Part shown: positions 1 through 64,000 of the stretch, piece by piece
Position numbering within the stretch: the first letter of the stretch is position 1
How the letters are laid out: each line of letters starts with the position of its first letter
Source of the DNA: Bacteroidales bacterium
GTDB lineage: Bacteria; Bacteroidota; Bacteroidia; Bacteroidales; P3
Reading direction: 5' to 3'
Length of the DNA: 64,000 bases
Assembly (NCBI GenBank): GCA_017616895.1
Contig: JAFZXE010000019.1
Span: 145,084-209,083, forward strand
Program-made: the position numbers and the translations under genes
The notes under the pieces: model-generated
The model's input: the letters and a program-made list of their open reading frames with translations, nothing else
What the model was told of the DNA's origin: nothing
The model's database searches: none

Positions 1-241
1 TAAGCAGCGGATGCTTCTCACCGTAGCTCAGATACACCGAGTCGTTATCCATAAAACAGAGCGTCACCGCACTGTCCGTCAGGTTCTTCATATCCTCCAC
101 ACCCGTAGAGTCAGTATAGTACAGGTGGTCGGACGCCTGTTGCCAGAAACCGACTATCACCTTGTCCTTCGAGCACGACACAACCGTCAACGACATTACT
201 GCCGCCGCCATCACTGCTAACAATCCAATTTTTTTATTCAT
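1..241 (-). CDS. Small lipoprotein, 5' part only (runs off the window)
   Basis: Reading leftward from an ATG at 241 gives an open frame of 80 codons that leaves the window without a stop. The product begins MNKKIGLLAVMAAAVMSLT and continues to VVSCSKD, a clear signal peptide with a lipobox (V-S-C at about residue 23), so it should be a lipid-anchored envelope protein. The visible mature part (GFWQQASDHLYYTDSTG, then a stretch about an observed display of YLSYGEK) has no motif I can assign. A TAnnTTTG promoter lies about 20 bases upstream of the start, which supports this start. Function unknown. Confidence 0.75.
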   Translation of the reverse strand, partial: MNKKIGLLAVMAAAVMSLTVVSCSKDKVIVGFWQQASDHLYYTDSTGVEDMKNLTDSAVTLCFMDNDSVYLSYGEKHPLL

Positions 242-261
242 ATCATTAATTATTTAGATTG

Positions 262-290
262 CAAAAATACAAAAAATAACCCACTCCCAA
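262..290 (-). promoter_or_regulatory. Bacteroidota-type promoter of the partial lipoprotein gene
   Basis: On the minus strand a -33-like TTG (288-290) is followed after 18 bases by TATTTTTG (262-269), matching the TAnnTTTG -7 consensus of Bacteroidota. The implied transcript starts shortly before the ATG at 241. Confidence 0.6.
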
Positions 291-518
291 GCCATTCTAT
301 ATAAAATACATTTCAACAACCGCGCACACACCTGTTTTACAATAACTTAAATCATCACAAATCCCCACCTTAACACCCCCTTAATTATCATCATTGGAAT
401 CCTCTCACCTTCGCGGCCAATGTTGGAGGCATCCTCTAAAGCAGCCTTGCCTGTATCGGCCAACCACATTCCCTATTGGCATTAAAATGAAAACAGAAAT
501 TGGAGACAAAGACGGAAC

Positions 519-765
519 AGAGTTGAATCAGAGTTATATCAGAGCCGACTCAGGCTCAGGACAACTTCAACCCTGAGTCAGGTCAAATCCGACCCATAGT
601 CAGGCCTGAACCAACTCAGCGTTAGGCCAAAGCCAACTCGGAGAAAGGTAGGAGGTGTGTCGAAGCCGAGTCGAAGTTGACTGCTAGTTGACTGCTCCTT
701 AACCTAGAACTAACATAGAATTATCCTAGAGTTACCCTAGAATTACCCTAGAATTTCACCCTCTC
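519..765. repeat. Degenerate tandem array with strict 11-bp period
   Basis: About 22 consecutive 11-base units can be laid out without a single length change. The word drifts along the array: TCAG-headed units at the left (tcagagttata, tcagagccgac, tcaggctcagg), then agttgactgct twice, then CTAG-headed units (ctagagttacc, ctagaattacc, ctagaatttca). Period is conserved while sequence is not. The same 11-base spacing recurs with other words elsewhere in the window. Confidence 0.8.
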
Positions 766-928
766 AACTCACCCATGAAAACGAAACTGGGAAAACGATG
801 CACATTATGGCACATAATGTCTGCATAATGTTATCAAACGGCCCTCTTGTCTAATTATTGTATCGCGAGAAAAATTATGGCAAAACGCCCATCTGCGGCA
901 ATAAGAGGTACTAACTGGTGGTCATAAT

Positions 929-956
929 AAAACGGTGGTCGTTTGACCACCGTTTT
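929..956 (-). terminator. Hairpin terminator of tRNA-Leu(CAA)
   Basis: A perfect 12-bp inverted repeat (aaaacggtggtc / gaccaccgtttt, loop gttt) lies immediately downstream of the minus-strand tRNA gene and ends in a short T run on that strand. Confidence 0.75.
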
Positions 957-957
957 G

Positions 958-1040
958 TACCCCGGGGGGGACTTGAACCCCCACGCCATTGCTGACAGCA
1001 GATTTTGAGTCTACCGCGTCTACCATTCCGCCACCAGGGC
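958..1040 (-). tRNA. tRNA-Leu (anticodon CAA)
   Basis: Class II tRNA of 83 bases with a long variable arm. The acceptor strands GCCCTGG and CCGGGGT pair with a terminal G.U and discriminator A. The anticodon loop is CTCAAAA, giving CAA (reads UUG). The T loop is TTCAAGT in a GGGGG/CCCCC stem. CCA is not encoded. Confidence 0.92.
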
Positions 1041-1166
1041 ATCGATTTTTGCTTTCAAAATCGAGTGCAAAAGTATGCAGTTTTTTTCAATTGACAAAAT
1101 TTTTTATTGCATCCCGCCAACAACACAATAATACACAGCCAATTATAAATTAAATCAAAAATTTAT

Positions 1167-1197
1167 TTTGCTGTAATAAAAAATTGTAGTACTTTTG
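1167..1197 (+). promoter_or_regulatory. Promoter of the two forward tRNA-Leu genes
   Basis: TTTG (1167-1170), a 19-base spacer, then TACTTTTG (1190-1197) is an almost ideal Bacteroidota sigma-ABfr promoter. It lies 24 bases ahead of the first tRNA. Confidence 0.75.
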
Positions 1198-1220
1198 CAA
1201 CCGCTTTCGAGAGAAGCGAA

Positions 1221-1304
1221 GCCCAGGTGGTGGAATTGGTAGACACGCTACTTTGAGGGGGTAGTCGCCGTAGGGCGGTGCAAGTTCAAGTCTTGTCCTG
1301 GGCA
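1221..1304 (+). tRNA. tRNA-Leu (anticodon GAG)
   Basis: 84 bases, class II with long variable arm. The acceptor GCCCAGG pairs perfectly with CCTGGGC, discriminator A. The anticodon stem CTACT/GGTAG encloses loop TTGAGGG, giving GAG (reads CUC/CUU). CCA is not encoded. It is co-transcribed with the next tRNA, 45 bases downstream. Confidence 0.93.
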
Positions 1305-1349
1305 CAAAAGAGCAACGCAAAAGTTGCTTTTTTACTACCAAGAAGAGTT

Positions 1350-1431
<82 letters not shown>

Positions 1432-1433
1432 CT

Positions 1434-1473
1434 AAGGAGGGAAATCACTAACGATTGACCTCCTTTCTTTTTT
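1434..1473 (+). terminator. Terminator of the tRNA-Leu pair
   Basis: Inverted repeat aaggagg (1434-1440) / cctcctt (1459-1465) followed by a T-rich run (tctttttt), two bases after the tRNA. Confidence 0.7.
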
Positions 1474-1491
1474 GCCACATATAAATGCACC

Positions 1492-1523
1492 TTTGTTTTA
1501 TTGGCTGTTTTTTATTACTTTTG
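1492..1523 (+). promoter_or_regulatory. Promoter of the outer-membrane barrel gene
   Basis: TTTG (1492-1495), 20-base spacer, TACTTTTG (1516-1523). It implies a transcript start near 1530, just before the GTG start at 1548. Confidence 0.65.
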
Positions 1524-1547
1524 CAAACGTAAAATTGTTCAACCGAC

Positions 1548-2075
1548 GTGAAGAAAGTCGCTGTATTATATATTGTTTTGTTCCTTCTGGCATCGTTTGC
1601 GGCGGCGCAGGTGTCCGACACAACCCGGATTACAGACACCGACAGCATAGCTACAGCCGACAGCAATCGGCGTTCGGGAGATGCTTTCGGATTCCGTCTG
1701 GGTGCAGGACCTGACCGCTCGGGTGAGTTTGATGTCACATGGCAGAAAGTATTGGGACGCTACCGCTTGGAGGTTGATTTAGGTTGGGCGCAGTGTGACA
1801 AGTGGGGCTATCTCAACGTATCCACCGCTTTCCATTTCCACTGGAAGATAGTCAAAGGGCTGGCGTGGTATGTGGGACCTGGAATAAATATGGGGTGGTA
1901 TTTCGGCGACTATCATTTCGGTCTCGGCGTGGGCGCACAGCTCGGAATTGAGTATAATTTTGATTTCCCGATACAGTTTTCCATCGACATCTTCCCACGC
2001 TACAACATCCTCGGCGCCTCCGATGCGGTGGGGCTCGGCGGCAGCGGCGCTCTGAGTGTGAGATACCGATTCTGA
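1548..2075 (+). CDS. Small outer-membrane beta-barrel protein (porin-like)
   Basis: The 175-residue product begins with a signal peptide (MKKVAVLYIVLFLLASFAAA, cleavage near AQ). The mature part alternates aromatic and glycine residues as in amphipathic strands and ends SVRYRF, the terminal-aromatic signature of Bam-assembled barrels. The region YVGPGINMGW...LGIEYNFDFPIQFSID closely matches the 192-residue protein at 25423-26001, so the two are paralogues. The start is GTG: it is the only initiator with a plausible signal peptide and sits about 18 bases downstream of the predicted transcript start. Expected location is the outer membrane; substrate unknown. It is a single-gene unit after the tRNA terminator. 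Confidence 0.75.
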   Translation: MKKVAVLYIVLFLLASFAAAQVSDTTRITDTDSIATADSNRRSGDAFGFRLGAGPDRSGEFDVTWQKVLGRYRLEVDLGWAQCDKWGYLNVSTAFHFHWKIVKGLAWYVGPGINMGWYFGDYHFGLGVGAQLGIEYNFDFPIQFSIDIFPRYNILGASDAVGLGGSGALSVRYRF

Positions 2076-2227
2076 CCGCCTAAAACATATCAACAGATAC
2101 TAAACGGTCAGTATTCTGCAAAAACATATCAACTAAAAATATATCAACAGATATTAAGCAGTCAATAGCCAGCAACAACATATCAACATAAAACCTATCA
2201 ACCTATCAACATAAAACAAATCCTCCC

Positions 2228-3784
2228 ATGAACATTCATATCGTACAGCACAATATTGCGACTAATAATCCTGAAGAGAACCTGAAGTGGATACTTGAAG
2301 AACTGGATCGTCCAGAGGCGAAGTCGGCGTTGCTGACCGTCTTTCCCGCCTGCACGCTATGTGGCTATCCGCTTTTCGGCTCGGTAAGCTATACCGACAT
2401 CCAGAAACGGGCGCAAGCCGTACTGCAGGAGCTTATAGCTCAGTCGGAACACCGTGCTTTCCTGATTGGCATGCCTTTGCAGCTGCAGGATCGTGGGCTT
2501 TGCAACGCCATCGTATTCGTCCAGAACAACGCCATACGCGCCATCGTGTCAAAGAAATACCTCTCACCCGACGAGCAGAAATATTTCGTTCGCGGCGAAG
2601 GTGTGCAGCTCATACAGTTTCAGGAACAGCGCATAGCGATAGGTTTCTACGAGGATTTGAAAGAGTTGAGCAAACATAATATCGAGCAACCCGACATCGT
2701 GGTGTGCTGCGGATGCAACGTGTTCGACTACAACCGTCCCTACCGCACCCGCTACCGTATGCGCAAGATTGTGGAGAACCTCAATTCGTCGCTGGTGTAT
2801 GTCAACCGCATAGGCGGCGAAGGCAGCTATCTCTTTGCCGGCGGATCGCTCGCTTTGAACGCCGCAGGTGGACTTCTGACACAGTTCCCCTATTTCGAGG
2901 AGTGGTCGAAGAGCGTCGATATGCAGCTGCTCGAAGAGTGTGAGGACGAGAAGCCCGAAGCGGTCGATTTGGTTCACAAAGCCCTCATAATGGGAATACG
3001 GGAGTATTTCGAGAAGAACGGTCAGAAACGTGCCGTACTGGGACTTTCCGGCGGCATCGACTCAGCTTTGGTGTGTGCGCTGGCTGCCGAAGCGATAGGT
3101 CCTGAGAATGTCCACGGACTCTTAATGCCCTCGCAGTATTCCACCGACCACTCGGTGAAGGATGCCGAGGATTTGGCTAACAATCTGGGTGTCGCTTACG
3201 ACATCGTGCCAATCAAAGGCATGTTCGACGCCTTCAAACAATCGCTGGCGCCCGTCTTTGGCGATCGAGCCGAGGATGTGACCGAAGAAAACCTGCAGGC
3301 ACGCATACGCGGAACGCTCGTGATGTCGTACGCCAACAAGTTCGGCGCCCTTGCGCTCAACACCACCAACAAGAGCGAGGCAGCGATGGGATACGGTACC
3401 CTCTATGGCGACAGCTGCGGCTCGCTCGGTGTCATCGCTGACCTCTACAAGACCGAAGTTTACGAACTCTCGAACTACATCAACCGCGAGCGTGAGATAA
3501 TCCCGCAACACACCATCGACAAAGCTCCGTCGGCCGAACTGCGCCCCAACCAGAAAGACACCGACTCGCTGCCCGACTACGAGGTGCTCGACGCCATACT
3601 GAACCTGCATATCGAAGAACAGATGTGCCAGGAGGAGATAGTCGCCGAAGGCTACGACGAAGATGTGGTGAAAGAGGTGCTCCGCAAGGTGCGCATCAAC
3701 GAGTGGAAACGAATTCAGTTCGCCCCGCTGCTCAAGGTGTCGCCTATGAGTTTCGGCCTCGACCGCAGGGTGCCCATAAGCTGA
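2228..3784 (+). CDS. nadE: NAD+ synthetase with degenerate glutaminase (nitrilase-like) domain
   Basis: 518 residues. The C-terminal half is the ATP-pyrophosphatase synthetase domain: P-loop LGLSGGIDSALV (SGGIDS at 274-279), then NTTNKSE and the YGTLYGDSCG segment, which convert deamido-NAD to NAD+ in the cytosol. The N-terminal half (1-235) has the nitrilase fold seen in glutamine-dependent NadE, including GGEGSYLFAGGS. However, the usual FPE is FPA (A41), and the usual nucleophile segment I-C-E-D-x-W reads GFYEDL, with Tyr141 in place of Cys. The Lys region (K109/K110, followed by DEQKYF) is kept but shortened. It may therefore use free ammonia or a partner amidotransferase (inference). It starts at ATG 2228 and ends 10 bases before the helicase gene, so the two are probably co-transcribed. 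Confidence 0.85.
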   Translation: MNIHIVQHNIATNNPEENLKWILEELDRPEAKSALLTVFPACTLCGYPLFGSVSYTDIQKRAQAVLQELIAQSEHRAFLIGMPLQLQDRGLCNAIVFVQNNAIRAIVSKKYLSPDEQKYFVRGEGVQLIQFQEQRIAIGFYEDLKELSKHNIEQPDIVVCCGCNVFDYNRPYRTRYRMRKIVENLNSSLVYVNRIGGEGSYLFAGGSLALNAAGGLLTQFPYFEEWSKSVDMQLLEECEDEKPEAVDLVHKALIMGIREYFEKNGQKRAVLGLSGGIDSALVCALAAEAIGPENVHGLLMPSQYSTDHSVKDAEDLANNLGVAYDIVPIKGMFDAFKQSLAPVFGDRAEDVTEENLQARIRGTLVMSYANKFGALALNTTNKSEAAMGYGTLYGDSCGSLGVIADLYKTEVYELSNYINREREIIPQHTIDKAPSAELRPNQKDTDSLPDYEVLDAILNLHIEEQMCQEEIVAEGYDEDVVKEVLRKVRINEWKRIQFAPLLKVSPMSFGLDRRVPIS

Positions 3785-3794
3785 CATAGAAATA

Positions 3795-5957
3795 ATGTCT
3801 TATCAAACCAATCCACAGTTAGAGCTTGCGGAGAGTTATCTTCGCAACACAGGTGTGTCCATATTTCTTACGGGAAAGGCGGGAACGGGCAAGACCACAT
3901 TCCTGCGCCACGTGTTGCCGACTCTCAACAAACGCTATGTGGTGGTGGCGCCTACGGGTGTTGCCGCCATCAACGCTGGCGGAGTGACCATTCATTCGTT
4001 CTTCCAGCTGCCGCCTTGCCCATATCTGCCTGATGTAACAGACCTGATAACCGAGTACCAGCTGCCCGAAGGCAAGAAGCAGATGCGCAAATCGCGTATC
4101 GACATCATACGCACACTCGACGTGCTGGTCATCGACGAGATTTCGATGGTTAGGGCCGACCTGCTCGACTCTATCGACAACACGCTGCGCCGCTACCGTC
4201 GCAACAGCCGTCCTTTCGGAGGTGTCCAGCTGCTGCTGATAGGCGACATACATCAGCTTCCGCCTGTGGTCACCGCCGACGAGGAACCCTACCTGAAACG
4301 GGTTTATAACTCGCCGTTCTTCTTCGAAAGCAAGGCATTCAAAAAACTCTCCTACATAACCGTTGAGTTGCGCACCATCTACCGCCAGCAGGACGAGCGT
4401 TTCCTCTCGCTGCTCAACCAGATGCGCGACAACCGATACGACAACGATACGTTGCAGCTGCTCAACAGCCGCTTCGTTCCTGATATAGAAAACTATTTCA
4501 AGGGTCAGAAGTCCATGCCTATCCGTCTGACCACCCACAACGCGCAAGCCGACCAGGTGAACCGACGCAACCTCGAGAAACTCGACTCTCGAGAGCGACA
4601 GTTTGACGCTACGGTGACTGGCACCTTTCCCGAAGGCTCCTATCCTGCGGAGAAAACGCTCAAGTTGAAAGTCGGCGCACAGGTGATGTTTGTGAAGAAC
4701 GACCCCAGCGGTTCCGGACGCTATTATAACGGCAAAATCGGAGTGGTGAGCTCGTTCGACGATGAGGAGAACAAGGTTGTGGTCGAAAGCGAGGACGAGA
4801 CAATCGAAGTAGAGCCAGTGGAATGGGAGAACGTGAAGTATGACATCGATCCAGCCGACAAGTCCATCCGCCAGACGGTAGATGGCACATTCACCCAGTA
4901 CCCGCTTCGGTTGGCCTGGGCGGTGACGATTCACAAAGCACAGGGACTCACCTTCGATAACGTGATAGTCGATGCAGCCGACGCTTTCGCCTACGGACAG
5001 GTCTATGTGGCGTTAAGCCGTTGCCGTTCGCTAGAGGGATTGGTACTGAGCAGTCTCATCACCTCCTCCTGCTCGTTCGACAACCTCGACGTGGAGGCGT
5101 TCAACAACGCGCAGCCTTCCGAGCAGGAGACTCGCAGCCGCTATGAGAGCAACGCGTTCAACTATTATGTCGATATGTTTTTCGACCTGCTATCGGTCAA
5201 GCAACTCTACGATACAGCACTCCGTATCGACCAGTTCAACCGCGCCTATCTCACCAATATCGCGCCCAAAGCGGTGACACGGTGGAACGAACAGATGCCG
5301 CGCCTGGCCGCTCTGAACGATGTCTATGACAAGTTCCGCAACCAGATATCCCGCATGACAGCTGATGCGACCTCTTCCGAAGAGGCGAAAGGTATGATAG
5401 CTGAGCGGATAAGCAAAGCCGCCGCCTATTTCCACGCCCAGCTCGCCGACGCCCAAAAGTCGATGGAGCCGTTCTTGGATGTGGAGATAGACAACAAAGA
5501 GCATGCAGCGAAGTTCAAAGATATGGCTGAGACGTTCTCGTCGATTATCGGCCTCAAGTGCGCCTGCCTCAAGCGGGTTATGGAGAAAGGCTATTCGGTG
5601 GAAGTCTATCAGAAAGCAAAGTGCGACTATCTGCTGAAAGACGAGAAACCGGAAACTAAAACGAAAACCAAAACCAAGACGAAACCCAAAGCCGACGAGA
5701 GTGCAAACCTCTACGACTTGGAGTATCCCGAGATACTTCCGCGCCTCATCGCCTGGCGTCGTGAGAAATACGAGGAAGCCGACGTGCGGGCTTATCAGAT
5801 ATTGACTCAGAAGGCGCTGATCGGCATAGCTAAAACGCTGCCTCGCTCGATGGGAGAGCTCTCGAAGGTCAACGGGATAGGAAAAATAAAACTCCGCGCT
5901 TTTGGCGAGGAGTTATTGGAATTGGTCGAGCAGTTCTGCCGAGAAAAAGGAATTTAG
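3795..5957 (+). CDS. PIF1/RecD-like SF1 DNA helicase with C-terminal HRDC-like domain
   Basis: 720 residues. N-terminal Walker A GKAGTGKTT (27-35), motif TGVAAINAGGVTIHSFF, Walker B VLVIDEISM (110-118), GDIHQLPPV (motif III), and the C-terminal helicase motif VTIHKAQGLTFDNVIVD with YVALSRCRS, all typical of the PIF1/RecD branch of SF1B 5'-3' helicases. A lysine/threonine-rich linker (KTKTKTKTK, around 615-630) precedes a final 64 residues that resemble an HRDC/helix-hairpin module (MGELSKVNGIGKIKLRAFG), likely for DNA binding. This combination is common in Bacteroidota. Likely role is DNA repair or replication-fork processing. It follows nadE by 10 bases. A hairpin element lies directly after its stop. 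Confidence 0.85.
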   Translation: MSYQTNPQLELAESYLRNTGVSIFLTGKAGTGKTTFLRHVLPTLNKRYVVVAPTGVAAINAGGVTIHSFFQLPPCPYLPDVTDLITEYQLPEGKKQMRKSRIDIIRTLDVLVIDEISMVRADLLDSIDNTLRRYRRNSRPFGGVQLLLIGDIHQLPPVVTADEEPYLKRVYNSPFFFESKAFKKLSYITVELRTIYRQQDERFLSLLNQMRDNRYDNDTLQLLNSRFVPDIENYFKGQKSMPIRLTTHNAQADQVNRRNLEKLDSRERQFDATVTGTFPEGSYPAEKTLKLKVGAQVMFVKNDPSGSGRYYNGKIGVVSSFDDEENKVVVESEDETIEVEPVEWENVKYDIDPADKSIRQTVDGTFTQYPLRLAWAVTIHKAQGLTFDNVIVDAADAFAYGQVYVALSRCRSLEGLVLSSLITSSCSFDNLDVEAFNNAQPSEQETRSRYESNAFNYYVDMFFDLLSVKQLYDTALRIDQFNRAYLTNIAPKAVTRWNEQMPRLAALNDVYDKFRNQISRMTADATSSEEAKGMIAERISKAAAYFHAQLADAQKSMEPFLDVEIDNKEHAAKFKDMAETFSSIIGLKCACLKRVMEKGYSVEVYQKAKCDYLLKDEKPETKTKTKTKTKPKADESANLYDLEYPEILPRLIAWRREKYEEADVRAYQILTQKALIGIAKTLPRSMGELSKVNGIGKIKLRAFGEELLELVEQFCREKGI

Positions 5958-5960
5958 GAT

Positions 5961-6020
5961 GCTTGCCCGCACAGGGGTCCGTGCCCGGACAGGGCGATTA
6001 GGTGCGTGCCCGCACATGGC
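5961..6020 (+). repeat. Hairpin repeat element, three units, at helicase stop codon
   Basis: Three tandem units of a small palindromic element. The second is GTCCG-TGCC-CGGAC followed by AGGG; the third is GTGCG-TGCC-CGCAC. The stem changes C to G on one side and G to C on the other, keeping the pairing. It starts three bases after the TAG of the helicase gene. Related copies are at 17504, 18161, 30905, 33941 and 37509. Confidence 0.7.
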
Positions 6021-6067
6021 AATTAGCAGTCGGCAGTCAGCAGTTAGCCGTCACTAATCACCGGTCA

Positions 6068-6691
6068 CTAAAACTTAAACGCTGTCTCGTCAACGGCCGT
6101 GTTCACCTTGATGTCGGTCATCTTATACTGGTTGCTCACACCGCTGAAATCCACCGTCTCCATCTCGGTCATCACGCAGTCGCTCTGACGATAAACCAGT
6201 CGTATCGACGCGAAACCTTTGGCGGCTTTCTTCTTTGCGGTCATCTCGACGGTATAGGTGCCGCCGCCCTCCTTCACCGTGTAGTCGGCGTTGTTCGAGG
6301 TAGCTATCTTCTTCACTCGGCCCGCCATCGCATCAATCAGGAAGTCGGCCAGTTTCTGCATCGAAGGGCTTTTGGGCAGATTGAACTTCTGGTTCTTGCC
6401 TTTGGCTATCAGCAGCATGTTCTGTCCGTTGATAACGGTGCGGTTGCCTGCGGGAGTGGTATAGTTGATGGCAAACTGCGTCTTGTCGGTATAGTATAGC
6501 GTGCCAGCCATATCTATCTTGGCCTTTGCTGCGGTTGTGCGCACCTGGGTGAGGCTGCCCGTTATGGAGGAGTGTTTCTTGCCTACCGATTCGATCTTGT
6601 CGAGCGCCTTGTCGCCTTGGGCGAAGGAAGTAGAAGTGGTTGCGAATTGAAATGTGAGAACTGCCAGCAGCAGTACGAGTGTCTTTTTCAT
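6068..6691 (-). CDS. LolA-like periplasmic lipoprotein carrier
   Basis: 207 residues with a cleavable signal peptide (MKKTLVLLLAVLTFQF to SFAQ). The mature protein has the LolA/LolB fold pattern: an N-terminal helix, then repeated amphipathic strands (GTLYYTDKTQFAINYTTPAGNRTVINGQNMLLIAKGKN), as in outer-membrane lipoprotein carriers. It is the second gene of a two-gene operon, 27 bases downstream of the MMPL exporter. In Bacteroidota and proteobacteria, LolA-like proteins paired with MMPL exporters occur in lipid and aryl-polyene export clusters, so this copy may ferry an exported lipid rather than general lipoproteins (inference). No other polyene genes are near. Confidence 0.72.
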   Translation of the reverse strand: MKKTLVLLLAVLTFQFATTSTSFAQGDKALDKIESVGKKHSSITGSLTQVRTTAAKAKIDMAGTLYYTDKTQFAINYTTPAGNRTVINGQNMLLIAKGKNQKFNLPKSPSMQKLADFLIDAMAGRVKKIATSNNADYTVKEGGGTYTVEMTAKKKAAKGFASIRLVYRQSDCVMTEMETVDFSGVSNQYKMTDIKVNTAVDETAFKF

Positions 6692-6718
6692 GTTGAGTTT
6701 TTCGTGTTAACCTTTATT

Positions 6719-9238
6719 TTAGTGTCGTTTGGTGTCGTTTTCTTTCTCGCGGAGTATTATTTTTCTGAACAGATTCACCTTCATCAGCTGACGGAACAGG
6801 AACGGCTGCAGGCAGTACGATATCGATATCGTCGAAACCATACCTATCAGCGCACAGAGGCCGACCGAGTGCAGCGTCGGGTGGACAGCCAGCAGAAGCG
6901 AACTCAGCACCACCACCAGTATGAATGCCGAGAAGGTGATGGCGGTCTTGTGGTAGGAAAGCAGCGTGGTGTCGTTGCCGCGCTCCGACGAGATGAGTCC
7001 GTTGGAGATGAATATCGAGTAATCGACGCCCACTCCGAATATGAAACTCGAAAGCACGATGTTTATCAAGTTGAAGTCGATATGGAAAATCGACATAATG
7101 CCCTGCACTATATACCAGCTGAGGAACATCGGCAGGAAGGCCAGCAGAGCCATCATTACGCTGCGATAGTAGATGAGCAGCACCACGATGACGAAAATCG
7201 ACGAGACAAGCAGTATGATGTTGAAGTCCGAGTGTACGATGTTCACCATGTCGCCGGTATAGTAGAACGGGTCGGCCACGATGACGCCGGGTTGCGCCGT
7301 CAGCACGTCGGCCACTTTGTAGGTGTTCGAGTCGTCGGTCAGCACCGAAGTGAACACCAGATATTTTGCGCTGTCCTGCTGGCCGTCGAGAGCGATTCTC
7401 TCCATAAAGTTGCATGCCAGCTCGTCGGGCACTATGCCGCTCTCGGCGATGGGGTCGGGTTCATAGTCGGCTTCCACCAGGGTGAAGAACGGCTCGAACA
7501 TCTCGGCGTCGAGCCCTTCGGCTGCTGCCGCCTTGCCTATATCGCGCCTCGTCTGCGCCACACGGTTCTCGTTCCAGTAGGTTTTCCAGCGGTCGATGTT
7601 CGCCTGCTGCTCGTCGTTGGTGAGCACCATACGCGCTATGTCGTTATACTGCACTATCGCACCTGCCTCATACAGCGAATCGACCTTGGGCAGCATCGCT
7701 TTGTTCATAGCCAGAGCTGTGTCGAACGAGCTCGACTCGGCGGCGTAGTATTTCACGTTGTAGCCGTGATTTATGACATCCTTGTAAATCGTCTCCGAGT
7801 GGCGCACCATATCGCTGCGGTAGCCTATGTTCTGCAGGTTGTTGTCGAAATGCACCTTGGTTTTCGGATTCACCGATATCACTATGCACACCACGCTCAG
7901 CAGCGCTATTGCGCCCACCAGCCAGGGTTTGCGGTCGGGTGCGAAGCTGTTGAACTTCTCCAGCAGGGCGAACGCCTTTGGGCTGTAGGTATGCTTGGTT
8001 TCGTTGAAGAACTGCGGCATGAATATCAGCGCGAAGAGCGTCGTCCCAACCAGCGCTATCGAGGCGAATATGCCGAAGTCTTTCAGCAGCTCGCTCGTGG
8101 TGAACAGCAACCCCGCGAAAGCGCCTATGGTCGTCAGGCAGCTCAGCACCACCGGTGTTGCCTGTTCCCGCAGCACCTCGACTGGGTCGAGGACGTACTT
8201 ATAGTGGGTCAGCACATGCAGTATGTAGCTCATCGCTATGCCCAGTATCGGCGCCGCCAATCCCAGCGCCATAATCGACATGCGCCCCTTTATCAGGAAC
8301 ACACATGCCATCGCCATCGCTGTACCGTAGAGCAGCGGCACCACAATCATCCCTATCGTCGAAGGGGTGCGGTAGCATATCAGCAGCACCACCAGCACAA
8401 TCAGCAGCGATATCGCTACGGTTATCACGATGTCTTTCTTTATGCGGTTCGAGTTGCCCGCGCTCAGCACCGACGCCCCGTGGAATACGGCTTGTGCTTC
8501 GGGGTGAGCCGAGTTGAACTCCTTGACACATTTGTCCAGCCTCTTTACTATCTTGGCACATTCTTTCGAGTCAAACGAGCCGATGTTAGGCGTCAGGTAG
8601 GCGATAACCACCGACGAGTCGGTCGAGAAGAAGTGCCGCTCGATGGTCTTGGTGTTCATCATCGTGCGTTGCGGCAGCGCCCCTTTCATCGCTTCGCGCA
8701 AGTTTGCGGGGTCGTAGGGCAGCACGTTCGCCAGCGTTCCTTCGGGGGCCTCCTCAAGGGTGGCGGCGTTCTGCCTCATCGTCTCGCCGAGTGTGGCAGG
8801 CGTCAGCAGCGAGTCGAAGCCAGCATACACCGATTCTGGCAGCAGCGACGGGAAGTGCTCCAAAGCGTAATCCAATCCGTTCACCATCCAGTCGTCCTCG
8901 ATGCGGTAGAGGATATGTTTTATCAATCCGCCGCACGAGTCGGGAGCCACGATGCTATCTACAAGCTCGTCGCAGAGGAGAGCCATCTCTTCGGGCGTCA
9001 CACTGTCGTTTTGCCGTTCAATCTGGATGAAAATCTTGTCCTTGATGCTCATCTGGCCGAATGCCAGACGGCTGCTTTTCGACTTCTCCGTTTCCGGCAG
9101 CAGCTTGGTGACGTCCTCCTCGTATTTCAGCTGCGAGGCGAGAGCCACGAAGACCACAAAACTCACCGTCATGATGACCCACATCAAAGCCCGATGCTTC
9201 TTGAAAAAATGATACGTAGCTATAAAAAACTTCTGCAT
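6719..9238 (-). CDS. MMPL/RND-family exporter
   Basis: 839 residues from the chosen start (MQKFFIATYHFFKKHRALMW). Two repeats, each with one leading transmembrane helix, a large periplasmic domain and a bundle of five further helices, as in hydrophobe exporters of the MMPL/HpnN type. The helix runs near AISLLIVLVVLLICYRTPST and LLVSSIFVIVVLLIYYRSVM, with the following GVGVDYSIFI, mark the two sterol-sensing-like bundles. An in-frame start 69 bases upstream (9307) is rejected because the -7 box TAATTTTG (about 9284-9291) would lie inside it. Operon with the LolA-like gene. Substrate probably a lipid; not determinable here. Confidence 0.78.
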   Translation of the reverse strand: MQKFFIATYHFFKKHRALMWVIMTVSFVVFVALASQLKYEEDVTKLLPETEKSKSSRLAFGQMSIKDKIFIQIERQNDSVTPEEMALLCDELVDSIVAPDSCGGLIKHILYRIEDDWMVNGLDYALEHFPSLLPESVYAGFDSLLTPATLGETMRQNAATLEEAPEGTLANVLPYDPANLREAMKGALPQRTMMNTKTIERHFFSTDSSVVIAYLTPNIGSFDSKECAKIVKRLDKCVKEFNSAHPEAQAVFHGASVLSAGNSNRIKKDIVITVAISLLIVLVVLLICYRTPSTIGMIVVPLLYGTAMAMACVFLIKGRMSIMALGLAAPILGIAMSYILHVLTHYKYVLDPVEVLREQATPVVLSCLTTIGAFAGLLFTTSELLKDFGIFASIALVGTTLFALIFMPQFFNETKHTYSPKAFALLEKFNSFAPDRKPWLVGAIALLSVVCIVISVNPKTKVHFDNNLQNIGYRSDMVRHSETIYKDVINHGYNVKYYAAESSSFDTALAMNKAMLPKVDSLYEAGAIVQYNDIARMVLTNDEQQANIDRWKTYWNENRVAQTRRDIGKAAAAEGLDAEMFEPFFTLVEADYEPDPIAESGIVPDELACNFMERIALDGQQDSAKYLVFTSVLTDDSNTYKVADVLTAQPGVIVADPFYYTGDMVNIVHSDFNIILLVSSIFVIVVLLIYYRSVMMALLAFLPMFLSWYIVQGIMSIFHIDFNLINIVLSSFIFGVGVDYSIFISNGLISSERGNDTTLLSYHKTAITFSAFILVVVLSSLLLAVHPTLHSVGLCALIGMVSTISISYCLQPFLFRQLMKVNLFRKIILREKENDTKRH

Positions 9239-9623
9239 TACAGTACAATATATAAAAACGATGGTTTGCAAAAACGCTGCAAAATTACAAAAAATCCCAC
9301 AAACCACATGTTAGAATAAATACCTGACGAAAGGTTATGTAAGTAACACTTTTTTGTGCAGATTTTTGTAATTACGATACATTTTTCTGCACGAAATACG
9401 CAAAATAATCCATTTTTCGGAGCGTGAAGTCAGAAGAGATGAGATTTTGGCTTCAAATTCTATGTGTCATTTATAGAAATCCGTAATTATCGGCAAGTTT
9501 TTATATTAAAACACGATGCAAAGATTCAATCTTTGCCGATACCGGCAAGAAAATCATAGATTCTTTTCATTGAGAAGTGCAAAACATTATGCCCCGTCGA
9601 TTAGGACGAATATCAGGATACAA
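9239..9623. other. Spacer between C10 peptidase and exporter operon
   Basis: No gene. It holds the exporter promoter (TAATTTTG, minus strand), an inverted repeat GTGCAG...CTGCAC (about 9356-9394) and a second copy of the C10 peptidase promoter segment (9488-9556). Confidence 0.6.
9488..9556 (-). repeat. Duplicate of the C10 peptidase promoter segment
   Basis: About 65 bases match 10710-10776 at roughly 80% identity, so the peptidase gene is bracketed by direct repeats. On the minus strand it keeps TTG (9546-9548), a 19-base spacer and a -7 box with one change (AATCTTTG instead of TATCTTTG). The spacer contains a good palindrome TTGCCG-gtat-CGGCAA. Confidence 0.7.
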
Positions 9624-10667
9624 TCATCTCACAACGAATCTGGCTGTCTCCATGTGCTTGTCAGCTTTTATTCGCAACAGGTAAATCCCCTTCCCCAGTT
9701 GCGCAACGGGGACGATTCCCTCAGACGAACCTTCCGCCACCTTTTGACCCATCGCGTTAAATATGGCGTAATCCACCGTTTCACAAGTGAGTCCCTTCAG
9801 ATGGATGACATCTGTGGTAGGGTTGGGATAGATGGAAATCTTGGAGCGGGGAGTTTGTGACACGTCGGCGATGCCCACAGCCGGGGTGGTGGGAATGATA
9901 TTCACTATAAGTCCCTCTATCTTCGTCCAGCCGTACGAGAAACCATTGCTATCGGGAATTGGGTACCAATTGTCCCTGCTTCCTCCCCAGCCGAAGTTGA
10001 TATGAAACTTGCCGTCGCTCTCGCGATAGCCGTCAACCACCACGTTGTGTCCGGACCTTCCGTCCGCACTTTCAACGGCCAGATGGGCAGGATAACCGGC
10101 TTGCAGGTTGGCGATTAAAGTGGCGTACATCACCGAGTCGGGTTCACGAAACATTTGGCACTCGCTAAATCCGAAACGCTGATATGCCGCAAAAGCCTGA
10201 TCCACATAGAAGGTGCCCGAGCCGTACGAACTCGATGCAGAATAGACCTGCTTACACGCCACACCGCAAGCAAAAACCAGAGCCGCCGTCATCGAGTCGG
10301 TGAGTTCCTCGCCGCGAACAAAGGCGGCATCGGCCGAATCCAGCAGCATGTTCAACTGCTCGAACGATGGGAACTGGTAAGCCTCCCAATCGTCATCGAT
10401 ATTGAACATCCGGCCAAAGTAATTCCCTGTGGAATAGTCGTCGCCATCGTCAAAGCGAGTGCCTTGCGTCGTTTTCAGATAATTGATTATCTGCCCCATC
10501 GTGACAGCCGGACAACCGGCATAACAATGGTTGTAGTCCTCCAGCGGATCGGCCGGACATAGCATATTGTACGGGTCACCCTGCGTCCAATGCGTGGTGA
10601 GCAGCGGCTGCTGCGCCCATCCAGCCACAGCGCAAAACAAAAATAATACGGTAAACAATTTCGACAT
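9624..10667 (-). CDS. Secreted C10 (streptopain-type) cysteine peptidase with T9SS sorting domain
   Basis: 347 residues. Signal peptide MSKLFTVLFLFCAVAGWAQ, then directly a peptidase C10 catalytic domain: nucleophile in YAGCPAVTMGQI (C52), catalytic His in SGHNVVVDGY (H207), and HINFGWGGSRDNWYP with the conserved Trp. The last about 75 residues (ISIYPNPTTDVIHLKG...GKGIYLLRIKADK...ARFVVR) form a type A T9SS sorting domain, so the enzyme should be exported and anchored or released at the cell surface. Unlike streptopain or interpain, no long propeptide separates the signal peptide from the catalytic domain. Monocistronic, with its own strong promoter and putative operators. Physiological substrate unknown. 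Confidence 0.88.
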   Translation of the reverse strand: MSKLFTVLFLFCAVAGWAQQPLLTTHWTQGDPYNMLCPADPLEDYNHCYAGCPAVTMGQIINYLKTTQGTRFDDGDDYSTGNYFGRMFNIDDDWEAYQFPSFEQLNMLLDSADAAFVRGEELTDSMTAALVFACGVACKQVYSASSSYGSGTFYVDQAFAAYQRFGFSECQMFREPDSVMYATLIANLQAGYPAHLAVESADGRSGHNVVVDGYRESDGKFHINFGWGGSRDNWYPIPDSNGFSYGWTKIEGLIVNIIPTTPAVGIADVSQTPRSKISIYPNPTTDVIHLKGLTCETVDYAIFNAMGQKVAEGSSEGIVPVAQLGKGIYLLRIKADKHMETARFVVR

Positions 10668-10709
10668 ACCTTCAACTATTAGTTATTATGACACACCGAT
10701 TCATTCCAT

Positions 10710-10776
10710 ACTATCGGCAATGATTCATATTAAAACGCGATACAAAGATACAAATCTTGCCGATACTGACAAGAAA
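10710..10776 (-). promoter_or_regulatory. C10 peptidase promoter with palindromic operator-like half-sites
   Basis: On the minus strand: TTG (10770-10772), exactly 19 bases, TATCTTTG (10743-10750). Half-sites TATCGGCAA (in the spacer) and TTGCCGATA (about 10711-10720, downstream of the start) are inverted about the start site. The whole segment is duplicated at 9488-9556. The arrangement suggests control by a dimeric DNA-binding protein, which is inferred only. Confidence 0.65.
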
Positions 10777-10944
10777 TGTACCTGCATTATTCGTAAAACA
10801 GAAGCCGAGAAAGACAAGGATAGCATATAATACCTAGAACAATAAAACGGGATTACAAATTCCAAAAGATGCTTGTGTCGGATTACAAATCCGCCACAAC
10901 GGAACATGTCACAGGAACCGAATAACGTGAAAAGTCGGTAGGAG

Positions 10945-13257
10945 TTATTTCAAAAACTCATACTTGAACAGTACGGGAACAATCTCTTTCAGGTAGTATT
11001 CTTTGACTTTCTGCTTGAGTGTTGTGATATAAGTGTGCAGTTGGGTGTAGTTGTATTGGGTAACACCGTTGGCGTCCTCGTATGTTGTATCCAGCTCGTT
11101 TATTATCTGATACAAGCCATAATTCCACCTTTTGTCATACTCTTTTGTCTTCTTTGCCTCTTTCAATATGTTTTCCCATAAACCGACCAAAACCTGTTCG
11201 TCGGCGTTCATCTTCATCTTCTTTATGTCGGTTGCGGCAAGTGTATCACCATTGGTTGTGTCGAGAGTGAATTGGTTTCGGTAGGTTCTTTCGTCGCTTC
11301 CAACGAACTCACGACAATGGTTCTGCGTTTCAAAAACGGTAAACAAGAGGCATTTGTACAGGAAATCGTCGCATTTGTGGCTTTTTACATCTTTTCCGAA
11401 CTTAACATATCCATCAGCCGATTTCATAATTCTCGCCCGTTCCGTCCAATAACGATTGTATGTTACATATCTGCTCGCTGCAAACATCGGGAGTTTTTCA
11501 AGGTAGTTGTCTTTGTGGATGTAGAAACCATGACCATCATAACGTCCAGCAACAAGTAGGCTTGACATATTATCAGGATTATCAAATCCCGAGCTATGAC
11601 AAACCAGATATCCAACCATATCGTTGGAATACATTGGCTTTTGAGTGACTTTTTTCCCTCCTGCGCATTCTTTTCCGTCTTTTCCCAATAGCACACCATC
11701 GTTAGCAGACGAATGAAACTTTCGTTTGTCGTAGTATCTCCCGCTATATTTTTCATATATACGTTTTACAGCCAATTTGCCACCCCCAACAATATTTTCC
11801 TCTTTTTTGTCAGCTTGTATGGTTGTCTCTATATCATACGCATCCAAATAAAGCTCCTTTATGTCGTCTTTTTCATTGCTCCAATATATGCACGAAACAC
11901 AGGCATCGATATTTGTGTGGAAATGTCTTCTATTAAATGCAAAACCACCCATAAATTTCTTGTCGACTAATTTTTGCGCCTTCCAATATTTCACAGGAGA
12001 ATACACAATATAGCTATCAGTATCCTGCCTAAGATAAAATTTGAAAGCCGACCAAATAAACACATTTCCCAAATCATTGAGTGTAGTGCCTTTTACTTCA
12101 TCCCGCATCTGAGATACAACCCAACTTTTTTTCCATACAGATGCTTCTTTTGATTTTTTTGCTTTTTGGTGCTCTGTCGATGTTGTATCAGCATATGGTG
12201 GATTTTCGAACAGTATAACCGTACATTTGTCATTATTTAGGTACTGCTGAATGATAGGATTCTCCACATATTCCTGAGTCAGCGCATCAGCACCTAAAAC
12301 CATACCTTTATTGAAGGTGTCTTTGGTTTCAACCGGAGGGATAATGTGTCTAACTTTATCTCCGAGTCGCTCTACAAGAACTCGATACTCGTAATATTCT
12401 ATTGTCGAAAGAATAGTGTGGGAAAGCTCTTCCTCGTTCAGATGTAACTCAAGATTGCCCGTTCCCGCACATCTGTCAAGTATAATGTAGTCGTTTCCTT
12501 GGGGCACACGCTTAATTGCCTCTCGCACAAGTTCCAACGATTTTTCTGCGTAAAGTTCATGTGTGTAGAAAGTTCCGAGGTTCTTTTTCTGAATATTGTC
12601 GTTCAGTTTATCCATTAGGTATCCAAAGGCCTCATTGCTTTCTCCTTTGTATGGATTGATATAATCCTTGAACACATTAGGTTTTCGTATTTCACCAATT
12701 GTTGAATGGAGACCTGTTGCATCTCCGATAAAATCCTCCTTTCGCACATTCAACGACTTGTTTATTCGATAGAAATGCTCTGCCCAACCGACAATACAAT
12801 TCACATCAATGTCAATCTTTGTGTACTTGTTCTCGCGAAGCAACGCAACAACTCTTGCTTGCCCTAAATGTGTGTCCAGATCGATGGTTTCCAAAGGTGA
12901 CTTTCCAACAAAAGAGTTATTATTAGAACTTGCTCCACCGATATAAACTTTCTGAATGTCATCAAGGTAGTCGCTACTATCATACCGATAGCACTTGTCA
13001 TCGTTCAGAGATACAAGAAGTATGTTTTTCGGCACAGGTTTGCCCTTGATTCTCATAACGGACAAATACTTAATCGCCTGAAGCAATGTGTTGTTGAGAT
13101 TTGATATCTGCAATTTGAATTCCAAAATGTTGCCATTGACGACTCCGTCGGTGTAGTCGTTGAGAATCTGATCTTCAGTAAGGCTGGAGTCAACGTTTGG
13201 GAGGTAAACAAGATAGAAACTATCCTGACCTTGTTTTTCATTGGGGTAACTTTTCAC
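10945..13257 (-). CDS. Single-chain restriction-modification protein (PD-(D/E)XK nuclease fused to N6-adenine methyltransferase)
   Basis: 770 residues. The N-terminus shows a PD-(D/E)XK-like signature: TDGVVNGNILEFK (D37, E46-x-K48) followed by LLQAIKYL (Q60xxxY64). The central methyltransferase has GTFYTHE (motif X region, about 228-234), motif I DRCAGTGNLE (261-270) and motif IV ENPPY (N352-Y355), typical of N6-adenine methylation. The C-terminal third has Tyr/Trp-rich segments (SRYVTYNRYWTERARI) probably forming the target-recognition domain. This is the layout of type IIG enzymes, which need no separate restriction gene. The start is GTG; no ATG precedes it in frame. Base composition is clearly AT-richer than neighbours, suggesting acquisition. 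An attenuator-like leader precedes it. Recognition site unknown. Confidence 0.75.
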   Translation of the reverse strand: MKSYPNEKQGQDSFYLVYLPNVDSSLTEDQILNDYTDGVVNGNILEFKLQISNLNNTLLQAIKYLSVMRIKGKPVPKNILLVSLNDDKCYRYDSSDYLDDIQKVYIGGASSNNNSFVGKSPLETIDLDTHLGQARVVALLRENKYTKIDIDVNCIVGWAEHFYRINKSLNVRKEDFIGDATGLHSTIGEIRKPNVFKDYINPYKGESNEAFGYLMDKLNDNIQKKNLGTFYTHELYAEKSLELVREAIKRVPQGNDYIILDRCAGTGNLELHLNEEELSHTILSTIEYYEYRVLVERLGDKVRHIIPPVETKDTFNKGMVLGADALTQEYVENPIIQQYLNNDKCTVILFENPPYADTTSTEHQKAKKSKEASVWKKSWVVSQMRDEVKGTTLNDLGNVFIWSAFKFYLRQDTDSYIVYSPVKYWKAQKLVDKKFMGGFAFNRRHFHTNIDACVSCIYWSNEKDDIKELYLDAYDIETTIQADKKEENIVGGGKLAVKRIYEKYSGRYYDKRKFHSSANDGVLLGKDGKECAGGKKVTQKPMYSNDMVGYLVCHSSGFDNPDNMSSLLVAGRYDGHGFYIHKDNYLEKLPMFAASRYVTYNRYWTERARIMKSADGYVKFGKDVKSHKCDDFLYKCLLFTVFETQNHCREFVGSDERTYRNQFTLDTTNGDTLAATDIKKMKMNADEQVLVGLWENILKEAKKTKEYDKRWNYGLYQIINELDTTYEDANGVTQYNYTQLHTYITTLKQKVKEYYLKEIVPVLFKYEFLK

Positions 13258-13315
13258 GATTGTATTATTTGTGTTTGTATTCTGTGTATATGGTTGGCCG
13301 ATTCGAAAGGCATGT

Positions 13316-13450
13316 AAAAAAAACCGCGAGCTTCTTATTTGAAGTCGCGGTTCGGCAAAACCTTATCTACAACAAGAAAAGCTCACGGCATCCGTGAGCG
13401 TTCCCTTTTCTTTTGTAGATAGTATTGAATTTTGCCGATTCCGACTTCAC
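13316..13450 (-). promoter_or_regulatory. Attenuator-like leader (terminator versus antiterminator) of the restriction-modification gene
   Basis: Read on the minus strand: segment 1 GAAGTCGGAATCGGCAAAA (13448-13430); a long hairpin (13421-13364) with stem TATCTACAA/TTGTAGATA and inner GCTCACGG-atg-CCGTGAGC; segment 2 (13360-13341), which ends AACCGCGACTTC; segment 3 GAAGCTCGCGGTT (13334-13322) and eight Ts (13323-13316). Segments 2 and 3 form an intrinsic terminator. Segments 1 and 2 pair over 7 + 8 bp around the long hairpin and would block it. A 27-codon GTG-started frame (KSESAKFNTIYKRKG...) runs from about 13450 through the long hairpin and could be a leader peptide. Confidence 0.7.
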
Positions 13451-13550
13451 AAAGAAAAGCAAAAACGCTTCTAAATTATTTAATTATCGTTTTTTATCTA
13501 TCTCAATCGTTGTAATTTTGGTTAATACTTATCGTTCTATTTACGGTTTG

Positions 13551-13581
13551 CAAAGATACAAAAAGATGGAAAACAAGCAAA
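13551..13581 (-). promoter_or_regulatory. Promoter of the attenuated leader / restriction-modification gene
   Basis: Minus strand TTTG (13578-13581), exactly 19 bases, TATCTTTG (13551-13558). The implied start near 13545 gives a leader of about 230 bases before the terminator. Confidence 0.75.
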
Positions 13582-13617
13582 ATCGTTTTTTACCCTCTAT
13601 GGGAAGGGGCAAATTTC

Positions 13618-13642
13618 GAACTGTAACAACTGTAACTGTAAC
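13618..13642 (+). repeat. Solitary arm of the palindromic element (TTAC variant)
   Basis: The 25-base segment GAACTGTAAC-AACTGTAAC-TGTAAC equals the right arm of the unit at 13697-13842 with every TGGAAC changed to TGTAAC. It is a direct copy of 14034-14057 and an inverted copy of 13913-13936. Confidence 0.75.
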
Positions 13643-13696
13643 GCACCAAGTCCCCCGACATCAAAAATCCTTATTGACTATTGACTAATGACACGT

Positions 13697-13842
13697 GTTC
13701 CAGTTCCAGTTGTTCCAATTAAAAAATGTGTGCCAATATTCCTTTTGTATACTATATAACTAATTAATATATAAATATTTATATGTTATATAAGTAGATT
13801 GGAACACCTCAAAAAACGAACTGGAACAACTGGAACTGGAAC
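13697..13842. repeat. Palindromic element, TTCC variant
   Basis: Left arm 13697-13720 (GTTCCAGTTCCAGTTGTTCCA + att) and right arm 13818-13842 are reverse complements over 21 bases without mismatch, enclosing about 97 AT-rich bases. A second inner stem, GTGTGCCAAT / ATTGGAACAC, lies just inside. The loop starts AAAAAATG and ends CCTCAAAAAAC, as in the next unit. Confidence 0.8.
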
Positions 13843-13912
13843 GGTTGATAGGGATAATTTCTCCTACAAGGCAATAAATCAGTTATATAGATATGGACAA
13901 CCTATCGATTGC

Positions 13913-14057
13913 GTTACAGTTACAGTTGTTACAGTTAAAAAATGAGTGTCAACTTTTTCTTTATAATATATATAACTTACTAATATATAGATAATTAAAT
14001 AAAATATTGCGAAATCGTAGTACCTCAAAAAACAACTGTAACAACTGTAACTGTAAC
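13913..14057. repeat. Palindromic element, TTAC variant
   Basis: Arms 13913-13936 and 14034-14057 are perfect reverse complements over 24 bases (built from GTTACA words), enclosing a 97-base AT-rich loop that starts AAAAAATGAGTG and ends TACCTCAAAAAAC. Relative to the TTCC unit, each changed base in one arm is matched by its complement in the other arm, so the pairing, not the sequence, is conserved. Confidence 0.82.
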
Positions 14058-14457
14058 GGATGGCGGTAAAAACGTTTGCTTAATATGTGGGTAATCAATA
14101 AGATGACGATTTTCGAGATGTCTTGATTCACAAGTTCTGAACTTCAAATTGGGACAAAAACACACATTTTTCTCTCTAAAAAGCCACAAAATGATACCAC
14201 AAAACCTACTTTTAACACTTTTCAACCCACTTCGAAAGCAAATACGTCTTCCAAAATTTCAGCCATTCGACACCAAAACCGGATGGTTTTTGCAAAAAAC
14301 AACGTGATAGGCAGTCAATATTTGCAAAATTTTTCCTGATTTGGTTGTCGGCTTTTTGTTCTTTTTTTAGAGTTTTTTCTGCTTTTTTGACCGTTTTTCG
14401 GCATAAAAACACCTGTTTTTTGCCCAATTTTAGCCCTTTTAGAGGTGGATTTCGACT

Positions 14458-14564
14458 ACTGCAACGGTACCTTACCACCTATAAACCAACAAACTAAGCC
14501 CCCACCGTTGCAGTTAGGTTTGCCTTAAGGGGAAATTTCACTTGGAACTGCAACTGTGCAACGG
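14458..14564. repeat. Palindromic element, short TTGC variant
   Basis: Three arms alternate in orientation: ACTGCAACGG (14458-14467), CCGTTGCAGTT (14505-14515) and AACTGCAAC-TG-TGCAACGG (14546-14564). The words are those of the two preceding units with the variable base now G/C. Confidence 0.65.
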
Positions 14565-14686
14565 CAAACTTGCGAATGATAAGCCATATTACTGTTTTTC
14601 AGAATATTAATTCTTAAACGGGACGATGGAGATAAGATTGGGAGGTTTTAATAATTTTGAATTTCGAATTTTGAATGTTGAAGCTG

Positions 14687-15000
14687 GGAGTTTATTCGGA
14701 GTTTATTCGGAGTTTCTTGGGAGTTTCTTTTGTATGTTTTAAGTTTTAAGTGATTTGGTGTGCATCGGAGCTGCGGGTTTAAGGTTGGTTGTCAGTGGGT
14801 TGGGGGATGTGTAAAAATATTTTTGTGGTTTTATTCGTAAACCGCAATGGGGCGGGCGTATCTTTGCATCGGAATTCGACATTCATCCATTAGGTGCCAA
14901 CCGTCTGGATTTCAAGACTTAAAACCAGTCCCTCAATCGTAAACCATTAATCCTGAACAATTAACCGCTTCAACGCCCTACCAACGCCGTACCAACTCCC
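14687..15000. repeat. Two short 11-bp-phased arrays upstream of tex
   Basis: Four 11-base units ggagtttattc / ggagtttcttg at 14687-14730, and about three units (cttcaacgccc, taccaacgccg, taccaactccc) at 14968-15000. Between them lie ordinary AT-rich sequence and a period-7 AAGTTTT stretch near 14740. Confidence 0.7.
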
Positions 15001-15094
15001 AGAAATAAACCGACCGCTTAAAACTAAAACTTACAACATGAAACTATTTTAGTATCTTTGCTCTCACTCTTGTACGAAAAATGAAAATAGCAAT

Positions 15095-17230
15095 ATGACG
15101 AACTATGCCGATATTATCGCTCTGAAACTGAACCTGTCTGTGCAACAGGTGGGACGCACCATCGCGCTGCTTGAAGAGGGTGCCACCATCCCGTTCATCG
15201 CCCGCTACCGCAAGGAGGCGACGGGGTCGCTCGACGAGGTGCAGATTGCAGCCATACGCGACGCTTTGCTTAAACTGAAAGAGATCGACAAACGTCGCGA
15301 GTCGATACTCGAATCCATCGACGGGCAGGGGAAACTGACCGACGAACTGCGGGCGCAAATCGAAAAGGCCGAATCGCTCCAGGAACTCGAAGACCTCTAC
15401 CTCCCCTATAAGCCCAAACGCCGCACGCGTGCGATGATAGCCAAGGAGAAAGGGCTGGAACCGCTGGCTCAGGCTTTGATGAGACAACCCGACACTCCGC
15501 TGGAGAACTTGGCCAAGCCTTACCTCAGCAGCGAACGTGGGGTGGAAAGCGTCGAGGACGCCCTCGCCGGCGCTCGCGACATCATAGCCGAGACGGTGAG
15601 CGAGAACGCGGGCACACGCAACGTGGTGCGCAACATGTTCCGCCGCACAGCGCAGCTCTCGTCGAAAGTGGTGAAGGGCAAAGAGGACGAGGGACACAAG
15701 TTCGAGTCGTGGTTTGACTGGAGCGAAGCCGCGATGCGGGCACCGTCGCACCGCATTCTCGCCATGTTTCGCGGAGAGGACGAGGGTTTCCTCAGAGTTC
15801 ATGTGTTGCCGAGCAACGCCGACGAGGTGTGCGAGTCGATAGAGCGGCATTATGTGAAAAACCGCACGGAGGCTGCCGAGCAGGTGCGGATGGCCGTGAA
15901 GGACGGATACAAGCGGCTGATAGAGCCTTCGATAGAAAACGAATACCGCTCGATGCTCAAAGAACGGGCCGACAAGGAGGCGATAAAGGTGTTTGCCGAG
16001 AACCTGAAACAGCTGCTGCTGGCGCCGCCGCTGGGACAGAAACGCATATTGGCCATCGACCCGGGTTTCCGCACGGGATGCAAGACCGTATGCCTCGACG
16101 CGCAGGGTCAGCTGCTGCACAACGAGACGATATATCCGTTCACCTCGGTACGCGAGGAGCGGGCGGCGATAAACAAACTCGAAGCTCTCGTCGAGGCCTT
16201 CCACATCGAGGCAATCGCGATTGGCAACGGCACAGCCGGACGCGAGACGGAGGAGGTGGTGCAGCGCTGCCTCTTCAAGACGAAGGTGGTGGCTGTGGTG
16301 GTGAGCGAGAACGGCGCGAGCGTATATAGTGCATCGGACGTAGCGCGGCGCGAGTTTCCCGACTACGACGTGACTGTGCGCGGTGCGGTGTCGATAGGAC
16401 GCCGCCTGATGGACCCGCTCTCTGAGCTGGTGAAGATCGACCCCAAGTCCATCGGCGTGGGACAATATCAGCACGATGTGGATCAGAAGATGCTGCAAAG
16501 CAGCTTGGACGACGTGGTGATGAGCTGCGTCAACAGCGTGGGCGTGGAGCTGAACACCGCCTCGCGCGAACTGCTATCATACGTGAGCGGCATAGGTCCG
16601 GCGTTGGCGGACAACATAGTGCGCTACCGCAACCGCGAAGGGGCGTTCTCCTGCCGCGAGGACTTGCTGAAAGTGGAGCGCTTGGGCGCCAAAGCCTTCG
16701 AGCAGAGCGCCGGATTTCTAAGAGTGAGAGAGTCGGCCAACCCGCTCGACCACAGCGCGGTGCATCCCGAACGCTACGCTTTGGTAGAGAGGATGGCGAA
16801 GTCGGTGGGATGCGACGTGCAGACGCTAGTAGATAGCAAAGAGGCTCGCGGCAAGGTTGACATCAACCAGTTCGTGAGCGACGACTGCGGTTTGCCCACC
16901 CTGCAGGACATCATGAAAGAACTCGACAAGCCCGGCCTCGACCCGAGGGCGAAGTTCGAGGTGTTCGAGTTCGACAAGAACGTGTCGAAGATAGAGGACC
17001 TGCGCGAAGGGATGGTGCTGCCGGGCATCGTGACCAACATCACCGCGTTCGGTGCCTTCGTCGATGTGGGCGTGCATCAGGACGGCTTGGTGCACATCAG
17101 CCAGCTGGCCAACCGCAGGGTGAACGACCCGTCGGAGGTGGTACATCTGCACCAGCACGTAAAGGTCAAGGTGCTCGAAGTCGATCTTCGCCGACACAGA
17201 ATATCGCTAACAATGAAGGGGTGCGAGTGA
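15095..17230 (+). CDS. tex: Tex-family RNA-binding transcription accessory protein
   Basis: 711 residues, full length for the family. N-terminal helical region (LNLSVQQVGRTIALLEEGATIPFIARYRKEATGSLDEVQI), then the characteristic YLPYKPKRRTRA, a YqgF/RNase H-like domain (ILAIDPGFRTGCKTVCLD), tandem helix-hairpin-helix motifs (VGVELNTASRELLSYVSGIGPALADNIVRYR) and a C-terminal S1 domain (GMVLPGIVTNITAFGAFVDVGVHQDGLVHISQLA). Tex binds nucleic acid and associates with transcription in the cytosol. A TATCTTTG box lies at 15053-15060. A five-codon mini-frame (15081-15098) overlaps the start as ATGA and might couple or dampen translation. Confidence 0.93.
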   Translation: MTNYADIIALKLNLSVQQVGRTIALLEEGATIPFIARYRKEATGSLDEVQIAAIRDALLKLKEIDKRRESILESIDGQGKLTDELRAQIEKAESLQELEDLYLPYKPKRRTRAMIAKEKGLEPLAQALMRQPDTPLENLAKPYLSSERGVESVEDALAGARDIIAETVSENAGTRNVVRNMFRRTAQLSSKVVKGKEDEGHKFESWFDWSEAAMRAPSHRILAMFRGEDEGFLRVHVLPSNADEVCESIERHYVKNRTEAAEQVRMAVKDGYKRLIEPSIENEYRSMLKERADKEAIKVFAENLKQLLLAPPLGQKRILAIDPGFRTGCKTVCLDAQGQLLHNETIYPFTSVREERAAINKLEALVEAFHIEAIAIGNGTAGRETEEVVQRCLFKTKVVAVVVSENGASVYSASDVARREFPDYDVTVRGAVSIGRRLMDPLSELVKIDPKSIGVGQYQHDVDQKMLQSSLDDVVMSCVNSVGVELNTASRELLSYVSGIGPALADNIVRYRNREGAFSCREDLLKVERLGAKAFEQSAGFLRVRESANPLDHSAVHPERYALVERMAKSVGCDVQTLVDSKEARGKVDINQFVSDDCGLPTLQDIMKELDKPGLDPRAKFEVFEFDKNVSKIEDLREGMVLPGIVTNITAFGAFVDVGVHQDGLVHISQLANRRVNDPSEVVHLHQHVKVKVLEVDLRRHRISLTMKGCE

Positions 17231-17341
17231 GCTTTAAGTTTTAAGCTGTAAGTTTTAAGTGGCTGGCGCAGTCATTTGTCAATTCACAATTCACACGTCA
17301 CAATTCACAATTCACAGGTCACACATCACAGGTCACATTTT
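17231..17341. repeat. Period-7 intergenic repeats
   Basis: Directly after the tex stop: AAGTTTT / AAGCTGT / AAGTTTT units of 7 bases, then a longer run of ATTCACA / ATTCACAC / GTCACA words up to the next start. The same two word families recur at 18127-18160, 30880-30898, 33880-33935 and 37265-37290. Confidence 0.65.
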
Positions 17342-18130
17342 ATGAATATGAAAAGGAACATATTATTTACTATTATTCTTTTGGCAGCGACGATGCTGTT
17401 CTCGTCTTGCCATCATGAGACGGAGTTGGAGAAAATCGTCCGTCATGCGAACAAACGCTGTCCTATCACCATCACCGACGGGATGCGGCTCGACAGCATA
17501 GTGGTGCGTGCCCGGACAGGGGTGCGTGCTCGCACAGAGCAGTTGGAGAGACAGGTGGTGACCTATTACGTTACTTTGTTCGGCATCTACGAGGAGGAGT
17601 GGATGAAAGATGTGGTCGAGGCAAACCTCGAGGGGTTGGACGAGCGGCAGGTGTCGGCGCTTCTGGCTCAAGGACTTAAGGACGACCCGCAGTTTGAACG
17701 CATACTGAAACAAGCCGACTGCGACCTCTCGCTGGTGCTGCAATATGCCGACGGACGGCAGGTGAAGTGCTTCGACATCGACCCCGACGGCGTCGCCGAG
17801 ACAGACGGCGAATCGGCCACGATGGAGTTCATACGCCGCGACGTGCGCAACTCCAACGCGGCCTGCCCGATGGAGATTGCGCAAGGCATCACGATGCAGT
17901 CGGTGACGCTGTCGGACGAGGAGACGGCGGTCACATACGTGTTCCGCATCGGGGGCGAGGACATCACGCCCGAAAGCGTTGACCGCTCGCTGCTCGAAGG
18001 GCTTCAAACCAGCATCGCCGCCGACCTCGAGACCAACCCCGCTATGCGCATATACCGCGACAACGGCGTCACTATCCGTTACCGCTTCGAGAATGTCAAA
18101 GGCGAAGAACTGTATGGGTTTGAATTTTAA
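17342..18130 (+). CDS. Lipoprotein of unknown function with in-frame repeat insertion
   Basis: 262 residues from ATG 17342 (MNMKRNILFTIILLAATMLF, lipobox SSC). An open frame 66 bases longer exists, but its extra codons are only the intergenic ATTCACA repeat. Two homologous halves are visible (CPITITDGMRLDSI and CPMEIAQGITMQSV), so the mature part is an internal duplication. The next gene (18251-18676) is a shorter paralogue (CPVRMSELTRIDSL). At residues about 55-67 the sequence VRARTGVRART is encoded by two units of the window's hairpin repeat and is absent from the paralogue. Function unknown; envelope location inferred. Confidence 0.75.
   Translation: MNMKRNILFTIILLAATMLFSSCHHETELEKIVRHANKRCPITITDGMRLDSIVVRARTGVRARTEQLERQVVTYYVTLFGIYEEEWMKDVVEANLEGLDERQVSALLAQGLKDDPQFERILKQADCDLSLVLQYADGRQVKCFDIDPDGVAETDGESATMEFIRRDVRNSNAACPMEIAQGITMQSVTLSDEETAVTYVFRIGGEDITPESVDRSLLEGLQTSIAADLETNPAMRIYRDNGVTIRYRFENVKGEELYGFEF
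17504..17540 (+). repeat. Two hairpin-repeat units inside a coding sequence
   Basis: GTGCG-TGCC-CGGAC-AGGG followed by GTGCG-TGCT-CGCAC-AGAG, about 37 bases, read in frame as VRARTGVRART. The paralogous gene downstream lacks this stretch, which is about 11-12 codons long, matching an in-frame insertion. Confidence 0.7.
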
Positions 18131-18181
18131 GTTTTAAGTTTTAAGCTGTAAGTTTTAAGTGTGTGCCCGCACAGGGCGATT
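18127..18181 (+). repeat. Period-7 repeat plus one hairpin unit after the lipoprotein stop
   Basis: Four AAGTTTT-type units directly after the stop lead into TTTTAAGTG-TGTGCCCGCACAGGGCGATTAG, a single slightly decayed copy of the hairpin element. Confidence 0.6.
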
Positions 18182-18250
18182 AGTGACCGTTTTATATAAA
18201 CATCCCACATATCCACTTATCAACATATCAACATCCAACACTCACACATC

Positions 18251-18676
18251 ATGCAATACAAATATCTATTTCCCTTGTTAGCGTTGTTGCTGTTCGTTTC
18301 TTGTCGGCAGGCGGCCGAACATTCGCTGCGCACCGCCGTCGATCAGTATAACCAGAGCTGCCCCGTGCGGATGAGCGAGCTGACGAGGATAGACAGCCTC
18401 CGTTACGACAAGTCGGCCAACGAAGTGGCGTTCCACTGTACGATGGTGGGCATCACGAGCCGCTCGCTCGACGACGAGCTGATGATGGCGGCGATAAGGG
18501 TTCATGCAGCCGAAGAGAGCCGTATGTCGCTCAACACCTTGAGTTCGAACGACAACGGCAAAGAGACGCTGATGCTTCTGAAACAACTTGACGCCAAACT
18601 CTCGTTCGTCTATCAACTCGAAGACGGCGCTGAGGTGTCACGCCAGACTTTTTCGTCCGAAGATTGGAAGAAATAA
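18251..18676 (+). CDS. Short lipoprotein paralogous to the upstream gene
   Basis: 141 residues: signal peptide MQYKYLFPLLALLLF and lipobox VSC. The mature part AVDQYNQSCPVRMSELTRIDSLRYD...FHCTMVGI aligns with CP...DGMRLDSI of the preceding lipoprotein, and ...LMLLKQLDAKLSFVYQLEDGAEV with its ILKQADCDLSLVLQYADGRQV. It corresponds to one half of the duplicated upstream protein. The pair lies in tandem, 120 bases apart, probably from local duplication. Function unknown. Confidence 0.72.
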   Translation: MQYKYLFPLLALLLFVSCRQAAEHSLRTAVDQYNQSCPVRMSELTRIDSLRYDKSANEVAFHCTMVGITSRSLDDELMMAAIRVHAAEESRMSLNTLSSNDNGKETLMLLKQLDAKLSFVYQLEDGAEVSRQTFSSEDWKK

Positions 18677-19177
18677 CAGCAAAAACTGCCTCATAAAAAG
18701 TACAGTTTTTAGTCAAAACTGTATTATAAATTCGACAATTTTGTGCGTATTTGCTGCCGCGACTCCATTTCCTATGGTATTGCGGAGAGTTTTGTGTATT
18801 GGTTAAATCCTCTTTTTTGGGGAATTATTTGTAAAGTTTGGAAATAATGTCTATCTTTGCAAACGCAAACCGCGAGAGAATGGTTTGCCGTTAGAAAGCG
18901 CATTTCACGCTTTATTCTGATTGTGTGAACTTCGACAACTCACTAAGTAAGGTCAAGGATAAAGTAATGTCATGCTTCTTTGGTGTATATGCATCATGCT
19001 ATACGTCAATTTGTGGAGCAATTCGTTACAACTTTATTTTACCTTACAGGGAGTCGAAGCCCTCACACAAAGAATAGGGTGTGATTGGATTGGCTCCACT
19101 TTCTTTCGCGGAGTGAAAAAGTCGCCGGCCAGCGACAAAACAAAGGTTGCGCCCGACACGTATCAGGGTTATAGAAT
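18677..19177 (+). other. 500-base spacer with promoter and long 5' leader of the PKD lipoprotein gene
   Basis: No gene. A promoter (TTTG 18828-18831, 21 bases, TATCTTTG 18853-18860) implies a leader of about 310 bases before the ATG at 19178. It contains a hairpin AAACC...GGTTT just after the start, and a GTCGCCGGCCAGCGAC stem-loop near 19130. I do not recognise a known riboswitch. Post-transcriptional control is possible. Confidence 0.5.
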
Positions 19178-20041
19178 ATGAAACGAACAGCAATTGTTTT
19201 GTTTGTTGCAGGGCTTGCGGCATTGGCGTTCAGCTCGTGCAAGAAAGACACGTATGTACCCACGCCGCCGACAGCATCGTTCACGGTAGAGGTGTCGGCC
19301 TACAACAGCTACACCGTCTATGTGACCGACAACTCGTCGTATGACGTCACCGACCGCGTTTGGGACTGGGGTGACGGAACGTCGGAAACAGGTTACCAGT
19401 CGAGCCACACCTATTCGAGAGCCGGCACCTACACTATCAGCCTTAAGGTGACGAACTACGACGGATTGAGCGACTATGCCTCCAAGTCGGTGACTATCAC
19501 AGCTCCCGGCGGCGGTGGAGACAATCCTGGCGGTGGTGGCGGAACTACGACCTACACCCAGGTGAAAATCACCAGCCTTACACTTCGTGAATTCCCCGCT
19601 GCACCAAGCAGCGGCGGCTCGTGGGACGTTGCGGGTAAGCCCGACATTTATTTTAAAATAATGGACGGCAACGCTACGACCACTTATTATACGAGCGCGA
19701 CCAAGGAGGATGTGGTGAACTCGGACTGCCCGTTGTACTACACTGGCATAAACTACACTCTGTACAATCTTACAGCCACCTATCGGATTGCATTCTATGA
19801 TGACGACAACATTGATGTTGACGAACTCATGGTTGCATGCAACTGGACGCCATCAACAGAGAACAACAACCACGGTAGCAGTTTTAATTGGGTGAACAGC
19901 AATTACGACATTGATTTTACCCTCTATCTGACGTGGTATTCGTCAAAAGGCGAAGCTCTTTACACCAAGCCCGCTCATTACAAAAACGGCAAATGGCTGA
20001 CGAACGACGCTGAGGTCATGCGAGCACTCAATATAGAGTAA
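19178..20041 (+). CDS. Lipoprotein with PKD domain and glycine-rich linker
   Basis: 287 residues. Signal peptide and lipobox (MKRTAIVLFVAGLAALAF, SSC, then KKD). Residues about 33-107 form a PKD domain (PTASFTVEVSAYNSYTVYVTDNS, VWDWGDGTSETG, HTYSRAGTYTISLKVTNYDG). A glycine-rich linker (PGGGGDNPGGGGG) leads to a beta-rich C-terminal domain with DIYFKIMDGNATTTYYTS and FYDDDNIDVDELMVAC, somewhat like a C2-type fold with acidic loops. Likely an outer-membrane-anchored surface protein involved in adhesion or polymer binding, by analogy with other PKD lipoproteins. It is transcribed alone and ends at a strong terminator. Confidence 0.75.
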   Translation: MKRTAIVLFVAGLAALAFSSCKKDTYVPTPPTASFTVEVSAYNSYTVYVTDNSSYDVTDRVWDWGDGTSETGYQSSHTYSRAGTYTISLKVTNYDGLSDYASKSVTITAPGGGGDNPGGGGGTTTYTQVKITSLTLREFPAAPSSGGSWDVAGKPDIYFKIMDGNATTTYYTSATKEDVVNSDCPLYYTGINYTLYNLTATYRIAFYDDDNIDVDELMVACNWTPSTENNNHGSSFNWVNSNYDIDFTLYLTWYSSKGEALYTKPAHYKNGKWLTNDAEVMRALNIE

Positions 20042-20062
20042 TCTCGTTACAATATCAAACTG

Positions 20063-20097
20063 AAAGCGGCGGATTATTCAATCTGCCGCTTTTTTGC
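20063..20097 (+). terminator. Terminator of the PKD lipoprotein gene
   Basis: Stem AAAGCGGCGGATT / AATCTGCCGCTTT with loop ATTC, followed by a T run. Confidence 0.85.
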
Positions 20098-20191
20098 TTT
20101 GTATTTGGGCGGTGCTTATTATGTGGATGTAATACGGAGTATATTTTGACTTTGCGGTGTGTCGGGCATGACTATTTACTCAAACCTTTAA

Positions 20192-20246
20192 TCAAAGTCA
20201 TGTCAAAGTCATATCAAAGCCACTGCAAAGTCGCTGCAAAGTCGCT
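20192..20246. repeat. 11-bp-phased array, five units
   Basis: tcaaagtcatg, tcaaagtcata, tcaaagccact, gcaaagtcgct, gcaaagtcgct: five uninterrupted 11-base units ending four bases before the porX stop codon. Confidence 0.8.
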
Positions 20247-20250
20247 GGGA

Positions 20251-21795
20251 CTATTTGCGGCGGAGGGTTATGAAGGGGATGAGGATTTCCTCCATTGAGA
20301 GGCCGCCATGCTGGAAGGTGCCTGTGTAGTACTGGACGTATTGGTTGTAGTTGTTGGGGTAGGCGAAGAAGTCGCTTTCGCGGGCGAAGATGTAGGGCGA
20401 GGTGACGTAGAGTTTGGGCATTGCGATGTTGCGCGGCTCGCGCACTTCGAAGACTTCCTTGGGGTTGTAGTCGAGGAGGCGTCCCTGCTTGTAGCGGAGG
20501 TTGACAGATACGGAGGTGTCGCCCTTGACCTTGACGGGATGCTCGACCATCGTGGAGCCGTGATCGGTGGTGATGACGATGTTCACGTCGCGCTCGGAGA
20601 GTTCTTTGAGGAAATCCATGAGGGGCGAATGCTCAAGCCAGGAGAGTGTGAGCGAACGGTAGGATCGCTCGCTGCCGGCGAGTTCGCGGACGATGTCGCT
20701 CTCGGTGCTGGCGTGGGAGAGCATGTCGATGAAGTTGTAGATGACGACATTGAGACGGTTCTGCATCATGTCGGGGATGGATTCGACGAGGCGCTTGCCG
20801 TATTGTGCGTTGAGGACTTTGTGGTAGGTGTGGCGGAGGTTGAGGCCGTTGCGGCGTAGGTTCTCGTCGAGGAGCTGGTCCTCGTACTGATTCTTGTGGC
20901 CTTCCTGGTTTTCGTTGACCCAGTATTGCGGGTATTTCTTCTCAATCTCGGCGGGCATGAGTCCGGCGAACATGGCGTTGCGCGCGAACTGCGTGGTGGT
21001 CGGGAGTATGCTGAAGAAGATGCTGTCGTCGTCAACGCGCAGGTAGTTCTCTATGGCGGGTTGGATGAACTTCCACTGGTCGTAGCGGAAGTTGTCGATG
21101 ACAATCATAAAGGTGGTACGCTCTTCCTTGAGGAGAGGGAATAGGCGCTCGCGCAGCACCATGGGCGAGAGCGTGGGTTTCTCGCCGCGCCCGGCAAGCC
21201 AGTCTTCGTAGTTGCGCTCGTACCAGCGGCAGAACTGATGGTTCGCCTCCGACTTCTGCGAGCGGAAGATATCGTGGATGTTCTCGTCCTGATTGTCGGC
21301 GAGTTCGAGGTCCCAATAGACGAGCTTCTTGTAGAGCTCGACCCACTCCTGCGCATCGAGTCGTCCGCCGAGTTCCATACCTATCTCGCGGAACTGCTGC
21401 TGGTAGGACATCGACGACTTCTCGCTGGTGAGGCGCTTGGCTTCGGTGTGTTTCTTGACGGTGAGGAGTATCTGCTTGGGGTTGACGGGCTTGATGAGGT
21501 AGTCGCTTATCTTGCTGCCGATGGCTTCGTCCATGATGTGCTCCTCCTCGCTTTTGGTTATCATGACGACGGGGATGGATGGGTAGCGGTTCTTGATTTG
21601 GGATAGGGTGTCGAGACCGCTGAGGCCGGGCATGTTTTCGTCGAGGAAGACGATGTCGATGTCCTGAGCGGCGAGTTCGTCGAGGGCTTCGTTGCCGCTG
21701 GTGACGGGCACGACCTTGTAGTCGCGCTCTTCGAGGAAAAGGATATGGGGCTTGAGGAGTTCAATCTCGTCGTCTGCCCAAAGGATGGTGGTCAT
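20251..21795 (-). CDS. porX: PorX, T9SS response regulator with PglZ/alkaline-phosphatase-like domain
   Basis: 514 residues. N-terminal receiver domain: acidic D8/D9, phospho-acceptor D52 in VFLDENMPG, T80 and K102 (DYLIKPVNP). The remainder is the PglZ-like domain of the alkaline phosphatase superfamily, with metal-site motifs MIVIDNFRYDQW, FIDMLSHA and ITTDHGSTMV. This exact architecture defines PorX, the cytoplasmic regulator of the type IX secretion system partnered with PorY and sigma factor SigP in Porphyromonas. Its presence agrees with T9SS-tailed cargo proteins in this window. It is transcribed divergently from mfd across a spacer filled with a period-8 repeat. The sensor kinase is not here. 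Confidence 0.92.
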   Translation of the reverse strand: MTTILWADDEIELLKPHILFLEERDYKVVPVTSGNEALDELAAQDIDIVFLDENMPGLSGLDTLSQIKNRYPSIPVVMITKSEEEHIMDEAIGSKISDYLIKPVNPKQILLTVKKHTEAKRLTSEKSSMSYQQQFREIGMELGGRLDAQEWVELYKKLVYWDLELADNQDENIHDIFRSQKSEANHQFCRWYERNYEDWLAGRGEKPTLSPMVLRERLFPLLKEERTTFMIVIDNFRYDQWKFIQPAIENYLRVDDDSIFFSILPTTTQFARNAMFAGLMPAEIEKKYPQYWVNENQEGHKNQYEDQLLDENLRRNGLNLRHTYHKVLNAQYGKRLVESIPDMMQNRLNVVIYNFIDMLSHASTESDIVRELAGSERSYRSLTLSWLEHSPLMDFLKELSERDVNIVITTDHGSTMVEHPVKVKGDTSVSVNLRYKQGRLLDYNPKEVFEVREPRNIAMPKLYVTSPYIFARESDFFAYPNNYNQYVQYYTGTFQHGGLSMEEILIPFITLRRK

Positions 21796-21872
21796 TGTGT
21801 GATTGCGTTATTGTGTTAATGCGTTATTGCGTTAGTGTTTGGTTGCATTAATGCGTTAGTGTTTGGTTTCGC
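21796..21872. repeat. Period-8 repeat between porX and mfd
   Basis: Eight-base units such as tattgcgt, taatgcgt, tagtgttt, ggttgcat follow each other with no length change for about nine repeats. The same GCGTTATT family is found near 30730, 46135, 46610 and 63200-63380. Confidence 0.7.
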
Positions 21873-21950
21873 AAGTGGGTCAGTTTTAATAAAAACGAGG
21901 ATTGAGGCGGTCTTATTGTGGAATTATTAGTAGTTTTGCAATTTGTAACA

Positions 21951-24900
21951 ATGGATTTATTAGATTTATATAGCGGGTCGGCTGTTGTCAGCCAGTTGAA
22001 GGAGGCGTTGAACGAGAGACAGGCACGAGTGCACTTGTCGGGTGCTGCGGGATCGGCCACGTCGGTACTTGCGGCACTGATACACGGCGACAACCCATAC
22101 CGCACCCATCTGCATATAGCGTCAAGCAAAGAGGAGGCTTACTATCTGCTGAACGACATAGAGACGCTGCTTGGCGACACCGAGGCGGATATTGACCACA
22201 AGCGTGTGATGCTTTTCCCCACCACATATCGCCGTCCTTATCAGATTGAGGAGGTAGATAACGCCAACGTGCTGCAGCGCTCCGAGGTGATAAAACAGCT
22301 CAACGCAGGACGCAACCTGGTGGTGGTCACCTATCCCGAAGCGCTGTCGGAAAAGGTCGTCTCGTCAAAAACACTGACCAGCAACACCATGCAGGTGATG
22401 CAGGGCGCCGCGCTGTCGATGGACTTTATGATAGATGTGCTGCGGGAATACGAATTCGAGAGGGTTGACTTTGTGGTTGAACCAGGACAGTATGCTGTGC
22501 GAGGCGGAATAATCGACGTGTTCTCGTATGACAACGAGACGCCTTACCGAATAGAGTTCTTCGACGATTCTGTGGATTCGCTCCGTGCGTTCGACCCCGT
22601 AACCCAGCTGTCGGTGAAGCGCTATGAGAAGATATCGATAGTGCCAAACCTGAGTCGTGGAAGGTCGGCTGAAAGCACAAAACAGGTGGTTGAAGAAAAG
22701 GTGTCGCTTCTGCACTATCTGGGGCAGGACGACGTGGTGTGGACGCAAGGACTGCTTTACACGATAGAGACCGTTGACAAAGCATATATACACGCAGGCG
22801 AAGAGTACAAACGGCTTGAAGGCACATCGCCCATAGAACACCTGAAACCCGAAAGCCTCTACACCCCGTCGCAGGAGTTTATACAGGAGCTGTTGCGCTG
22901 CAAGGTGGTGGAGTGCGGAAACAGCGTGTATTTCAGCAAGTCGGTCGAAGTGAAGATGAACTGCGAACCGCAGCCAACCATCAACAAGCAGTTCGACATG
23001 CTGATGCGGATGTTGTCCGACTACGGCGAGCGGTCGTATCATTGCTGCATATCCATAACCGCCGAATCTCAGCAACGCAGGCTTGAGAAGGTGTTCAGCC
23101 AAACTCCCGCGACGGGGACAAGTGGGGACGAAAGCCGTCCTTTGTCGGTAGATTATCTGCCTATTCCTCTGCATCGAGGATTTATCGACCACGACATAAG
23201 GCTGCTCTGCTTCACCGACCACGAGATTTTCGACCGTTACCACAAATACACCGTCCGCGACATGCGGCAACAAAGAGAGACCTTGACCATCAAGGATCTG
23301 ACCGAACTCAAACCTAGCGACTATGTGACGCATATCGACTATGGCGTCGGACGGTTTGCCGGATTGGAGAAGATGGAGGTGAACGGACGGACTCAAGAGG
23401 TCATACGGATAATCTACAAGAACAACGACACACTCTATATCAGCATCCACAGCCTCCACAAGATAAGCCGCTATGTGGGCAAGGAGGGCACCGAGCCGAC
23501 ACTTAACCGGCTGGGGTCGAACAGTTGGCAGGTGCTGAAGCAGAAGACGAAGAAACAGGTCAAAGACATAGCGAAAGACCTAATCGCCCTCTATGCCAAA
23601 CGCAAGGCCTCGGCGGGATTTTCGTTCAGTGCCGACAACTACCTGCAGAACGAGCTGGAGGCGTCGTTTATGTTCGAGGACACCCCCGACCAACTCAAAG
23701 CTACCAACGAGGTGAAGAAGGACATGGAGTCGAGCGCTCCGATGGACCGACTGGTGTGCGGCGACGTGGGATTCGGAAAGACCGAGGTTGCTATAAGGGC
23801 CGCCTTCAAAGCCTGCTGCGACTCGAAGCAGGTGGCGGTTCTGGTGCCCAACACCATACTTGCGTTCCAACACTACAACACCTTCTCCGAACGACTCAAA
23901 GGGTTGCCGGTTAGAGTCGATTATCTCAATCGTTTCCGCACAGCGAAAGAGAAAAAACAGATATACGACGATGTTGCGGCGGGCAAGATAGACATACTTA
24001 TCGGCACCCACGCTATCACCAACAAGAATCTGAAGTTCAAAGACCTGGGACTGCTTATCATAGACGAGGAGCAGAAGTTCGGCGTGAGCATGAAAGAGAA
24101 GCTGCGTCAGGTGAAAGCCAACGTTGACTGCCTCACCCTCACCGCCACACCGATACCTCGCACCCTGCAGTTCTCGCTGATGGGAGCACGCGACCTGAGT
24201 GTCATACAGACACCGCCGCCCAACCGCCAACCCGTCGAGACGGAGCTGTGTCCCTTCTCGGAAGAGGTGATACGCGACGCTATAATGTTTGAGATGTCGA
24301 GAGGCGGCCAGACCTTCTTCGTGAGCAACAGAGTGGAGAACCTTCCTGAGATGGCGGGGTTGGTGCAGAGACTTGTGCCCGACGCCGTGGTGGCGATGGC
24401 ACACGGACAGATGGAAGGCAAGCAGACGGAAGAAATCCTGATGCGTTTCCTGTCGGGAGAAATCGACGTGCTGGTGGCTACCACCATCGTGGAGAACGGT
24501 CTTGACATACCAAACGCCAACACGATGATAGTCAACAATGCACAGAACTTTGGGTTGAGCGACCTACATCAGATACGAGGACGCGTTGGCCGCTCTAACC
24601 GAAAGGCGTTCTGCTATATGATGGTGCCGTCGTTTACGGTGCTTACACCCGATGCACAGAAGCGACTCAAGGCCATCGAGGAATTCTCTGCCATCGGCAG
24701 CGGGTTCAACCTCGCAATGCGAGACCTCGACATACGCGGAGCTGGCAACATACTGGGAGCCGAACAGTCGGGATTTATCAGCGAGATAGGCTACGACATG
24801 TACCACAAGATACTCAACGAGGCGATACAAGAACTCAAAGAGACAGAGTTCAAGGAGCTGTTCGCCCAAGAGGCAGAGGAAACAGGCGACTATGTGAAGG

Positions 24901-25346
24901 AGTGCACCATAGAGACCGATCTCGAGGTGCTGCTGCCCGACGAGTATGTCACCAACATAGGAGAGCGCCTGGTGCTGTACAAAGAGCTCAACTCGCTGGT
25001 GAGCGACGACGAGCTGGAAGCCTACAGCCGACGGCTGGAAGACCGCTTCGGTCCCCTCCCCGACCCCACCAAAGAGCTGATAGCGACAGTGCGGTTACGC
25101 CGTATGGCACAGCAGTTTGGCATAGAGAAGTTGGTGCTGAAGCAGGACAAGATGATATGCCACTTCGTGTCCGACCAAGAAAGCCAATTCTTCAAATCAG
25201 AGGACTTCATGAAGATTATACGCTATGCGCAGTCGAATCCAAAGACCGTCCACTTGAAAGAAAGCACGGTGCGTCTGTCGATGGTATGTGAAGATGTGAC
25301 GAGCATCAGTCAGGCCATAGCAATGATACAGGAGATAACGGAATAG
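21951..25346 (+). CDS. mfd: Mfd, transcription-repair coupling factor
   Basis: 1,131 residues from ATG 21951. A GTG 33 bases upstream is rejected because the -7 box TAGTTTTG (21931-21938) lies inside that extension. N-terminal UvrB-homology region, RNA-polymerase-interacting domain (DYVTHIDYGVGRFAGLEKM), then the RecG-like translocase: Walker A GDVGFGKTEVA (about 603-613), LIIDEEQKFGV (DEEQ box), LTATPIPRTL, and the motif V/VI segment LVATTIVENGLDIPNAN...QIRGRVGRS, followed by the TRG region and the C-terminal UvrA-blocking domain. Mfd removes stalled RNA polymerase and recruits nucleotide excision repair. The 5' UTR appears to be very short. Confidence 0.95.
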   Translation: MDLLDLYSGSAVVSQLKEALNERQARVHLSGAAGSATSVLAALIHGDNPYRTHLHIASSKEEAYYLLNDIETLLGDTEADIDHKRVMLFPTTYRRPYQIEEVDNANVLQRSEVIKQLNAGRNLVVVTYPEALSEKVVSSKTLTSNTMQVMQGAALSMDFMIDVLREYEFERVDFVVEPGQYAVRGGIIDVFSYDNETPYRIEFFDDSVDSLRAFDPVTQLSVKRYEKISIVPNLSRGRSAESTKQVVEEKVSLLHYLGQDDVVWTQGLLYTIETVDKAYIHAGEEYKRLEGTSPIEHLKPESLYTPSQEFIQELLRCKVVECGNSVYFSKSVEVKMNCEPQPTINKQFDMLMRMLSDYGERSYHCCISITAESQQRRLEKVFSQTPATGTSGDESRPLSVDYLPIPLHRGFIDHDIRLLCFTDHEIFDRYHKYTVRDMRQQRETLTIKDLTELKPSDYVTHIDYGVGRFAGLEKMEVNGRTQEVIRIIYKNNDTLYISIHSLHKISRYVGKEGTEPTLNRLGSNSWQVLKQKTKKQVKDIAKDLIALYAKRKASAGFSFSADNYLQNELEASFMFEDTPDQLKATNEVKKDMESSAPMDRLVCGDVGFGKTEVAIRAAFKACCDSKQVAVLVPNTILAFQHYNTFSERLKGLPVRVDYLNRFRTAKEKKQIYDDVAAGKIDILIGTHAITNKNLKFKDLGLLIIDEEQKFGVSMKEKLRQVKANVDCLTLTATPIPRTLQFSLMGARDLSVIQTPPPNRQPVETELCPFSEEVIRDAIMFEMSRGGQTFFVSNRVENLPEMAGLVQRLVPDAVVAMAHGQMEGKQTEEILMRFLSGEIDVLVATTIVENGLDIPNANTMIVNNAQNFGLSDLHQIRGRVGRSNRKAFCYMMVPSFTVLTPDAQKRLKAIEEFSAIGSGFNLAMRDLDIRGAGNILGAEQSGFISEIGYDMYHKILNEAIQELKETEFKELFAQEAEETGDYVKECTIETDLEVLLPDEYVTNIGERLVLYKELNSLVSDDELEAYSRRLEDRFGPLPDPTKELIATVRLRRMAQQFGIEKLVLKQDKMICHFVSDQESQFFKSEDFMKIIRYAQSNPKTVHLKESTVRLSMVCEDVTSISQAIAMIQEITE

Positions 25347-25366
25347 CCGTTGTCTAAAACAGAATA

Positions 25367-25408
25367 AAACACGAGAGGCACCGCAAACAGCAATGCCTCT
25401 CGTTTTGA
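25367..25408. terminator. Bidirectional terminator between mfd and the barrel gene
   Basis: Stem CGAGAGGCA (25372-25380) / TGCCTCTCG (25394-25402), flanked by AAAACA on the left and TTTTGATTT on the right. It can serve the converging genes on both strands. Confidence 0.8.
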
Positions 25409-25422
25409 TTTATGTGCAATCG

Positions 25423-26001
25423 TTAGAAACGATAGCGTATGCTGAAGTTAAACCACGAAGGCCAGAAGAACACACCTCCGGTCAGGTCGCCGGGAATGCC
25501 GAAGTTGAGGCACGGACGAGTGTCGAGAGCCAGCTGCAGCGGGAAATCAAAGTCATATTCTATTCCAGCCTGCGCGCCCAAACCCAGAATGAATGCCGCA
25601 TCGCTTGTATGATAACCCGTACCCGAATAGTGGGCATCGTAAATCCAGACGCCAAGATTTGCCGCAGGACCTACAAACCAGCCCAAGCCAGCGATTATAT
25701 TCCAATACCACTGGTAGCTTGCAGCTGCATGGAGGTAACCGTTTGTGTAGTTATAGCCGTATGCCCTTCCGCTATAGTCGGACCAACCCAGCTCGGCTTC
25801 AATCCTGTTGGCATCGGAGAGGAAATACACCGCCGACAGTTCGGCATTGAACCCCCAGTCGCTATAGGTGTTTCCATTATACCTTCCAGTGTGCCATGAG
25901 TCTCCTAACCTCAAGCCAAGAGAGAAGTCCCCGGCACTTTGTGCTATTGCTGAAGCACTAAATGCGAATATTGCAACCAATGCAACAATTAACTTTTTCA
26001 T
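25423..26001 (-). CDS. Small outer-membrane beta-barrel protein (paralogue of 1548-2075)
   Basis: 192 residues with signal peptide MKKLIVALVAIFAFSASAIAQ. The mature sequence alternates hydrophobic and polar residues with many Gly/Tyr/Trp, and ends FSIRYRF, as expected for a Bam-inserted barrel. The segments WNIIAGLGWFVGPAANLG and ILGLGAQAGIEYDFDFPLQLALD match the 175-residue barrel near the left end of the window. A TATTTTTG -7 box lies upstream (about 26070). Transcribed alone toward the bidirectional terminator. Substrate or role unknown; porin-like permeability is a guess. Confidence 0.75.
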   Translation of the reverse strand: MKKLIVALVAIFAFSASAIAQSAGDFSLGLRLGDSWHTGRYNGNTYSDWGFNAELSAVYFLSDANRIEAELGWSDYSGRAYGYNYTNGYLHAAASYQWYWNIIAGLGWFVGPAANLGVWIYDAHYSGTGYHTSDAAFILGLGAQAGIEYDFDFPLQLALDTRPCLNFGIPGDLTGGVFFWPSWFNFSIRYRF

Positions 26002-26133
26002 CTTTTTGAGTTTTTAGTTATACAATTAGTTCACGTTAAGTCTGACTATGGTGTGTGACTCAGACGATGCAAAAATACATAGAAAACAGGGGCTGAAACC
26101 ATCGAGCGGCAAAATTATTCAACCGCCGAATGT

Positions 26134-27126
26134 TCATGACTTGTAGTCGCCACGCGACACCACCGTCTCATAGCCTATCGCGCGCATGCGGTATTCGGTG
26201 CAGTTGCGGCACTCGGCGGCCTCGTCGCCGGTACATATCTTGTTGTCGTAGATGGCATAGTCCTTGCGGTGCTCGGTAGGCGAGAGGTTCGGCATCACCA
26301 CGTTGGCTCCAGCTAATATGCCTCTCTCCCGCCCCATCGGATGCAGCGTGCCCAGCGCCGTAGTGGCGGGCAAAAGTACATGTGGATGCAGCAGCCTTAT
26401 AATCGACAGCAGCCTCAAAGTGGTTCCCACGCTGCCCTGCGGCTGATTGGCAAAGGGGGTGTCGTGCGCCGGTATAAACGGACCTATACCCACCATGTGG
26501 GGCTGAAACGAACGTATGAACTGAAGGTCTTTATAGAGCGTCTCCACCGTCTGGAAGGGCGAACCCACCATAAAACCGCAGCCCACCTGATAGCCGATAC
26601 GCTTCAGCGTTTCGAGGCAATGCATACGGTTGTCGAACGACATATCGGCCGGGTGGAGTTTTTCATAATGTTCTTTGTCGGCGGTCTCATGTCTCAGCAG
26701 ATAGCGGTTGGCACCTGCGTCGAAAAGACGTCGGTAGCTCTCGTCCGAGCGCTCGCCTAGTGAGAGCGTAATGGCACAGTCTGGATAGCGACGGCGCACC
26801 TCGGAGACAATGCGCACCATCCGCTCGTCGTCGAACCAGGCATCCTCGCCGCCCTGCATCACGAAGGTACGGAAGCCGAGACGGTAGCCCTTCTCGCAGC
26901 AGTCGAGTATCTGCTCGTCGGTGAGTCGGTAGCGCACAGCGCTTTTCTGGCTGCGACGCAACCCGCAGTAGAGGCAGTCGTTCTTGCAGTGGCTCGATAT
27001 CTCTATAAGGCCGCGTATGAACACCTTCTTACCATAGACAGAGTCGGCCACTTCGCGAGCCTGTGCTGAGAGGCTTTTTATAAGCGACTCATCGGCGGTG
27101 GTGAGCAGCTCTTTCAGCTGAGGCAA
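26134..27126 (-). CDS. hydE: HydE, radical SAM maturase of [FeFe]-hydrogenase
   Basis: 330 residues as called. Radical SAM cluster motif in SSHCKNDCLYCGLRR (CxxxCxxC), then GFRTFVMQGGEDAWFDDE, ITLSLGERS, RYLLRHETADKEHYEKLHP and MVGIGPFIPAHDTPFA, all diagnostic for HydE, which helps build the diiron H-cluster subsite in the cytosol. C-terminal cysteines (CTGDEAAECRNC) may hold a second cluster. The start used is TTG. The frame stays open upstream and reads ISLISQIRDSRDIT, which looks like genuine HydE N-terminus, but no ATG or GTG exists there; a period-8 TATCAAC repeat borders it. The true start is therefore uncertain. HydF, HydG and the hydrogenase are not in this window. Confidence 0.88.
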   Translation of the reverse strand: MPQLKELLTTADESLIKSLSAQAREVADSVYGKKVFIRGLIEISSHCKNDCLYCGLRRSQKSAVRYRLTDEQILDCCEKGYRLGFRTFVMQGGEDAWFDDERMVRIVSEVRRRYPDCAITLSLGERSDESYRRLFDAGANRYLLRHETADKEHYEKLHPADMSFDNRMHCLETLKRIGYQVGCGFMVGSPFQTVETLYKDLQFIRSFQPHMVGIGPFIPAHDTPFANQPQGSVGTTLRLLSIIRLLHPHVLLPATTALGTLHPMGRERGILAGANVVMPNLSPTEHRKDYAIYDNKICTGDEAAECRNCTEYRMRAIGYETVVSRGDYKS

Positions 27127-27298
27127 CGTGATGTCACGCGAATCACGTATTTGGGATATGAGCGAGATGTTGATAGGTTTTACGTTGATACGTTGATATG
27201 TTTGAAGTCTTGAAAGGTTCAGAGGGTTTGAAAGGTTTAAGGGTTTAAATGTTTAAAAGGTACTCGTCTGCTATTATCGCCCGTGCGGCCAGCACCCA

Positions 27299-29155
27299 CT
27301 ATTTTATCACATAATCATACACTTCCTCCTGTGGAAGACCGTTAAACACCGAGCGCAGGCGCAGCATCGTTCCCTCTTTCAGCACCAGCGGCTCGACGTA
27401 TGTGGGCGATTCGAGCGTAGGCATGGAGCCGTCTATAGTATAATAGACGTATGTGCCGTCAATCTCCGACGAGACGGTGACCGTAAAGCTGTCGCCCTGA
27501 TGGCGTGACATCTTGACCAAAGGTTTGAACGAGCCCTCGCAGTAGTTGTAGTCGAGAGCGGCGAAACGAAGTTTGTGGCGTTCCACCTTTGAACGGAAAC
27601 GAGTCCAATCCTTGCGATGAGATGGTGTCCATAAATCCTCCGACATAGCGCAAAGGCGTGGCAGCAGCATATATTCCGCCTGCGACCATTTGCTGACATA
27701 CTCGGTCCACAGTTCGCATTGTCCACCAACAACCGACGACTGCGGCACAGCCGCGTGTTCTTTCGGCAATGGGTCGAACGAATAGACCTTCGCAAGAGTG
27801 ACCGGCTGTCCGATTGCCTGCGGCTGATATTTCGGGTTAGCCTGATAGTAGTCGAACGAACAGAAATCAGACGGAGTCATAACCACCTTGCGTCCTGCCG
27901 CAGCGGCGTCGATACCGCACTGCTGGTCACGCCAAGCCATGACTATGGCGTCGTCCGACAAAGGAGCCTCAGCCACCTCGTCCCAAACGACGGCATGACG
28001 CCCCAACGAATCCAGATATGCGCTCAGCTGGGCAGCAATCCACTGCTGCAACTGCGCTTCGCTGTCAAGGTGTAGGTTCCGCATGCGGGCCTGACAACGT
28101 GGGCAGAGTTCCCACTCGTCAAAAAAGACTTCATTGCCCCCAATGTGGATATATTCGCCAGGGAACATCGACACCACCTCGTCCAGGAGTCCGAAGAGGA
28201 AAGGCATCAGGCTGTCGTTGCCGGCGCAAAGCACAGCCTTGGGAGGCCAGTAAGGACCTGTCTGAACGGCAAAATCCGATTCGTGGCTGCACGCCATATT
28301 AGGGTAGGCGGCCAAGAGTGCGCTGGCATGTCCGGGAAGGTCAATCTCCGGTATGACATCGATATGCAACTGAGCCGCATAACTGACCACCTCCTCGACA
28401 TCGTCATGCGTGTAGAAGCCGCCGTACGACTGCGCCTCACCCGCAACAGGCGGCTCGGCGTCCATCCATGAGACATCGCCACGGTCTCCTCGCCACGAAC
28501 CGACGCTGTTGAGCAACGGGTACCGCTGGCTCTCGAGACGCCAACCATGGTCGTCGGTCAGATGCCAATGGAACTTGTTCATCTTGTAGGCAGCCATGAT
28601 GTCAAGCATACGCTTGATGTACTTGACCGGGAAGAAATGTCGCGACACGTCCAGATGGCATCCGCGCCAGGCAAAACGGGGATAGTCGGTAACAGTACAC
28701 TCAGGAAGAGTGACCTTTGAGTAGCGCACATTGTAGATATCCTCGGGGAGCATCTGCACAAGCGACTGATAGCCGTAGAAGAGACCCGTCTCGGTGTTGG
28801 CGGAGACAAGTATGCCCGAAGGGCGTATTTCGAGCACATAGCCCTCGTCTCCGAGCACCTCATCGACCGAGTCGTTGATTGTAAACACGATGGAGTTAAA
28901 CTGTTCCTTGCCCGAAAGCTTCAAGTGGAAATGCAGCTGGCGGAGAGATTTGGTGATATAGCGGGCCGTCTTGCTGTTCTGTCCGAGGTTTGAGAAACAG
29001 ATCTTGGTGTTGTTCGAGAGCGTGAACGAGCGCGCCTTGGTGGTCACCGACACCGGCTCGGGAATGATGTTAACCTCGTTGGCGACATAGCTGCGACCGC
29101 ACGACGAGAGCGTAAGAGTCAGCAATATACACTGCAAAAGGATTATATTTCGCAT
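27299..29155 (-). CDS. GH20 beta-N-acetylhexosaminidase lipoprotein with altered catalytic pair
   Basis: 618 residues from ATG 29155 (MRNIILLQCILLTLTLSSCG: lipobox). A longer frame to 29281 is rejected because the promoter lies in it. Order: N-terminal GH20b-type domain, the TIM barrel (YPRFAWRGCHLDVSRHFF, MNKFHWHLTDDHGWRLE, IPEIDLPGHASALLAAYP), and a C-terminal chitobiase-type domain (GTYVYYTIDGSMPTLESPTYVEP). The catalytic signature HIGGDE is HIGGNE: codon 341 is AAT, so the aspartate that orients the substrate acetamido group is asparagine; Glu342 is kept. Family role: removing terminal GlcNAc/GalNAc from glycans at the cell surface. Activity may be reduced or altered. Divergent from the flippase gene. 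Confidence 0.88.
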   Translation of the reverse strand: MRNIILLQCILLTLTLSSCGRSYVANEVNIIPEPVSVTTKARSFTLSNNTKICFSNLGQNSKTARYITKSLRQLHFHLKLSGKEQFNSIVFTINDSVDEVLGDEGYVLEIRPSGILVSANTETGLFYGYQSLVQMLPEDIYNVRYSKVTLPECTVTDYPRFAWRGCHLDVSRHFFPVKYIKRMLDIMAAYKMNKFHWHLTDDHGWRLESQRYPLLNSVGSWRGDRGDVSWMDAEPPVAGEAQSYGGFYTHDDVEEVVSYAAQLHIDVIPEIDLPGHASALLAAYPNMACSHESDFAVQTGPYWPPKAVLCAGNDSLMPFLFGLLDEVVSMFPGEYIHIGGNEVFFDEWELCPRCQARMRNLHLDSEAQLQQWIAAQLSAYLDSLGRHAVVWDEVAEAPLSDDAIVMAWRDQQCGIDAAAAGRKVVMTPSDFCSFDYYQANPKYQPQAIGQPVTLAKVYSFDPLPKEHAAVPQSSVVGGQCELWTEYVSKWSQAEYMLLPRLCAMSEDLWTPSHRKDWTRFRSKVERHKLRFAALDYNYCEGSFKPLVKMSRHQGDSFTVTVSSEIDGTYVYYTIDGSMPTLESPTYVEPLVLKEGTMLRLRSVFNGLPQEEVYDYVIK

Positions 29156-29171
29156 AAGCCGTTTCACGTTG

Positions 29172-29201
29172 CAAAGGTACGAAAATAATATTTCACAGCA
29201 A
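29172..29201 (-). promoter_or_regulatory. GH20 gene promoter
   Basis: Minus strand TTG (29199-29201), 19-base spacer, TACCTTTG (29172-29179); start site expected a few bases before the ATG at 29155. Confidence 0.7.
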
Positions 29202-29219
29202 CCAACGTTTATTTCTATT

Positions 29220-30710
29220 ATGGCAAACAACTCTCTAAAAAGGCTTCTTTCCGACTCGGTCATATATGGATTGAGCAGCATCGTGGGTCGATTTCTGAAC
29301 TACCTGCTGGTCCCACTCTACACCTACAAGATTGCAGCAGCCTCGGGCGGTTACGGCGTGGTGACGAACATCTACGCCTATACAGCTCTGCTGCTGGTGC
29401 TGCTGACCTTCGGCATGGAGACGACTTTCTTCTACTTCGCCAACAAGAAAGAACACGACGCCCGTCGGGTGTTCTCGACGGCTCTCTCGGCTGTGGGCAT
29501 CGTGGCGGCCCTGTTCGTGGCGATATGCTTCATCTTCATCCACCCCATAGCCAACGCTCTCGACTACACCGCCCATCCTGAATATATAGAAATCATGGCG
29601 TGTGTGGTAGCCATCGACGCCTTCCAGTCCATCCTCTTCGCACAGCTGCGCTATGCGGGCAAGGCGTGGAAGTTTGCCTTCCTGAAGCTGGCGTTCATCT
29701 TCTGCAACATCGGGTTGAACTTGTTCATCTTCCTGGCCGCACCGTCGCTGGCTGCGTCGCATCCCGAGATGATGGGCTGGTACCGACCCGACTATCAGGT
29801 GGGATATGTATTTGTGATCAACCTTATATGCACCGCCGCCGTCACGCTAGGCTTTTTGCCCGAACTGCGCAACCTGCGTTTCGGCGTAGATGTGAAGATG
29901 CTGAAGGAGATGCTGAAATACACCTGGCCGTTGCTGCTGCTCGGACTTATGGGCATACTCAACCAGGTGGCCGACAAGATATGCTTCCGCTTTCTGGTGC
30001 CTGGTCAGAAGGGCGACGTGCAGCTGGGCATCTATGGCGCCTGCGTGAAGATTGCAATGATAATGGCGATGATAACCCAGGCGTTCCGCTACGCCTACGA
30101 GCCGTTTGTGTTCGGCGCGGGTGGCGGCAAGGAGAGCAAAGAGAGCCAGGCGGTGGTGATGAAATACTTCGTGATGTTCACCCTGTTTGCCTTCCTGGCG
30201 GTGGTGGCCTACATGGACATCCTGCGATATATTATCAAGTCCGACTACTGGGAAGGTCTGCGTGCGGTGCCTATCGTGATGATGGCCGAGATATTCATGG
30301 GCATCTACTTCAACCTGTCGTTCTGGTACAAGCTTATCGGCAAGACGTGGTGGGGTGCTGTGATGTCGGCGATAGGATGTGTGGCGCTGCTGGCCGTAAA
30401 CATCGTGTTCGTTCCGAAGTACGGCTACATGGCTTGTGCATGGGGAGGATTCGTGGGTTACGGCATCTGTATGGTGCTTTCGTATTTCATCGGTCAGCAC
30501 CACAACCCGATACCATACAAGCTGAAACCGATATTCGGTTATTTCGCCGCCGCGATGCTGCTCTTCGCAGCCATGCAGCTGTTGCCGATAGAATCGACCG
30601 CATGGCGACTGGTGGTAAACACCGCGCTGCTGGCTCTGTTCGCCGCGCTGATAGCGTATAACGAGCGAGCGCTGGTAAGCAGAATAGTCAAAAAACTGCT
30701 GAGAAGATAA
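29220..30710 (+). CDS. Wzx-like polysaccharide flippase (MOP superfamily)
   Basis: 496 residues from ATG 29220; the 17 extra upstream codons overlap the divergent promoter. About 14 hydrophobic helices. The N-terminus LLSDSVIYGLSSIVGRFLNYLLVPLYT is the typical first helix pair of Wzx/O-antigen flippases in Bacteroidota. Conserved GVVTNIYAYTALLLVLLTFGMETTFFYF follows. It should flip undecaprenyl-linked oligosaccharides across the inner membrane. It lies 64 bases from the divergently transcribed GH20 gene. The WcaJ-like phosphoglycosyltransferase at 33977-35395 may act in the same pathway, but there is no operon. Confidence 0.85.
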   Translation: MANNSLKRLLSDSVIYGLSSIVGRFLNYLLVPLYTYKIAAASGGYGVVTNIYAYTALLLVLLTFGMETTFFYFANKKEHDARRVFSTALSAVGIVAALFVAICFIFIHPIANALDYTAHPEYIEIMACVVAIDAFQSILFAQLRYAGKAWKFAFLKLAFIFCNIGLNLFIFLAAPSLAASHPEMMGWYRPDYQVGYVFVINLICTAAVTLGFLPELRNLRFGVDVKMLKEMLKYTWPLLLLGLMGILNQVADKICFRFLVPGQKGDVQLGIYGACVKIAMIMAMITQAFRYAYEPFVFGAGGGKESKESQAVVMKYFVMFTLFAFLAVVAYMDILRYIIKSDYWEGLRAVPIVMMAEIFMGIYFNLSFWYKLIGKTWWGAVMSAIGCVALLAVNIVFVPKYGYMACAWGGFVGYGICMVLSYFIGQHHNPIPYKLKPIFGYFAAAMLLFAAMQLLPIESTAWRLVVNTALLALFAALIAYNERALVSRIVKKLLRR

Positions 30711-30904
30711 CCGCTGAGCAGAATTGCGATTGCGTTATTGCGTGAATTTGTTAGTGGCCAACCGATAACCGCTAATCACCGTGCGCTGAAAGCACACCAT
30801 CCGATTAACCCCACACTCCCAGTGGGGGGAGACTCCTCCACAAAAAAATAGCGTACACAAAGTACGCCACATAAAACTTAAAGCTTACAGCTTAAAACCA
30901 AATG

Positions 30905-30918
30905 GTGCGAGCACGCAC
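30905..30918 (-). repeat. Hairpin-repeat unit abutting a stop codon
   Basis: Minus strand GTGCG-TGCT-CGCAC begins at the base after the TAA stop of the lipoprotein gene at 30919-31128. An AAGTTTT-family period-7 stretch lies just to the left (30880-30898), beside a hairpin of the CCCCACACT...AGTGGGG type (30811-30830). Confidence 0.65.
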
Positions 30919-31128
30919 TTAATAATCCGTTAAGTCATACTCGCAGATGGAGTAGTACAGGCCGTCCATGTAGGTTTCCATCCCCACGCAGGTCTTGTCG
31001 AGTTCCTTGAGTTGCTCGTCGGTGTAGTAGGTGTGCGAGCCGTCGTAGCCAGTGCAGTGGCATCGGCGCGAGCAGGACGAAAAGGCAAGGAGGGCGACAA
31101 CTGCCAACGGGATAAGTATCTTTCTCAT
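30919..31128 (-). CDS. Tiny CxC lipoprotein, last gene of the MauE-Trx operon
   Basis: 69 residues. Signal peptide MRKILIPLAVVALLAF with lipobox SSC, followed at once by SRRCHCTG: a CxC pair five residues after the lipidated cysteine. Two further cysteines (TCVG, ICEY) lie in the short acidic mature part. Two other lipoproteins of the operon share the C-x(4-6)-CxC start. It begins 15 bases after the MauE-thioredoxin gene. Possible redox or metal partner of that protein (inference). Its TAA is followed immediately by the hairpin repeat. Confidence 0.72.
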   Translation of the reverse strand: MRKILIPLAVVALLAFSSCSRRCHCTGYDGSHTYYTDEQLKELDKTCVGMETYMDGLYYSICEYDLTDY

Positions 31129-31143
31129 AGCTTAGTATTCTTT

Positions 31144-32247
31144 TTAACGGGTCAGGAAATCGACAATCTTCGACTCCGAGATATAGCCGCTGCCGTAGGT
31201 ATCGACCACAACGCCGTCGTCGAGCAGCACCACCAGCGGGGCATTGCCGTAGGTGATGCGCAGGAAGTCGTCGGCAGGAACAGCCGAAATGGAGAAACGC
31301 TCAGCGTAGGGGCTGTCGTAGAAGCGTTCGAGGCCGTGCACGGTATCAGTCGGGAAGGCAGTCACGAAAGCCTCCGACGGGAGGTCGTGACGCTTTTGAA
31401 TCATCGAAAGGGTTTCAGAGGTACGTTTGCAGTACTGGCAGCCCTTGCTGTAGAAGCAGAGCACCTTGTGGCCTTCGGTCAGGTTCCTGTAGCCAAGCGG
31501 TCCTTCGGCACTTATGGTGGAGTCGAGCAGTTCGCCGTTGACAGGGATGGTGCCACGCACCGGAGCCAGACAAGCCGCCGTGCAGAGAATAAACACCGAC
31601 ACGTATGGCACAAGACACATAAGAATCTCAACCCAGAGCCGCTTGGAGAACTTGAACGTCGCCAGCACCGCCACCGCAGCCATCAAAGCCATTAGGGTGC
31701 TGGAATACTGGAGGTCGAAGAAGTTCATCCGTATCACGCCTCTGAAGCCGCATATCACGATGAAAGCCTGAGCTAGTATAACCAGCGGCAACACCAACCA
31801 CCAACGCGGACGCCATTCGGCATCGGCATAACGCCAGATGAAAAGGGCAAACAGCAGCAGCACGGCGTTCTTCATTACCGAGCGCAACGGGTCGAAGGGC
31901 AGCAGGTCGCCCATACAGTGGCAGCTGTCGGTTCGTCCGACAAACCAAGCATAGACAAGGAAAAGGCTGAACGCAATCAGCATCAGTATGCACAAAAGCG
32001 ACACGAGCCGATGATGCCTGTTGAGGAGCAACGCCACGCCGAGAAGCAACTCGGTCGATACCGCCAGCCATCCTATGATGACGGCAAGGCGGAACGAGAG
32101 TATGCCGAAGCTGAAAATGTAGATATTAAAATTGTCGATAGAGACGAACTTCGACAACGCCGACACGATGAAGAAAACACCGAGCAGACACTTGAGCACT
32201 GTCGCGATTATCGACACAGCGCGCTGTTGTTTAGGTGTCATTGACAT
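31144..32247 (-). CDS. MauE/DoxX-like membrane protein fused to a thioredoxin-like domain
   Basis: 367 residues. N-terminal MauE/DoxX-type module of four helices (LKCLLGVFFIVSALSKF; ITE-like AVSTELLLGVALLL) with the paired cysteines DSCHCMGDLLPFDP, then more helices to about residue 235. The C-terminal periplasmic domain has HKVLCFYSKGCQYCKRT, a CxxC active site, and later NAPLVVLLDDG, as in thioredoxin folds. Such proteins carry disulfide exchange across the inner membrane for maturing envelope proteins, in a DsbD-like role. Third gene of the operon, 74 bases after one CxC lipoprotein and 15 bases before another. Confidence 0.78.
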   Translation of the reverse strand: MSMTPKQQRAVSIIATVLKCLLGVFFIVSALSKFVSIDNFNIYIFSFGILSFRLAVIIGWLAVSTELLLGVALLLNRHHRLVSLLCILMLIAFSLFLVYAWFVGRTDSCHCMGDLLPFDPLRSVMKNAVLLLFALFIWRYADAEWRPRWWLVLPLVILAQAFIVICGFRGVIRMNFFDLQYSSTLMALMAAVAVLATFKFSKRLWVEILMCLVPYVSVFILCTAACLAPVRGTIPVNGELLDSTISAEGPLGYRNLTEGHKVLCFYSKGCQYCKRTSETLSMIQKRHDLPSEAFVTAFPTDTVHGLERFYDSPYAERFSISAVPADDFLRITYGNAPLVVLLDDGVVVDTYGSGYISESKIVDFLTR

Positions 32248-32321
32248 GAGGTGCTTCGTTGATGAAACTTATTCGATGGTGGATACCGTCGCTACCCTTG
32301 AATCTTCACACGGCGGTTCGT

Positions 32322-32603
32322 TCAATTCTCCCTGTCCTCCTCGTAAAGAATATCGCTGTATTCCTGTTCGACACAGTCGATATTGTGCATCGTGCGGATG
32401 AAGAGGGTATCCTGCTGACGTTCATAACCAGCACGGTTGAGGTCTTTACAATGGAAGGTGTGTTCAACCTCAAAATAAAGGATTTCGGGTTTGCCGTAGA
32501 GGTTGCCCTCGCAGCGACAGGTCTTAGTGCGGCGGCAACCTGTGCAGAAAAGCATCAGGACCACCATCGCCGACAAGGTTATATATTTCGCTGCATTTCT
32601 CAT
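32322..32603 (-). CDS. CxC lipoprotein, second gene of the MauE-Trx operon
   Basis: 93 residues. Signal peptide MRNAAKYITLSAMVVLMLF, lipobox CTGC, then RRTKTCRCEGN: CxC seven residues after the lipidated cysteine. Two more cysteines (FHCKDL, IDCVEQ). Beta-rich short mature domain, no known family recognised. The start overlaps the stop of the preceding gene by four bases (ATGA type), so translation is coupled. Confidence 0.72.
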   Translation of the reverse strand: MRNAAKYITLSAMVVLMLFCTGCRRTKTCRCEGNLYGKPEILYFEVEHTFHCKDLNRAGYERQQDTLFIRTMHNIDCVEQEYSDILYEEDREN

Positions 32604-32914
32604 TGTTTAGAGCCATCTGAGTAGGTTACGGTGCTATCGACGACAGTCACGTCGAAAGGATAGTCGGTACAAAACAGAGAATCAACCTTCCCGCGGTCTT
32701 CGGGCAGGTCGCTGCTGTTATATACGACGAAGTAAATATCACGGCAATCGGATCGGGAACTGACTGTTACGACACGCACGTCAAGAGCATGCTCCGAACC
32801 CGAGGCACCCCTTACGGCGCAGCGGCAGTTGACGTCTTTTCTGCATCCGACTGACATCAACGCTACGCACAACGCACAACATATCAGTAACATATATTTC
32901 CCCGTCATTCTCAT
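32600..32914 (-). CDS. CxC lipoprotein, first gene of the MauE-Trx operon
   Basis: 104 residues. Signal peptide MRMTGKYMLLICCALCVALM, lipobox SVGC, then RKDVNCRCAVRG: CxC after the lipidated cysteine, as in its two operon mates. Further cysteines SDCRDIYF and LFCTDYP. The leader is almost absent: the -7 box TATCTTTG (minus, 32923-32930) ends eight bases before the first ATG (32914). A second in-frame ATG at 32908 is an alternative. Its stop overlaps the next start. Function unknown. Confidence 0.72.
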   Translation of the reverse strand: MRMTGKYMLLICCALCVALMSVGCRKDVNCRCAVRGASGSEHALDVRVVTVSSRSDCRDIYFVVYNSSDLPEDRGKVDSLFCTDYPFDVTVVDSTVTYSDGSKQ

Positions 32915-32922
32915 TGCAACCG

Positions 32923-32930
32923 CAAAGATA
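32923..32930 (-). promoter_or_regulatory. -7 box of the CxC lipoprotein operon
   Basis: TATCTTTG on the minus strand directly before the operon. No clear -33 element is seen; the upstream side is a period-7 TTTTTAG/TTTCAAG repeat. Confidence 0.5.
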
Positions 32931-33020
32931 CTAAAATAGTTTAGAGTTTCTAGTTTTTAGTTTCAAGTTTTTAGTTCCCGACTGCTGACCACTGATATTG
33001 GGAGAGAAATATTCCAGTTC

Positions 33021-33087
33021 TTTGAAGAAATAATGCAAAGAGGTGTTTTATTTCTTCTTTTCGCTGTTCTATTTCTTTTCTTTTGAC
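33021..33087. repeat. 67-bp dispersed repeat downstream of the FKBP gene
   Basis: Nearly identical to 36681-36747 (about 90%), containing TTTTATTTCTTCTTTTCGC and TGTTCTATTTCTTT. Both copies lie within about 15 bases of the stop codon of a minus-strand gene. A partial third copy overlaps the end of the EamA gene (37463-37500). Confidence 0.7.
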
Positions 33088-33102
33088 TGCCTCAGGACCT
33101 AA

Positions 33103-33813
33103 TCAAGGGTGGAAGCTGTGGAGTTCTACGTCGTAGTATATGGCGGTGTAGGGAGGAATATCGACGGAACCTTTTGCTCCGAAAGCCAGACGGCTGGGGA
33201 AATAGAGCCTGTAGATACTACCGGGATTCATCATCGCAAGGCCCAGCTGCAGACCTCTGAACATACTGCCGCCCACGAGGGTCTCTATCGGTTTGCGGAC
33301 ATCGTAGGTCTGGTCGATGAACTTATCGCCTTTCAGGATATAGCCTTTATAGTCGAAGACGGCTACCTCGCCAACCTTCACGTTTTCGCCTTTGCCCTGT
33401 TTCAGCACTTTATAGTAGAAGCCTTCGGGGGCCTTCTTCACCTCTGGGTCGCTCTTCATCAAAGCCTCAAAGAGCTCCTCTTCTTCTTTCTCAACCGCCT
33501 CGATGGTTTTCTTCTGCTCCGCCTTGAGGTTGTCCTGCATAATACGAGTCACCTGTGCCAGCAACTCGTTGTACGACTGCTCGGTCAGCGGCTGTTTCTT
33601 CCCTTTGAGGGTGTGTTCGATGGCACGCAGCACCATCTCGGTGTTAAAGTCGTAACCGATATTCTGCATTCCGATGGCGGTGTTCTCGCCAACCGCCCAG
33701 CTGATGGAGTCGCGCTGGTCTTTGAGCACCACGTTGTCGTTATCTTTGCAAGAGACAAACGCCGACGCCGCAAGCAACAAAAGGACAAATGAACTGATTT
33801 TAAAAGTCTTCAT
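33103..33813 (-). CDS. FKBP-type peptidyl-prolyl isomerase lipoprotein
   Basis: 236 residues. Signal peptide MKTFKISSFVLLLLAASAF and lipobox VSC. Residues about 30-125 are a helical dimerisation segment as in Mip/FkpA (LAQVTRIMQDNLKAEQKKTIEAVEKEEEELFEAL). The C-terminal FKBP domain has VKVGEVAVFDYKGYILKGDKFIDQTYD, FRGLQLGLAMMNPGSIYRLYFPSRLAFGAKG, and PPYTAIYYDVELHSF, with the usual hydrophobic pocket residues. It likely assists folding of periplasmic or outer-membrane proteins, anchored by its lipid. Transcribed alone on the minus strand. Confidence 0.87.
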   Translation of the reverse strand: MKTFKISSFVLLLLAASAFVSCKDNDNVVLKDQRDSISWAVGENTAIGMQNIGYDFNTEMVLRAIEHTLKGKKQPLTEQSYNELLAQVTRIMQDNLKAEQKKTIEAVEKEEEELFEALMKSDPEVKKAPEGFYYKVLKQGKGENVKVGEVAVFDYKGYILKGDKFIDQTYDVRKPIETLVGGSMFRGLQLGLAMMNPGSIYRLYFPSRLAFGAKGSVDIPPYTAIYYDVELHSFHP

Positions 33814-33879
33814 AGGATATTGATATGTTTTATGTTTATATGTTTAACGGCTTTAAAAGGTTTCTGGTCACAGATCACA

Positions 33880-33976
33880 GGTCACTATTGTCAATTCACA
33901 ATTCACACCTTCACAATTCACACCTTCACAAAATTTATAGCCCTGTCCGGGCACGGACCCCTGTACGGGCACGCAC
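33880..33976. repeat. Period-7 ATTCACA repeats joined to two hairpin-repeat units
   Basis: ATTCACA/CCTTCACA words (33888-33935) run into two hairpin units (33941-33976): minus strand GTGCG-TGCC-CGTAC-AGGG and GTCCG-TGCC-CGGAC-AGGG. The first unit begins at the base after the TAA stop of the glycosylphosphotransferase gene. Confidence 0.7.
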
Positions 33977-35395
33977 TTACTTTCCTCTTCCTTGCAGTAT
34001 TATCAGAACCGTGTATAGCATTATCTTGACGTCGGTGGCGAGAGACATATTTTCCAAATATAAAAGGTCGTAGCGCATACGTTCAAGCATCTCGTCGATA
34101 TTTTCGGCATAGCCGTATTTCACCTGCCCCCACGAGGTGATGCCCGGTTTCACTCGCTGCAGCAGCAGGTATTCGGGGCTGCGCTGCACTATCTGGTCGA
34201 TATAGTACTGTCGTTCGGGACGCGGTCCCACGATAGACATGGTGCCTTTCAGCACGTTGTAGAACTGCGGTATCTCGTCGAGCCGCACCTTGCGCATGAA
34301 GCGTCCGAAGGGAGTGATACGCGGGTCGTCATCGCTCGCCAGAGCAGGCCCGTTAGCCTCCGCATCGACATACATCGAGCGGAACTTGTGCATTTTGAAC
34401 GGCTTGCCGCGATAGCCGATGCGCTCCTGTGCGTAGAACACAGGACCTCGGCTGGTACATTTTATTATCACCGCCGTCACCAGATAGACCGGCAGCAGCA
34501 GCGTCATAGCCAGCAGCGATGCCACGATGTCGAACATACGCTTCACGCTGTACTGCCACTCCTCCATCAGACGGTTGTTGATGGTGATAAGCGGCGAGTG
34601 GAATATGCTGTTCAGTTTTATGCTTCCGATGATGAGGTCGCGGGCATCGGGCGTAATCCTGATTGTCAGGTCGCCACATTCGTTGGCGGTCTGCACAATC
34701 ACACCAATCTGCTCCCTGCTGTTATCCTCGACAGCGATTATGACCTCCTCTACGTTGTGTTCCTCGACCAACCGGCGCAAATCCGCTATCGACCCCAGAT
34801 CCGGCATTACCAGTTTCATGTTCGGGTCTTTTTCGCCTTCGCCCACACTCACATATCCCACAAAGCGCTCACCGCTGTAGGTCTCCTGCTGCTCGAGGTC
34901 GATATAGGTCTTGTATGCCAGCTTGCCCGACCCAATCATTATGGTCGGGAATCCAATCTGGCGGTTGTGGACCTTGTGGACGGTGTTCGAGGTGATGACC
35001 AGCCTTATGGCGTAGGTGATGGCGAAATGGACCGCCAGCACGAACAGGAACGACACATAGTAGTTCTTATATGTTCTAATCTCGTCATCGAGTATCAGAG
35101 CAAAGAAAAGCACTATGACGCCCGCGAGCGAAGCCAGCGCCGTCTGCTGTAACTCTTTCAGGCGCGACTTGTGCAGCACGTTTCTGTAGGTACCCTGCAT
35201 AAAGTAGAGCACCAGCCAGCAGAGCGGCACCACCACGACACCATACCAGAAGTTCGCATCCCTGAAGAATGTCAGTGCGTCGCGTATGCCGTCGCCCTCG
35301 ATGGCGGCTTTGCGGAATATGAAGAAAAGTGTCCACGCCACCGCAGCGGACAACCAGTCACAAACAAGGTATTTTATTTCCAGCCGTTTCTCCAC
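33977..35395 (-). CDS. WcaJ-like polyprenyl glycosylphosphotransferase
   Basis: 472 residues. Four or five N-terminal transmembrane helices, a Rossmann-like CoA-binding-type domain (FPTIMIGSGKLAYKTYIDLEQQ...VGYVS) and the C-terminal bacterial sugar transferase domain: KRMFDIVASLLAMTLLLPVYL, RGPVFYAQERIGYRGKPFKMHKFRSM, RKVRLDEIPQFYNVLKGTMSIVGPRPE, VKPGITSWGQVKYG. This is the initiating enzyme that transfers a sugar phosphate (often glucose-1-P) to undecaprenyl phosphate for exopolysaccharide or capsule. Transcribed alone, possibly working with the flippase at 29220-30710. Exact sugar cannot be read from sequence. Confidence 0.9.
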   Translation of the reverse strand: MEKRLEIKYLVCDWLSAAVAWTLFFIFRKAAIEGDGIRDALTFFRDANFWYGVVVVPLCWLVLYFMQGTYRNVLHKSRLKELQQTALASLAGVIVLFFALILDDEIRTYKNYYVSFLFVLAVHFAITYAIRLVITSNTVHKVHNRQIGFPTIMIGSGKLAYKTYIDLEQQETYSGERFVGYVSVGEGEKDPNMKLVMPDLGSIADLRRLVEEHNVEEVIIAVEDNSREQIGVIVQTANECGDLTIRITPDARDLIIGSIKLNSIFHSPLITINNRLMEEWQYSVKRMFDIVASLLAMTLLLPVYLVTAVIIKCTSRGPVFYAQERIGYRGKPFKMHKFRSMYVDAEANGPALASDDDPRITPFGRFMRKVRLDEIPQFYNVLKGTMSIVGPRPERQYYIDQIVQRSPEYLLLQRVKPGITSWGQVKYGYAENIDEMLERMRYDLLYLENMSLATDVKIMLYTVLIILQGRGK

Positions 35396-35432
35396 CTTTG
35401 AAACTGTTTAGATTTAATCGATGTATTTTGTT

Positions 35433-35543
35433 ATGGACATGGACGAGCAGATTTTTCGTCTTATCGAAGGAGCAATGGGTGTCCATCGTAGCTGTGAGAA
35501 GGCGGAGAATATGCCGTTCAGGTTCTTTAAGAAAAACATTTGA
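35433..35543 (+). pseudogene. Remnant of a GxxExxY-family gene (N-terminal 36 codons)
   Basis: A 36-codon frame starts MDMDEQIFRLIEGAMGVHRS and then diverges and stops. The first 20 residues resemble the N-terminus of GxxExxY proteins (pattern xxxIIxAAMxVHRxLG), after which the expected LGPGFLExxY is replaced. It is most likely a decayed fragment between the glycosylphosphotransferase and lipoprotein genes. A chance frame is the alternative. Confidence 0.4.
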
Positions 35544-35562
35544 ATTGAATTTATACAGTTTC

Positions 35563-36540
35563 TTACATCTGCAGCAGTTTCACATTGTCCAGATACACCT
35601 TGCCGTCAATCCCCTCGCTGTTCAACGCCGTAAACACGATGCGGAACGTGCTGTTGTAGTTGAACTGCGACCAGAGGCGTCCGAGGTTGATATATATCTT
35701 TTTCCATTCGCTGGTCTCATACAGCGTCATAGCCGACTGCGTCGATTGGGTTCCACCCGAATAGTAGGCGCTCTTCATTCCCACGCTCAGCCTCACGTCG
35801 GTCTTGAAGTCCATCTCCAGGTAGAGGTACGCTCCAGGGTCGTTACAGACGATGTCGTTGTTTATCTCGAACGTAAGGGTCTGCTTGTCTGACGGCACGT
35901 TGACCACGCCGCTTCCCGTACCCGACCGTATAAGGTTGGGGTCGATGGTTCGTTCCACCTTGCCGCTGTCGAACACAAAAGACACCTGCGACGCCTCGAA
36001 ATACTCCTGAGCAAGCACCTTGACCAGCGTGTCCGACACCGAAAGTATCTGTCCATCGACAATCTGCTGCACCGTCCAAGGTCTGTAGGTGGTGGTCAGC
36101 GTCCACTTTCCCTCGGAGTCCTGCACGCCGAGGTTGGTCGTCGAGTCGGTCACAAGCGGCACATCGGTGAGCCTGATATATTCGTAGTATGGGTACTCTA
36201 TGCGGGTTGCCGCGATGCCGTTCTGCTTCACGACAGGAGTAATGCGAAGCCTCGTTATAGTCTTGTCTCTCAGCACCGGAAGCGTACAGGGCAGCTGGAA
36301 TGTTCCGAGGTTTGTCTCCTCCTCGTCACCCTCCCAGAAAGCCACAATCTGCACCGCATCCACGTCGCTCGTAAGGAAGCCTGTCGGCGACGGAGTGCTG
36401 GCATCGGCACGTTCCACAACGTCTATCTTGTCTAGATGCAGGTAACCCGGCACCTTCACGGCATCCTTCTTACACCCTCCCATAAGCGTCGCCACAAGGG
36501 CTATCGATAGAAATATAGTAAGCTTTGAAATACGTTTCAT
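35563..36540 (-). CDS. Lipoprotein with C-terminal carbohydrate-binding-like beta domain
   Basis: 325 residues from ATG 36540 (MKRISKLTIFLSIALVATLM, lipobox GGC); an in-frame ATG 27 bases upstream lengthens only the n-region. N-terminal about 200 residues are beta-rich (ITRLRITPVVKQNGIAATRIEYPYYEY, GVQDSEGKWTLTTTYRPW). The C-terminal half (LTFEINNDIVCNDPGAYLYLEMDFKTDV ... WKKIYINLGRLWSQF ... GKVYLDNVKLLQM) has the strand order and the final YLDNVKL of galactose-binding-like jelly rolls. Likely a surface lipoprotein; function unknown. Monocistronic. Confidence 0.7.
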   Translation of the reverse strand: MKRISKLTIFLSIALVATLMGGCKKDAVKVPGYLHLDKIDVVERADASTPSPTGFLTSDVDAVQIVAFWEGDEEETNLGTFQLPCTLPVLRDKTITRLRITPVVKQNGIAATRIEYPYYEYIRLTDVPLVTDSTTNLGVQDSEGKWTLTTTYRPWTVQQIVDGQILSVSDTLVKVLAQEYFEASQVSFVFDSGKVERTIDPNLIRSGTGSGVVNVPSDKQTLTFEINNDIVCNDPGAYLYLEMDFKTDVRLSVGMKSAYYSGGTQSTQSAMTLYETSEWKKIYINLGRLWSQFNYNSTFRIVFTALNSEGIDGKVYLDNVKLLQM

Positions 36541-36630
36541 AACTAGATATAAACGCACCGAGGGCAAAATTATTGCACACGAAAGTATGACTGCTGTCTT
36601 TGGATTTCGGAAAGAAATATCCCAGAGATT

Positions 36631-36747
36631 ATTCGCTTGATTTAATTTGATTAAGCGGTGCTCATCAATGCTAAAGCATGTTTGAAGAAATATTGCAAAG
36701 GGATGTTTTATTTCTTCTTTTCGCTGTTCTATTTCTTTCCCTTTGAC
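36631..36747. repeat. Two dispersed repeats between lipoprotein and phosphoesterase genes
   Basis: 36631-36682 matches 37289-37339 (ATTCGCTTGA...GCGGTGCTCATCAATG, then ATGCTAAAGCAT palindrome). 36681-36747 matches 33021-33087. The phosphoesterase gene is thus bracketed by direct copies of the first repeat. Confidence 0.7.
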
Positions 36748-36758
36748 AGACTACTTAC

Positions 36759-37259
36759 CTATGCTGGCACGCACTTCTCATACTCCATAATCTCCAGGTC
36801 TTTCGGCTTGCCTTCGTCCAGCGTCAGCCTCACCAGGGTGCTTTTCAGGTGGAATCCCTGACGTCCTGCTGCCCCCGGGTTGATATGCAGGAAGTTGTAT
36901 TCTTTGTCGTACATCACCTTCAGTATGTGGCTGTGGCCGCATACGAAGATGTCGGGCTTCGCCACCTCGAGCATCCGCTTGATATTCTGAGGGTAGTGAC
37001 CCGGCCAGCCGCCTATGTGAGTCATCAGCACACGTGCCCCCTCGCAGTCGAAGTCCGCCACCTCCTCCGTGATGCTCCTCAAGTCCCATCCGTCGCAGTT
37101 CCCGAATACCGCCCTTACCGGCTTCCAATCCATCAACTCCTCCAGCACCCCCTGCCCGCAGTCGCCCGCATGCCACAGTTCGTCGCAGTCCTTGAAGAAC
37201 TCCCACACCTGCTTCGCGATATATCCATGAGTATCAGAAAGTATGCCGATTTTTTTCAT
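36759..37259 (-). CDS. YfcE/MJ0936-family metallophosphoesterase
   Basis: 166 residues. Calcineurin-like motifs in order: GILSDTHGY (D8, H10), WHAGDCG (D), VFGNCDGWD (GNCD), MTHIGGWPG (H), CGHSHI (GHSH), all metal ligands of small YfcE-type phosphodiesterases, which act in the cytosol on uncharacterised substrates. The last codons (KCVPA, from AAGTGCGTGCCAGCATAG) look like the left part of the hairpin repeat that begins TTAAGTGCG elsewhere, so the native C-terminus may have been replaced by the element. Flanked by direct repeats on both sides. Confidence 0.88.
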   Translation of the reverse strand: MKKIGILSDTHGYIAKQVWEFFKDCDELWHAGDCGQGVLEELMDWKPVRAVFGNCDGWDLRSITEEVADFDCEGARVLMTHIGGWPGHYPQNIKRMLEVAKPDIFVCGHSHILKVMYDKEYNFLHINPGAAGRQGFHLKSTLVRLTLDEGKPKDLEIMEYEKCVPA

Positions 37260-37288
37260 TGGGATTAGTGAATTGTGAATAGTGAATT

Positions 37289-37448
37289 ATTCGCTTGAAT
37301 TAATTTTATTCAGCGGTGCTCATCAATGCTAAAGCATGTGTGAATTGACAAATGTCACACGCTAACTGCTGACCGCTGACCGCTTATGGTTATCGTTGAT
37401 ACGTTGATATGTTCCGCTGACTGCTAACTGCTAACTACTGACTGCTAA
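37289..37448. repeat. Dispersed repeat plus period-7 GCTAACT/GCTGACC array
   Basis: 37289-37339 is the second copy of the repeat at 36631-36682. Then 7-base units gctaact, gctgacc, gctgacc, and after a short TTGATAC stretch gctgact, gctaact, gctaact, actgact. The same word family occurs near 6030, 38466 and 42940. Confidence 0.65.
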
Positions 37449-37483
37449 GCATTAATCTTGTTCTATTTCTTCAAACTTCTGTT

Positions 37484-38401
37484 CTATTTCTCTCCCTCCA
37501 TTTGCCCAGTGCGGGCACGCACCTGCACTATCACCACACCCACTATTACTATCGCCATACCGGCCACTTTGACCAGCGAGAAATGTTCCTGACCTATCGC
37601 CACCGCCGCTATCATCGAGAATACAGGGATGGTGTTGGTGAAGATGCACGACGCCGTCGCGCCGATGTGGCGTATGCCGTAGTTGTAGCAGGCGTATGCG
37701 ATGGTGCTGCAAAAGATACCCAACGCCAGCAACAACAGCAACACCTTAGGCGAGAACTCGAGGGCGCCCAGTTTATCTCCATCCACAAGCAGCATCACAG
37801 GCAGGTAATACACCAAGCCAATCAGGTTCTGGTAAGCCGTGATGGTGATAGGACGGTAGTGATCGACCACCTTCACCAGAATCAGCGTGTATATCACCGC
37901 CACCACCACCGCGCCGGCAAGGAAAAGCAGCCCTTTCACCACCGACTGCCCGCCGGTTGCCGTCGAGCCGTGTCCCATAAGCATCACGCCGATGCCCACT
38001 AGCGAAAGGAGTATTCCCACCATCGTAAGCCACTGGATACGTTCCTTATAGACAGCCGCCATGCCGAACGGCACGAAGAGAGGTATGGTGGCGATTACCA
38101 CCGCGGCCAAGCTGCCGTCGAGTTGGAGTATTCCGCTTGTCTCGAGGAAGCTGTAAAGGAAAGGTTCGGCGAAACTCAGCAGGAGAAACCATTTGAGGTC
38201 GCCCTTCCTTATGCGTTCCAACTTGCACATCACCGCCAGCAGCGGAATCATCACCACCGACGCAAGAAACATGCGGAATGTGATGATATGCAGCGCCGTC
38301 ATGTTAGGAGCCGTCAAAGAAATCTCCTTGGTCATGATGAAGCTCACGCCCCAGAGCACCGAAGCGAAGAAAAGGGTTGAATATACGGCAAGTTTCTTCA
38401 T
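37484..38401 (-). CDS. EamA/DMT-family transporter with repeat-derived C-terminal tail
   Basis: 305 residues with ten predicted helices in two EamA halves (LFFASVLWGVSFIMTKEIS... and GLLFLAGAVVVAVIYTLILVKV...GIFCSTIAYACYNYGIRHIGA...TNTIPVFSMIAAVAIGQEH). Exporter-type drug/metabolite transporter of the inner membrane; substrate unknown. After the last helix (VIVGVVIVQ) the tail reads VRARTGQMEGEK. VRARTG is encoded by one hairpin-repeat unit (37509-37522, minus GTGCG-TGCC-CGCAC), and the final codons plus stop fall in the partial dispersed repeat also seen at 33021. The original C-terminus seems to have been overwritten. Confidence 0.85.
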   Translation of the reverse strand: MKKLAVYSTLFFASVLWGVSFIMTKEISLTAPNMTALHIITFRMFLASVVMIPLLAVMCKLERIRKGDLKWFLLLSFAEPFLYSFLETSGILQLDGSLAAVVIATIPLFVPFGMAAVYKERIQWLTMVGILLSLVGIGVMLMGHGSTATGGQSVVKGLLFLAGAVVVAVIYTLILVKVVDHYRPITITAYQNLIGLVYYLPVMLLVDGDKLGALEFSPKVLLLLLALGIFCSTIAYACYNYGIRHIGATASCIFTNTIPVFSMIAAVAIGQEHFSLVKVAGMAIVIVGVVIVQVRARTGQMEGEK

Positions 38402-38558
38402 TGAATGCGCAGATAAGTGAATAACGCAACAACGAAGGATTTAGTACCTCGAATTGATAGCATTCTAGCAGTCAGCAGTTAGTAGTCAGCGGTTAGTAGG
38501 TTTTATGCGATGTATGCCAACAGCACACTATACTATTAACCTTTTTCTGAACTAATTA

Positions 38559-39059
38559 TTATAGGCTTTCAATATCGTCTTCCGACAAGCCTGTAATTTC
38601 CACAATGTCAGAAACGGAATAACCTTTGGCTTTCATCCTGCGGGCGGTTTGTTCGAGGTTCTTGTTGGTGGTTGTTTCAACAATGACAGCCTCGTTCTTC
38701 TCCCACGACTCCCAGTCGGTTTCAGCCAAGTATCGAGACACTTGATCGCGCAACGGATGAAGGTCTTCTCCTATCACTTTCCAAACCTCAACAGGATTTA
38801 TCTGATAGTAGTCGTGCACCAAGACATGACGCATCCTTGTGATATGTTTCCAAGGTGTTTCGGCATGTTGACGACAGAAGGCATTGGTCAACTTATAAGC
38901 GGCCTCTCCGACAATCTCAATGTTCTTTACTACACCGTAGTATTTCAAGTTGTCAGCCTCAAGTTCTTCTTTCGTTTTCCCTGCGGCAAAACTAAGGATG
39001 CGGTCGATGGCTTCAATAATATGTTCCAGCCGTTCGCGGTCTCTAACGTACTCTCTCAT
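38559..39059 (-). CDS. hepT: HepT-type toxin (minimal nucleotidyltransferase partner) with extra C-terminal tail
   Basis: 166 residues. The HepT/DUF86 core (1-115) carries the RNase motif R77-x4-H82-x-Y84 (MRHVLVHDYY) in a HEPN-like helical bundle, with NLKYYGVVKNIEIVGEAAYKL before it. The tail (about 133-166: NLEQTARRMKAKGYSVSDIVEITGLSEDDIESL) is not part of standard HepT. It resembles the C-terminal tail of Rpn/PD-(D/E)XK recombination-promoting nucleases. It overlaps the antitoxin gene by 17 bases, so expression is coupled, antitoxin first. HepT cleaves RNA unless AMPylated by MntA. Confidence 0.85.
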   Translation of the reverse strand: MREYVRDRERLEHIIEAIDRILSFAAGKTKEELEADNLKYYGVVKNIEIVGEAAYKLTNAFCRQHAETPWKHITRMRHVLVHDYYQINPVEVWKVIGEDLHPLRDQVSRYLAETDWESWEKNEAVIVETTTNKNLEQTARRMKAKGYSVSDIVEITGLSEDDIESL

Positions 39060-39339
39060 ATATCAACTTCCTATCTTGATTTACATTTTCGCTTATTCTC
39101 TGCCGTAATGTGCCATCCTCCACGATGTCCACAGGTCGGTCGAGAATTTCTTCCAACTCGTTGAGCATAGCGGCGTGTTTCAACAAGCTGATGCCTTCGT
39201 CATCGTACTGCACGAGCAAATCGACGTCGCTCAGTGGAGTCTCTTCACCGCGGGCGAAAGAGCCAAAAAGCCAAGCCTTCACAACTGGTTGCGTCTTGAA
39301 GTAGTCGGCTATTAACTGTGTCATCGCTTGCGTGCTCAT
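39043..39339 (-). CDS. mntA: MntA-type antitoxin (minimal nucleotidyltransferase)
   Basis: 98 residues. MNT motif GSFARGEETPLSDVDLLV (GS at 26-27, D38-x-D40) followed by a third acidic position in RPVDIVEDG. MntA antitoxins transfer AMP to the tyrosine of the HepT RNase motif and so silence it. It is upstream of and overlapping hepT, forming a compact toxin-antitoxin operon with its own promoter. Confidence 0.88.
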   Translation of the reverse strand: MSTQAMTQLIADYFKTQPVVKAWLFGSFARGEETPLSDVDLLVQYDDEGISLLKHAAMLNELEEILDRPVDIVEDGTLRQRISENVNQDRKLIYERVR

Positions 39340-39369
39340 AAGTTAAATTTCCTGTGTGTTTGTCGATTG

Positions 39370-39401
39370 CAAAGTTACAAAGAATAATTGAATTGACCAA
39401 A
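39370..39401 (-). promoter_or_regulatory. Promoter of the mntA-hepT operon
   Basis: Minus strand TTTG (39398-39401), 20-base spacer, TAACTTTG (39370-39377); about 25 bases from transcript start to the mntA ATG. Confidence 0.7.
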
Positions 39402-39492
39402 ATTGACCGATTTTTGCAAAATAAATAATAAAAACACAATCTTTGCGTTTTATGTGATACAAAAAGAATAGAAACAAGTAAAAATAACACCC

Positions 39493-40224
39493 ATGAAGAA
39501 AATTGCAATCCTGGCAACCATCCTTCTCACCGTTGCCTCACTGTCAGTTCAAGCGCAGAACAAGTTCCGCGGCATCGTGAAATATAAACTCGAGAGCACT
39601 GGAACGACCTCGTTCCAGATTCCTGCCGAGCAACAAACCACCGAGCTGAAGGTCTATGACGACCAGCTTTTCATGAGCAGCAAGCTGCAGAACGGCTATA
39701 AAGTGACCACCAATGCGGACTTCAGCCCCTACATCTCGTACCTGGCCGCCAACGACATAGAGCTGGAAACCTACACTGGCGACGGCAAGTTCCTCATCCG
39801 CGAGACCCACAGCAAAGCCGAAGCCGACAGCCTGTCGATACCCGACAAGGAGCCCGGTCACTTCTATTTCGAGTATGTCGATGGCGAAACGCAGGAGATG
39901 GTGGGCTATACCGCCAAGAAGGCCATCCTGCACGTCTTTGACGAAGACTCGGGCGAGGACAACCCCATCGTTTTCTGGTACACCGATGAGATTGGACCTG
40001 AGTACAACTTCCTGTTCAACGGCATCAAGGGTGTGCCGTTGAAGTTCGAGCAGCAGCTGGGCGAAGGCAAGGCTGTGACCTATACCTGCACCGAGATTGT
40101 GAAAGGCAAGGTGAAAGACGTCGATATGCTCCTGCCCGCCGGCTTCAAAGAAGCTACCGAAGAGGAGTTTAACAACTTCATGAAAGAACTTCAGGAAGCC
40201 GTCCAACTGCTGAGCGACGAATAA
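39493..40224 (+). CDS. Secreted protein of unknown function (DUF4412-like)
   Basis: 243 residues with a standard signal peptide (MKKIAILATILLTVASLSVQAQ). The mature protein starts KFRGIVKYKLESTGTTS and has repeated antiparallel strand patterns (LKVYDDQLFMSSKLQNGYKV, FLIRETHSKAEADSL, GYTAKKAILHVFD), similar in style to DUF4412/LolA-like beta proteins of Bacteroidota. It ends in an acidic helix. No catalytic motif is visible. A -7-like AATCTTTG (39438-39445) precedes it and a terminator follows. Periplasmic location inferred. Confidence 0.7.
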   Translation: MKKIAILATILLTVASLSVQAQNKFRGIVKYKLESTGTTSFQIPAEQQTTELKVYDDQLFMSSKLQNGYKVTTNADFSPYISYLAANDIELETYTGDGKFLIRETHSKAEADSLSIPDKEPGHFYFEYVDGETQEMVGYTAKKAILHVFDEDSGEDNPIVFWYTDEIGPEYNFLFNGIKGVPLKFEQQLGEGKAVTYTCTEIVKGKVKDVDMLLPAGFKEATEEEFNNFMKELQEAVQLLSDE

Positions 40225-40260
40225 AAAGAGGTCACCCTCCTACCCTATCAAGCACACATA

Positions 40261-40296
40261 TAGGCTATCCTAGACCCTTCTAGGGTAGCCTATTTC
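40261..40296 (+). terminator. Terminator between the secreted protein gene and ftsK
   Basis: Hairpin TAGGCTATCCTAGA / TCTAGGGTAGCCTA with loop CCCT (one mismatch), then TTTCT. Confidence 0.7.
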
Positions 40297-40314
40297 TAAA
40301 ATCAAAATACATCA

Positions 40315-42834
40315 ATGTCGAAAAAGAAAGCCAAGAAAGGCCAAAGTAAGCCATCGGGCAAAAGCAACGCCGTAAAATTCAAAGAGTTCCTCCACAGCAA
40401 AAACTTCGCACGACTCTGCGGAGCGACTTTTATCCTTTTCGCCATATTCCTGTTCTTCGCCATCCTCTCCTTCTATGTAAAAGGGGCGCCTATAGACAAC
40501 TCGCGCGACAACTGGATGGGCATGGTCGGAGGCTGGTTTGCGCTGCAGCTCACCGCCCACAGCTTCGGCGTGGGTGCGTTCGGGCTTCTGCTCATACTGT
40601 TCCTTTTCGGCATACGCCTCTGGGGTCGCAAGACGCGGCTCGCCACCATCGTGTGGGTGACGCTCTTCTGGATGGTGTGGGCAGCCACATTTTTCGGCTA
40701 CATAGCAGGGCACTGGATAAACAACAACTGGGACCCCGAATCGACCTCGAGCCTCGAAGCCTACGCCGGCAACATGGGATACATCATCTCCGGAGGACTA
40801 TATAAGCTCATCTCGTGGTTCACCTTCATCATACTGCTTTTCTCTGCTGCCGCCGTGCTGATTTTCGTGCACAAGGTGCGTATCCACATCAACAAAGAGA
40901 AATGGCAGCAGCGCTTTGCCGACTGGGCCAAACGTCGCGAACTGCGCCGAGCCGAACGCGCCGAGCAAGCCCGCCTGAAGGCAGAACGACAAGCCGAATT
41001 GGCAGACTTGTCTGACCAGTCTGACCAGTCAGACCAGTCAGACACTCCCCAAAAAGACTCCTTCGCCGACTTCCTTGAGCAGGTCAACAATCCCAACCCC
41101 ACTCCTACTCCAGAACCTGAACCCGAAGTGGTTGACCTGACCGGGACACTCGATAAGCAGGAAACACCAGCGCAACCCGAAGACGACATAGACTTCAAAA
41201 TCAATCTGACTGAAGGCGAAGGGTTGTCCGACAAGGCGGAGACATCTGACGAGTCGGACTTGTCGGATGAGTCGGACCTCTCTGAGGACGACTCCGACTA
41301 CTCGCGTCATTTCGGCATCAACGACCTCTACGACCCGCACCTCGACCTAGGCGACTATATTATGCCTTCGACCGACCTCCTCGAAGACTGGGAGACCGCC
41401 AACGTCAAAGTGACAAAAGAGGAGCTTATAGCCAACAAAGACCGCATCGTGCAGACCTTGCGCGACTACGGCATCGAGATTACCGAGATAACCGCCACAC
41501 CTGGTCCTACGGTAACGCTCTACAAGATAAAGCCAGCGCCGGGAGTGCGTATCAGCAAAATCAAAAACCTCGAGGACGATATAGCCCTCTCGCTCGCCGC
41601 ACTCGGCATACGTATCATAGCCCCCATTCCGGGCGAGAGCAACATAGGAATCGAGGTGCCGAACGCCAAGCCGCAGATTGTAGCGATGAAAACCATGCTC
41701 GAGAGCGACGCCTTCAAAAACGCCAAGATGGAGCTGCCGATCGCCTTCGGCAAAACCATCAGCAACGAAGTGCTGGTGGCCGACCTCGCCAAGATGCCCC
41801 ACCTGCTGATGGCTGGCGCTACAGGTACGGGTAAGTCGGTAGGATTGAACGCCGTGCTCGCCTCGCTGCTCTATAAGAAACATCCGTCGGAGCTGAAACT
41901 GGTGCTTGTCGATCCTAAGAAGGTGGAGTTCTCGCTCTATTCCGCCATCGACCGCCACTACCTGGCCAAGATGCCCGACGAGGAGGAGGCCGTCATCACC
42001 GACACCAAGAAGGTGGTGCGCACACTCAACTCGCTCTGCATCGAGATGGACACCCGCTACGACCTGCTGAAACAGGCCGGAGTTCGCAAGATAACCGAAT
42101 ACAACGACAAGTTCATCCACCGCCGCCTCAATCCCGAACACGGACACCGCTACCTGCCCTATATCGTAGTTATCATCGACGAGTTCGGCGACCTTATCAT
42201 GACTGCCGGCAAGGAGGTGGAGCTGCCGATAGCCCGTATCGCCCAGCTGGCACGCGCCGTAGGCATACACCTCATCATCGCCACCCAGCGTCCTACGACG
42301 AACATCATAACCGGCACCATCAAGGCGAACTTCCCCGCCCGTGCCGCTTTCCGCGTCACATCGGGCATCGACTCGAAGACCATCCTCGACACAGGCGGCG
42401 CTCAGCAGTTGATTGGACGAGGCGACATGCTTATCTCGCTGGCGGGCAAGGACATGATACGTCTGCAATGCGCACTTATCGACACCCCCGAAATCGAAAA
42501 GTTGACTCACTTTATCGGTGACCAGCGCGGCTACTCCGACTCCAATATGTTCATGCTGCCCGAATATCTCGACGAGAACGACGAGCCCACCAAAGACTTC
42601 GACCCCAAGCAGAAGGACGAATTTTTCAACGACGCCGCCCGACTGGTGGTGGCCAGTCAGTTCGGCTCCACCTCGCTGCTGCAACGCAAACTGCAGCTCG
42701 GATACAACCGTGCAGGACGCATCATCGACCAGCTCGAAGCGGCAGGCATAGTGGGACCCTACAAGGGCAGCAAGGCACGCGACGTGCTTATCAAAGACGA
42801 AGTGGAACTCGAGGAAATCCTCCGCAACCTATAA
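40315..42834 (+). CDS. ftsK: FtsK/SpoIIIE-type DNA translocase
   Basis: 839 residues. Four N-terminal membrane helices (ARLCGATFILFAIFLFFAIL etc.), a charged cytoplasmic linker (about 200-350) rich in Ser-Asp with short tandem runs (SDQSDQSDQSD and SDESDLSDESD, encoded by 9-base repeats), then the motor: Walker A GATGTGKS (501-508), LVLVDPKKVEFSLY, Walker B YIVVIIDEFGDLIM, and a C-terminal winged-helix gamma domain (LLQRKLQLGYNRAGRIIDQLEAAGIVG) that reads polar DNA motifs. It pumps chromosomal DNA at the division septum and promotes dimer resolution. Full length. Confidence 0.95.
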   Translation: MSKKKAKKGQSKPSGKSNAVKFKEFLHSKNFARLCGATFILFAIFLFFAILSFYVKGAPIDNSRDNWMGMVGGWFALQLTAHSFGVGAFGLLLILFLFGIRLWGRKTRLATIVWVTLFWMVWAATFFGYIAGHWINNNWDPESTSSLEAYAGNMGYIISGGLYKLISWFTFIILLFSAAAVLIFVHKVRIHINKEKWQQRFADWAKRRELRRAERAEQARLKAERQAELADLSDQSDQSDQSDTPQKDSFADFLEQVNNPNPTPTPEPEPEVVDLTGTLDKQETPAQPEDDIDFKINLTEGEGLSDKAETSDESDLSDESDLSEDDSDYSRHFGINDLYDPHLDLGDYIMPSTDLLEDWETANVKVTKEELIANKDRIVQTLRDYGIEITEITATPGPTVTLYKIKPAPGVRISKIKNLEDDIALSLAALGIRIIAPIPGESNIGIEVPNAKPQIVAMKTMLESDAFKNAKMELPIAFGKTISNEVLVADLAKMPHLLMAGATGTGKSVGLNAVLASLLYKKHPSELKLVLVDPKKVEFSLYSAIDRHYLAKMPDEEEAVITDTKKVVRTLNSLCIEMDTRYDLLKQAGVRKITEYNDKFIHRRLNPEHGHRYLPYIVVIIDEFGDLIMTAGKEVELPIARIAQLARAVGIHLIIATQRPTTNIITGTIKANFPARAAFRVTSGIDSKTILDTGGAQQLIGRGDMLISLAGKDMIRLQCALIDTPEIEKLTHFIGDQRGYSDSNMFMLPEYLDENDEPTKDFDPKQKDEFFNDAARLVVASQFGSTSLLQRKLQLGYNRAGRIIDQLEAAGIVGPYKGSKARDVLIKDEVELEEILRNL

Positions 42835-42891
42835 AAGGTTTGAAAGGTTCAAAAGGTTCAAGGTTCAAGGTTCAAATAACCACTATACAAC

Positions 42892-42924
42892 AAGAAGGGC
42901 GCCCGATTGGGCGTCCTTCTTTTG
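42892..42924 (+). terminator. Terminator of ftsK
   Basis: Stem AAGAAGGGCGCCC / GGGCGTCCTTCTT with loop GATT and a following T run; its symmetry could also serve the convergent M16 gene. Confidence 0.8.
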
Positions 42925-42977
42925 TTTGCATCGACTGCTAACAGTCAAGCGCTGACTGCTGACAGCTAACTGCTAAA

Positions 42978-45824
42978 CTACTTCTTATCCTCAGGCATCA
43001 GCATGATGACGGCGTAGTTCTTGAGGTTGATGAACTTGGCGGCGGCATCCTGGACTTCCTTGGCGGTGACCGATTTCACGAGCTCGGGGTATTTGTCGAG
43101 GTCATCGCGATCCTCGTTATACTCGTAGCTGCCCTGAATCTGGCCAATCCAGAAGCTGTTCTCCTGACGAGCGTTCTCGCGGTTGATGATCTGCTGCTCC
43201 TGAACCTTGCCGAGAGTTTCGGCGCTGGGGCCTTCGTTGATGTACTGGTTGAGGATTTCGATAGCGGCTTTCTCGATGTTCTCCACGTTGTCTGGGTCGC
43301 AGGCGATGTAGAACATCCAAGAGACCTTGGTGCCCTTACCGTCGCCGTCAACATCGTAGCTCACGTTCACGCTGGGGCTGTAGGTGCCGCCCATCTTCTC
43401 GCGGATGATTTCGAGAGCGCTGATTTCCATAGCGTCGCTCAGCTGGTTGATGATGACCTTGTTTTTCTTGGTGTTGACAAAACCCTTGGTTTCGCCGTAG
43501 ATCATCAGCATACCCTGGTTGTCGGTGCCCTTGTAGGCAGTGGCGCGCGGGGTGCCGCTGACGAATTTCGGGTCGCGGTCTTTCCAGGTCTCGCCTTTCT
43601 GCTTGCCGGTGCAAGGCAGGTTGCCCACGTACTTGGCGATGAGCTCGATGTCCTTGTCGCTGATGTTACCGACGAAGAAGAAGGTCTGGTTGCTGGCGTC
43701 GTTGAAGCGCTCTTTGAAGATTTCGTAAGTGCGGTCGAGTTTCAAGCTGTTGATGTGCTGCTCGGTGGGGAGAATCACAAGACGCTTGTTGTCAGGATAG
43801 ACGGTCTCGATGTATTTCTTGATGAACACGAACTGCGGGTTCTCGCCCATGAACTTAATCTGGCTGCGCAGAGCGTCGATGTTCTTGTCGAACGACTCCT
43901 GGTCTTTGCGCGGAGCGTCATAGTAGAGATAGAGCAGCTGGAGCATGGTCTCGAGGTCTTTCGGCGAGCAGTTGCCGCTGAAGCCCTGAGTCTCGCCGCC
44001 GATGTTGGGGCTGATGCTCAAGTTGGTGCCCTTCAGTTTCTTGCTGAGCTGGCTGCTGTTGAACTGAGCGATACCGGCGTCGTCGATAAGCTGAGCGGCT
44101 GTCTGAGCCATGTAGGCCTCGTTGTCCTCATAGATAGAGGTACCGCCCTTGGCGAACGAGCTCATGCGGATTTCGTCAGCCTTATAGTCGGTCTTCTTGA
44201 CGATGAAGCGGATGCCGTTGGGGCAGGTGTATTCGGTGTAGTCGAGAGCCTTGTTCTCCTTGGTCACCTTGGCGGCGACGGCGGGGAGGTCCTTGCTGAA
44301 GAGCGGCTCATCCTTGAAGTTATCGACCCACGGAGTGGTCTTGGCGCTCATAGCCTTCTTGTAGAGTTTCAGGGCAGCCTTCTCGGTGGGCACCTTCACC
44401 TTGCTGTTGGCGGTGAGCCAGAGGACGAAGTTCTCGTCGGTAATCCAGCCCTTCACCATAGCGTTCACCTCGTCGAGGGTGATTTCGGGCACAAATTCGT
44501 TGGCGTAGCGGTATTCCTGACGGATGCCGGGGATAACCTCGTTCTCGAGGAAGTTGTTGGTGTATTCCTGAGCGAAACTTACGCTCTGAGTCTTGTTCTC
44601 CTCCTTGGCCATCTTCTTGTAGCGGCTCAGGAGTTCCTCTTTCTGGCGGTCGAGTTCGGCCTGGAGGAAGCCGTGCTGATCGACGCGGCGCATCTCGGTG
44701 AGGAGCACCTCGATAGCCTTGTCAACTTTGCCGTCCTTGGGGGCGCCCTCTACTGCAAAAGCGTCGCACGAGCGGCCGAGGAAGGTCTCATAGCCGGCGC
44801 CGGCCTGGATGAGGGGCGAGCTGGCTTTCTCACATATTTCGTCGAAACGGTCACTCAGCATGCCGTTGATGAGCTGGCGGATAAGGCTGTTGCGGTAGTC
44901 ACCCACGGTGCCCTGCGGAGCCTTGTCGTGTTTCCAGAACATAGCGAGGCTTGTGCCGGTGGCTTCCTTGTCGGTAGCGATAGCGATGAGGGGCTCTTTG
45001 TTCTTCGGGATGTCGAAGTTGGGACGCGGACGCGGGTTCTTGACGGCCTCGCGGCTCGAGAAGTACTCCTTTACTTTGGCTTCCATCTGGTTGACGTCGA
45101 TGTCGCCAACGATGATGACGGCCTGCATGTCAGGACGATACCAGTCTTTGTAGAAACGCACGATGACGTCGCGCTTGAAGTTGCGGATAACCTCTTCCTT
45201 ACCGATGGGGAGACGCAGAGCATACTGCGAGCCTTTCAGCAGGATGGGGAAGGTAGCTTTCTGCAGACGTTCGCTGGCACCAAGACCGCCACGCCATTCC
45301 TCGATGATGACGCCACGCTCGTGTTCAATCTCCTCAGGGGTGAAGAGCAGCTTGCTTGCCCAGCCGTCGAGGATTTTGAAACCCATCTCGACCATATCGG
45401 GCTTGTCGCTCGGCAGATCAACATAATAGACGGTCTCGTCGAAAGCCGTCCATGCGTTGATGCCGCGGCCAAACTCGATACCGTTCTTCTGCAACTCGCT
45501 GATCATCTCGTTGCCCTTGTAGTACTCGGTACCGTTGAAGGCCATGTGCTCACAGAAGTGGGCAAGACCCTGCTGGTCCTCGTCCTCGAGCACCGAACCG
45601 GCGTTGGTCACCAAACGGAACTGCACGCGGTTTTCGGGTTTCTTGTTGGCGCGGATGTAGTAGGTCAACCCGTTGTCGAGCTTACCAATCTTTACCTTTT
45701 TGTCGATGGGAACCTTCTCGGTGAGGTCCATCTTTTTCTCCTTGCCTTTCTTCTCTGTCTGAGCGAACAGAGTGGTGCAGCCTATCAAGGCGAAAAGCAC
45801 CAATAAACTTAAAAGCTTTTTCAT
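42978..45824 (-). CDS. M16 family zinc peptidase (pitrilysin/insulinase type)
   Basis: 948 residues with signal peptide (MKKLLSLLVLFALIG, continuing CTTLFAQ; a lipobox-like C16 is possible). Inverted zinc motif HFCEH (89-93) with the downstream glutamate segment HERGVIIEEW, the R/Y pair region of M16, and a full second inactive half (about 480-945), giving the four-domain clamshell. Periplasmic M16 proteins of this length are common in Bacteroidota and degrade peptides. The promoter TTTG-N18-TAAATTTG (45902-45931, minus) is present. Monocistronic. Confidence 0.92.
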   Translation of the reverse strand: MKKLLSLLVLFALIGCTTLFAQTEKKGKEKKMDLTEKVPIDKKVKIGKLDNGLTYYIRANKKPENRVQFRLVTNAGSVLEDEDQQGLAHFCEHMAFNGTEYYKGNEMISELQKNGIEFGRGINAWTAFDETVYYVDLPSDKPDMVEMGFKILDGWASKLLFTPEEIEHERGVIIEEWRGGLGASERLQKATFPILLKGSQYALRLPIGKEEVIRNFKRDVIVRFYKDWYRPDMQAVIIVGDIDVNQMEAKVKEYFSSREAVKNPRPRPNFDIPKNKEPLIAIATDKEATGTSLAMFWKHDKAPQGTVGDYRNSLIRQLINGMLSDRFDEICEKASSPLIQAGAGYETFLGRSCDAFAVEGAPKDGKVDKAIEVLLTEMRRVDQHGFLQAELDRQKEELLSRYKKMAKEENKTQSVSFAQEYTNNFLENEVIPGIRQEYRYANEFVPEITLDEVNAMVKGWITDENFVLWLTANSKVKVPTEKAALKLYKKAMSAKTTPWVDNFKDEPLFSKDLPAVAAKVTKENKALDYTEYTCPNGIRFIVKKTDYKADEIRMSSFAKGGTSIYEDNEAYMAQTAAQLIDDAGIAQFNSSQLSKKLKGTNLSISPNIGGETQGFSGNCSPKDLETMLQLLYLYYDAPRKDQESFDKNIDALRSQIKFMGENPQFVFIKKYIETVYPDNKRLVILPTEQHINSLKLDRTYEIFKERFNDASNQTFFFVGNISDKDIELIAKYVGNLPCTGKQKGETWKDRDPKFVSGTPRATAYKGTDNQGMLMIYGETKGFVNTKKNKVIINQLSDAMEISALEIIREKMGGTYSPSVNVSYDVDGDGKGTKVSWMFYIACDPDNVENIEKAAIEILNQYINEGPSAETLGKVQEQQIINRENARQENSFWIGQIQGSYEYNEDRDDLDKYPELVKSVTAKEVQDAAAKFINLKNYAVIMLMPEDKK

Positions 45825-45901
45825 TTTTTTAAGGTGTTAGTTATTATTAATCAATTTTGTGTGTGACTAAAATGTATTTCTTTAATACTAATATAAGAGT
45901 G

Positions 45902-45931
45902 CAAATTTACTATATTTTTGTTTTCCGCAAA
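45902..45931 (-). promoter_or_regulatory. Promoter of the M16 peptidase gene
   Basis: Minus strand TTTG (45928-45931), 18 bases, TAAATTTG (45902-45909); leader about 70 bases. Confidence 0.65.
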
Positions 45932-46109
45932 CGGTCAATATTCCACTTTTGAGTTATTCGTCTGATTCAGTTTGAGATATTGCGATATGTTGTAGTGTTA
46001 TAGTTAACTAGTACACTGCAAAAGTAGTAATAATTTTCAAACCACCAAATTTTTTTTAATTTTTTTTTGTTGAGGGTTTGCGAAAACCGCCAACATTATT
46101 GATTGCGAA

Positions 46110-46660
46110 ACGTGCGAAAATGGCGAAAATTTTGATTGCGTTACTGTGTTATTGCGTTATCGCGTTAGTTTTTATTGCGAAAATGGCGAAAGGGGGCGAA
46201 AATTTATTGTTGCGAAAAATGAAGCAAAAATATTGCGAAAAAGATGCAAGTTTTTGGAGGCTGTTGGTACTTATTGTCACAAGCTCATGAAAGATGTATT
46301 ATGTCATTCTTACCAGTAAGATTTATAGTGCTTTATAACTCGATGGTAGTCTGCTGACAAGCTTGTTTCCCTCCGTATCATCTCCGTATCAACACCGTAT
46401 CAAGGCCGTATCAACGCCGTATCATCTTCGATACCCCTTTTGTACCCCTCCAATACCCCTTATATACCCCTCCTACACACATCCTACAATTCTCCTACAA
46501 ATCTCCTACACACATCCTACACATCTCCTATCTCACTCCGATAAACCGAAGTGGTGTGACTAGAAGTTTTCGCACATTTTCGCTGGTTTCGCAAGCTTTC
46601 GCAATAAAAACTAACGCAATAACGCAATCAAAGTTTTCGTACTTTTCGTGTTTTTCGATG
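46110..46660. repeat. Imperfect long inverted repeat enclosing an 11-bp array
   Basis: The left arm contains TTTTGATTGCGTTA...GCGTTAGTTTTTATTGCGAAA (46129-46185). The right arm, reversed, contains CTTTGATTGCGTTATTGCGTTAGTTT then TTATTGCGAAA (46591-46636). Both arms are bordered by GCGAAAA words. The arms differ by two internal 8-base units. Confidence 0.65.
46375..46550. repeat. 11-bp-phased array, sixteen units
   Basis: Sixteen consecutive 11-base units with no length change: five GTATCAACNCC-type, four NNTACCCCTNN-type, six TACANNNNTCC-type and one GATAAACCGAA. Each transition changes the word but keeps TA near the same phase. Confidence 0.85.
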
Positions 46661-46746
46661 TTCAAAAAACTATTCGCAAGTTTCGCACCATTTCGCACTT
46701 TTCGATGTTGAAAAGAAGCCTACTCAGAAAAAAGTTTTCAATTTTC

Positions 46747-46777
46747 TTGTTTTTCTGAAATTATTAACATACTTTTG
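46747..46777 (+). promoter_or_regulatory. Promoter of the giant T9SS protein gene
   Basis: TTG (46747-46749), 20-base spacer, TACTTTTG (46770-46777). Start expected near 46784, giving about 97 bases of leader to the ATG at 46881. Confidence 0.65.
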
Positions 46778-46880
46778 TTACTTTATTAAGTACGCCACGT
46801 GTATGCGTATGCGTATATATTTTAGCACATTGATAAAAAACACAACACTATATATGGAGCAAATATTACCCTTTTCTGCG

Positions 46881-49800
46881 ATGAAAAAGAGTGCGAAACC
46901 AACAAGCAAGAGATTAAAAACGATTTTAGCCGCGATATTGATGTCGGTACTCGGCATGGGGAGCGTGCAGGCGCAGGACTGCGAAATTGACGGAAGCGAG
47001 TTTACGTTCGAAGTACTGAAAGCCACCAGCCCCTACACTAGAATCCATTGGGCCAAGATAGGTTACGTCCATGAGTTCAAAGGGTTGGCTTTCTATTTCA
47101 CCGACAACAACTCGGGTGAAACATACCGCCGACTTGAATATGCTTATAGCGACACCACGGACGACTTCTTCTACAGCGAACTGCCAGCCGGCTCCTACAC
47201 TTGGTACGTAAAAGCCTTTTGTACCTACGGCGACACGTCCATAGCAATGGAGCAGGGTTCCATCGAAATTTTAGATGTGACGCCATGCAGCGTCCTTGAC
47301 GAAAGCTTATTTACATTCGAAGTAATTCAGGCAAACACCGCACTCACTAAGATTAACTGGGAACGCACAGACAGATTTTGGCTCGATTACTTCGAAGGTC
47401 AGATGGCGTACTACTTCACCAACGACAACACAGGTCAAACCTACCGGTTCGATGCCTCAACCGATGACCAGATGATCGGCGGAATGGGTACCAGCCAGCT
47501 GCCCGCAGGCACCTATACCTGGTATGCGAGAGCATACTGTACTGATGGCGACTCCTCCATTGCTATGAACCAAGGCTCCATCGAAATCACCGAGGGTCCT
47601 TTCAACGCCACCGTCTATTGCAATCAGGACTCCAACGAACCAACCTGGGGCGAATACGTTGATGCCATCTACAACGGATCCTCTTACGAATTTATGGTAT
47701 CGTTCAACCCCATTATCAACGGCAACGACGGCTACACATACGACAGCCTCACACGGTTCGAAGTGCAGTACAAACGCTCGGACAAGAGCGAGTGGGACTC
47801 GGTCTTCCAGAATTACGGTTACTCCGATACAACCCTGTATAACGGACAAGAGGCCATTTGGATACCTGTCAACTCAAAAGGGGTGTGGCAGGCCCGTGCA
47901 CGTGTAATCAGCGGAAACGGACAGGCCGGAGAATGGTCGGATACCCTCACCAATCCAATTTATTTCTATATCTATGAGGACCCTTATTTTTCCATAGGCG
48001 ACAATACTGGCCAAGACCGCGACATCCTCTGTGGCTACAACGACTGGTTAGGGGTCGACTTTGATAAAGTCCATGACGAAAACGAAAAGTGCAGTAGATT
48101 GTTCGAGTACTTTCTTGTCAACCCGCAGGGCGACACCATAGACGGTCCCAACGACGGCAGTGTCTCTATTGCGTGGTTAGGAAACATCACCGAACCCGGC
48201 ACATACACCATCGCAGTCACTATTGAGGTAGAAGAAGACGCAGTCCGCCTATATGTTCCCACTCCATACGACACCACATTTACTATTGGTGCCGTAACAT
48301 CATGCGAAGCCTCCCTCACAGGCTCTCCTGAACTCAACATCACAGGCTTCACCTATTATGACGCATCCATAGACAGCCTAAACCATTTCTACTACACCAT
48401 CCGTGTACCCGACATCTCCAGTGACGACTATCGCTCCATCGAGGCGCAATACTACAGGATAGGCACCACTGACACCAACAGCATATACATTGACACAACG
48501 GCCAACGACACCGTCTTCAACATACCCATCAACGCCAAGGGCGACTGGGTGGTGCGGTTGCGCACCCGCTGCTGCGGAAGCTCTTTCCCCGGCGCACTTG
48601 CAAGCGACTGGCTCCTCTCCGACACCATACACCACTACCCCAACTTCACAATAGAGAACCTTACCAATTCCTGCAATGGGAACGGATCTGCTACAGTCAG
48701 ATTCAATAACCCATTCAATCTCGGCGGCAATATGGGCATCCGAATCTTCGACGTGGAAGATCCTGACTATACGACATATTCAAATCCTGTTGTTTCGGGT
48801 GCCGATATAGAACTCACGAACCTCGCTTCAGGCGAATACCAAGTGTATGTATATGTTAGCGATGGCACTAACGAAGCCTGCAACGCCTACCTCGACACTA
48901 CCTTCACAATCGGAAGCACTGTCAAGGTTACCATCGAGAACGATAGCTCGACTATATGCTATGGAGACTCGGTACTCTACCGTGCCATCGTGACCGGCGG
49001 CACCCCTCCCTACACATATCTTTGGGAGGCTCTTGAACTCACCTATCCCGTTGACGGAGACTCTATATGGATTACGGGCGATATGTATGGCGATTACGAC
49101 CCTTCCGTAACAGTGACCGATGCCTTAGGATGTGGGGATTACAAGGGCTTAAATTTCACTATCAAACCCGCCTACACCAAGGAATCAGAGGTTGTAATAC
49201 ATAACTTATTCGGTGACAATACCTACAGCTATGAAGCTGGCACTCGCTATGTGGCATCCAACCAGTGCCCGTTCACATGGGGAGACATCACCTATGACTG
49301 CACGCTGGGCGACGATTCGGTGGTTGTAAGCCTGCAGACCCAGGAAGGCTGTGACTCGATAGTACACATGGCCATCGAGATCCTTAGCACCATCACAGCG
49401 TTGCCAGCCAACAGCACACTCGACACCACCATCTCGTCGGGCGAAAGCATTAGTTTCCTTGACGACGGCTGCGGCGACGGATTCTACACGCTCAACAGCC
49501 ACTCCAAGGCCATCGTCCGCGCTGCAGGCGGCGACCGCGACAAGTTTACAGTAATGATTTATAAAGGAGGTGCCGTAAGCGACGAAGACACACTCAGCAT
49601 TTACGAAGGACTCGACATTACAGAAGTCTATAATCGCGAAGGAACATGGGCCTGGCCAGAGGGCTATAAGGCATTTGTAATCAGCGGCGGCGTGATGACC
49701 GTAAACTTCAACACCGGCAGCAAACGCGGATACCGTATGGAGCAGGTGGCGATATCCGTGAAATCGCCCGACCAGCTGGCGGTGACGCCCATCTGCGGCG

Positions 49801-52800
49801 GCAGTGGCAGCGTGCAGGTGACCAACCCGTACGCCGGCCTCTATTACTGCTTGACCAAGCCGGGCGGCAGTACCGACACCATCTACTGCGGCAGCGAGGA
49901 TGAAGATGTTATCTTCAGCAGTCTCACTGAAGCGGGCAATTACTCCCTGCGCAGCTATGCGATGATTATTGGCGACAACTGCCTGGCTCTCCATGACACA
50001 ACTTTCACCGTCACGGAAAGCAGTTTGGAAATCTCCGTCACAGGCGACAACGAAACCGTTTGCTCGGTGAACCCGAGTGTCACCCTTACAGCCAGCGTGA
50101 GCGGCGGCGAGGCTCCATACGCCTACTCATGGAGCAACGGCTCGACCAGCACCAGCATCACCATCAACGAGGCCTACGCCTCTCCCACCGTGACCGTGAC
50201 CGACAACAGCGGCTGCACCATCACCTACGCCACCATCCTCAACTGGATTGACTACGTGGAGAGCGAAGAGGCAACGGAAGCCTCAGTGTGCAATGGCGCC
50301 GAGACCTACACCTGGGGTTCGAAGACCATAACTCTCAGCGACGAACACCTCGACAACGGATACTACGTTTATTATGACACCGTAGAGTCGGGCGGCACCT
50401 GCCCTACTATCAGCGAGCTGCACCTGACCGTGAAACCCAACGCCACCACCGAGGTGCGCGTGTTGGAATGGTGCACCAGCTACACATGGCCGGTTAACGG
50501 AAACAGCTACACCACAAGCCTTGGCGGTTATTCTGACACCGTAAACGGCTGCCCAGTGACGGTGGAATACGAAAACGAAGCCGCCACCGCCACCCACAGC
50601 GGAGTGGCCGCCAACGGATGTGACAGCATCTATAGCCTCAACCTCACCCTTATAGACGGCATACCTATCCCCGCCAGCGGCACCACCGACACCACCCTCG
50701 CCACAATGGTTGAGGGCGACACCTTGTGGGTGTATGACAACGGCGGCATGCTGTTCAACTACGACATCGAAGGCGACGGCATCCTGATACTCCGCGCACC
50801 CGAGAACTACGCCATCAAGGTGGCGGTGAACGAGATAGCGCTGGGCGAAGGCGCCAAGGTATATTATACCGAACGGGATGAATTTGTCGGCAGCTGGTAC
50901 TACGAAAACAACGGCGACAACAACGGCCATGAATATGCATCGAACTCCGGATTACTAAAACTCAAGTACGACGGCGGCGACTCGCCCGCGCAGGGCAAGG
51001 GCTTCAAGCTGGCCGTAACGGTGAAATCGCTAGACGACACCTGTATGTCCATCTACAACCTAGCGAAAAACGCCGAGGTCTATGGGCAACAGACCCTCAC
51101 ATGGCAACATACGGGACGGATTTCGGAATACCGAGTCAAGGTCGGAATACAAGACAACACAATCGATGAATACACTCCGATAGTTGACACCATAGTAACC
51201 GACACCACCATAACGCTATACGGCGACTGGACCCCATTGATTAACGGTTACTACCCGTTGGAAATCTGGGCCATCTGCGGAGATAACGACTCCAGCACAG
51301 TGTATAGCGACTGGATGGAAACCCAGTGTGGATTCCGCCCGGGCCTTGCCGACGGCGAAAGCTACCACGCTCCCGCAATTATAAAATTGTCAAGCTACAA
51401 CGAAGATGAAATATACGGCCAGATGCCACCCTGCTGGTCCCGCATAGGATACCAGATACCTGCCACCGACTCCGTCTTCCCGCAACTCAACGGAGTGTAT
51501 GGTGGAGACTCGGATTGGAGCGGCATATACTTCTACACCAACGCCGAGAATGACCAGTACGCCATCATGCCGAAGTTTGACACTCTCTACGGCGGCATGA
51601 ACCAGTGGGCACTGGACTTCGTCCTCGAGCTGGCCGAATATGCACATCAAACCGAGTGCGACGTCGAACCCGTGGTGCTTTATGTGGGAGTGATGGATAA
51701 CCCGAGCGATGCCAACAGTTTCACCGTGGTTGACTCGGTGCTGGTGAACAGCAACGACTTCCGCAGCGAATATGGCAATGAGTACTATGTGTCGCTGGCC
51801 AACTACAGCGGCGACGGTCTCTACCCCGCCTTCAAGATGGCAAGACGCTCGGCACACAACGACAACCCATACGCCAACCCCACCCTGATGCTCTACGAAA
51901 TGCTGGTCATTCCCGACGGAGGCTTGAGCGCACCGACCAATCTCACCGTAACCAAACACCCGACGTATGACGACAAGGCTGTGCTGAGTTGGACAGAACC
52001 AGTATGGCCGGCGTATGGCGACGACTACGCCGTTAGCTACGTAGTATCGACCACCAACTCATCGGGCAACACATCATCGACCGAGGTTGACTTTGGCCAG
52101 ACCAGCTACACCTTCACCCCCACCGCAGGCGACATTACGAAGATAACCATCGCCACCAAGGTGACGAGCGCCCGCTACAACACCAATTGGAGAGTCGAGA
52201 GCGAAGAGGTCACATACGAAGCTCCGTTCTATACACATCAAACGGTCGATACCATCGGCGACCTGAGCGACGAGCGACTCTATTCGTACCTGATGCCTTT
52301 TGAGTATGGCAACAGCGCCAGTTCGGAGATGCTGATCAAAGCCGACGAGATAGACGGCACAACCATCGACGCCATAGCCTTCCGCCTGGCTCCCGAAAGC
52401 TGCCTGCCCCCCGAGGACTTCCCGAGCTTCCAGTACGTGACGATATATATGAAGGACGTCACACTCACGGAGCTCGATGCGGCGAACATGACCGACGACT
52501 ATCTGTTCAGCACCGATAATAAGGTTTACGATGGGACTACCTCAGGCGGCACCGACGGTTGGCTGATCTTCACCCTCAACCAGACCTACACCCGCGACCC
52601 CGACAAGAACCTTCTCATAGGTGTTGCCTCTGGGGCTGGCGACAATGCTGCGTACTATAGCGGCTATACCAAATTCTACATGGAAGCCGACGGCAACGAC
52701 CAACTGGCACTCTCGTTCGAGGGTGCATCAGGGTTGACGACGATGCCCGGCTCAACCAATCAGTACAATCGTCCACAGATGAAACTTGTCGCGGCGAAGA

Positions 52801-55800
52801 ACTGCACCAACGACTCCATCATTGTTGATACGAACCTGTGCGAAAACGCCTCGATTGACTGGCGCGGACATACCATCTCGTTTAGCGACGACGACATCTC
52901 GCAGCACTACATTATAATCGACTCCACCTACAACGACAGCTGGGACGAGTGGGACTACATCTATCGTTATGTATATACCGAAAAGGTGGAGGGAGCGAGT
53001 GCCAGCGGCTGCGACAGCGTCTATCAGCTGCGCCTCAACAAACTCTACAACGAGGACAACGACTACGACGCTGAGAATAGCAGCTACCCGCATGAGGTCA
53101 GTTGCGGACCTTACACCTGGCGCAACGGCGTGACCTACACCCAAAGTATGGGTACCTACGAGTATTACAACGGCGACTGCCCCGCCTACGGTTCCTACGG
53201 TCCACGTGTGTATGACACCGTGCCAGGAGCAGCCTCCAACGGATGCGACTCGATATATGGATTGAACCTCAGAGTCGATTCGTGGTACACCGTGGTGTTC
53301 GACACCACAGGCGTCGATTCCGGCACAGGCATGAAGCCCGTATATGAGTGCGAAGGCAGCGGCTACACCCTACCCGAGTGCACAATGACTGCAGCCTACA
53401 AGGTCTTCCGTGCATGGGAATGGGATGGCGACTGGTATGACCCGGAAGATTTTCTAGAGGCTGACTGGATTGAGGATGACACAATATATTTAACACCCGT
53501 GTTCGAATGTGACGTTGAGGAAATAGCTACCGAATATGAAGATCTCTGTCCGAATGGTGGCGAATATGAGTGGCGCGGGAAAACCATAACCATGGATTAT
53601 GCCTTGCAGCATGGACGTAGGGACAGCATCGCTGGCGTTGACTACATCAATGTCTATGACACCGTGGCCGGTGCCATAGGCGGTGTGTGCGACAGCATCT
53701 ATACGTTGCTTCTGCGTATGGAGAACAAAATCAGCTTCGACGAGCGTGTCCTTAACCAATGCGAAGCCCAAGCCTTTTATTGGATTGAGGACTACAAACA
53801 CTACGGCAGCGACATGGGCTGGAGATGGGTTGATGACGGAGACGACGGCTACAAGGAGTTCGACATGAGCACTGCGGCAAGATACCTCGACTCGTTCGCC
53901 AACGGGGAATGCGGCAAGATGTATTTGCTGTCGCTTGAAATTGAAGACGATGGCGAAGACCACGATCTTGACACCGTTATTTTTATAAAATACAAAATAG
54001 AATGGGGTGACGGAATAGACACATTATACTCAATGACGATGTATGTGTGCGAAGACTACGCTTATTACGCACCCGAATGTCCCGACACTGTGACCCGCGA
54101 AGGATACGACTTCGTATATTGGAGCGACTGGCCAGAGTGCGGCTGGGAGGTTGAACCAGGCAGTGAGCAGTGGGCCAACGGCACCACGTACCTATACGGT
54201 ATGTGGGAGAGCAACTGCGAGGACAAGGAGGCTGCCGACACCACCGTAATGTGTCCGAACGACACGTTATCGTGGCACGGATTTACATTGAACGGCCCTG
54301 AATTGCAAATAGGCGAATGGGACTCCAATATGGTCAAGTATGGCGTCATACCAGGCGAGTGCGACAGTATCTACCACATGCATGTGACCGTGCTGAGCAG
54401 ACCGACGCTGAGCGTAACCGGTCAGGAAGAGCCGCTCTGCGCAGGGATGAGCACAGGATGGATCAGTGTGGCAGTCAGCGAAGGCAACACACCCTTCCAG
54501 TATGCCATGGGCGACTCGAACTACACAGCTGCATTCGACACCACAGAACACAAGTTTGAGAACCTCGCAGCTGGAACCCACACGGTATGGGTGAAAGACA
54601 ACTGCGGTGTGACCGAACACGTACAGGTTGATATAGTCGAGCCTGCGGAGCTGACCGCAAATATCACATCCTCTATCGACTCCGCTGTGTGCTTAGGCGC
54701 AGGCAAGCAACTGAACGCCGAGGTGACAGGCGGCACATCGCCATACACTTATCTTTGGAACAGAGACAGCACCCGCATGAACGACACCTTGATGGTGAGC
54801 ACCAATGCTGCAGGCACATACACCGACACCATCTTTGTGACCGATGACCACGGATGCTCTGCCGAAGGCTACTACACCACCACGGTAAAAGAAGCCATGA
54901 CGGTAAGCATCATAGGCAACGACACCACCTACTGTTATGGTGCAGATGCCGACACATTGAGGGCAAATGCCAACGGAGGCTTCGACAACACCTACATATT
55001 CACTTGGTACAATGAAAACGAAGATACGGTCAGCACAATTTCGACATACAAACCCTCGACCGCCGAAACAGGCGAACACGAATACCATGTCACCCTGACC
55101 GACCAAATGTGCGGTACCGAGATTTCCGAAACCATATCTATCACGGTGCTTGACACCTTCAGAGTTGGACCTCTAAGCGAGATAAACGAGACCTACTGTT
55201 ATGGTGCCAATGCCTCGCAGATTGAGGTACCCGTGAGCGGCGGTGGCACTTTCAGCGGCCAGTGGTATATGAACGGCACAGCCGTAACCGACCACAACCC
55301 AGGCGACGCCGACAACAAATACACCCCGCGCACCGACACGGCAGGCACCTTCAACTACAGCTTGAAGGCCGTTTCCAACTCCGGATGCGGCAACGACTCG
55401 GTGACAGTTGGAACGGTGACGGTGTATGCGCCGTACTCTGTCAGCATAAATAACCAGGATACCAACTACTGCGTCGGACAGCAAGCCGACACTCTACGCA
55501 TAGCCAGCGTCAATGGCGGCAGCGGGGTATATACCTATCAGTGGGAATATGGTGGCAGTCAACTCGATGGCGGAACCAATAATTACTATTTGCCCGATGT
55601 GAGCAACATTCACAGCGGTTACACCTACTCTGTGCATATTATGGACGGCGCATGTTTCGACACCACAGTCACGGTGGCTACAATCATTGTCCATGACACC
55701 GGCTTGTTAGAATACACCTTCAGCAGCAACACTTACTGCCTTAACGCGGATGCCACCGAAATGGTCTTCAACGCAGGCGGAAGCAACGTTGTAGAAGATG

Positions 55801-58800
55801 AGGGCGACCTCTCGATGCAGTGGTACGAGAACGGCACGGCCATCGCAGGCGCCGACTCGAACAAGTACACCATGCCCACCACCACACCCGGTACCTACAA
55901 CTACTCGGTGAAGGTGAGCGCATACGGCGGCTGCTTGAACGACTCTGTTCTGATTGCCACCAACACCGTACGCAATGCGATGGCGGTAACGGTTTCGAAC
56001 CAAGACACAGCATACTGCTACGGCGCCAATGCCGACACACTGAGGGTTGCCAGCGTAACCGGCGGCAGCAGTGAATACATCTACACATGGTTGAAAGACG
56101 GAGAAGAGTTGAGTTCTGAAGCCACCCTCGTTCCATCGACCACCGAGGTCGGCACGAAAGTGTATAGCGTAAAGGTACGGGACGCCGGATGCAGCATCGA
56201 CACCATCGTTGACACCACCATCGTAGTGGCGAGCATCACGGTATATGGAGAGAACGTGACCCACGACACCCTTGTGGCTTGCGACAGCCTCCAGTGGATT
56301 GACGGTAACACATACACCGTAAGCACTGGCGAAATGGACACCATACCTTATTATATATATGCAGCGGCTGACCAGCACGGATGCGACTCGACGGTATATC
56401 TCAACAAACTTACAATATATGAAACAATGCATGTCTCGGCAGACAACGGAGAAACTCTTGTCTGCATTTTTGACACCGTTGACATAGCCAACAACGACAA
56501 TCCTTGGACACCGGTTGGTCCTGTAAGCCACACTGGTGGATCATCAATAATATATACATGGTATCGTAACGGAAATGCACTGGATGGTCATTCCTCGGAT
56601 TCAGTATTCAATCTGAAATACACAACTGTCGGTGTATATAACTACACTGTTGTGGCGACCGACAGCCTTGGATGCGGTAGAGATTCCATATTTGTTGGAA
56701 CGCACATTGTGTCAAGGCCGTTTATACTTAGCAAAAACAATGCCGACACAATAAACTACTGCATCAACAGTGAAGCCGACACCCTAGGTCTTAACATCAC
56801 CTACGGCAGCGGACACTATTTATATCAGTGGCTTGAAGACGGAGAAAATGTTGCCAACGGAAGCGACTCACTGTATGTGCCTAGCACGAACGAGGCCGGC
56901 ACACACACTTATTCGTTGAGGCTGTTTGATTCCATCTGCGGAACCGACACGACCGTAACAATGGCAACAATAACAGTTAACCCGACATTGGTGGCAAGCA
57001 TCGAACCCGACACGATGTACAACTGTATGGGTAACGAAGGGTCGTTTACTGTGACTGTGGCCGACGGCAACGAGCCCACCTACCAGTGGTACCGCAACAG
57101 CGAGCCTATTGCCGATGAAACTTCAGCAGACATCAACTTCGACGCCGACTCGGCAGGCACCTTCATCTACAGCGTAGTTGTGACCGACGGAGCTGGTTGC
57201 GGACGCGACTCGATCTATGCCGGACGGAGCATAGTGTATAGCCCGATGGCGGTGACAATAGCCAACCAAGACACCGCCTACTGCTTCGGTGCTCAGGCGG
57301 ACACCCTGAGGGTGACCAGCATCGCCAACGGCAGCGGAAACTTCACCTACCGCTGGTATATGAACGGCGAAGAGGCTATGGTAAGTGAGACGGAAACATA
57401 CCAGCCTTCGACCGGAGAAGTTGGCTCAGCCACATACAGCGTACGTGTAACAGACGGCGAATGTGGTACCGACACCATCATCACGGTGGCAACCATCACG
57501 GTGCTCGACTCGCTAACCGTCGGACCTGTGAGCGAGATAAACGAAAGTTACTGTATGGGAGTCAATGCCTCGCAGATTGAGGTACCCGTCAGCGGCGGTG
57601 GCGCCTTCAGCGGCCAGTGGTATATGAACGGGGAACCCGTGACCGACCACGACGCCGGTGACGCAGCCAACAAATACACCCCGCGCACCGACACCGCAGG
57701 CATCTTCAACTACAGCTTGAAGATTGTCTCGAACGCTGGATGCGGCAGCGACTCGGTGACGGTCGGAACGGTGACGGTCAAAGGCCCGTTCACGGTGACA
57801 GTAGAGAACCAAGACTCCGCATACTGCTATGGTGACTATCCCGCAGAGCTGAAATTGGACAGCGTCGATGGCATAGGCGATGTCTCGTATGAATGGTACA
57901 AAGATAGCGTACAAGTTGCGCAAACTGCCACATATAGGCCGTCGGGTTACGAGTCTGGAGAGTTCGTATATTCGGTAAAGGCAATCCATGAATGTGGCAA
58001 CGACACAACCGTTACGGTTGCGACCATCACGGTACAGGAAAGTATAAGTGCAAATACGTTTGTAGATACAAGCTACTGCTTCGGAGCAACGCCCGAGCCC
58101 ATCACACTCAATACCACAGGCGGTAACGGCACCTACTCATATTATTGGCTTGTTGCCGACAACGACGACATGATACCCGCCGATTCATTGCCGACAACGA
58201 CCAATGTCTGCGTCCCTCTTACCGACACATCGTCAGCAACATATTATTATAGAGTATATATCACTTCGGGGGGCTGCTCCACCAGTATCGATGTTGCAAG
58301 AATCGATGTGATGGAGCAAGTGGTGGTGCAAGTCACTGCAGACAGCAGCGCCATCTGCCTCGGAACGGAGGGTACAACATACGAACTGACCGACCACACC
58401 AGCGGTGGAACTTACAGCAACTACACCTACAAATGGTACGAAAACGGAGGGGAGTTATTTGACGAAACGAGCAGCAGCTATATGCCCGTCGGCTCAACCG
58501 CAGGCACCTTCACCTACAGCGCCATAGCCATAGACGAACTTGGCTGCACAAGTGATACGACAACCGTCGGAGTTCTGACAGTGTATGACAAGATGGCTGT
58601 GACGGTAGCCAATCAAGACACCGCCTACTGTAAAAACGCCGATGCCGACACTCTGAGGATTGCCGGCGTAACCGGTGGCAACAATAGCTACACCTACCGT
58701 TGGTTCGTGCACGATTTTTATGAGACCGTGTTAAGTACGACGGCGAACTACAAGCCCGCAACCGACGCAGCTGGCACCACAATCTACGACGTGCAGGTAA

Positions 58801-61800
58801 CCGACAACGAATGCGGCACCGACACAACGATTACGGTGGCAACCGTGACGGTACATAATACCATGACAGCATCTGTGAACGGCTATTATCCTGGAGCAGT
58901 GTGTATCCATTCCGAACAGGACACCCTGTTCGTCCAAACCGAAGGCGGTAGCGGAAACTACACCTACCAGTGGCTGCTATATATTGACAGTGCACATTTC
59001 GACACCATTGATGGTGCAACGCAATCGTATTACCAACCGACAACCGACACTGTTTCTACAGGTGAAATGTTCTATGTGTCAGTAAAAGACGTTAACGGAT
59101 GCGGTGACACATTAATCGACGCCGCTTACATCTATGTAACTGATTCGGTCCGCTATTCCGGATTCACTTATGCCTCCGACTCTATCCTTTGCTATGGAGT
59201 CGAAGACAGCTTGTGGGTTTACGAAACTGGTGGGGCTGGAGGGGCAACATATACCTGGTATATCGACGGTGAAGAGGTAAACCCGAACCACGAAAACAAC
59301 GTGTTCACCCTGCCTGCTGGCGTCGCTGGAACCTTCGACTTAAGCGTAAAGATAAGCATGGATGTATGCGGATCTGATTCAGCACACGTTACCAACTTCA
59401 CGGTGTATGACCAGTTCGAAGTGAACGCAGAGGAGCAAACCAATACCTACTGCCTTAACTCCACGCCGGACACCATCACGCTTGCTGGTCAGATAAGCGG
59501 AAGCGGAGACTACAGCTACCAGTGGTATGCCGTGACTGGCTCGACCACCGAGATTATCGACACACTCGCTGGCGCCACGAACAACTGGTATGTACCGGCG
59601 ACCAACGTGGCAGGCGAAAAGGAATTCCGCGTGAAGGTAACAGACCTCAACTGCGGCGGCGACACCACCGTGTCGGTTGGATCAGTATATGTTTCTGATT
59701 CGATAAGGATAACCAGCGGCGTCGATAGCCTCTTTGCCTGCCTGGGTAGTGAAGCTGGCACCTTCAACGTCACCTACGAAGGCGACGGCGAGATTGACTA
59801 TTGCTGGTACCTCAACGGAGCGGAGGTCTATCGCGACTTGGTGAACGAATTTATGCCGAGCTCCGACAGCGCTGGAGTGTTCAACTACTACCTTGTGCTG
59901 AGAAGCGGCTACGGCTGCGCCAGCGACTCGGTGGCAGCCGGATTACTGACGGTGTATGAACCGATGGCTGTGACGGTAGCCAACCAAGACACCGACTACT
60001 GCTACGGCACTCAGGCTGACACACTGAGGGTAACCAGCATCTCCAACGGCAGCGGCAACTTCACCTACCGCTGGATGCAGAACGGCGACATGGTAAGCGA
60101 GAACGAGGCGACATTCGTGCCCTCGACCACCGAGGTTGGCGCAACAACCTATAGCGTCACGGTAATGGACAACGATTGCGGCACCGACACCACCGTCACG
60201 GTGGCAACGATTACGGTACACAACGGTGCTATTGTATCGATTGACGACACCACAGCCCTGACGGCGTGCTCAGGAGCAGTAAACTGGGATAGGTCTCTCG
60301 CGGTGATTGACACCACATCGGAAACAACACTGACACTGACCTACCAGTGGTATCGTAACGATGTAGCCATCGACGGTGCGACCGACTCGACCTATACTAT
60401 CACATCACCGCTCGACACCACCGGTACCTTTATATATACCGTACATGTGGGCGACAACTACGGCTGTACCGACACCACGCTCCATGCTATACGGCTGACG
60501 GCATATCCGAATGTAAGTTGGACGATAATTGGAGAACAAGACCGCGACTACTGCATTAACGGCACCGCAGAACAACTCATAGTGGTGCCGAGCGGTGGTA
60601 ACGGAAACTATACATACTCATGGGACGACAATAATTCCCATACGTTGAGTAACGACACGACATATACTCCAACTATTGACTCGATTGGAAGAACCATACT
60701 TAACTTCTCACTTAGAAGTTCCGGCATAGACTACTGCGCCGGGTCTTATGGAGTGGCATACTTTATTAACATGCACGACATCTCGACTGGAGACACGACT
60801 GTGACGGCTTGCGACAGCTACACTTGGATCGACACTGTGACCTACACCGAGACGCCTACTGACGCAATGCCGACATTCGTATTGCAGAACCAGTATGGCT
60901 GTGACTCGACGGTGACGCTGAACCTGACCATCAACTACAGCAACAGCGACACAGTAGCGCAGACGGCCTGCGACATGTACACCTGGGCGATGACTGGTCA
61001 GACTTACACCACAAGCGGTTACTACTTCGACACGGTGCAGAACCAATATGGTTGCGACTCGATAGTGGTGCTGAACCTGACCGTCAACCCGAGTACGGCA
61101 AGCAACGACACGATGACAGTCTGCGACAGCTACACATGGAACAACACCAACTACAACACGTCCGGAACATACACTGCGAACCTCCTCAACGCGGCTGGAT
61201 GCGACTCGACAGCAACGCTGTACCTGACCGTCAACTACAGCAACAGCGCCACAGACACCGTGACGACCTGCGACAGTGTGACCTGGATTGACGGCAACAC
61301 CTATTCGGCCAGGATGGTGGCAGAGTCGCCGACCTACACCTACGCAAACGGCAACGCCGCAGGGTGCGACTCGGTTGTAACGCTGCAGCTGATACTTGCC
61401 GACAGCTACACTGCATACTTCCACTGCCAAGAATGTGACACGAACTTCATGCCAAACATAGAGGTCTGCTCACTTACACCACAGATTGTGATGCCGGAGA
61501 ACGAATATGAATACGAAGGACATATATTCATAGGTTGGATAGGCAGCCCCGACACTGTACAGCCGGGCGACACTGTGACAATGACCGGCAGCATTGAATT
61601 CTGGGCCGCATGGCGCACACTGTGCAGCAACGTCGATACCGTAAGCTATGCTGAGATGTGCGACGGCGACACCATCACTTGGCGCGGTTACACCGTAACC
61701 TCGGTCCAGACGGAATACGCCGACACCGTGGCCGGCGTGGTTGACGAACTGTGCGACTCGGTCTATCACCTGCTGCTCACGGTCAACTACCCGACCACGA

Positions 61801-63200
61801 GCGACACCACGATACTGGCTTGCGACTCGATATGGTGGAACAACATGTTCTTCACCGAGACGCCCGACACGACTCAGAGCTACTTCATGGCTCGCGCCAA
61901 CCAATACGGATGCGACTCGACTGCCTACCTCAACCTGACGGTGAACTACAGCATACACGACTATGTGGTCGAGACGGCTTGCGACAGCTATGTATTCGAC
62001 AGCGTGACCTACACCGAATCGACCGACCTGCCGACTATAGGAGCCATCTCCGACAACGGATGCCCGTTCATCACTCACATAAGCCTGACGGTGAACTACA
62101 GCTACCACGGCGAGGACAGCGCGACTGCCTGCGACCTATATGTGTGGAACGACATGGAGCTTGAGGAGGGCGGCGACCACGACTATGTGGGCTACACCTC
62201 CGACGGCTGCGACTCGGTGGTGACGCTGCACCTGACGATGCACTACACCGCCTACGGCATGGACACCCAGACGGCGTGCGACAGCATGGTGTGGATTGAC
62301 GGCAACACCTACTTCAGCGACTTCCCGGGCGACGTAGCCGAAATCACCTACACCTACGTGGGTGGCAGCATATACGGCTGCGACTCGGTGGCGGTACTCG
62401 ACCTGACGATGGAAGACCATATCTATGTTGAGTTCATCTCCGACTTCGGCGAAGGCACGATGGACGAGATAAGCAGCTGCAGAGAGAAACCGTTCATGAT
62501 TCCGCAGTGCGAGTACGTGAACGAGGGCTTCGTGTTCGACGGCTGGGTAAACCAGGTGGTTCACGACACGGTGATGCCGGGCGACACGGTGTTCCTGGAG
62601 GAATCGACTTCGTTCATCGCAGCGTGGGTACCGCTGTGCGAGGACGTGCTGGCATTCACCGACACGGCCCTCTGCGAGGGCAGCACCTTCGTGTGGCGCG
62701 GACATGACTACACGGACGAGCTGTACAGCGGCGACTACGAGGATGTGGCATACGCCGTCATCGAGAACTACTGCGACAGTATCTACTACCTGCGTCTGAC
62801 GGTCTATCCGGTGTCGTACAACGAGTTCTTCGACTCGGTGACAGGCTCGGTGATATGGTATGACGAGGAATACACCACCACGGGCGACTACAGCCGCTTC
62901 TGCGGTTACAACCGCTACGGTTGCGACTCGACCGAGGTGCTGCACCTGATTGTCAACCTGAGCATCGACGACAAGGACGGCATGATTGACGTCAAAGTCT
63001 ATCCTAACCCGACACAGGGCATCGTTAACCTCGACGGCGTCGAGATACGCCGCATCGCGGTGCTCGACCAGGTGGGACGCACGGTGGCGACCTTCGACAA
63101 CACCAACCGCATTGACATAAGCGACCTGCCTGCTGGCATCTATACTCTGTACTTGCAGACGAGCGCAGGAGATACCACACGGAGGGTTGTGAAACGGTAA
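46881..63200 (+). CDS. Giant modular T9SS-exported surface protein (about 5,440 residues)
   Basis: 5,439 residues from ATG 46881, chosen because it gives a clean signal peptide (MKKSAKPTSKRLKTILAAIL to GSVQAQ); the frame is open to an ATG at 46803. Modules: two homologous N-terminal units (about 33-240); fibronectin/PKD-like units; InlB/Flg_new-type repeats near 2135, 2380, 4840 and 5180; about 20 Ig-like modules (2590-4635), each with YCYGADADTLR- and CGTDTTVTVATI-type cysteine motifs, probably one disulfide per module; a block of GCDSTVTLNLTV repeats (4640-5355); and a type A T9SS sorting domain (about 5370-5439: VKVYPNPTQGIVNLDG...DLPAGIYTLYLQT...RRVVKR). Likely an adhesin or fibre at the cell surface. 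No enzymatic domain is seen. Some Ig modules are highly similar in DNA, indicating recent duplication or conversion. Confidence 0.88.
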   Translation: MKKSAKPTSKRLKTILAAILMSVLGMGSVQAQDCEIDGSEFTFEVLKATSPYTRIHWAKIGYVHEFKGLAFYFTDNNSGETYRRLEYAYSDTTDDFFYSELPAGSYTWYVKAFCTYGDTSIAMEQGSIEILDVTPCSVLDESLFTFEVIQANTALTKINWERTDRFWLDYFEGQMAYYFTNDNTGQTYRFDASTDDQMIGGMGTSQLPAGTYTWYARAYCTDGDSSIAMNQGSIEITEGPFNATVYCNQDSNEPTWGEYVDAIYNGSSYEFMVSFNPIINGNDGYTYDSLTRFEVQYKRSDKSEWDSVFQNYGYSDTTLYNGQEAIWIPVNSKGVWQARARVISGNGQAGEWSDTLTNPIYFYIYEDPYFSIGDNTGQDRDILCGYNDWLGVDFDKVHDENEKCSRLFEYFLVNPQGDTIDGPNDGSVSIAWLGNITEPGTYTIAVTIEVEEDAVRLYVPTPYDTTFTIGAVTSCEASLTGSPELNITGFTYYDASIDSLNHFYYTIRVPDISSDDYRSIEAQYYRIGTTDTNSIYIDTTANDTVFNIPINAKGDWVVRLRTRCCGSSFPGALASDWLLSDTIHHYPNFTIENLTNSCNGNGSATVRFNNPFNLGGNMGIRIFDVEDPDYTTYSNPVVSGADIELTNLASGEYQVYVYVSDGTNEACNAYLDTTFTIGSTVKVTIENDSSTICYGDSVLYRAIVTGGTPPYTYLWEALELTYPVDGDSIWITGDMYGDYDPSVTVTDALGCGDYKGLNFTIKPAYTKESEVVIHNLFGDNTYSYEAGTRYVASNQCPFTWGDITYDCTLGDDSVVVSLQTQEGCDSIVHMAIEILSTITALPANSTLDTTISSGESISFLDDGCGDGFYTLNSHSKAIVRAAGGDRDKFTVMIYKGGAVSDEDTLSIYEGLDITEVYNREGTWAWPEGYKAFVISGGVMTVNFNTGSKRGYRMEQVAISVKSPDQLAVTPICGGSGSVQVTNPYAGLYYCLTKPGGSTDTIYCGSEDEDVIFSSLTEAGNYSLRSYAMIIGDNCLALHDTTFTVTESSLEISVTGDNETVCSVNPSVTLTASVSGGEAPYAYSWSNGSTSTSITINEAYASPTVTVTDNSGCTITYATILNWIDYVESEEATEASVCNGAETYTWGSKTITLSDEHLDNGYYVYYDTVESGGTCPTISELHLTVKPNATTEVRVLEWCTSYTWPVNGNSYTTSLGGYSDTVNGCPVTVEYENEAATATHSGVAANGCDSIYSLNLTLIDGIPIPASGTTDTTLATMVEGDTLWVYDNGGMLFNYDIEGDGILILRAPENYAIKVAVNEIALGEGAKVYYTERDEFVGSWYYENNGDNNGHEYASNSGLLKLKYDGGDSPAQGKGFKLAVTVKSLDDTCMSIYNLAKNAEVYGQQTLTWQHTGRISEYRVKVGIQDNTIDEYTPIVDTIVTDTTITLYGDWTPLINGYYPLEIWAICGDNDSSTVYSDWMETQCGFRPGLADGESYHAPAIIKLSSYNEDEIYGQMPPCWSRIGYQIPATDSVFPQLNGVYGGDSDWSGIYFYTNAENDQYAIMPKFDTLYGGMNQWALDFVLELAEYAHQTECDVEPVVLYVGVMDNPSDANSFTVVDSVLVNSNDFRSEYGNEYYVSLANYSGDGLYPAFKMARRSAHNDNPYANPTLMLYEMLVIPDGGLSAPTNLTVTKHPTYDDKAVLSWTEPVWPAYGDDYAVSYVVSTTNSSGNTSSTEVDFGQTSYTFTPTAGDITKITIATKVTSARYNTNWRVESEEVTYEAPFYTHQTVDTIGDLSDERLYSYLMPFEYGNSASSEMLIKADEIDGTTIDAIAFRLAPESCLPPEDFPSFQYVTIYMKDVTLTELDAANMTDDYLFSTDNKVYDGTTSGGTDGWLIFTLNQTYTRDPDKNLLIGVASGAGDNAAYYSGYTKFYMEADGNDQLALSFEGASGLTTMPGSTNQYNRPQMKLVAAKNCTNDSIIVDTNLCENASIDWRGHTISFSDDDISQHYIIIDSTYNDSWDEWDYIYRYVYTEKVEGASASGCDSVYQLRLNKLYNEDNDYDAENSSYPHEVSCGPYTWRNGVTYTQSMGTYEYYNGDCPAYGSYGPRVYDTVPGAASNGCDSIYGLNLRVDSWYTVVFDTTGVDSGTGMKPVYECEGSGYTLPECTMTAAYKVFRAWEWDGDWYDPEDFLEADWIEDDTIYLTPVFECDVEEIATEYEDLCPNGGEYEWRGKTITMDYALQHGRRDSIAGVDYINVYDTVAGAIGGVCDSIYTLLLRMENKISFDERVLNQCEAQAFYWIEDYKHYGSDMGWRWVDDGDDGYKEFDMSTAARYLDSFANGECGKMYLLSLEIEDDGEDHDLDTVIFIKYKIEWGDGIDTLYSMTMYVCEDYAYYAPECPDTVTREGYDFVYWSDWPECGWEVEPGSEQWANGTTYLYGMWESNCEDKEAADTTVMCPNDTLSWHGFTLNGPELQIGEWDSNMVKYGVIPGECDSIYHMHVTVLSRPTLSVTGQEEPLCAGMSTGWISVAVSEGNTPFQYAMGDSNYTAAFDTTEHKFENLAAGTHTVWVKDNCGVTEHVQVDIVEPAELTANITSSIDSAVCLGAGKQLNAEVTGGTSPYTYLWNRDSTRMNDTLMVSTNAAGTYTDTIFVTDDHGCSAEGYYTTTVKEAMTVSIIGNDTTYCYGADADTLRANANGGFDNTYIFTWYNENEDTVSTISTYKPSTAETGEHEYHVTLTDQMCGTEISETISITVLDTFRVGPLSEINETYCYGANASQIEVPVSGGGTFSGQWYMNGTAVTDHNPGDADNKYTPRTDTAGTFNYSLKAVSNSGCGNDSVTVGTVTVYAPYSVSINNQDTNYCVGQQADTLRIASVNGGSGVYTYQWEYGGSQLDGGTNNYYLPDVSNIHSGYTYSVHIMDGACFDTTVTVATIIVHDTGLLEYTFSSNTYCLNADATEMVFNAGGSNVVEDEGDLSMQWYENGTAIAGADSNKYTMPTTTPGTYNYSVKVSAYGGCLNDSVLIATNTVRNAMAVTVSNQDTAYCYGANADTLRVASVTGGSSEYIYTWLKDGEELSSEATLVPSTTEVGTKVYSVKVRDAGCSIDTIVDTTIVVASITVYGENVTHDTLVACDSLQWIDGNTYTVSTGEMDTIPYYIYAAADQHGCDSTVYLNKLTIYETMHVSADNGETLVCIFDTVDIANNDNPWTPVGPVSHTGGSSIIYTWYRNGNALDGHSSDSVFNLKYTTVGVYNYTVVATDSLGCGRDSIFVGTHIVSRPFILSKNNADTINYCINSEADTLGLNITYGSGHYLYQWLEDGENVANGSDSLYVPSTNEAGTHTYSLRLFDSICGTDTTVTMATITVNPTLVASIEPDTMYNCMGNEGSFTVTVADGNEPTYQWYRNSEPIADETSADINFDADSAGTFIYSVVVTDGAGCGRDSIYAGRSIVYSPMAVTIANQDTAYCFGAQADTLRVTSIANGSGNFTYRWYMNGEEAMVSETETYQPSTGEVGSATYSVRVTDGECGTDTIITVATITVLDSLTVGPVSEINESYCMGVNASQIEVPVSGGGAFSGQWYMNGEPVTDHDAGDAANKYTPRTDTAGIFNYSLKIVSNAGCGSDSVTVGTVTVKGPFTVTVENQDSAYCYGDYPAELKLDSVDGIGDVSYEWYKDSVQVAQTATYRPSGYESGEFVYSVKAIHECGNDTTVTVATITVQESISANTFVDTSYCFGATPEPITLNTTGGNGTYSYYWLVADNDDMIPADSLPTTTNVCVPLTDTSSATYYYRVYITSGGCSTSIDVARIDVMEQVVVQVTADSSAICLGTEGTTYELTDHTSGGTYSNYTYKWYENGGELFDETSSSYMPVGSTAGTFTYSAIAIDELGCTSDTTTVGVLTVYDKMAVTVANQDTAYCKNADADTLRIAGVTGGNNSYTYRWFVHDFYETVLSTTANYKPATDAAGTTIYDVQVTDNECGTDTTITVATVTVHNTMTASVNGYYPGAVCIHSEQDTLFVQTEGGSGNYTYQWLLYIDSAHFDTIDGATQSYYQPTTDTVSTGEMFYVSVKDVNGCGDTLIDAAYIYVTDSVRYSGFTYASDSILCYGVEDSLWVYETGGAGGATYTWYIDGEEVNPNHENNVFTLPAGVAGTFDLSVKISMDVCGSDSAHVTNFTVYDQFEVNAEEQTNTYCLNSTPDTITLAGQISGSGDYSYQWYAVTGSTTEIIDTLAGATNNWYVPATNVAGEKEFRVKVTDLNCGGDTTVSVGSVYVSDSIRITSGVDSLFACLGSEAGTFNVTYEGDGEIDYCWYLNGAEVYRDLVNEFMPSSDSAGVFNYYLVLRSGYGCASDSVAAGLLTVYEPMAVTVANQDTDYCYGTQADTLRVTSISNGSGNFTYRWMQNGDMVSENEATFVPSTTEVGATTYSVTVMDNDCGTDTTVTVATITVHNGAIVSIDDTTALTACSGAVNWDRSLAVIDTTSETTLTLTYQWYRNDVAIDGATDSTYTITSPLDTTGTFIYTVHVGDNYGCTDTTLHAIRLTAYPNVSWTIIGEQDRDYCINGTAEQLIVVPSGGNGNYTYSWDDNNSHTLSNDTTYTPTIDSIGRTILNFSLRSSGIDYCAGSYGVAYFINMHDISTGDTTVTACDSYTWIDTVTYTETPTDAMPTFVLQNQYGCDSTVTLNLTINYSNSDTVAQTACDMYTWAMTGQTYTTSGYYFDTVQNQYGCDSIVVLNLTVNPSTASNDTMTVCDSYTWNNTNYNTSGTYTANLLNAAGCDSTATLYLTVNYSNSATDTVTTCDSVTWIDGNTYSARMVAESPTYTYANGNAAGCDSVVTLQLILADSYTAYFHCQECDTNFMPNIEVCSLTPQIVMPENEYEYEGHIFIGWIGSPDTVQPGDTVTMTGSIEFWAAWRTLCSNVDTVSYAEMCDGDTITWRGYTVTSVQTEYADTVAGVVDELCDSVYHLLLTVNYPTTSDTTILACDSIWWNNMFFTETPDTTQSYFMARANQYGCDSTAYLNLTVNYSIHDYVVETACDSYVFDSVTYTESTDLPTIGAISDNGCPFITHISLTVNYSYHGEDSATACDLYVWNDMELEEGGDHDYVGYTSDGCDSVVTLHLTMHYTAYGMDTQTACDSMVWIDGNTYFSDFPGDVAEITYTYVGGSIYGCDSVAVLDLTMEDHIYVEFISDFGEGTMDEISSCREKPFMIPQCEYVNEGFVFDGWVNQVVHDTVMPGDTVFLEESTSFIAAWVPLCEDVLAFTDTALCEGSTFVWRGHDYTDELYSGDYEDVAYAVIENYCDSIYYLRLTVYPVSYNEFFDSVTGSVIWYDEEYTTTGDYSRFCGYNRYGCDSTEVLHLIVNLSIDDKDGMIDVKVYPNPTQGIVNLDGVEIRRIAVLDQVGRTVATFDNTNRIDISDLPAGIYTLYLQTSAGDTTRRVVKR

Positions 63201-63380
63201 TGCGTTATTGCGTTAATGCGTTATTGCGTTAGTTTTGTTGATGTGTTGATATGTTGATATGTTGATAGGTTGATATGGAGTGTGTTAGTGTGTTGATAGG
63301 TTGATATGTTGATATGTTGATAGGTTGATATGGAGTGTGTTAGTGTGTTATTGCGTTAGTGGGTTAATGTGTTAGTTTGT
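63201..63380. repeat. Period-8 repeats with a larger tandem duplication
   Basis: GCGTTATT/GCGTTAGT units follow the stop directly, then GTTGATAT/GTTGATAG units. A block ending TTGATATGGAGTGTGTTAG occurs twice (about 63265-63290 and 63322-63346), so the micro-array itself was duplicated. Confidence 0.7.
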
Positions 63381-63561
63381 TGGGATGGTTTCGGGGATTT
63401 GCGGAGGATGGTTCAACAAACGCTCTAACATACTATAAAGGTAAAACTTACGGGGTTTGTCAGTGTACACATTGTTCGGCAATGTGTACACTGGTTTTTA
63501 TGACAACGGGGTTGTGTTAGTGCGTTAACGGGTGGCGGGTGTGGATGCCTTTTTGAGGGGT

Positions 63562-63605
63562 GGTAGTGAGGTGGTAGTGAGGTGGTAGTGAGGTGGTAGT
63601 GAGGT
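63562..63605. repeat. Perfect 11-bp tandem repeat, four units
   Basis: ggtagtgaggt repeated four times without change; looks younger than the other 11-bp arrays. Confidence 0.9.
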
Positions 63606-63640
63606 GGATCGTTTTTTCACCTGCTTTTCTTTGACTGTTC

Positions 63641-63838
63641 TTTTACCGCTCTTTTACTTTTCTCCTACTTTTCTTTTACTTTTCTCCTACATTTGTTTTA
63701 CATTTCTTTTACTTTTGACCTACTTGTGTACTACTTTTGACCTATACTTGGTATTTACTGGTTATTTACTGACCTTATACTGACCTCATACTGAGCTTAC
63801 ATTTTACCTACATTTTTCCTATTATTCTCCTAGTTTTT
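63641..63838. repeat. 11-bp-phased array, eighteen units
   Basis: Eighteen consecutive 11-base units without indels: ttttacttttc, tcctacttttc, tcctacatttg, ttttacatttc, acctacttgtg and others. TAC recurs at positions 4-6 of most units, then drifts through TTTACTG and ATACTGA. Confidence 0.87.
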
Positions 63839-63884
63839 ATTTGGTATTCGCATACCATGAGCGTGTCGGAGGTACGCTACTATA

Positions 63885-64000
63885 CTACTCTGGAGGACAG
63901 CATGGTAGCGTGCCCTCGGCACGCGGTGGGCTGCTGGAGGCGTGAGTACCCCACACTGCGAGTGTGGGGTTAATAGGATATAGTGCCTTCGGCACAGGTG
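63885..64000. repeat. Cluster of small palindromes
   Basis: GCGTGCC-ctc-GGCACGC (about 63909-63926), ACCCCACACT-gcg-AGTGTGGGGT (about 63948-63971) and GTGCC-ttc-GGCAC near the end. The second type has a decayed relative at 30811-30830. They may belong to an element continuing outside the window. Confidence 0.55.

Follow-up and report, generated by a model that had tools for sequence, protein, structure and literature searches.

Organization of the leader region

This locus raises the question of whether the stretch between a promoter and the gene behind it acts as a transcription attenuator, and whether such an arrangement is confined to a single gene. On its minus strand, the window (the whole analyzed stretch of 64,000 nucleotides) carries a candidate regulated gene, in front of which an earlier note had placed a promoter, a terminator-like hairpin with a U-run, and an upstream segment able to pair over 7 + 8 bp. 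Re-reading of the coordinates located the promoter, hairpin and U-run on the minus strand as claimed, and the 7 + 8 bp pairing is present as helices P1 and P2 (Table 1). The TTTG/TATCTTTG pair was named on the basis of the Bacteroidota promoter consensus. The idea of a leader between promoter and gene, with an intrinsic-terminator-like end, is supported as far as sequence analysis goes.

The fold of 13550-13257, which the earlier note had suggested as a check, is more stable than chance (z −4.6). The stretch 13448-13311 folds at −54.4 kcal/mol (z −7.4), and none of 200 shuffled sequences folds as well. The long hairpin formed by P1–P5, referred to below as the rod, spans 108 nt in the window leader.

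Table 1. Elements of the window leader and the gene behind it (window positions; primes in the text denote 3' strands)
Feature	Position	Strand	Description
Promoter, Bacteroidota-type	13551..13581	minus	TTTG 13581-13578 and TATCTTTG 13558-13551
Presumed transcription start	near 13546	minus	
A-rich leader	13471..13546	minus	about 75 nt, mostly unstructured
TTG-AGA-TAG in A-rich leader	13506-13498	minus	AUG-(0-1 codon)-stop mini-ORF there in many relatives
Segment 1	13452..13470	minus	P0 hairpin (AAGC 13470-13467 / GCTT 13460-13457) and CTTTTC; alternative partner, segment 2 (1:2 duplex, −17.3 kcal/mol)
P1 5' strand	13442..13448	minus	GAAGTCG; pairs with 13347-13341, 7 bp
P2 5' strand	13437-13430	minus	CGGCAAAA; pairs with 13360-13353, 8 bp
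S1	13427..13441	minus	GAAT 13441-13438 / ATTC 13430-13427, loop is the P2 5' strand; covariation
P3 5' strand	13415..13421	minus	covariation and partner exchange
Segment 2	13392..13414	minus	P4 5' strand 13414-13405 and P5 5' strand 13398-13392
Segment 3	13373..13390	minus	P5 3' strand 13388-13382 and P4 3' strand 13381-13373
P3 3' strand	13364..13370	minus	covariation and partner exchange
S2	13349..13363	minus	AGGT 13363-13360 / ACC 13351-13349 around the P2 3' strand 13360-13353
P1 3' strand	13341..13347	minus	in the window copy can also form a local terminator with T, as its 5' arm
Segment 4	13316..13333	minus	T (AAGCTCGCGG 13333-13324) and eight-T run 13323-13316
Terminator-like hairpin	U-run 13323-13316	minus	AACCGCGACTTC/GAAGCTCGCGGTT, then eight T; 58 nt before GTG 13257
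Candidate regulated gene	10945..13257	minus	770-aa protein, GTG start 13257

Comparative evidence for two alternative folds

The main set of copies was found with a pattern fixing part of P5 and P4', so that conservation at P5/P4' and in segment 2 partly reflects how the copies were picked; the pattern left P1, P2, P3, S1, S2 and T free. The search yielded 128 unique copies, 120 of which were usable (seven without a U-run by the expression used and one near a contig end were removed). With L136 and L141 excluded, 68 copies of less than 87% identity and 160–178 nt in length were kept, and the main alignment (A4) contains 67 of these, L057 being left out as it is without the P0–P1 stretch. Two other sets, A6 and A7, were collected and aligned by means of a rod model, which biases their rod pairs in its favour; T:P5', 1:2, S1 and S2 are absent from that model. 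Set A6 comprises 21 of 23 matches (17 from other families and four weak own-genome copies), two matches on the opposite strand having been dropped.

In A4 (n = 67), 89.1% of the cells of the rod P0–P5 are paired, and its covariation is 0.492, compared with 0.183 in shuffled (0/500) and at most 0.101 in slid alignments. P4 is the weaker helix, with 73.7% of cells paired. Covariation between segments 1 and 2, as numbered in the earlier note and set beforehand as a test, was found in P1, where the own strands pair at −12.3 kcal/mol compared with −4.2 kcal/mol after exchange between copies, the own partner being better in 67 out of 67 copies.

A second arrangement of the same strands is visible in the copies. 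T is complementary to the P5 3' strand and covaries with it, and the P0 region is complementary to the P4/P5 5' strands. Each strand of P2 is flanked by mutually pairing motifs: GAAAU and AAUUUC around the 5' strand (S1), AGGY and RCCU around the 3' strand (S2; 95.1% paired, mostly invariant). For this fold, designated OFF and tested with P2 included as a kissing contact, 90.3% of the cells are paired, with a covariation of 0.273 compared with 0.150 in shuffled (0/500) and at most 0.103 in slid alignments.

Partner-exchange tests on 117 copies, which like the shuffle tests ignore relatedness among copies, gave −13.98 for the own T:P5' pairing against −10.46 after exchange (116/117 copies better), −7.45 against −6.47 for segments 1:2 (98/117), and −7.80 against −5.91 for segments 1b:2b (96/117), each at 0/1000. 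Within single sets, the values were 17/1000 for 1b:2b in A6 and 2/1000 for T:P5' in A7. S1 gave 0/1000 over all sets and was not significant in A7 alone (137/1000), and S2 gave 2/1000 over all sets and was not significant in A6 alone (539/1000). G.U cells exceed A.C cells in T:P5' (125:13), P5 (55:9) and P0 (42:6), which indicates that the transcript strand is the folding strand; no G.U excess was observed in P3 (12:18) or S1 (10:21).

Two folds that exclude each other had been proposed in the earlier note, and since both covary across copies, the comparison argues for mutually exclusive terminator and antiterminator folds. The pairing assigned to the terminator needs to be revised: T:P1' does occur in the window copy, but family-wide the partner of T is the P5 3' strand. 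In the 67 copies, T:P5' averages −15.0 against −13.5 after exchange (60/67 better), and T:P1' averages −6.2 against −5.0. T:P1' was rejected as a family-wide terminator (median local energy −4.8; 37/67 copies beat their row mean), yet its own mean beats all 1000 exchanges. T:P1' may be relevant for some of the copies, among them the window copy, whose local T:P1' terminator hairpin is the strongest among the 67 aligned copies (−15.6, next −15.2).

Predicted energetics of the folds

In the window copy, the predicted duplex energies are −17.3 (1:2), −19.7 (T:P5') and −18.3 kcal/mol (T:P1'). Equilibrium folding of the growing RNA gives 1:2 a probability of 0.89 when the RNA ends at 13390; in longer RNA, 1:2 gives way to P5 (0.99) and to the rod (P1 1.00 at 13340). 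When the RNA ends at 13322, T pairs with the P1 3' strand (0.72) and P2–P5 stay intact. T:P5' has a probability of 0.00 at equilibrium in this copy. For the window copy cut after five T and folded without the 5' leader, T:P1' reaches only 0.19 instead of 0.72, so that the balance varies with the stretch taken for folding.

Minimum-energy folding yields the rod in 62 of the 67 copies, and T:P5', when forced, lies on average 13.4 kcal/mol above it; the loop of T:P5' is long, with about 50 nt between the arms. A probability above 0.5 was obtained for P1 in 55 of these copies, for T:P5' in one, and for T with the P1' region in four. Because T:P5' is not the ground state, the OFF fold would need a factor or kinetic capture of 1:2.

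Distribution of the RNA family

The earlier note overlooked both the pairing of the P0 region with the P4/P5 5' strands (segments 1 and 2 of Table 1) and the repetition of the leader in its own genome. BLAST with the window leader gave 11 matches in that genome, itself included. Six copies (window, C9, C12, C10, C22 and C17) have the whole rod and T, and each forms the long hairpin from a different sequence; the other five contain only parts of the promoter, leader and P0. Covariance model R1 detects 13 matches in the same genome at E ≤ 0.1, ten of them at E ≤ 1e-3 and six at 140 bits or more.

At E ≤ 1e-3, R1 matches of this structured RNA family, which is about 170 nt long, are found in 58 out of 81 relatives (own genome counted). 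These include 47 out of 49 genomes of the same genus (own included) and 11 out of 32 genomes from other families; 21 matches lie in one of these genomes. In a phylum-wide sample, 30 out of 296 genomes have a match at E ≤ 1e-4, 29 of them in the class of the window, Bacteroidia: the own genome, one of the same order and 27 of the same class. The match from another class (G347, L248, 54.3 bits) is a candidate member. The S1/P2 block and the P5 motif persist in most rows of the phylum-scan copies, as does a T-rich run preceded by a CCACGC-like T.

A pattern for the apical hairpin occurs in 21 out of 61 genomes, all of the window's genus, and its reversed form has no match in the same 61 genomes. 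In a public genome set, at least 112 contig stretches contain the pattern; the 80 matches listed are nearly all from Bacteroidales or Bacteroidetes metagenome-assembled genomes, many of rumen or gut origin. The exact apical pattern was not found in viral_contigs, and no blastn match of the window leader was obtained in plasmid and phage records; carriage by viruses, plasmids or phages was dismissed on these searches.

The promoter box accompanies the element: TAnnTTTG lies within 110 nt upstream in 92 out of 120 copies, compared with 5.0 expected from mononucleotide shuffles (maximum 14). Two copies (the first one of L136, and L141) look chimeric, with the 5' half of one leader type and the 3' half of another, and their junctions lie inside the conserved apical hairpin. 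These chimeras may be due to recombination or to metagenome assembly error.

Genes downstream of the leader

A gene on the same strand follows 99 out of 112 testable copies, at a median distance of 53 nt; three copies are followed by an opposite-strand gene and ten have none within 500 nt. In the other two sets, a same-strand gene follows 18 out of 20 and 23 out of 29 copies.

The 770-aa protein encoded behind the window leader contains DRCAGTGN and NPPY, seen by eye and presumably motifs as in N6-methylases, and an N-terminal E-x-K; it is a putative single-chain restriction-modification protein. Searches with this protein of Pfam, NCBIfam and PADLOC at 1e-3 and of PDB sequences at 0.1 gave no match, and an AlphaFold model built from three sequences has a mean pLDDT of only 30.1. 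Among five loci with more distant relatives of this protein, R1 matches one (L253, 143.7 bits). At one of the other four, a 60% homologue in genome G012 is preceded by an apparent, far-diverged leader (L255:2850-3075) missed by R1; the elements AAGCATTTGC, GCTCACGC/GCGTGATGC and GCATCGCGC before TTTCTTTTT can be seen there by eye, and the fold has a z of −5.3. Downstream of the putative restriction-modification gene, the window encodes a protein of the Peptidase C10 family that carries a type IX secretion tail (9624-10667, minus strand).

The scan of downstream proteins covered 88 out of 96 non-redundant ORFs (those of L042, L069, L088, L099, L103, L121, L131 and L149 were left out). The matches, in overlapping sets, include ResIII (10), DEAD (9), N6_Mtase (6), SNF2 (6), MmeI_Mtase (5), Por_Secre_tail (5), LRR_5 (4) and PLDc_2 (4); PADLOC models of the helicase and methylase types each have matches in up to nine members. 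By a crude N-terminal rule applied without a background rate, 45 out of 88 proteins look exported, and 14 out of 88 contain the N6-methylase motif, also without a background rate. It appears from these assignments that about half of the family genes code for exported or surface proteins, and many for restriction-modification or other defence proteins. The earlier note had suggested that read-through could delay nuclease production on entry to a new host; with 45 of the 88 examined family genes looking exported by that rule, such a delay is excluded as the role of the family in general.

Ten proteins chosen from 23 ORFs listed in the phylum scan include five SusC-type TonB receptors (Plug domain) and two ECF-like sigma factors. 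These RNA copies, in another order of the class, precede the receptor genes at L224, L225, L230, L237 and L238 and the sigma factor genes at L229 and L233. In the own genome, a leader-gene-leader-gene order is seen at L009:6736-7816, L011:5248-6511 and L013:5184-6508, where a leader lacking the rod and T precedes a RhuM-, DinD- or YhcG-type gene, behind which comes another leader with its gene. Another rod- and T-less leader (L012:5431-5537) precedes genes for an Eco47II-type endonuclease and a C5-methylase.

Open reading frames in the leader

The 27-codon GTG frame from 13450, reported earlier as running through the hairpin, exists, but it shows no sign of being conserved across copies and was discarded as a leader peptide, not being a feature shared among the 67 copies. 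With lax start codons, an open frame of some kind runs through the hairpin in 35 out of 67 copies (a count without shuffle control), and an ATG frame of at least 20 codons is present in 14 and absent from 53 of the 67.

A much shorter frame lies upstream of P0. This mini-ORF (AUG, 0–1 codon, stop) lies at most 75 nt, mostly 26–45 nt, before P0. In the main set, 21 out of 67 copies have it (mean of 10.7 and maximum of 18 in 200 dinucleotide shuffles), and in A6 15 out of 21 copies do (shuffled mean 4.7, maximum 9), namely in 14 of the 17 other-family copies and one of the four weak own-genome copies. No excess was found in the phylum-scan set (3/29 compared with 4.8 shuffled). The start and stop are constant and the middle codon is variable (ACA, ACT, GCA, AAA, AGA, GAT, ATA and others); L014, L015 and L200–L214 provide examples. 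The mini-ORF may sense initiation or ribosomes.

Relation to known regulatory RNAs

In attenuators of the trp type, four segments follow each other in the order 1-2-3-4, pairing either as 1:2 and 3:4 (the terminator) or as 2:3 (the antiterminator), with a U-run after segment 4. The leader described here has the same segment order, the same alternatives and a U-run after segment 4. Unlike in trp-type leaders, no conserved leader peptide with control codons was found, segments 2 and 3 lie at the tip of the 108-nt rod with about 50 nt between segments 3 and 4, there are extra hairpins with complementary loops (S1/S2), and the RNA is not tied to one pathway. Riboswitch and T-box leaders are likewise multi-copy 5' leaders with mutually exclusive folds, standing before several genes per genome; in contrast to these, the genes downstream of the present RNA share no metabolic theme, no ligand candidate was found, and there is no Rfam match.

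Multi-copy RNAs have been described in the phylum. According to PMC11697453, FopS of Bacteroides is transcribed from a sigma-ABfr-type promoter and reaches as many as 15 copies in a genome; it has a single-stranded 5' seed and one terminator hairpin, its trans targets are susC mRNAs, and it has been deposited in Rfam. The present RNA resembles FopS, as described there, in being a multi-copy Bacteroidota RNA with this type of promoter, but it forms the long rod P1–P5 directly before its own gene and has no Rfam match. Membership in FopS was rejected, as the rod is present instead of a seed with a single terminator hairpin. For Flavobacterium psychrophilum, PMC9723704 describes 64 structured 5' regions and Rfp18, a genus-conserved structured sRNA. 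These provide an in-phylum precedent, likened here by description and not by sequence, and Rfp18, in contrast to the present leader, is described there as an independent sRNA.

No Rfam 15 family reaches the gathering threshold on the element, only tRNAs reaching threshold; below threshold, a plant miRNA model scores best on the window element (26.1 bits, cut-off 107), and elements of seven further loci have no Rfam match at E ≤ 1. A literature search of titles and the beginnings of abstracts revealed no recognizable description of this RNA. Thus, the family is apparently undescribed in the sense of having no Rfam 15 match and not being met in the literature, with the lists in PMC8040213 and the non-Rfam motifs in PMC2864571 lying outside the comparison.

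Proposed mechanism and alternative explanations

Sequence comparison shows the helices of both states, a promoter box, a U-run and a co-directional gene. The attenuator-like anatomy suggested earlier is supported by the comparison, is widened from one gene to a family, and is corrected in its key pairing. The window leader probably (at a probability of about 0.68) belongs to a multi-copy RNA that acts in cis as a transcription attenuator with two states. Its segments would correspond to those of the trp attenuator, with P0 as 1, the P4/P5 5' strands as 2, P5' as 3, and T with the U-run as 4. In the ON state, the rod P1-P2-P3 would bring segments 2 and 3 together (P4/P5), T would be left without a conserved partner, and the polymerase would read through. 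In the OFF state, segment 1 would hold segment 2, S1 would be formed, and the freed segment 3 would pair with T as the terminator; the loops of S1 and S2, i.e. the two P2 strands, could still kiss. As segments 1 and 2 can already pair while segment 3 is still to be transcribed, a factor that holds the early conformer would switch the gene off; without the factor, the ground state is predicted to be the rod. The window copy would have a second, local terminator, formed by T and the P1 3' strand. Termination at the U-run, the default state in cells and the factor are what we infer.

It is unlikely that the rod is instead mainly an element of mRNA stability or translation, protecting the 5' end or spacing the start codon, with T and the U-run incidental or weak. 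The rod has the lowest energy of the folds in 62 of 67 copies, read-through would be the default, and the upstream mini-ORFs hint at ribosomes on the leader. However, T is a conserved segment whose covariation with P5' extends over 116 of 117 copies, and a T-rich run comes after it in the aligned copies; 1:2 covaries too, and a pure stability rod requires neither. A stand-alone small RNA, whose own promoter and terminator-like end would delimit a unit of about 230 nt and whose gene would be reached by leaky read-through only, is improbable as well, even with multi-copy sRNA families such as FopS (PMC11697453) known in Bacteroides. A co-directional gene stands close behind 99 of 112 copies and an opposite-strand gene behind only three, no seed is shared because the P1–P3 sequences differ between copies, and homologous genes keep the leader (L091 and L128, both by set selection, and L253).

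That the hairpin acts as DNA, in the manner of an attC-like recombination site or a mobile inverted repeat carrying genes, is very improbable. Three places in the own genome with a leader-gene-leader-gene order, and two copies that look chimeric inside the apical hairpin, would suit such a site, but the chimeras may be assembly errors, promoter and gene orientation are fixed, and the searches of viral_contigs, plasmid and phage records gave no match. An attC-like DNA hairpin was also rejected on the pairing itself, as the sense strand carries G.U rather than A.C cells in T:P5' and P5, an excess that P3 and S1 do not have.

Returning to the attenuator, a broader reading is tentative and, on balance, doubtful: the family might form a class-wide post-initiation regulon governed by a single RNA architecture, a kissing-loop attenuator with two conserved partners for most of its strands. 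One read-through decision would be shared, and in many copies the mini-ORF would sense ribosome or initiation status. Its members would be restriction-modification and other defence proteins, lipoproteins and T9SS-exported proteins, with SusC-type transporters and ECF sigma factors in other orders. If this is true, bacterial surface and anti-phage defences would have a common switch at the RNA level. Riboregulation in Bacteroidota is sparsely mapped, and the family would offer one control point for phage defence and cell-surface make-up. The covariation left by both folds would make it a natural test bed for the prediction of RNA switches from sequence alone.

Repeats upstream of the promoter

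Just upstream of the window promoter, a 25-nt repeat (AACTGTAACAACTGTAACTGTAACG) is found at 13619-13643, 13819-13843 and 14034-14058, with a near-inverted copy at 13910-13941. Sequence similar to this repeat also occurs upstream of the leader copies in L009 and L014. The same region of the window contains a direct repeat of 121 nt (13697-13817 and 13913-14033; 74% identity), which is AT-rich and has inverted arms.
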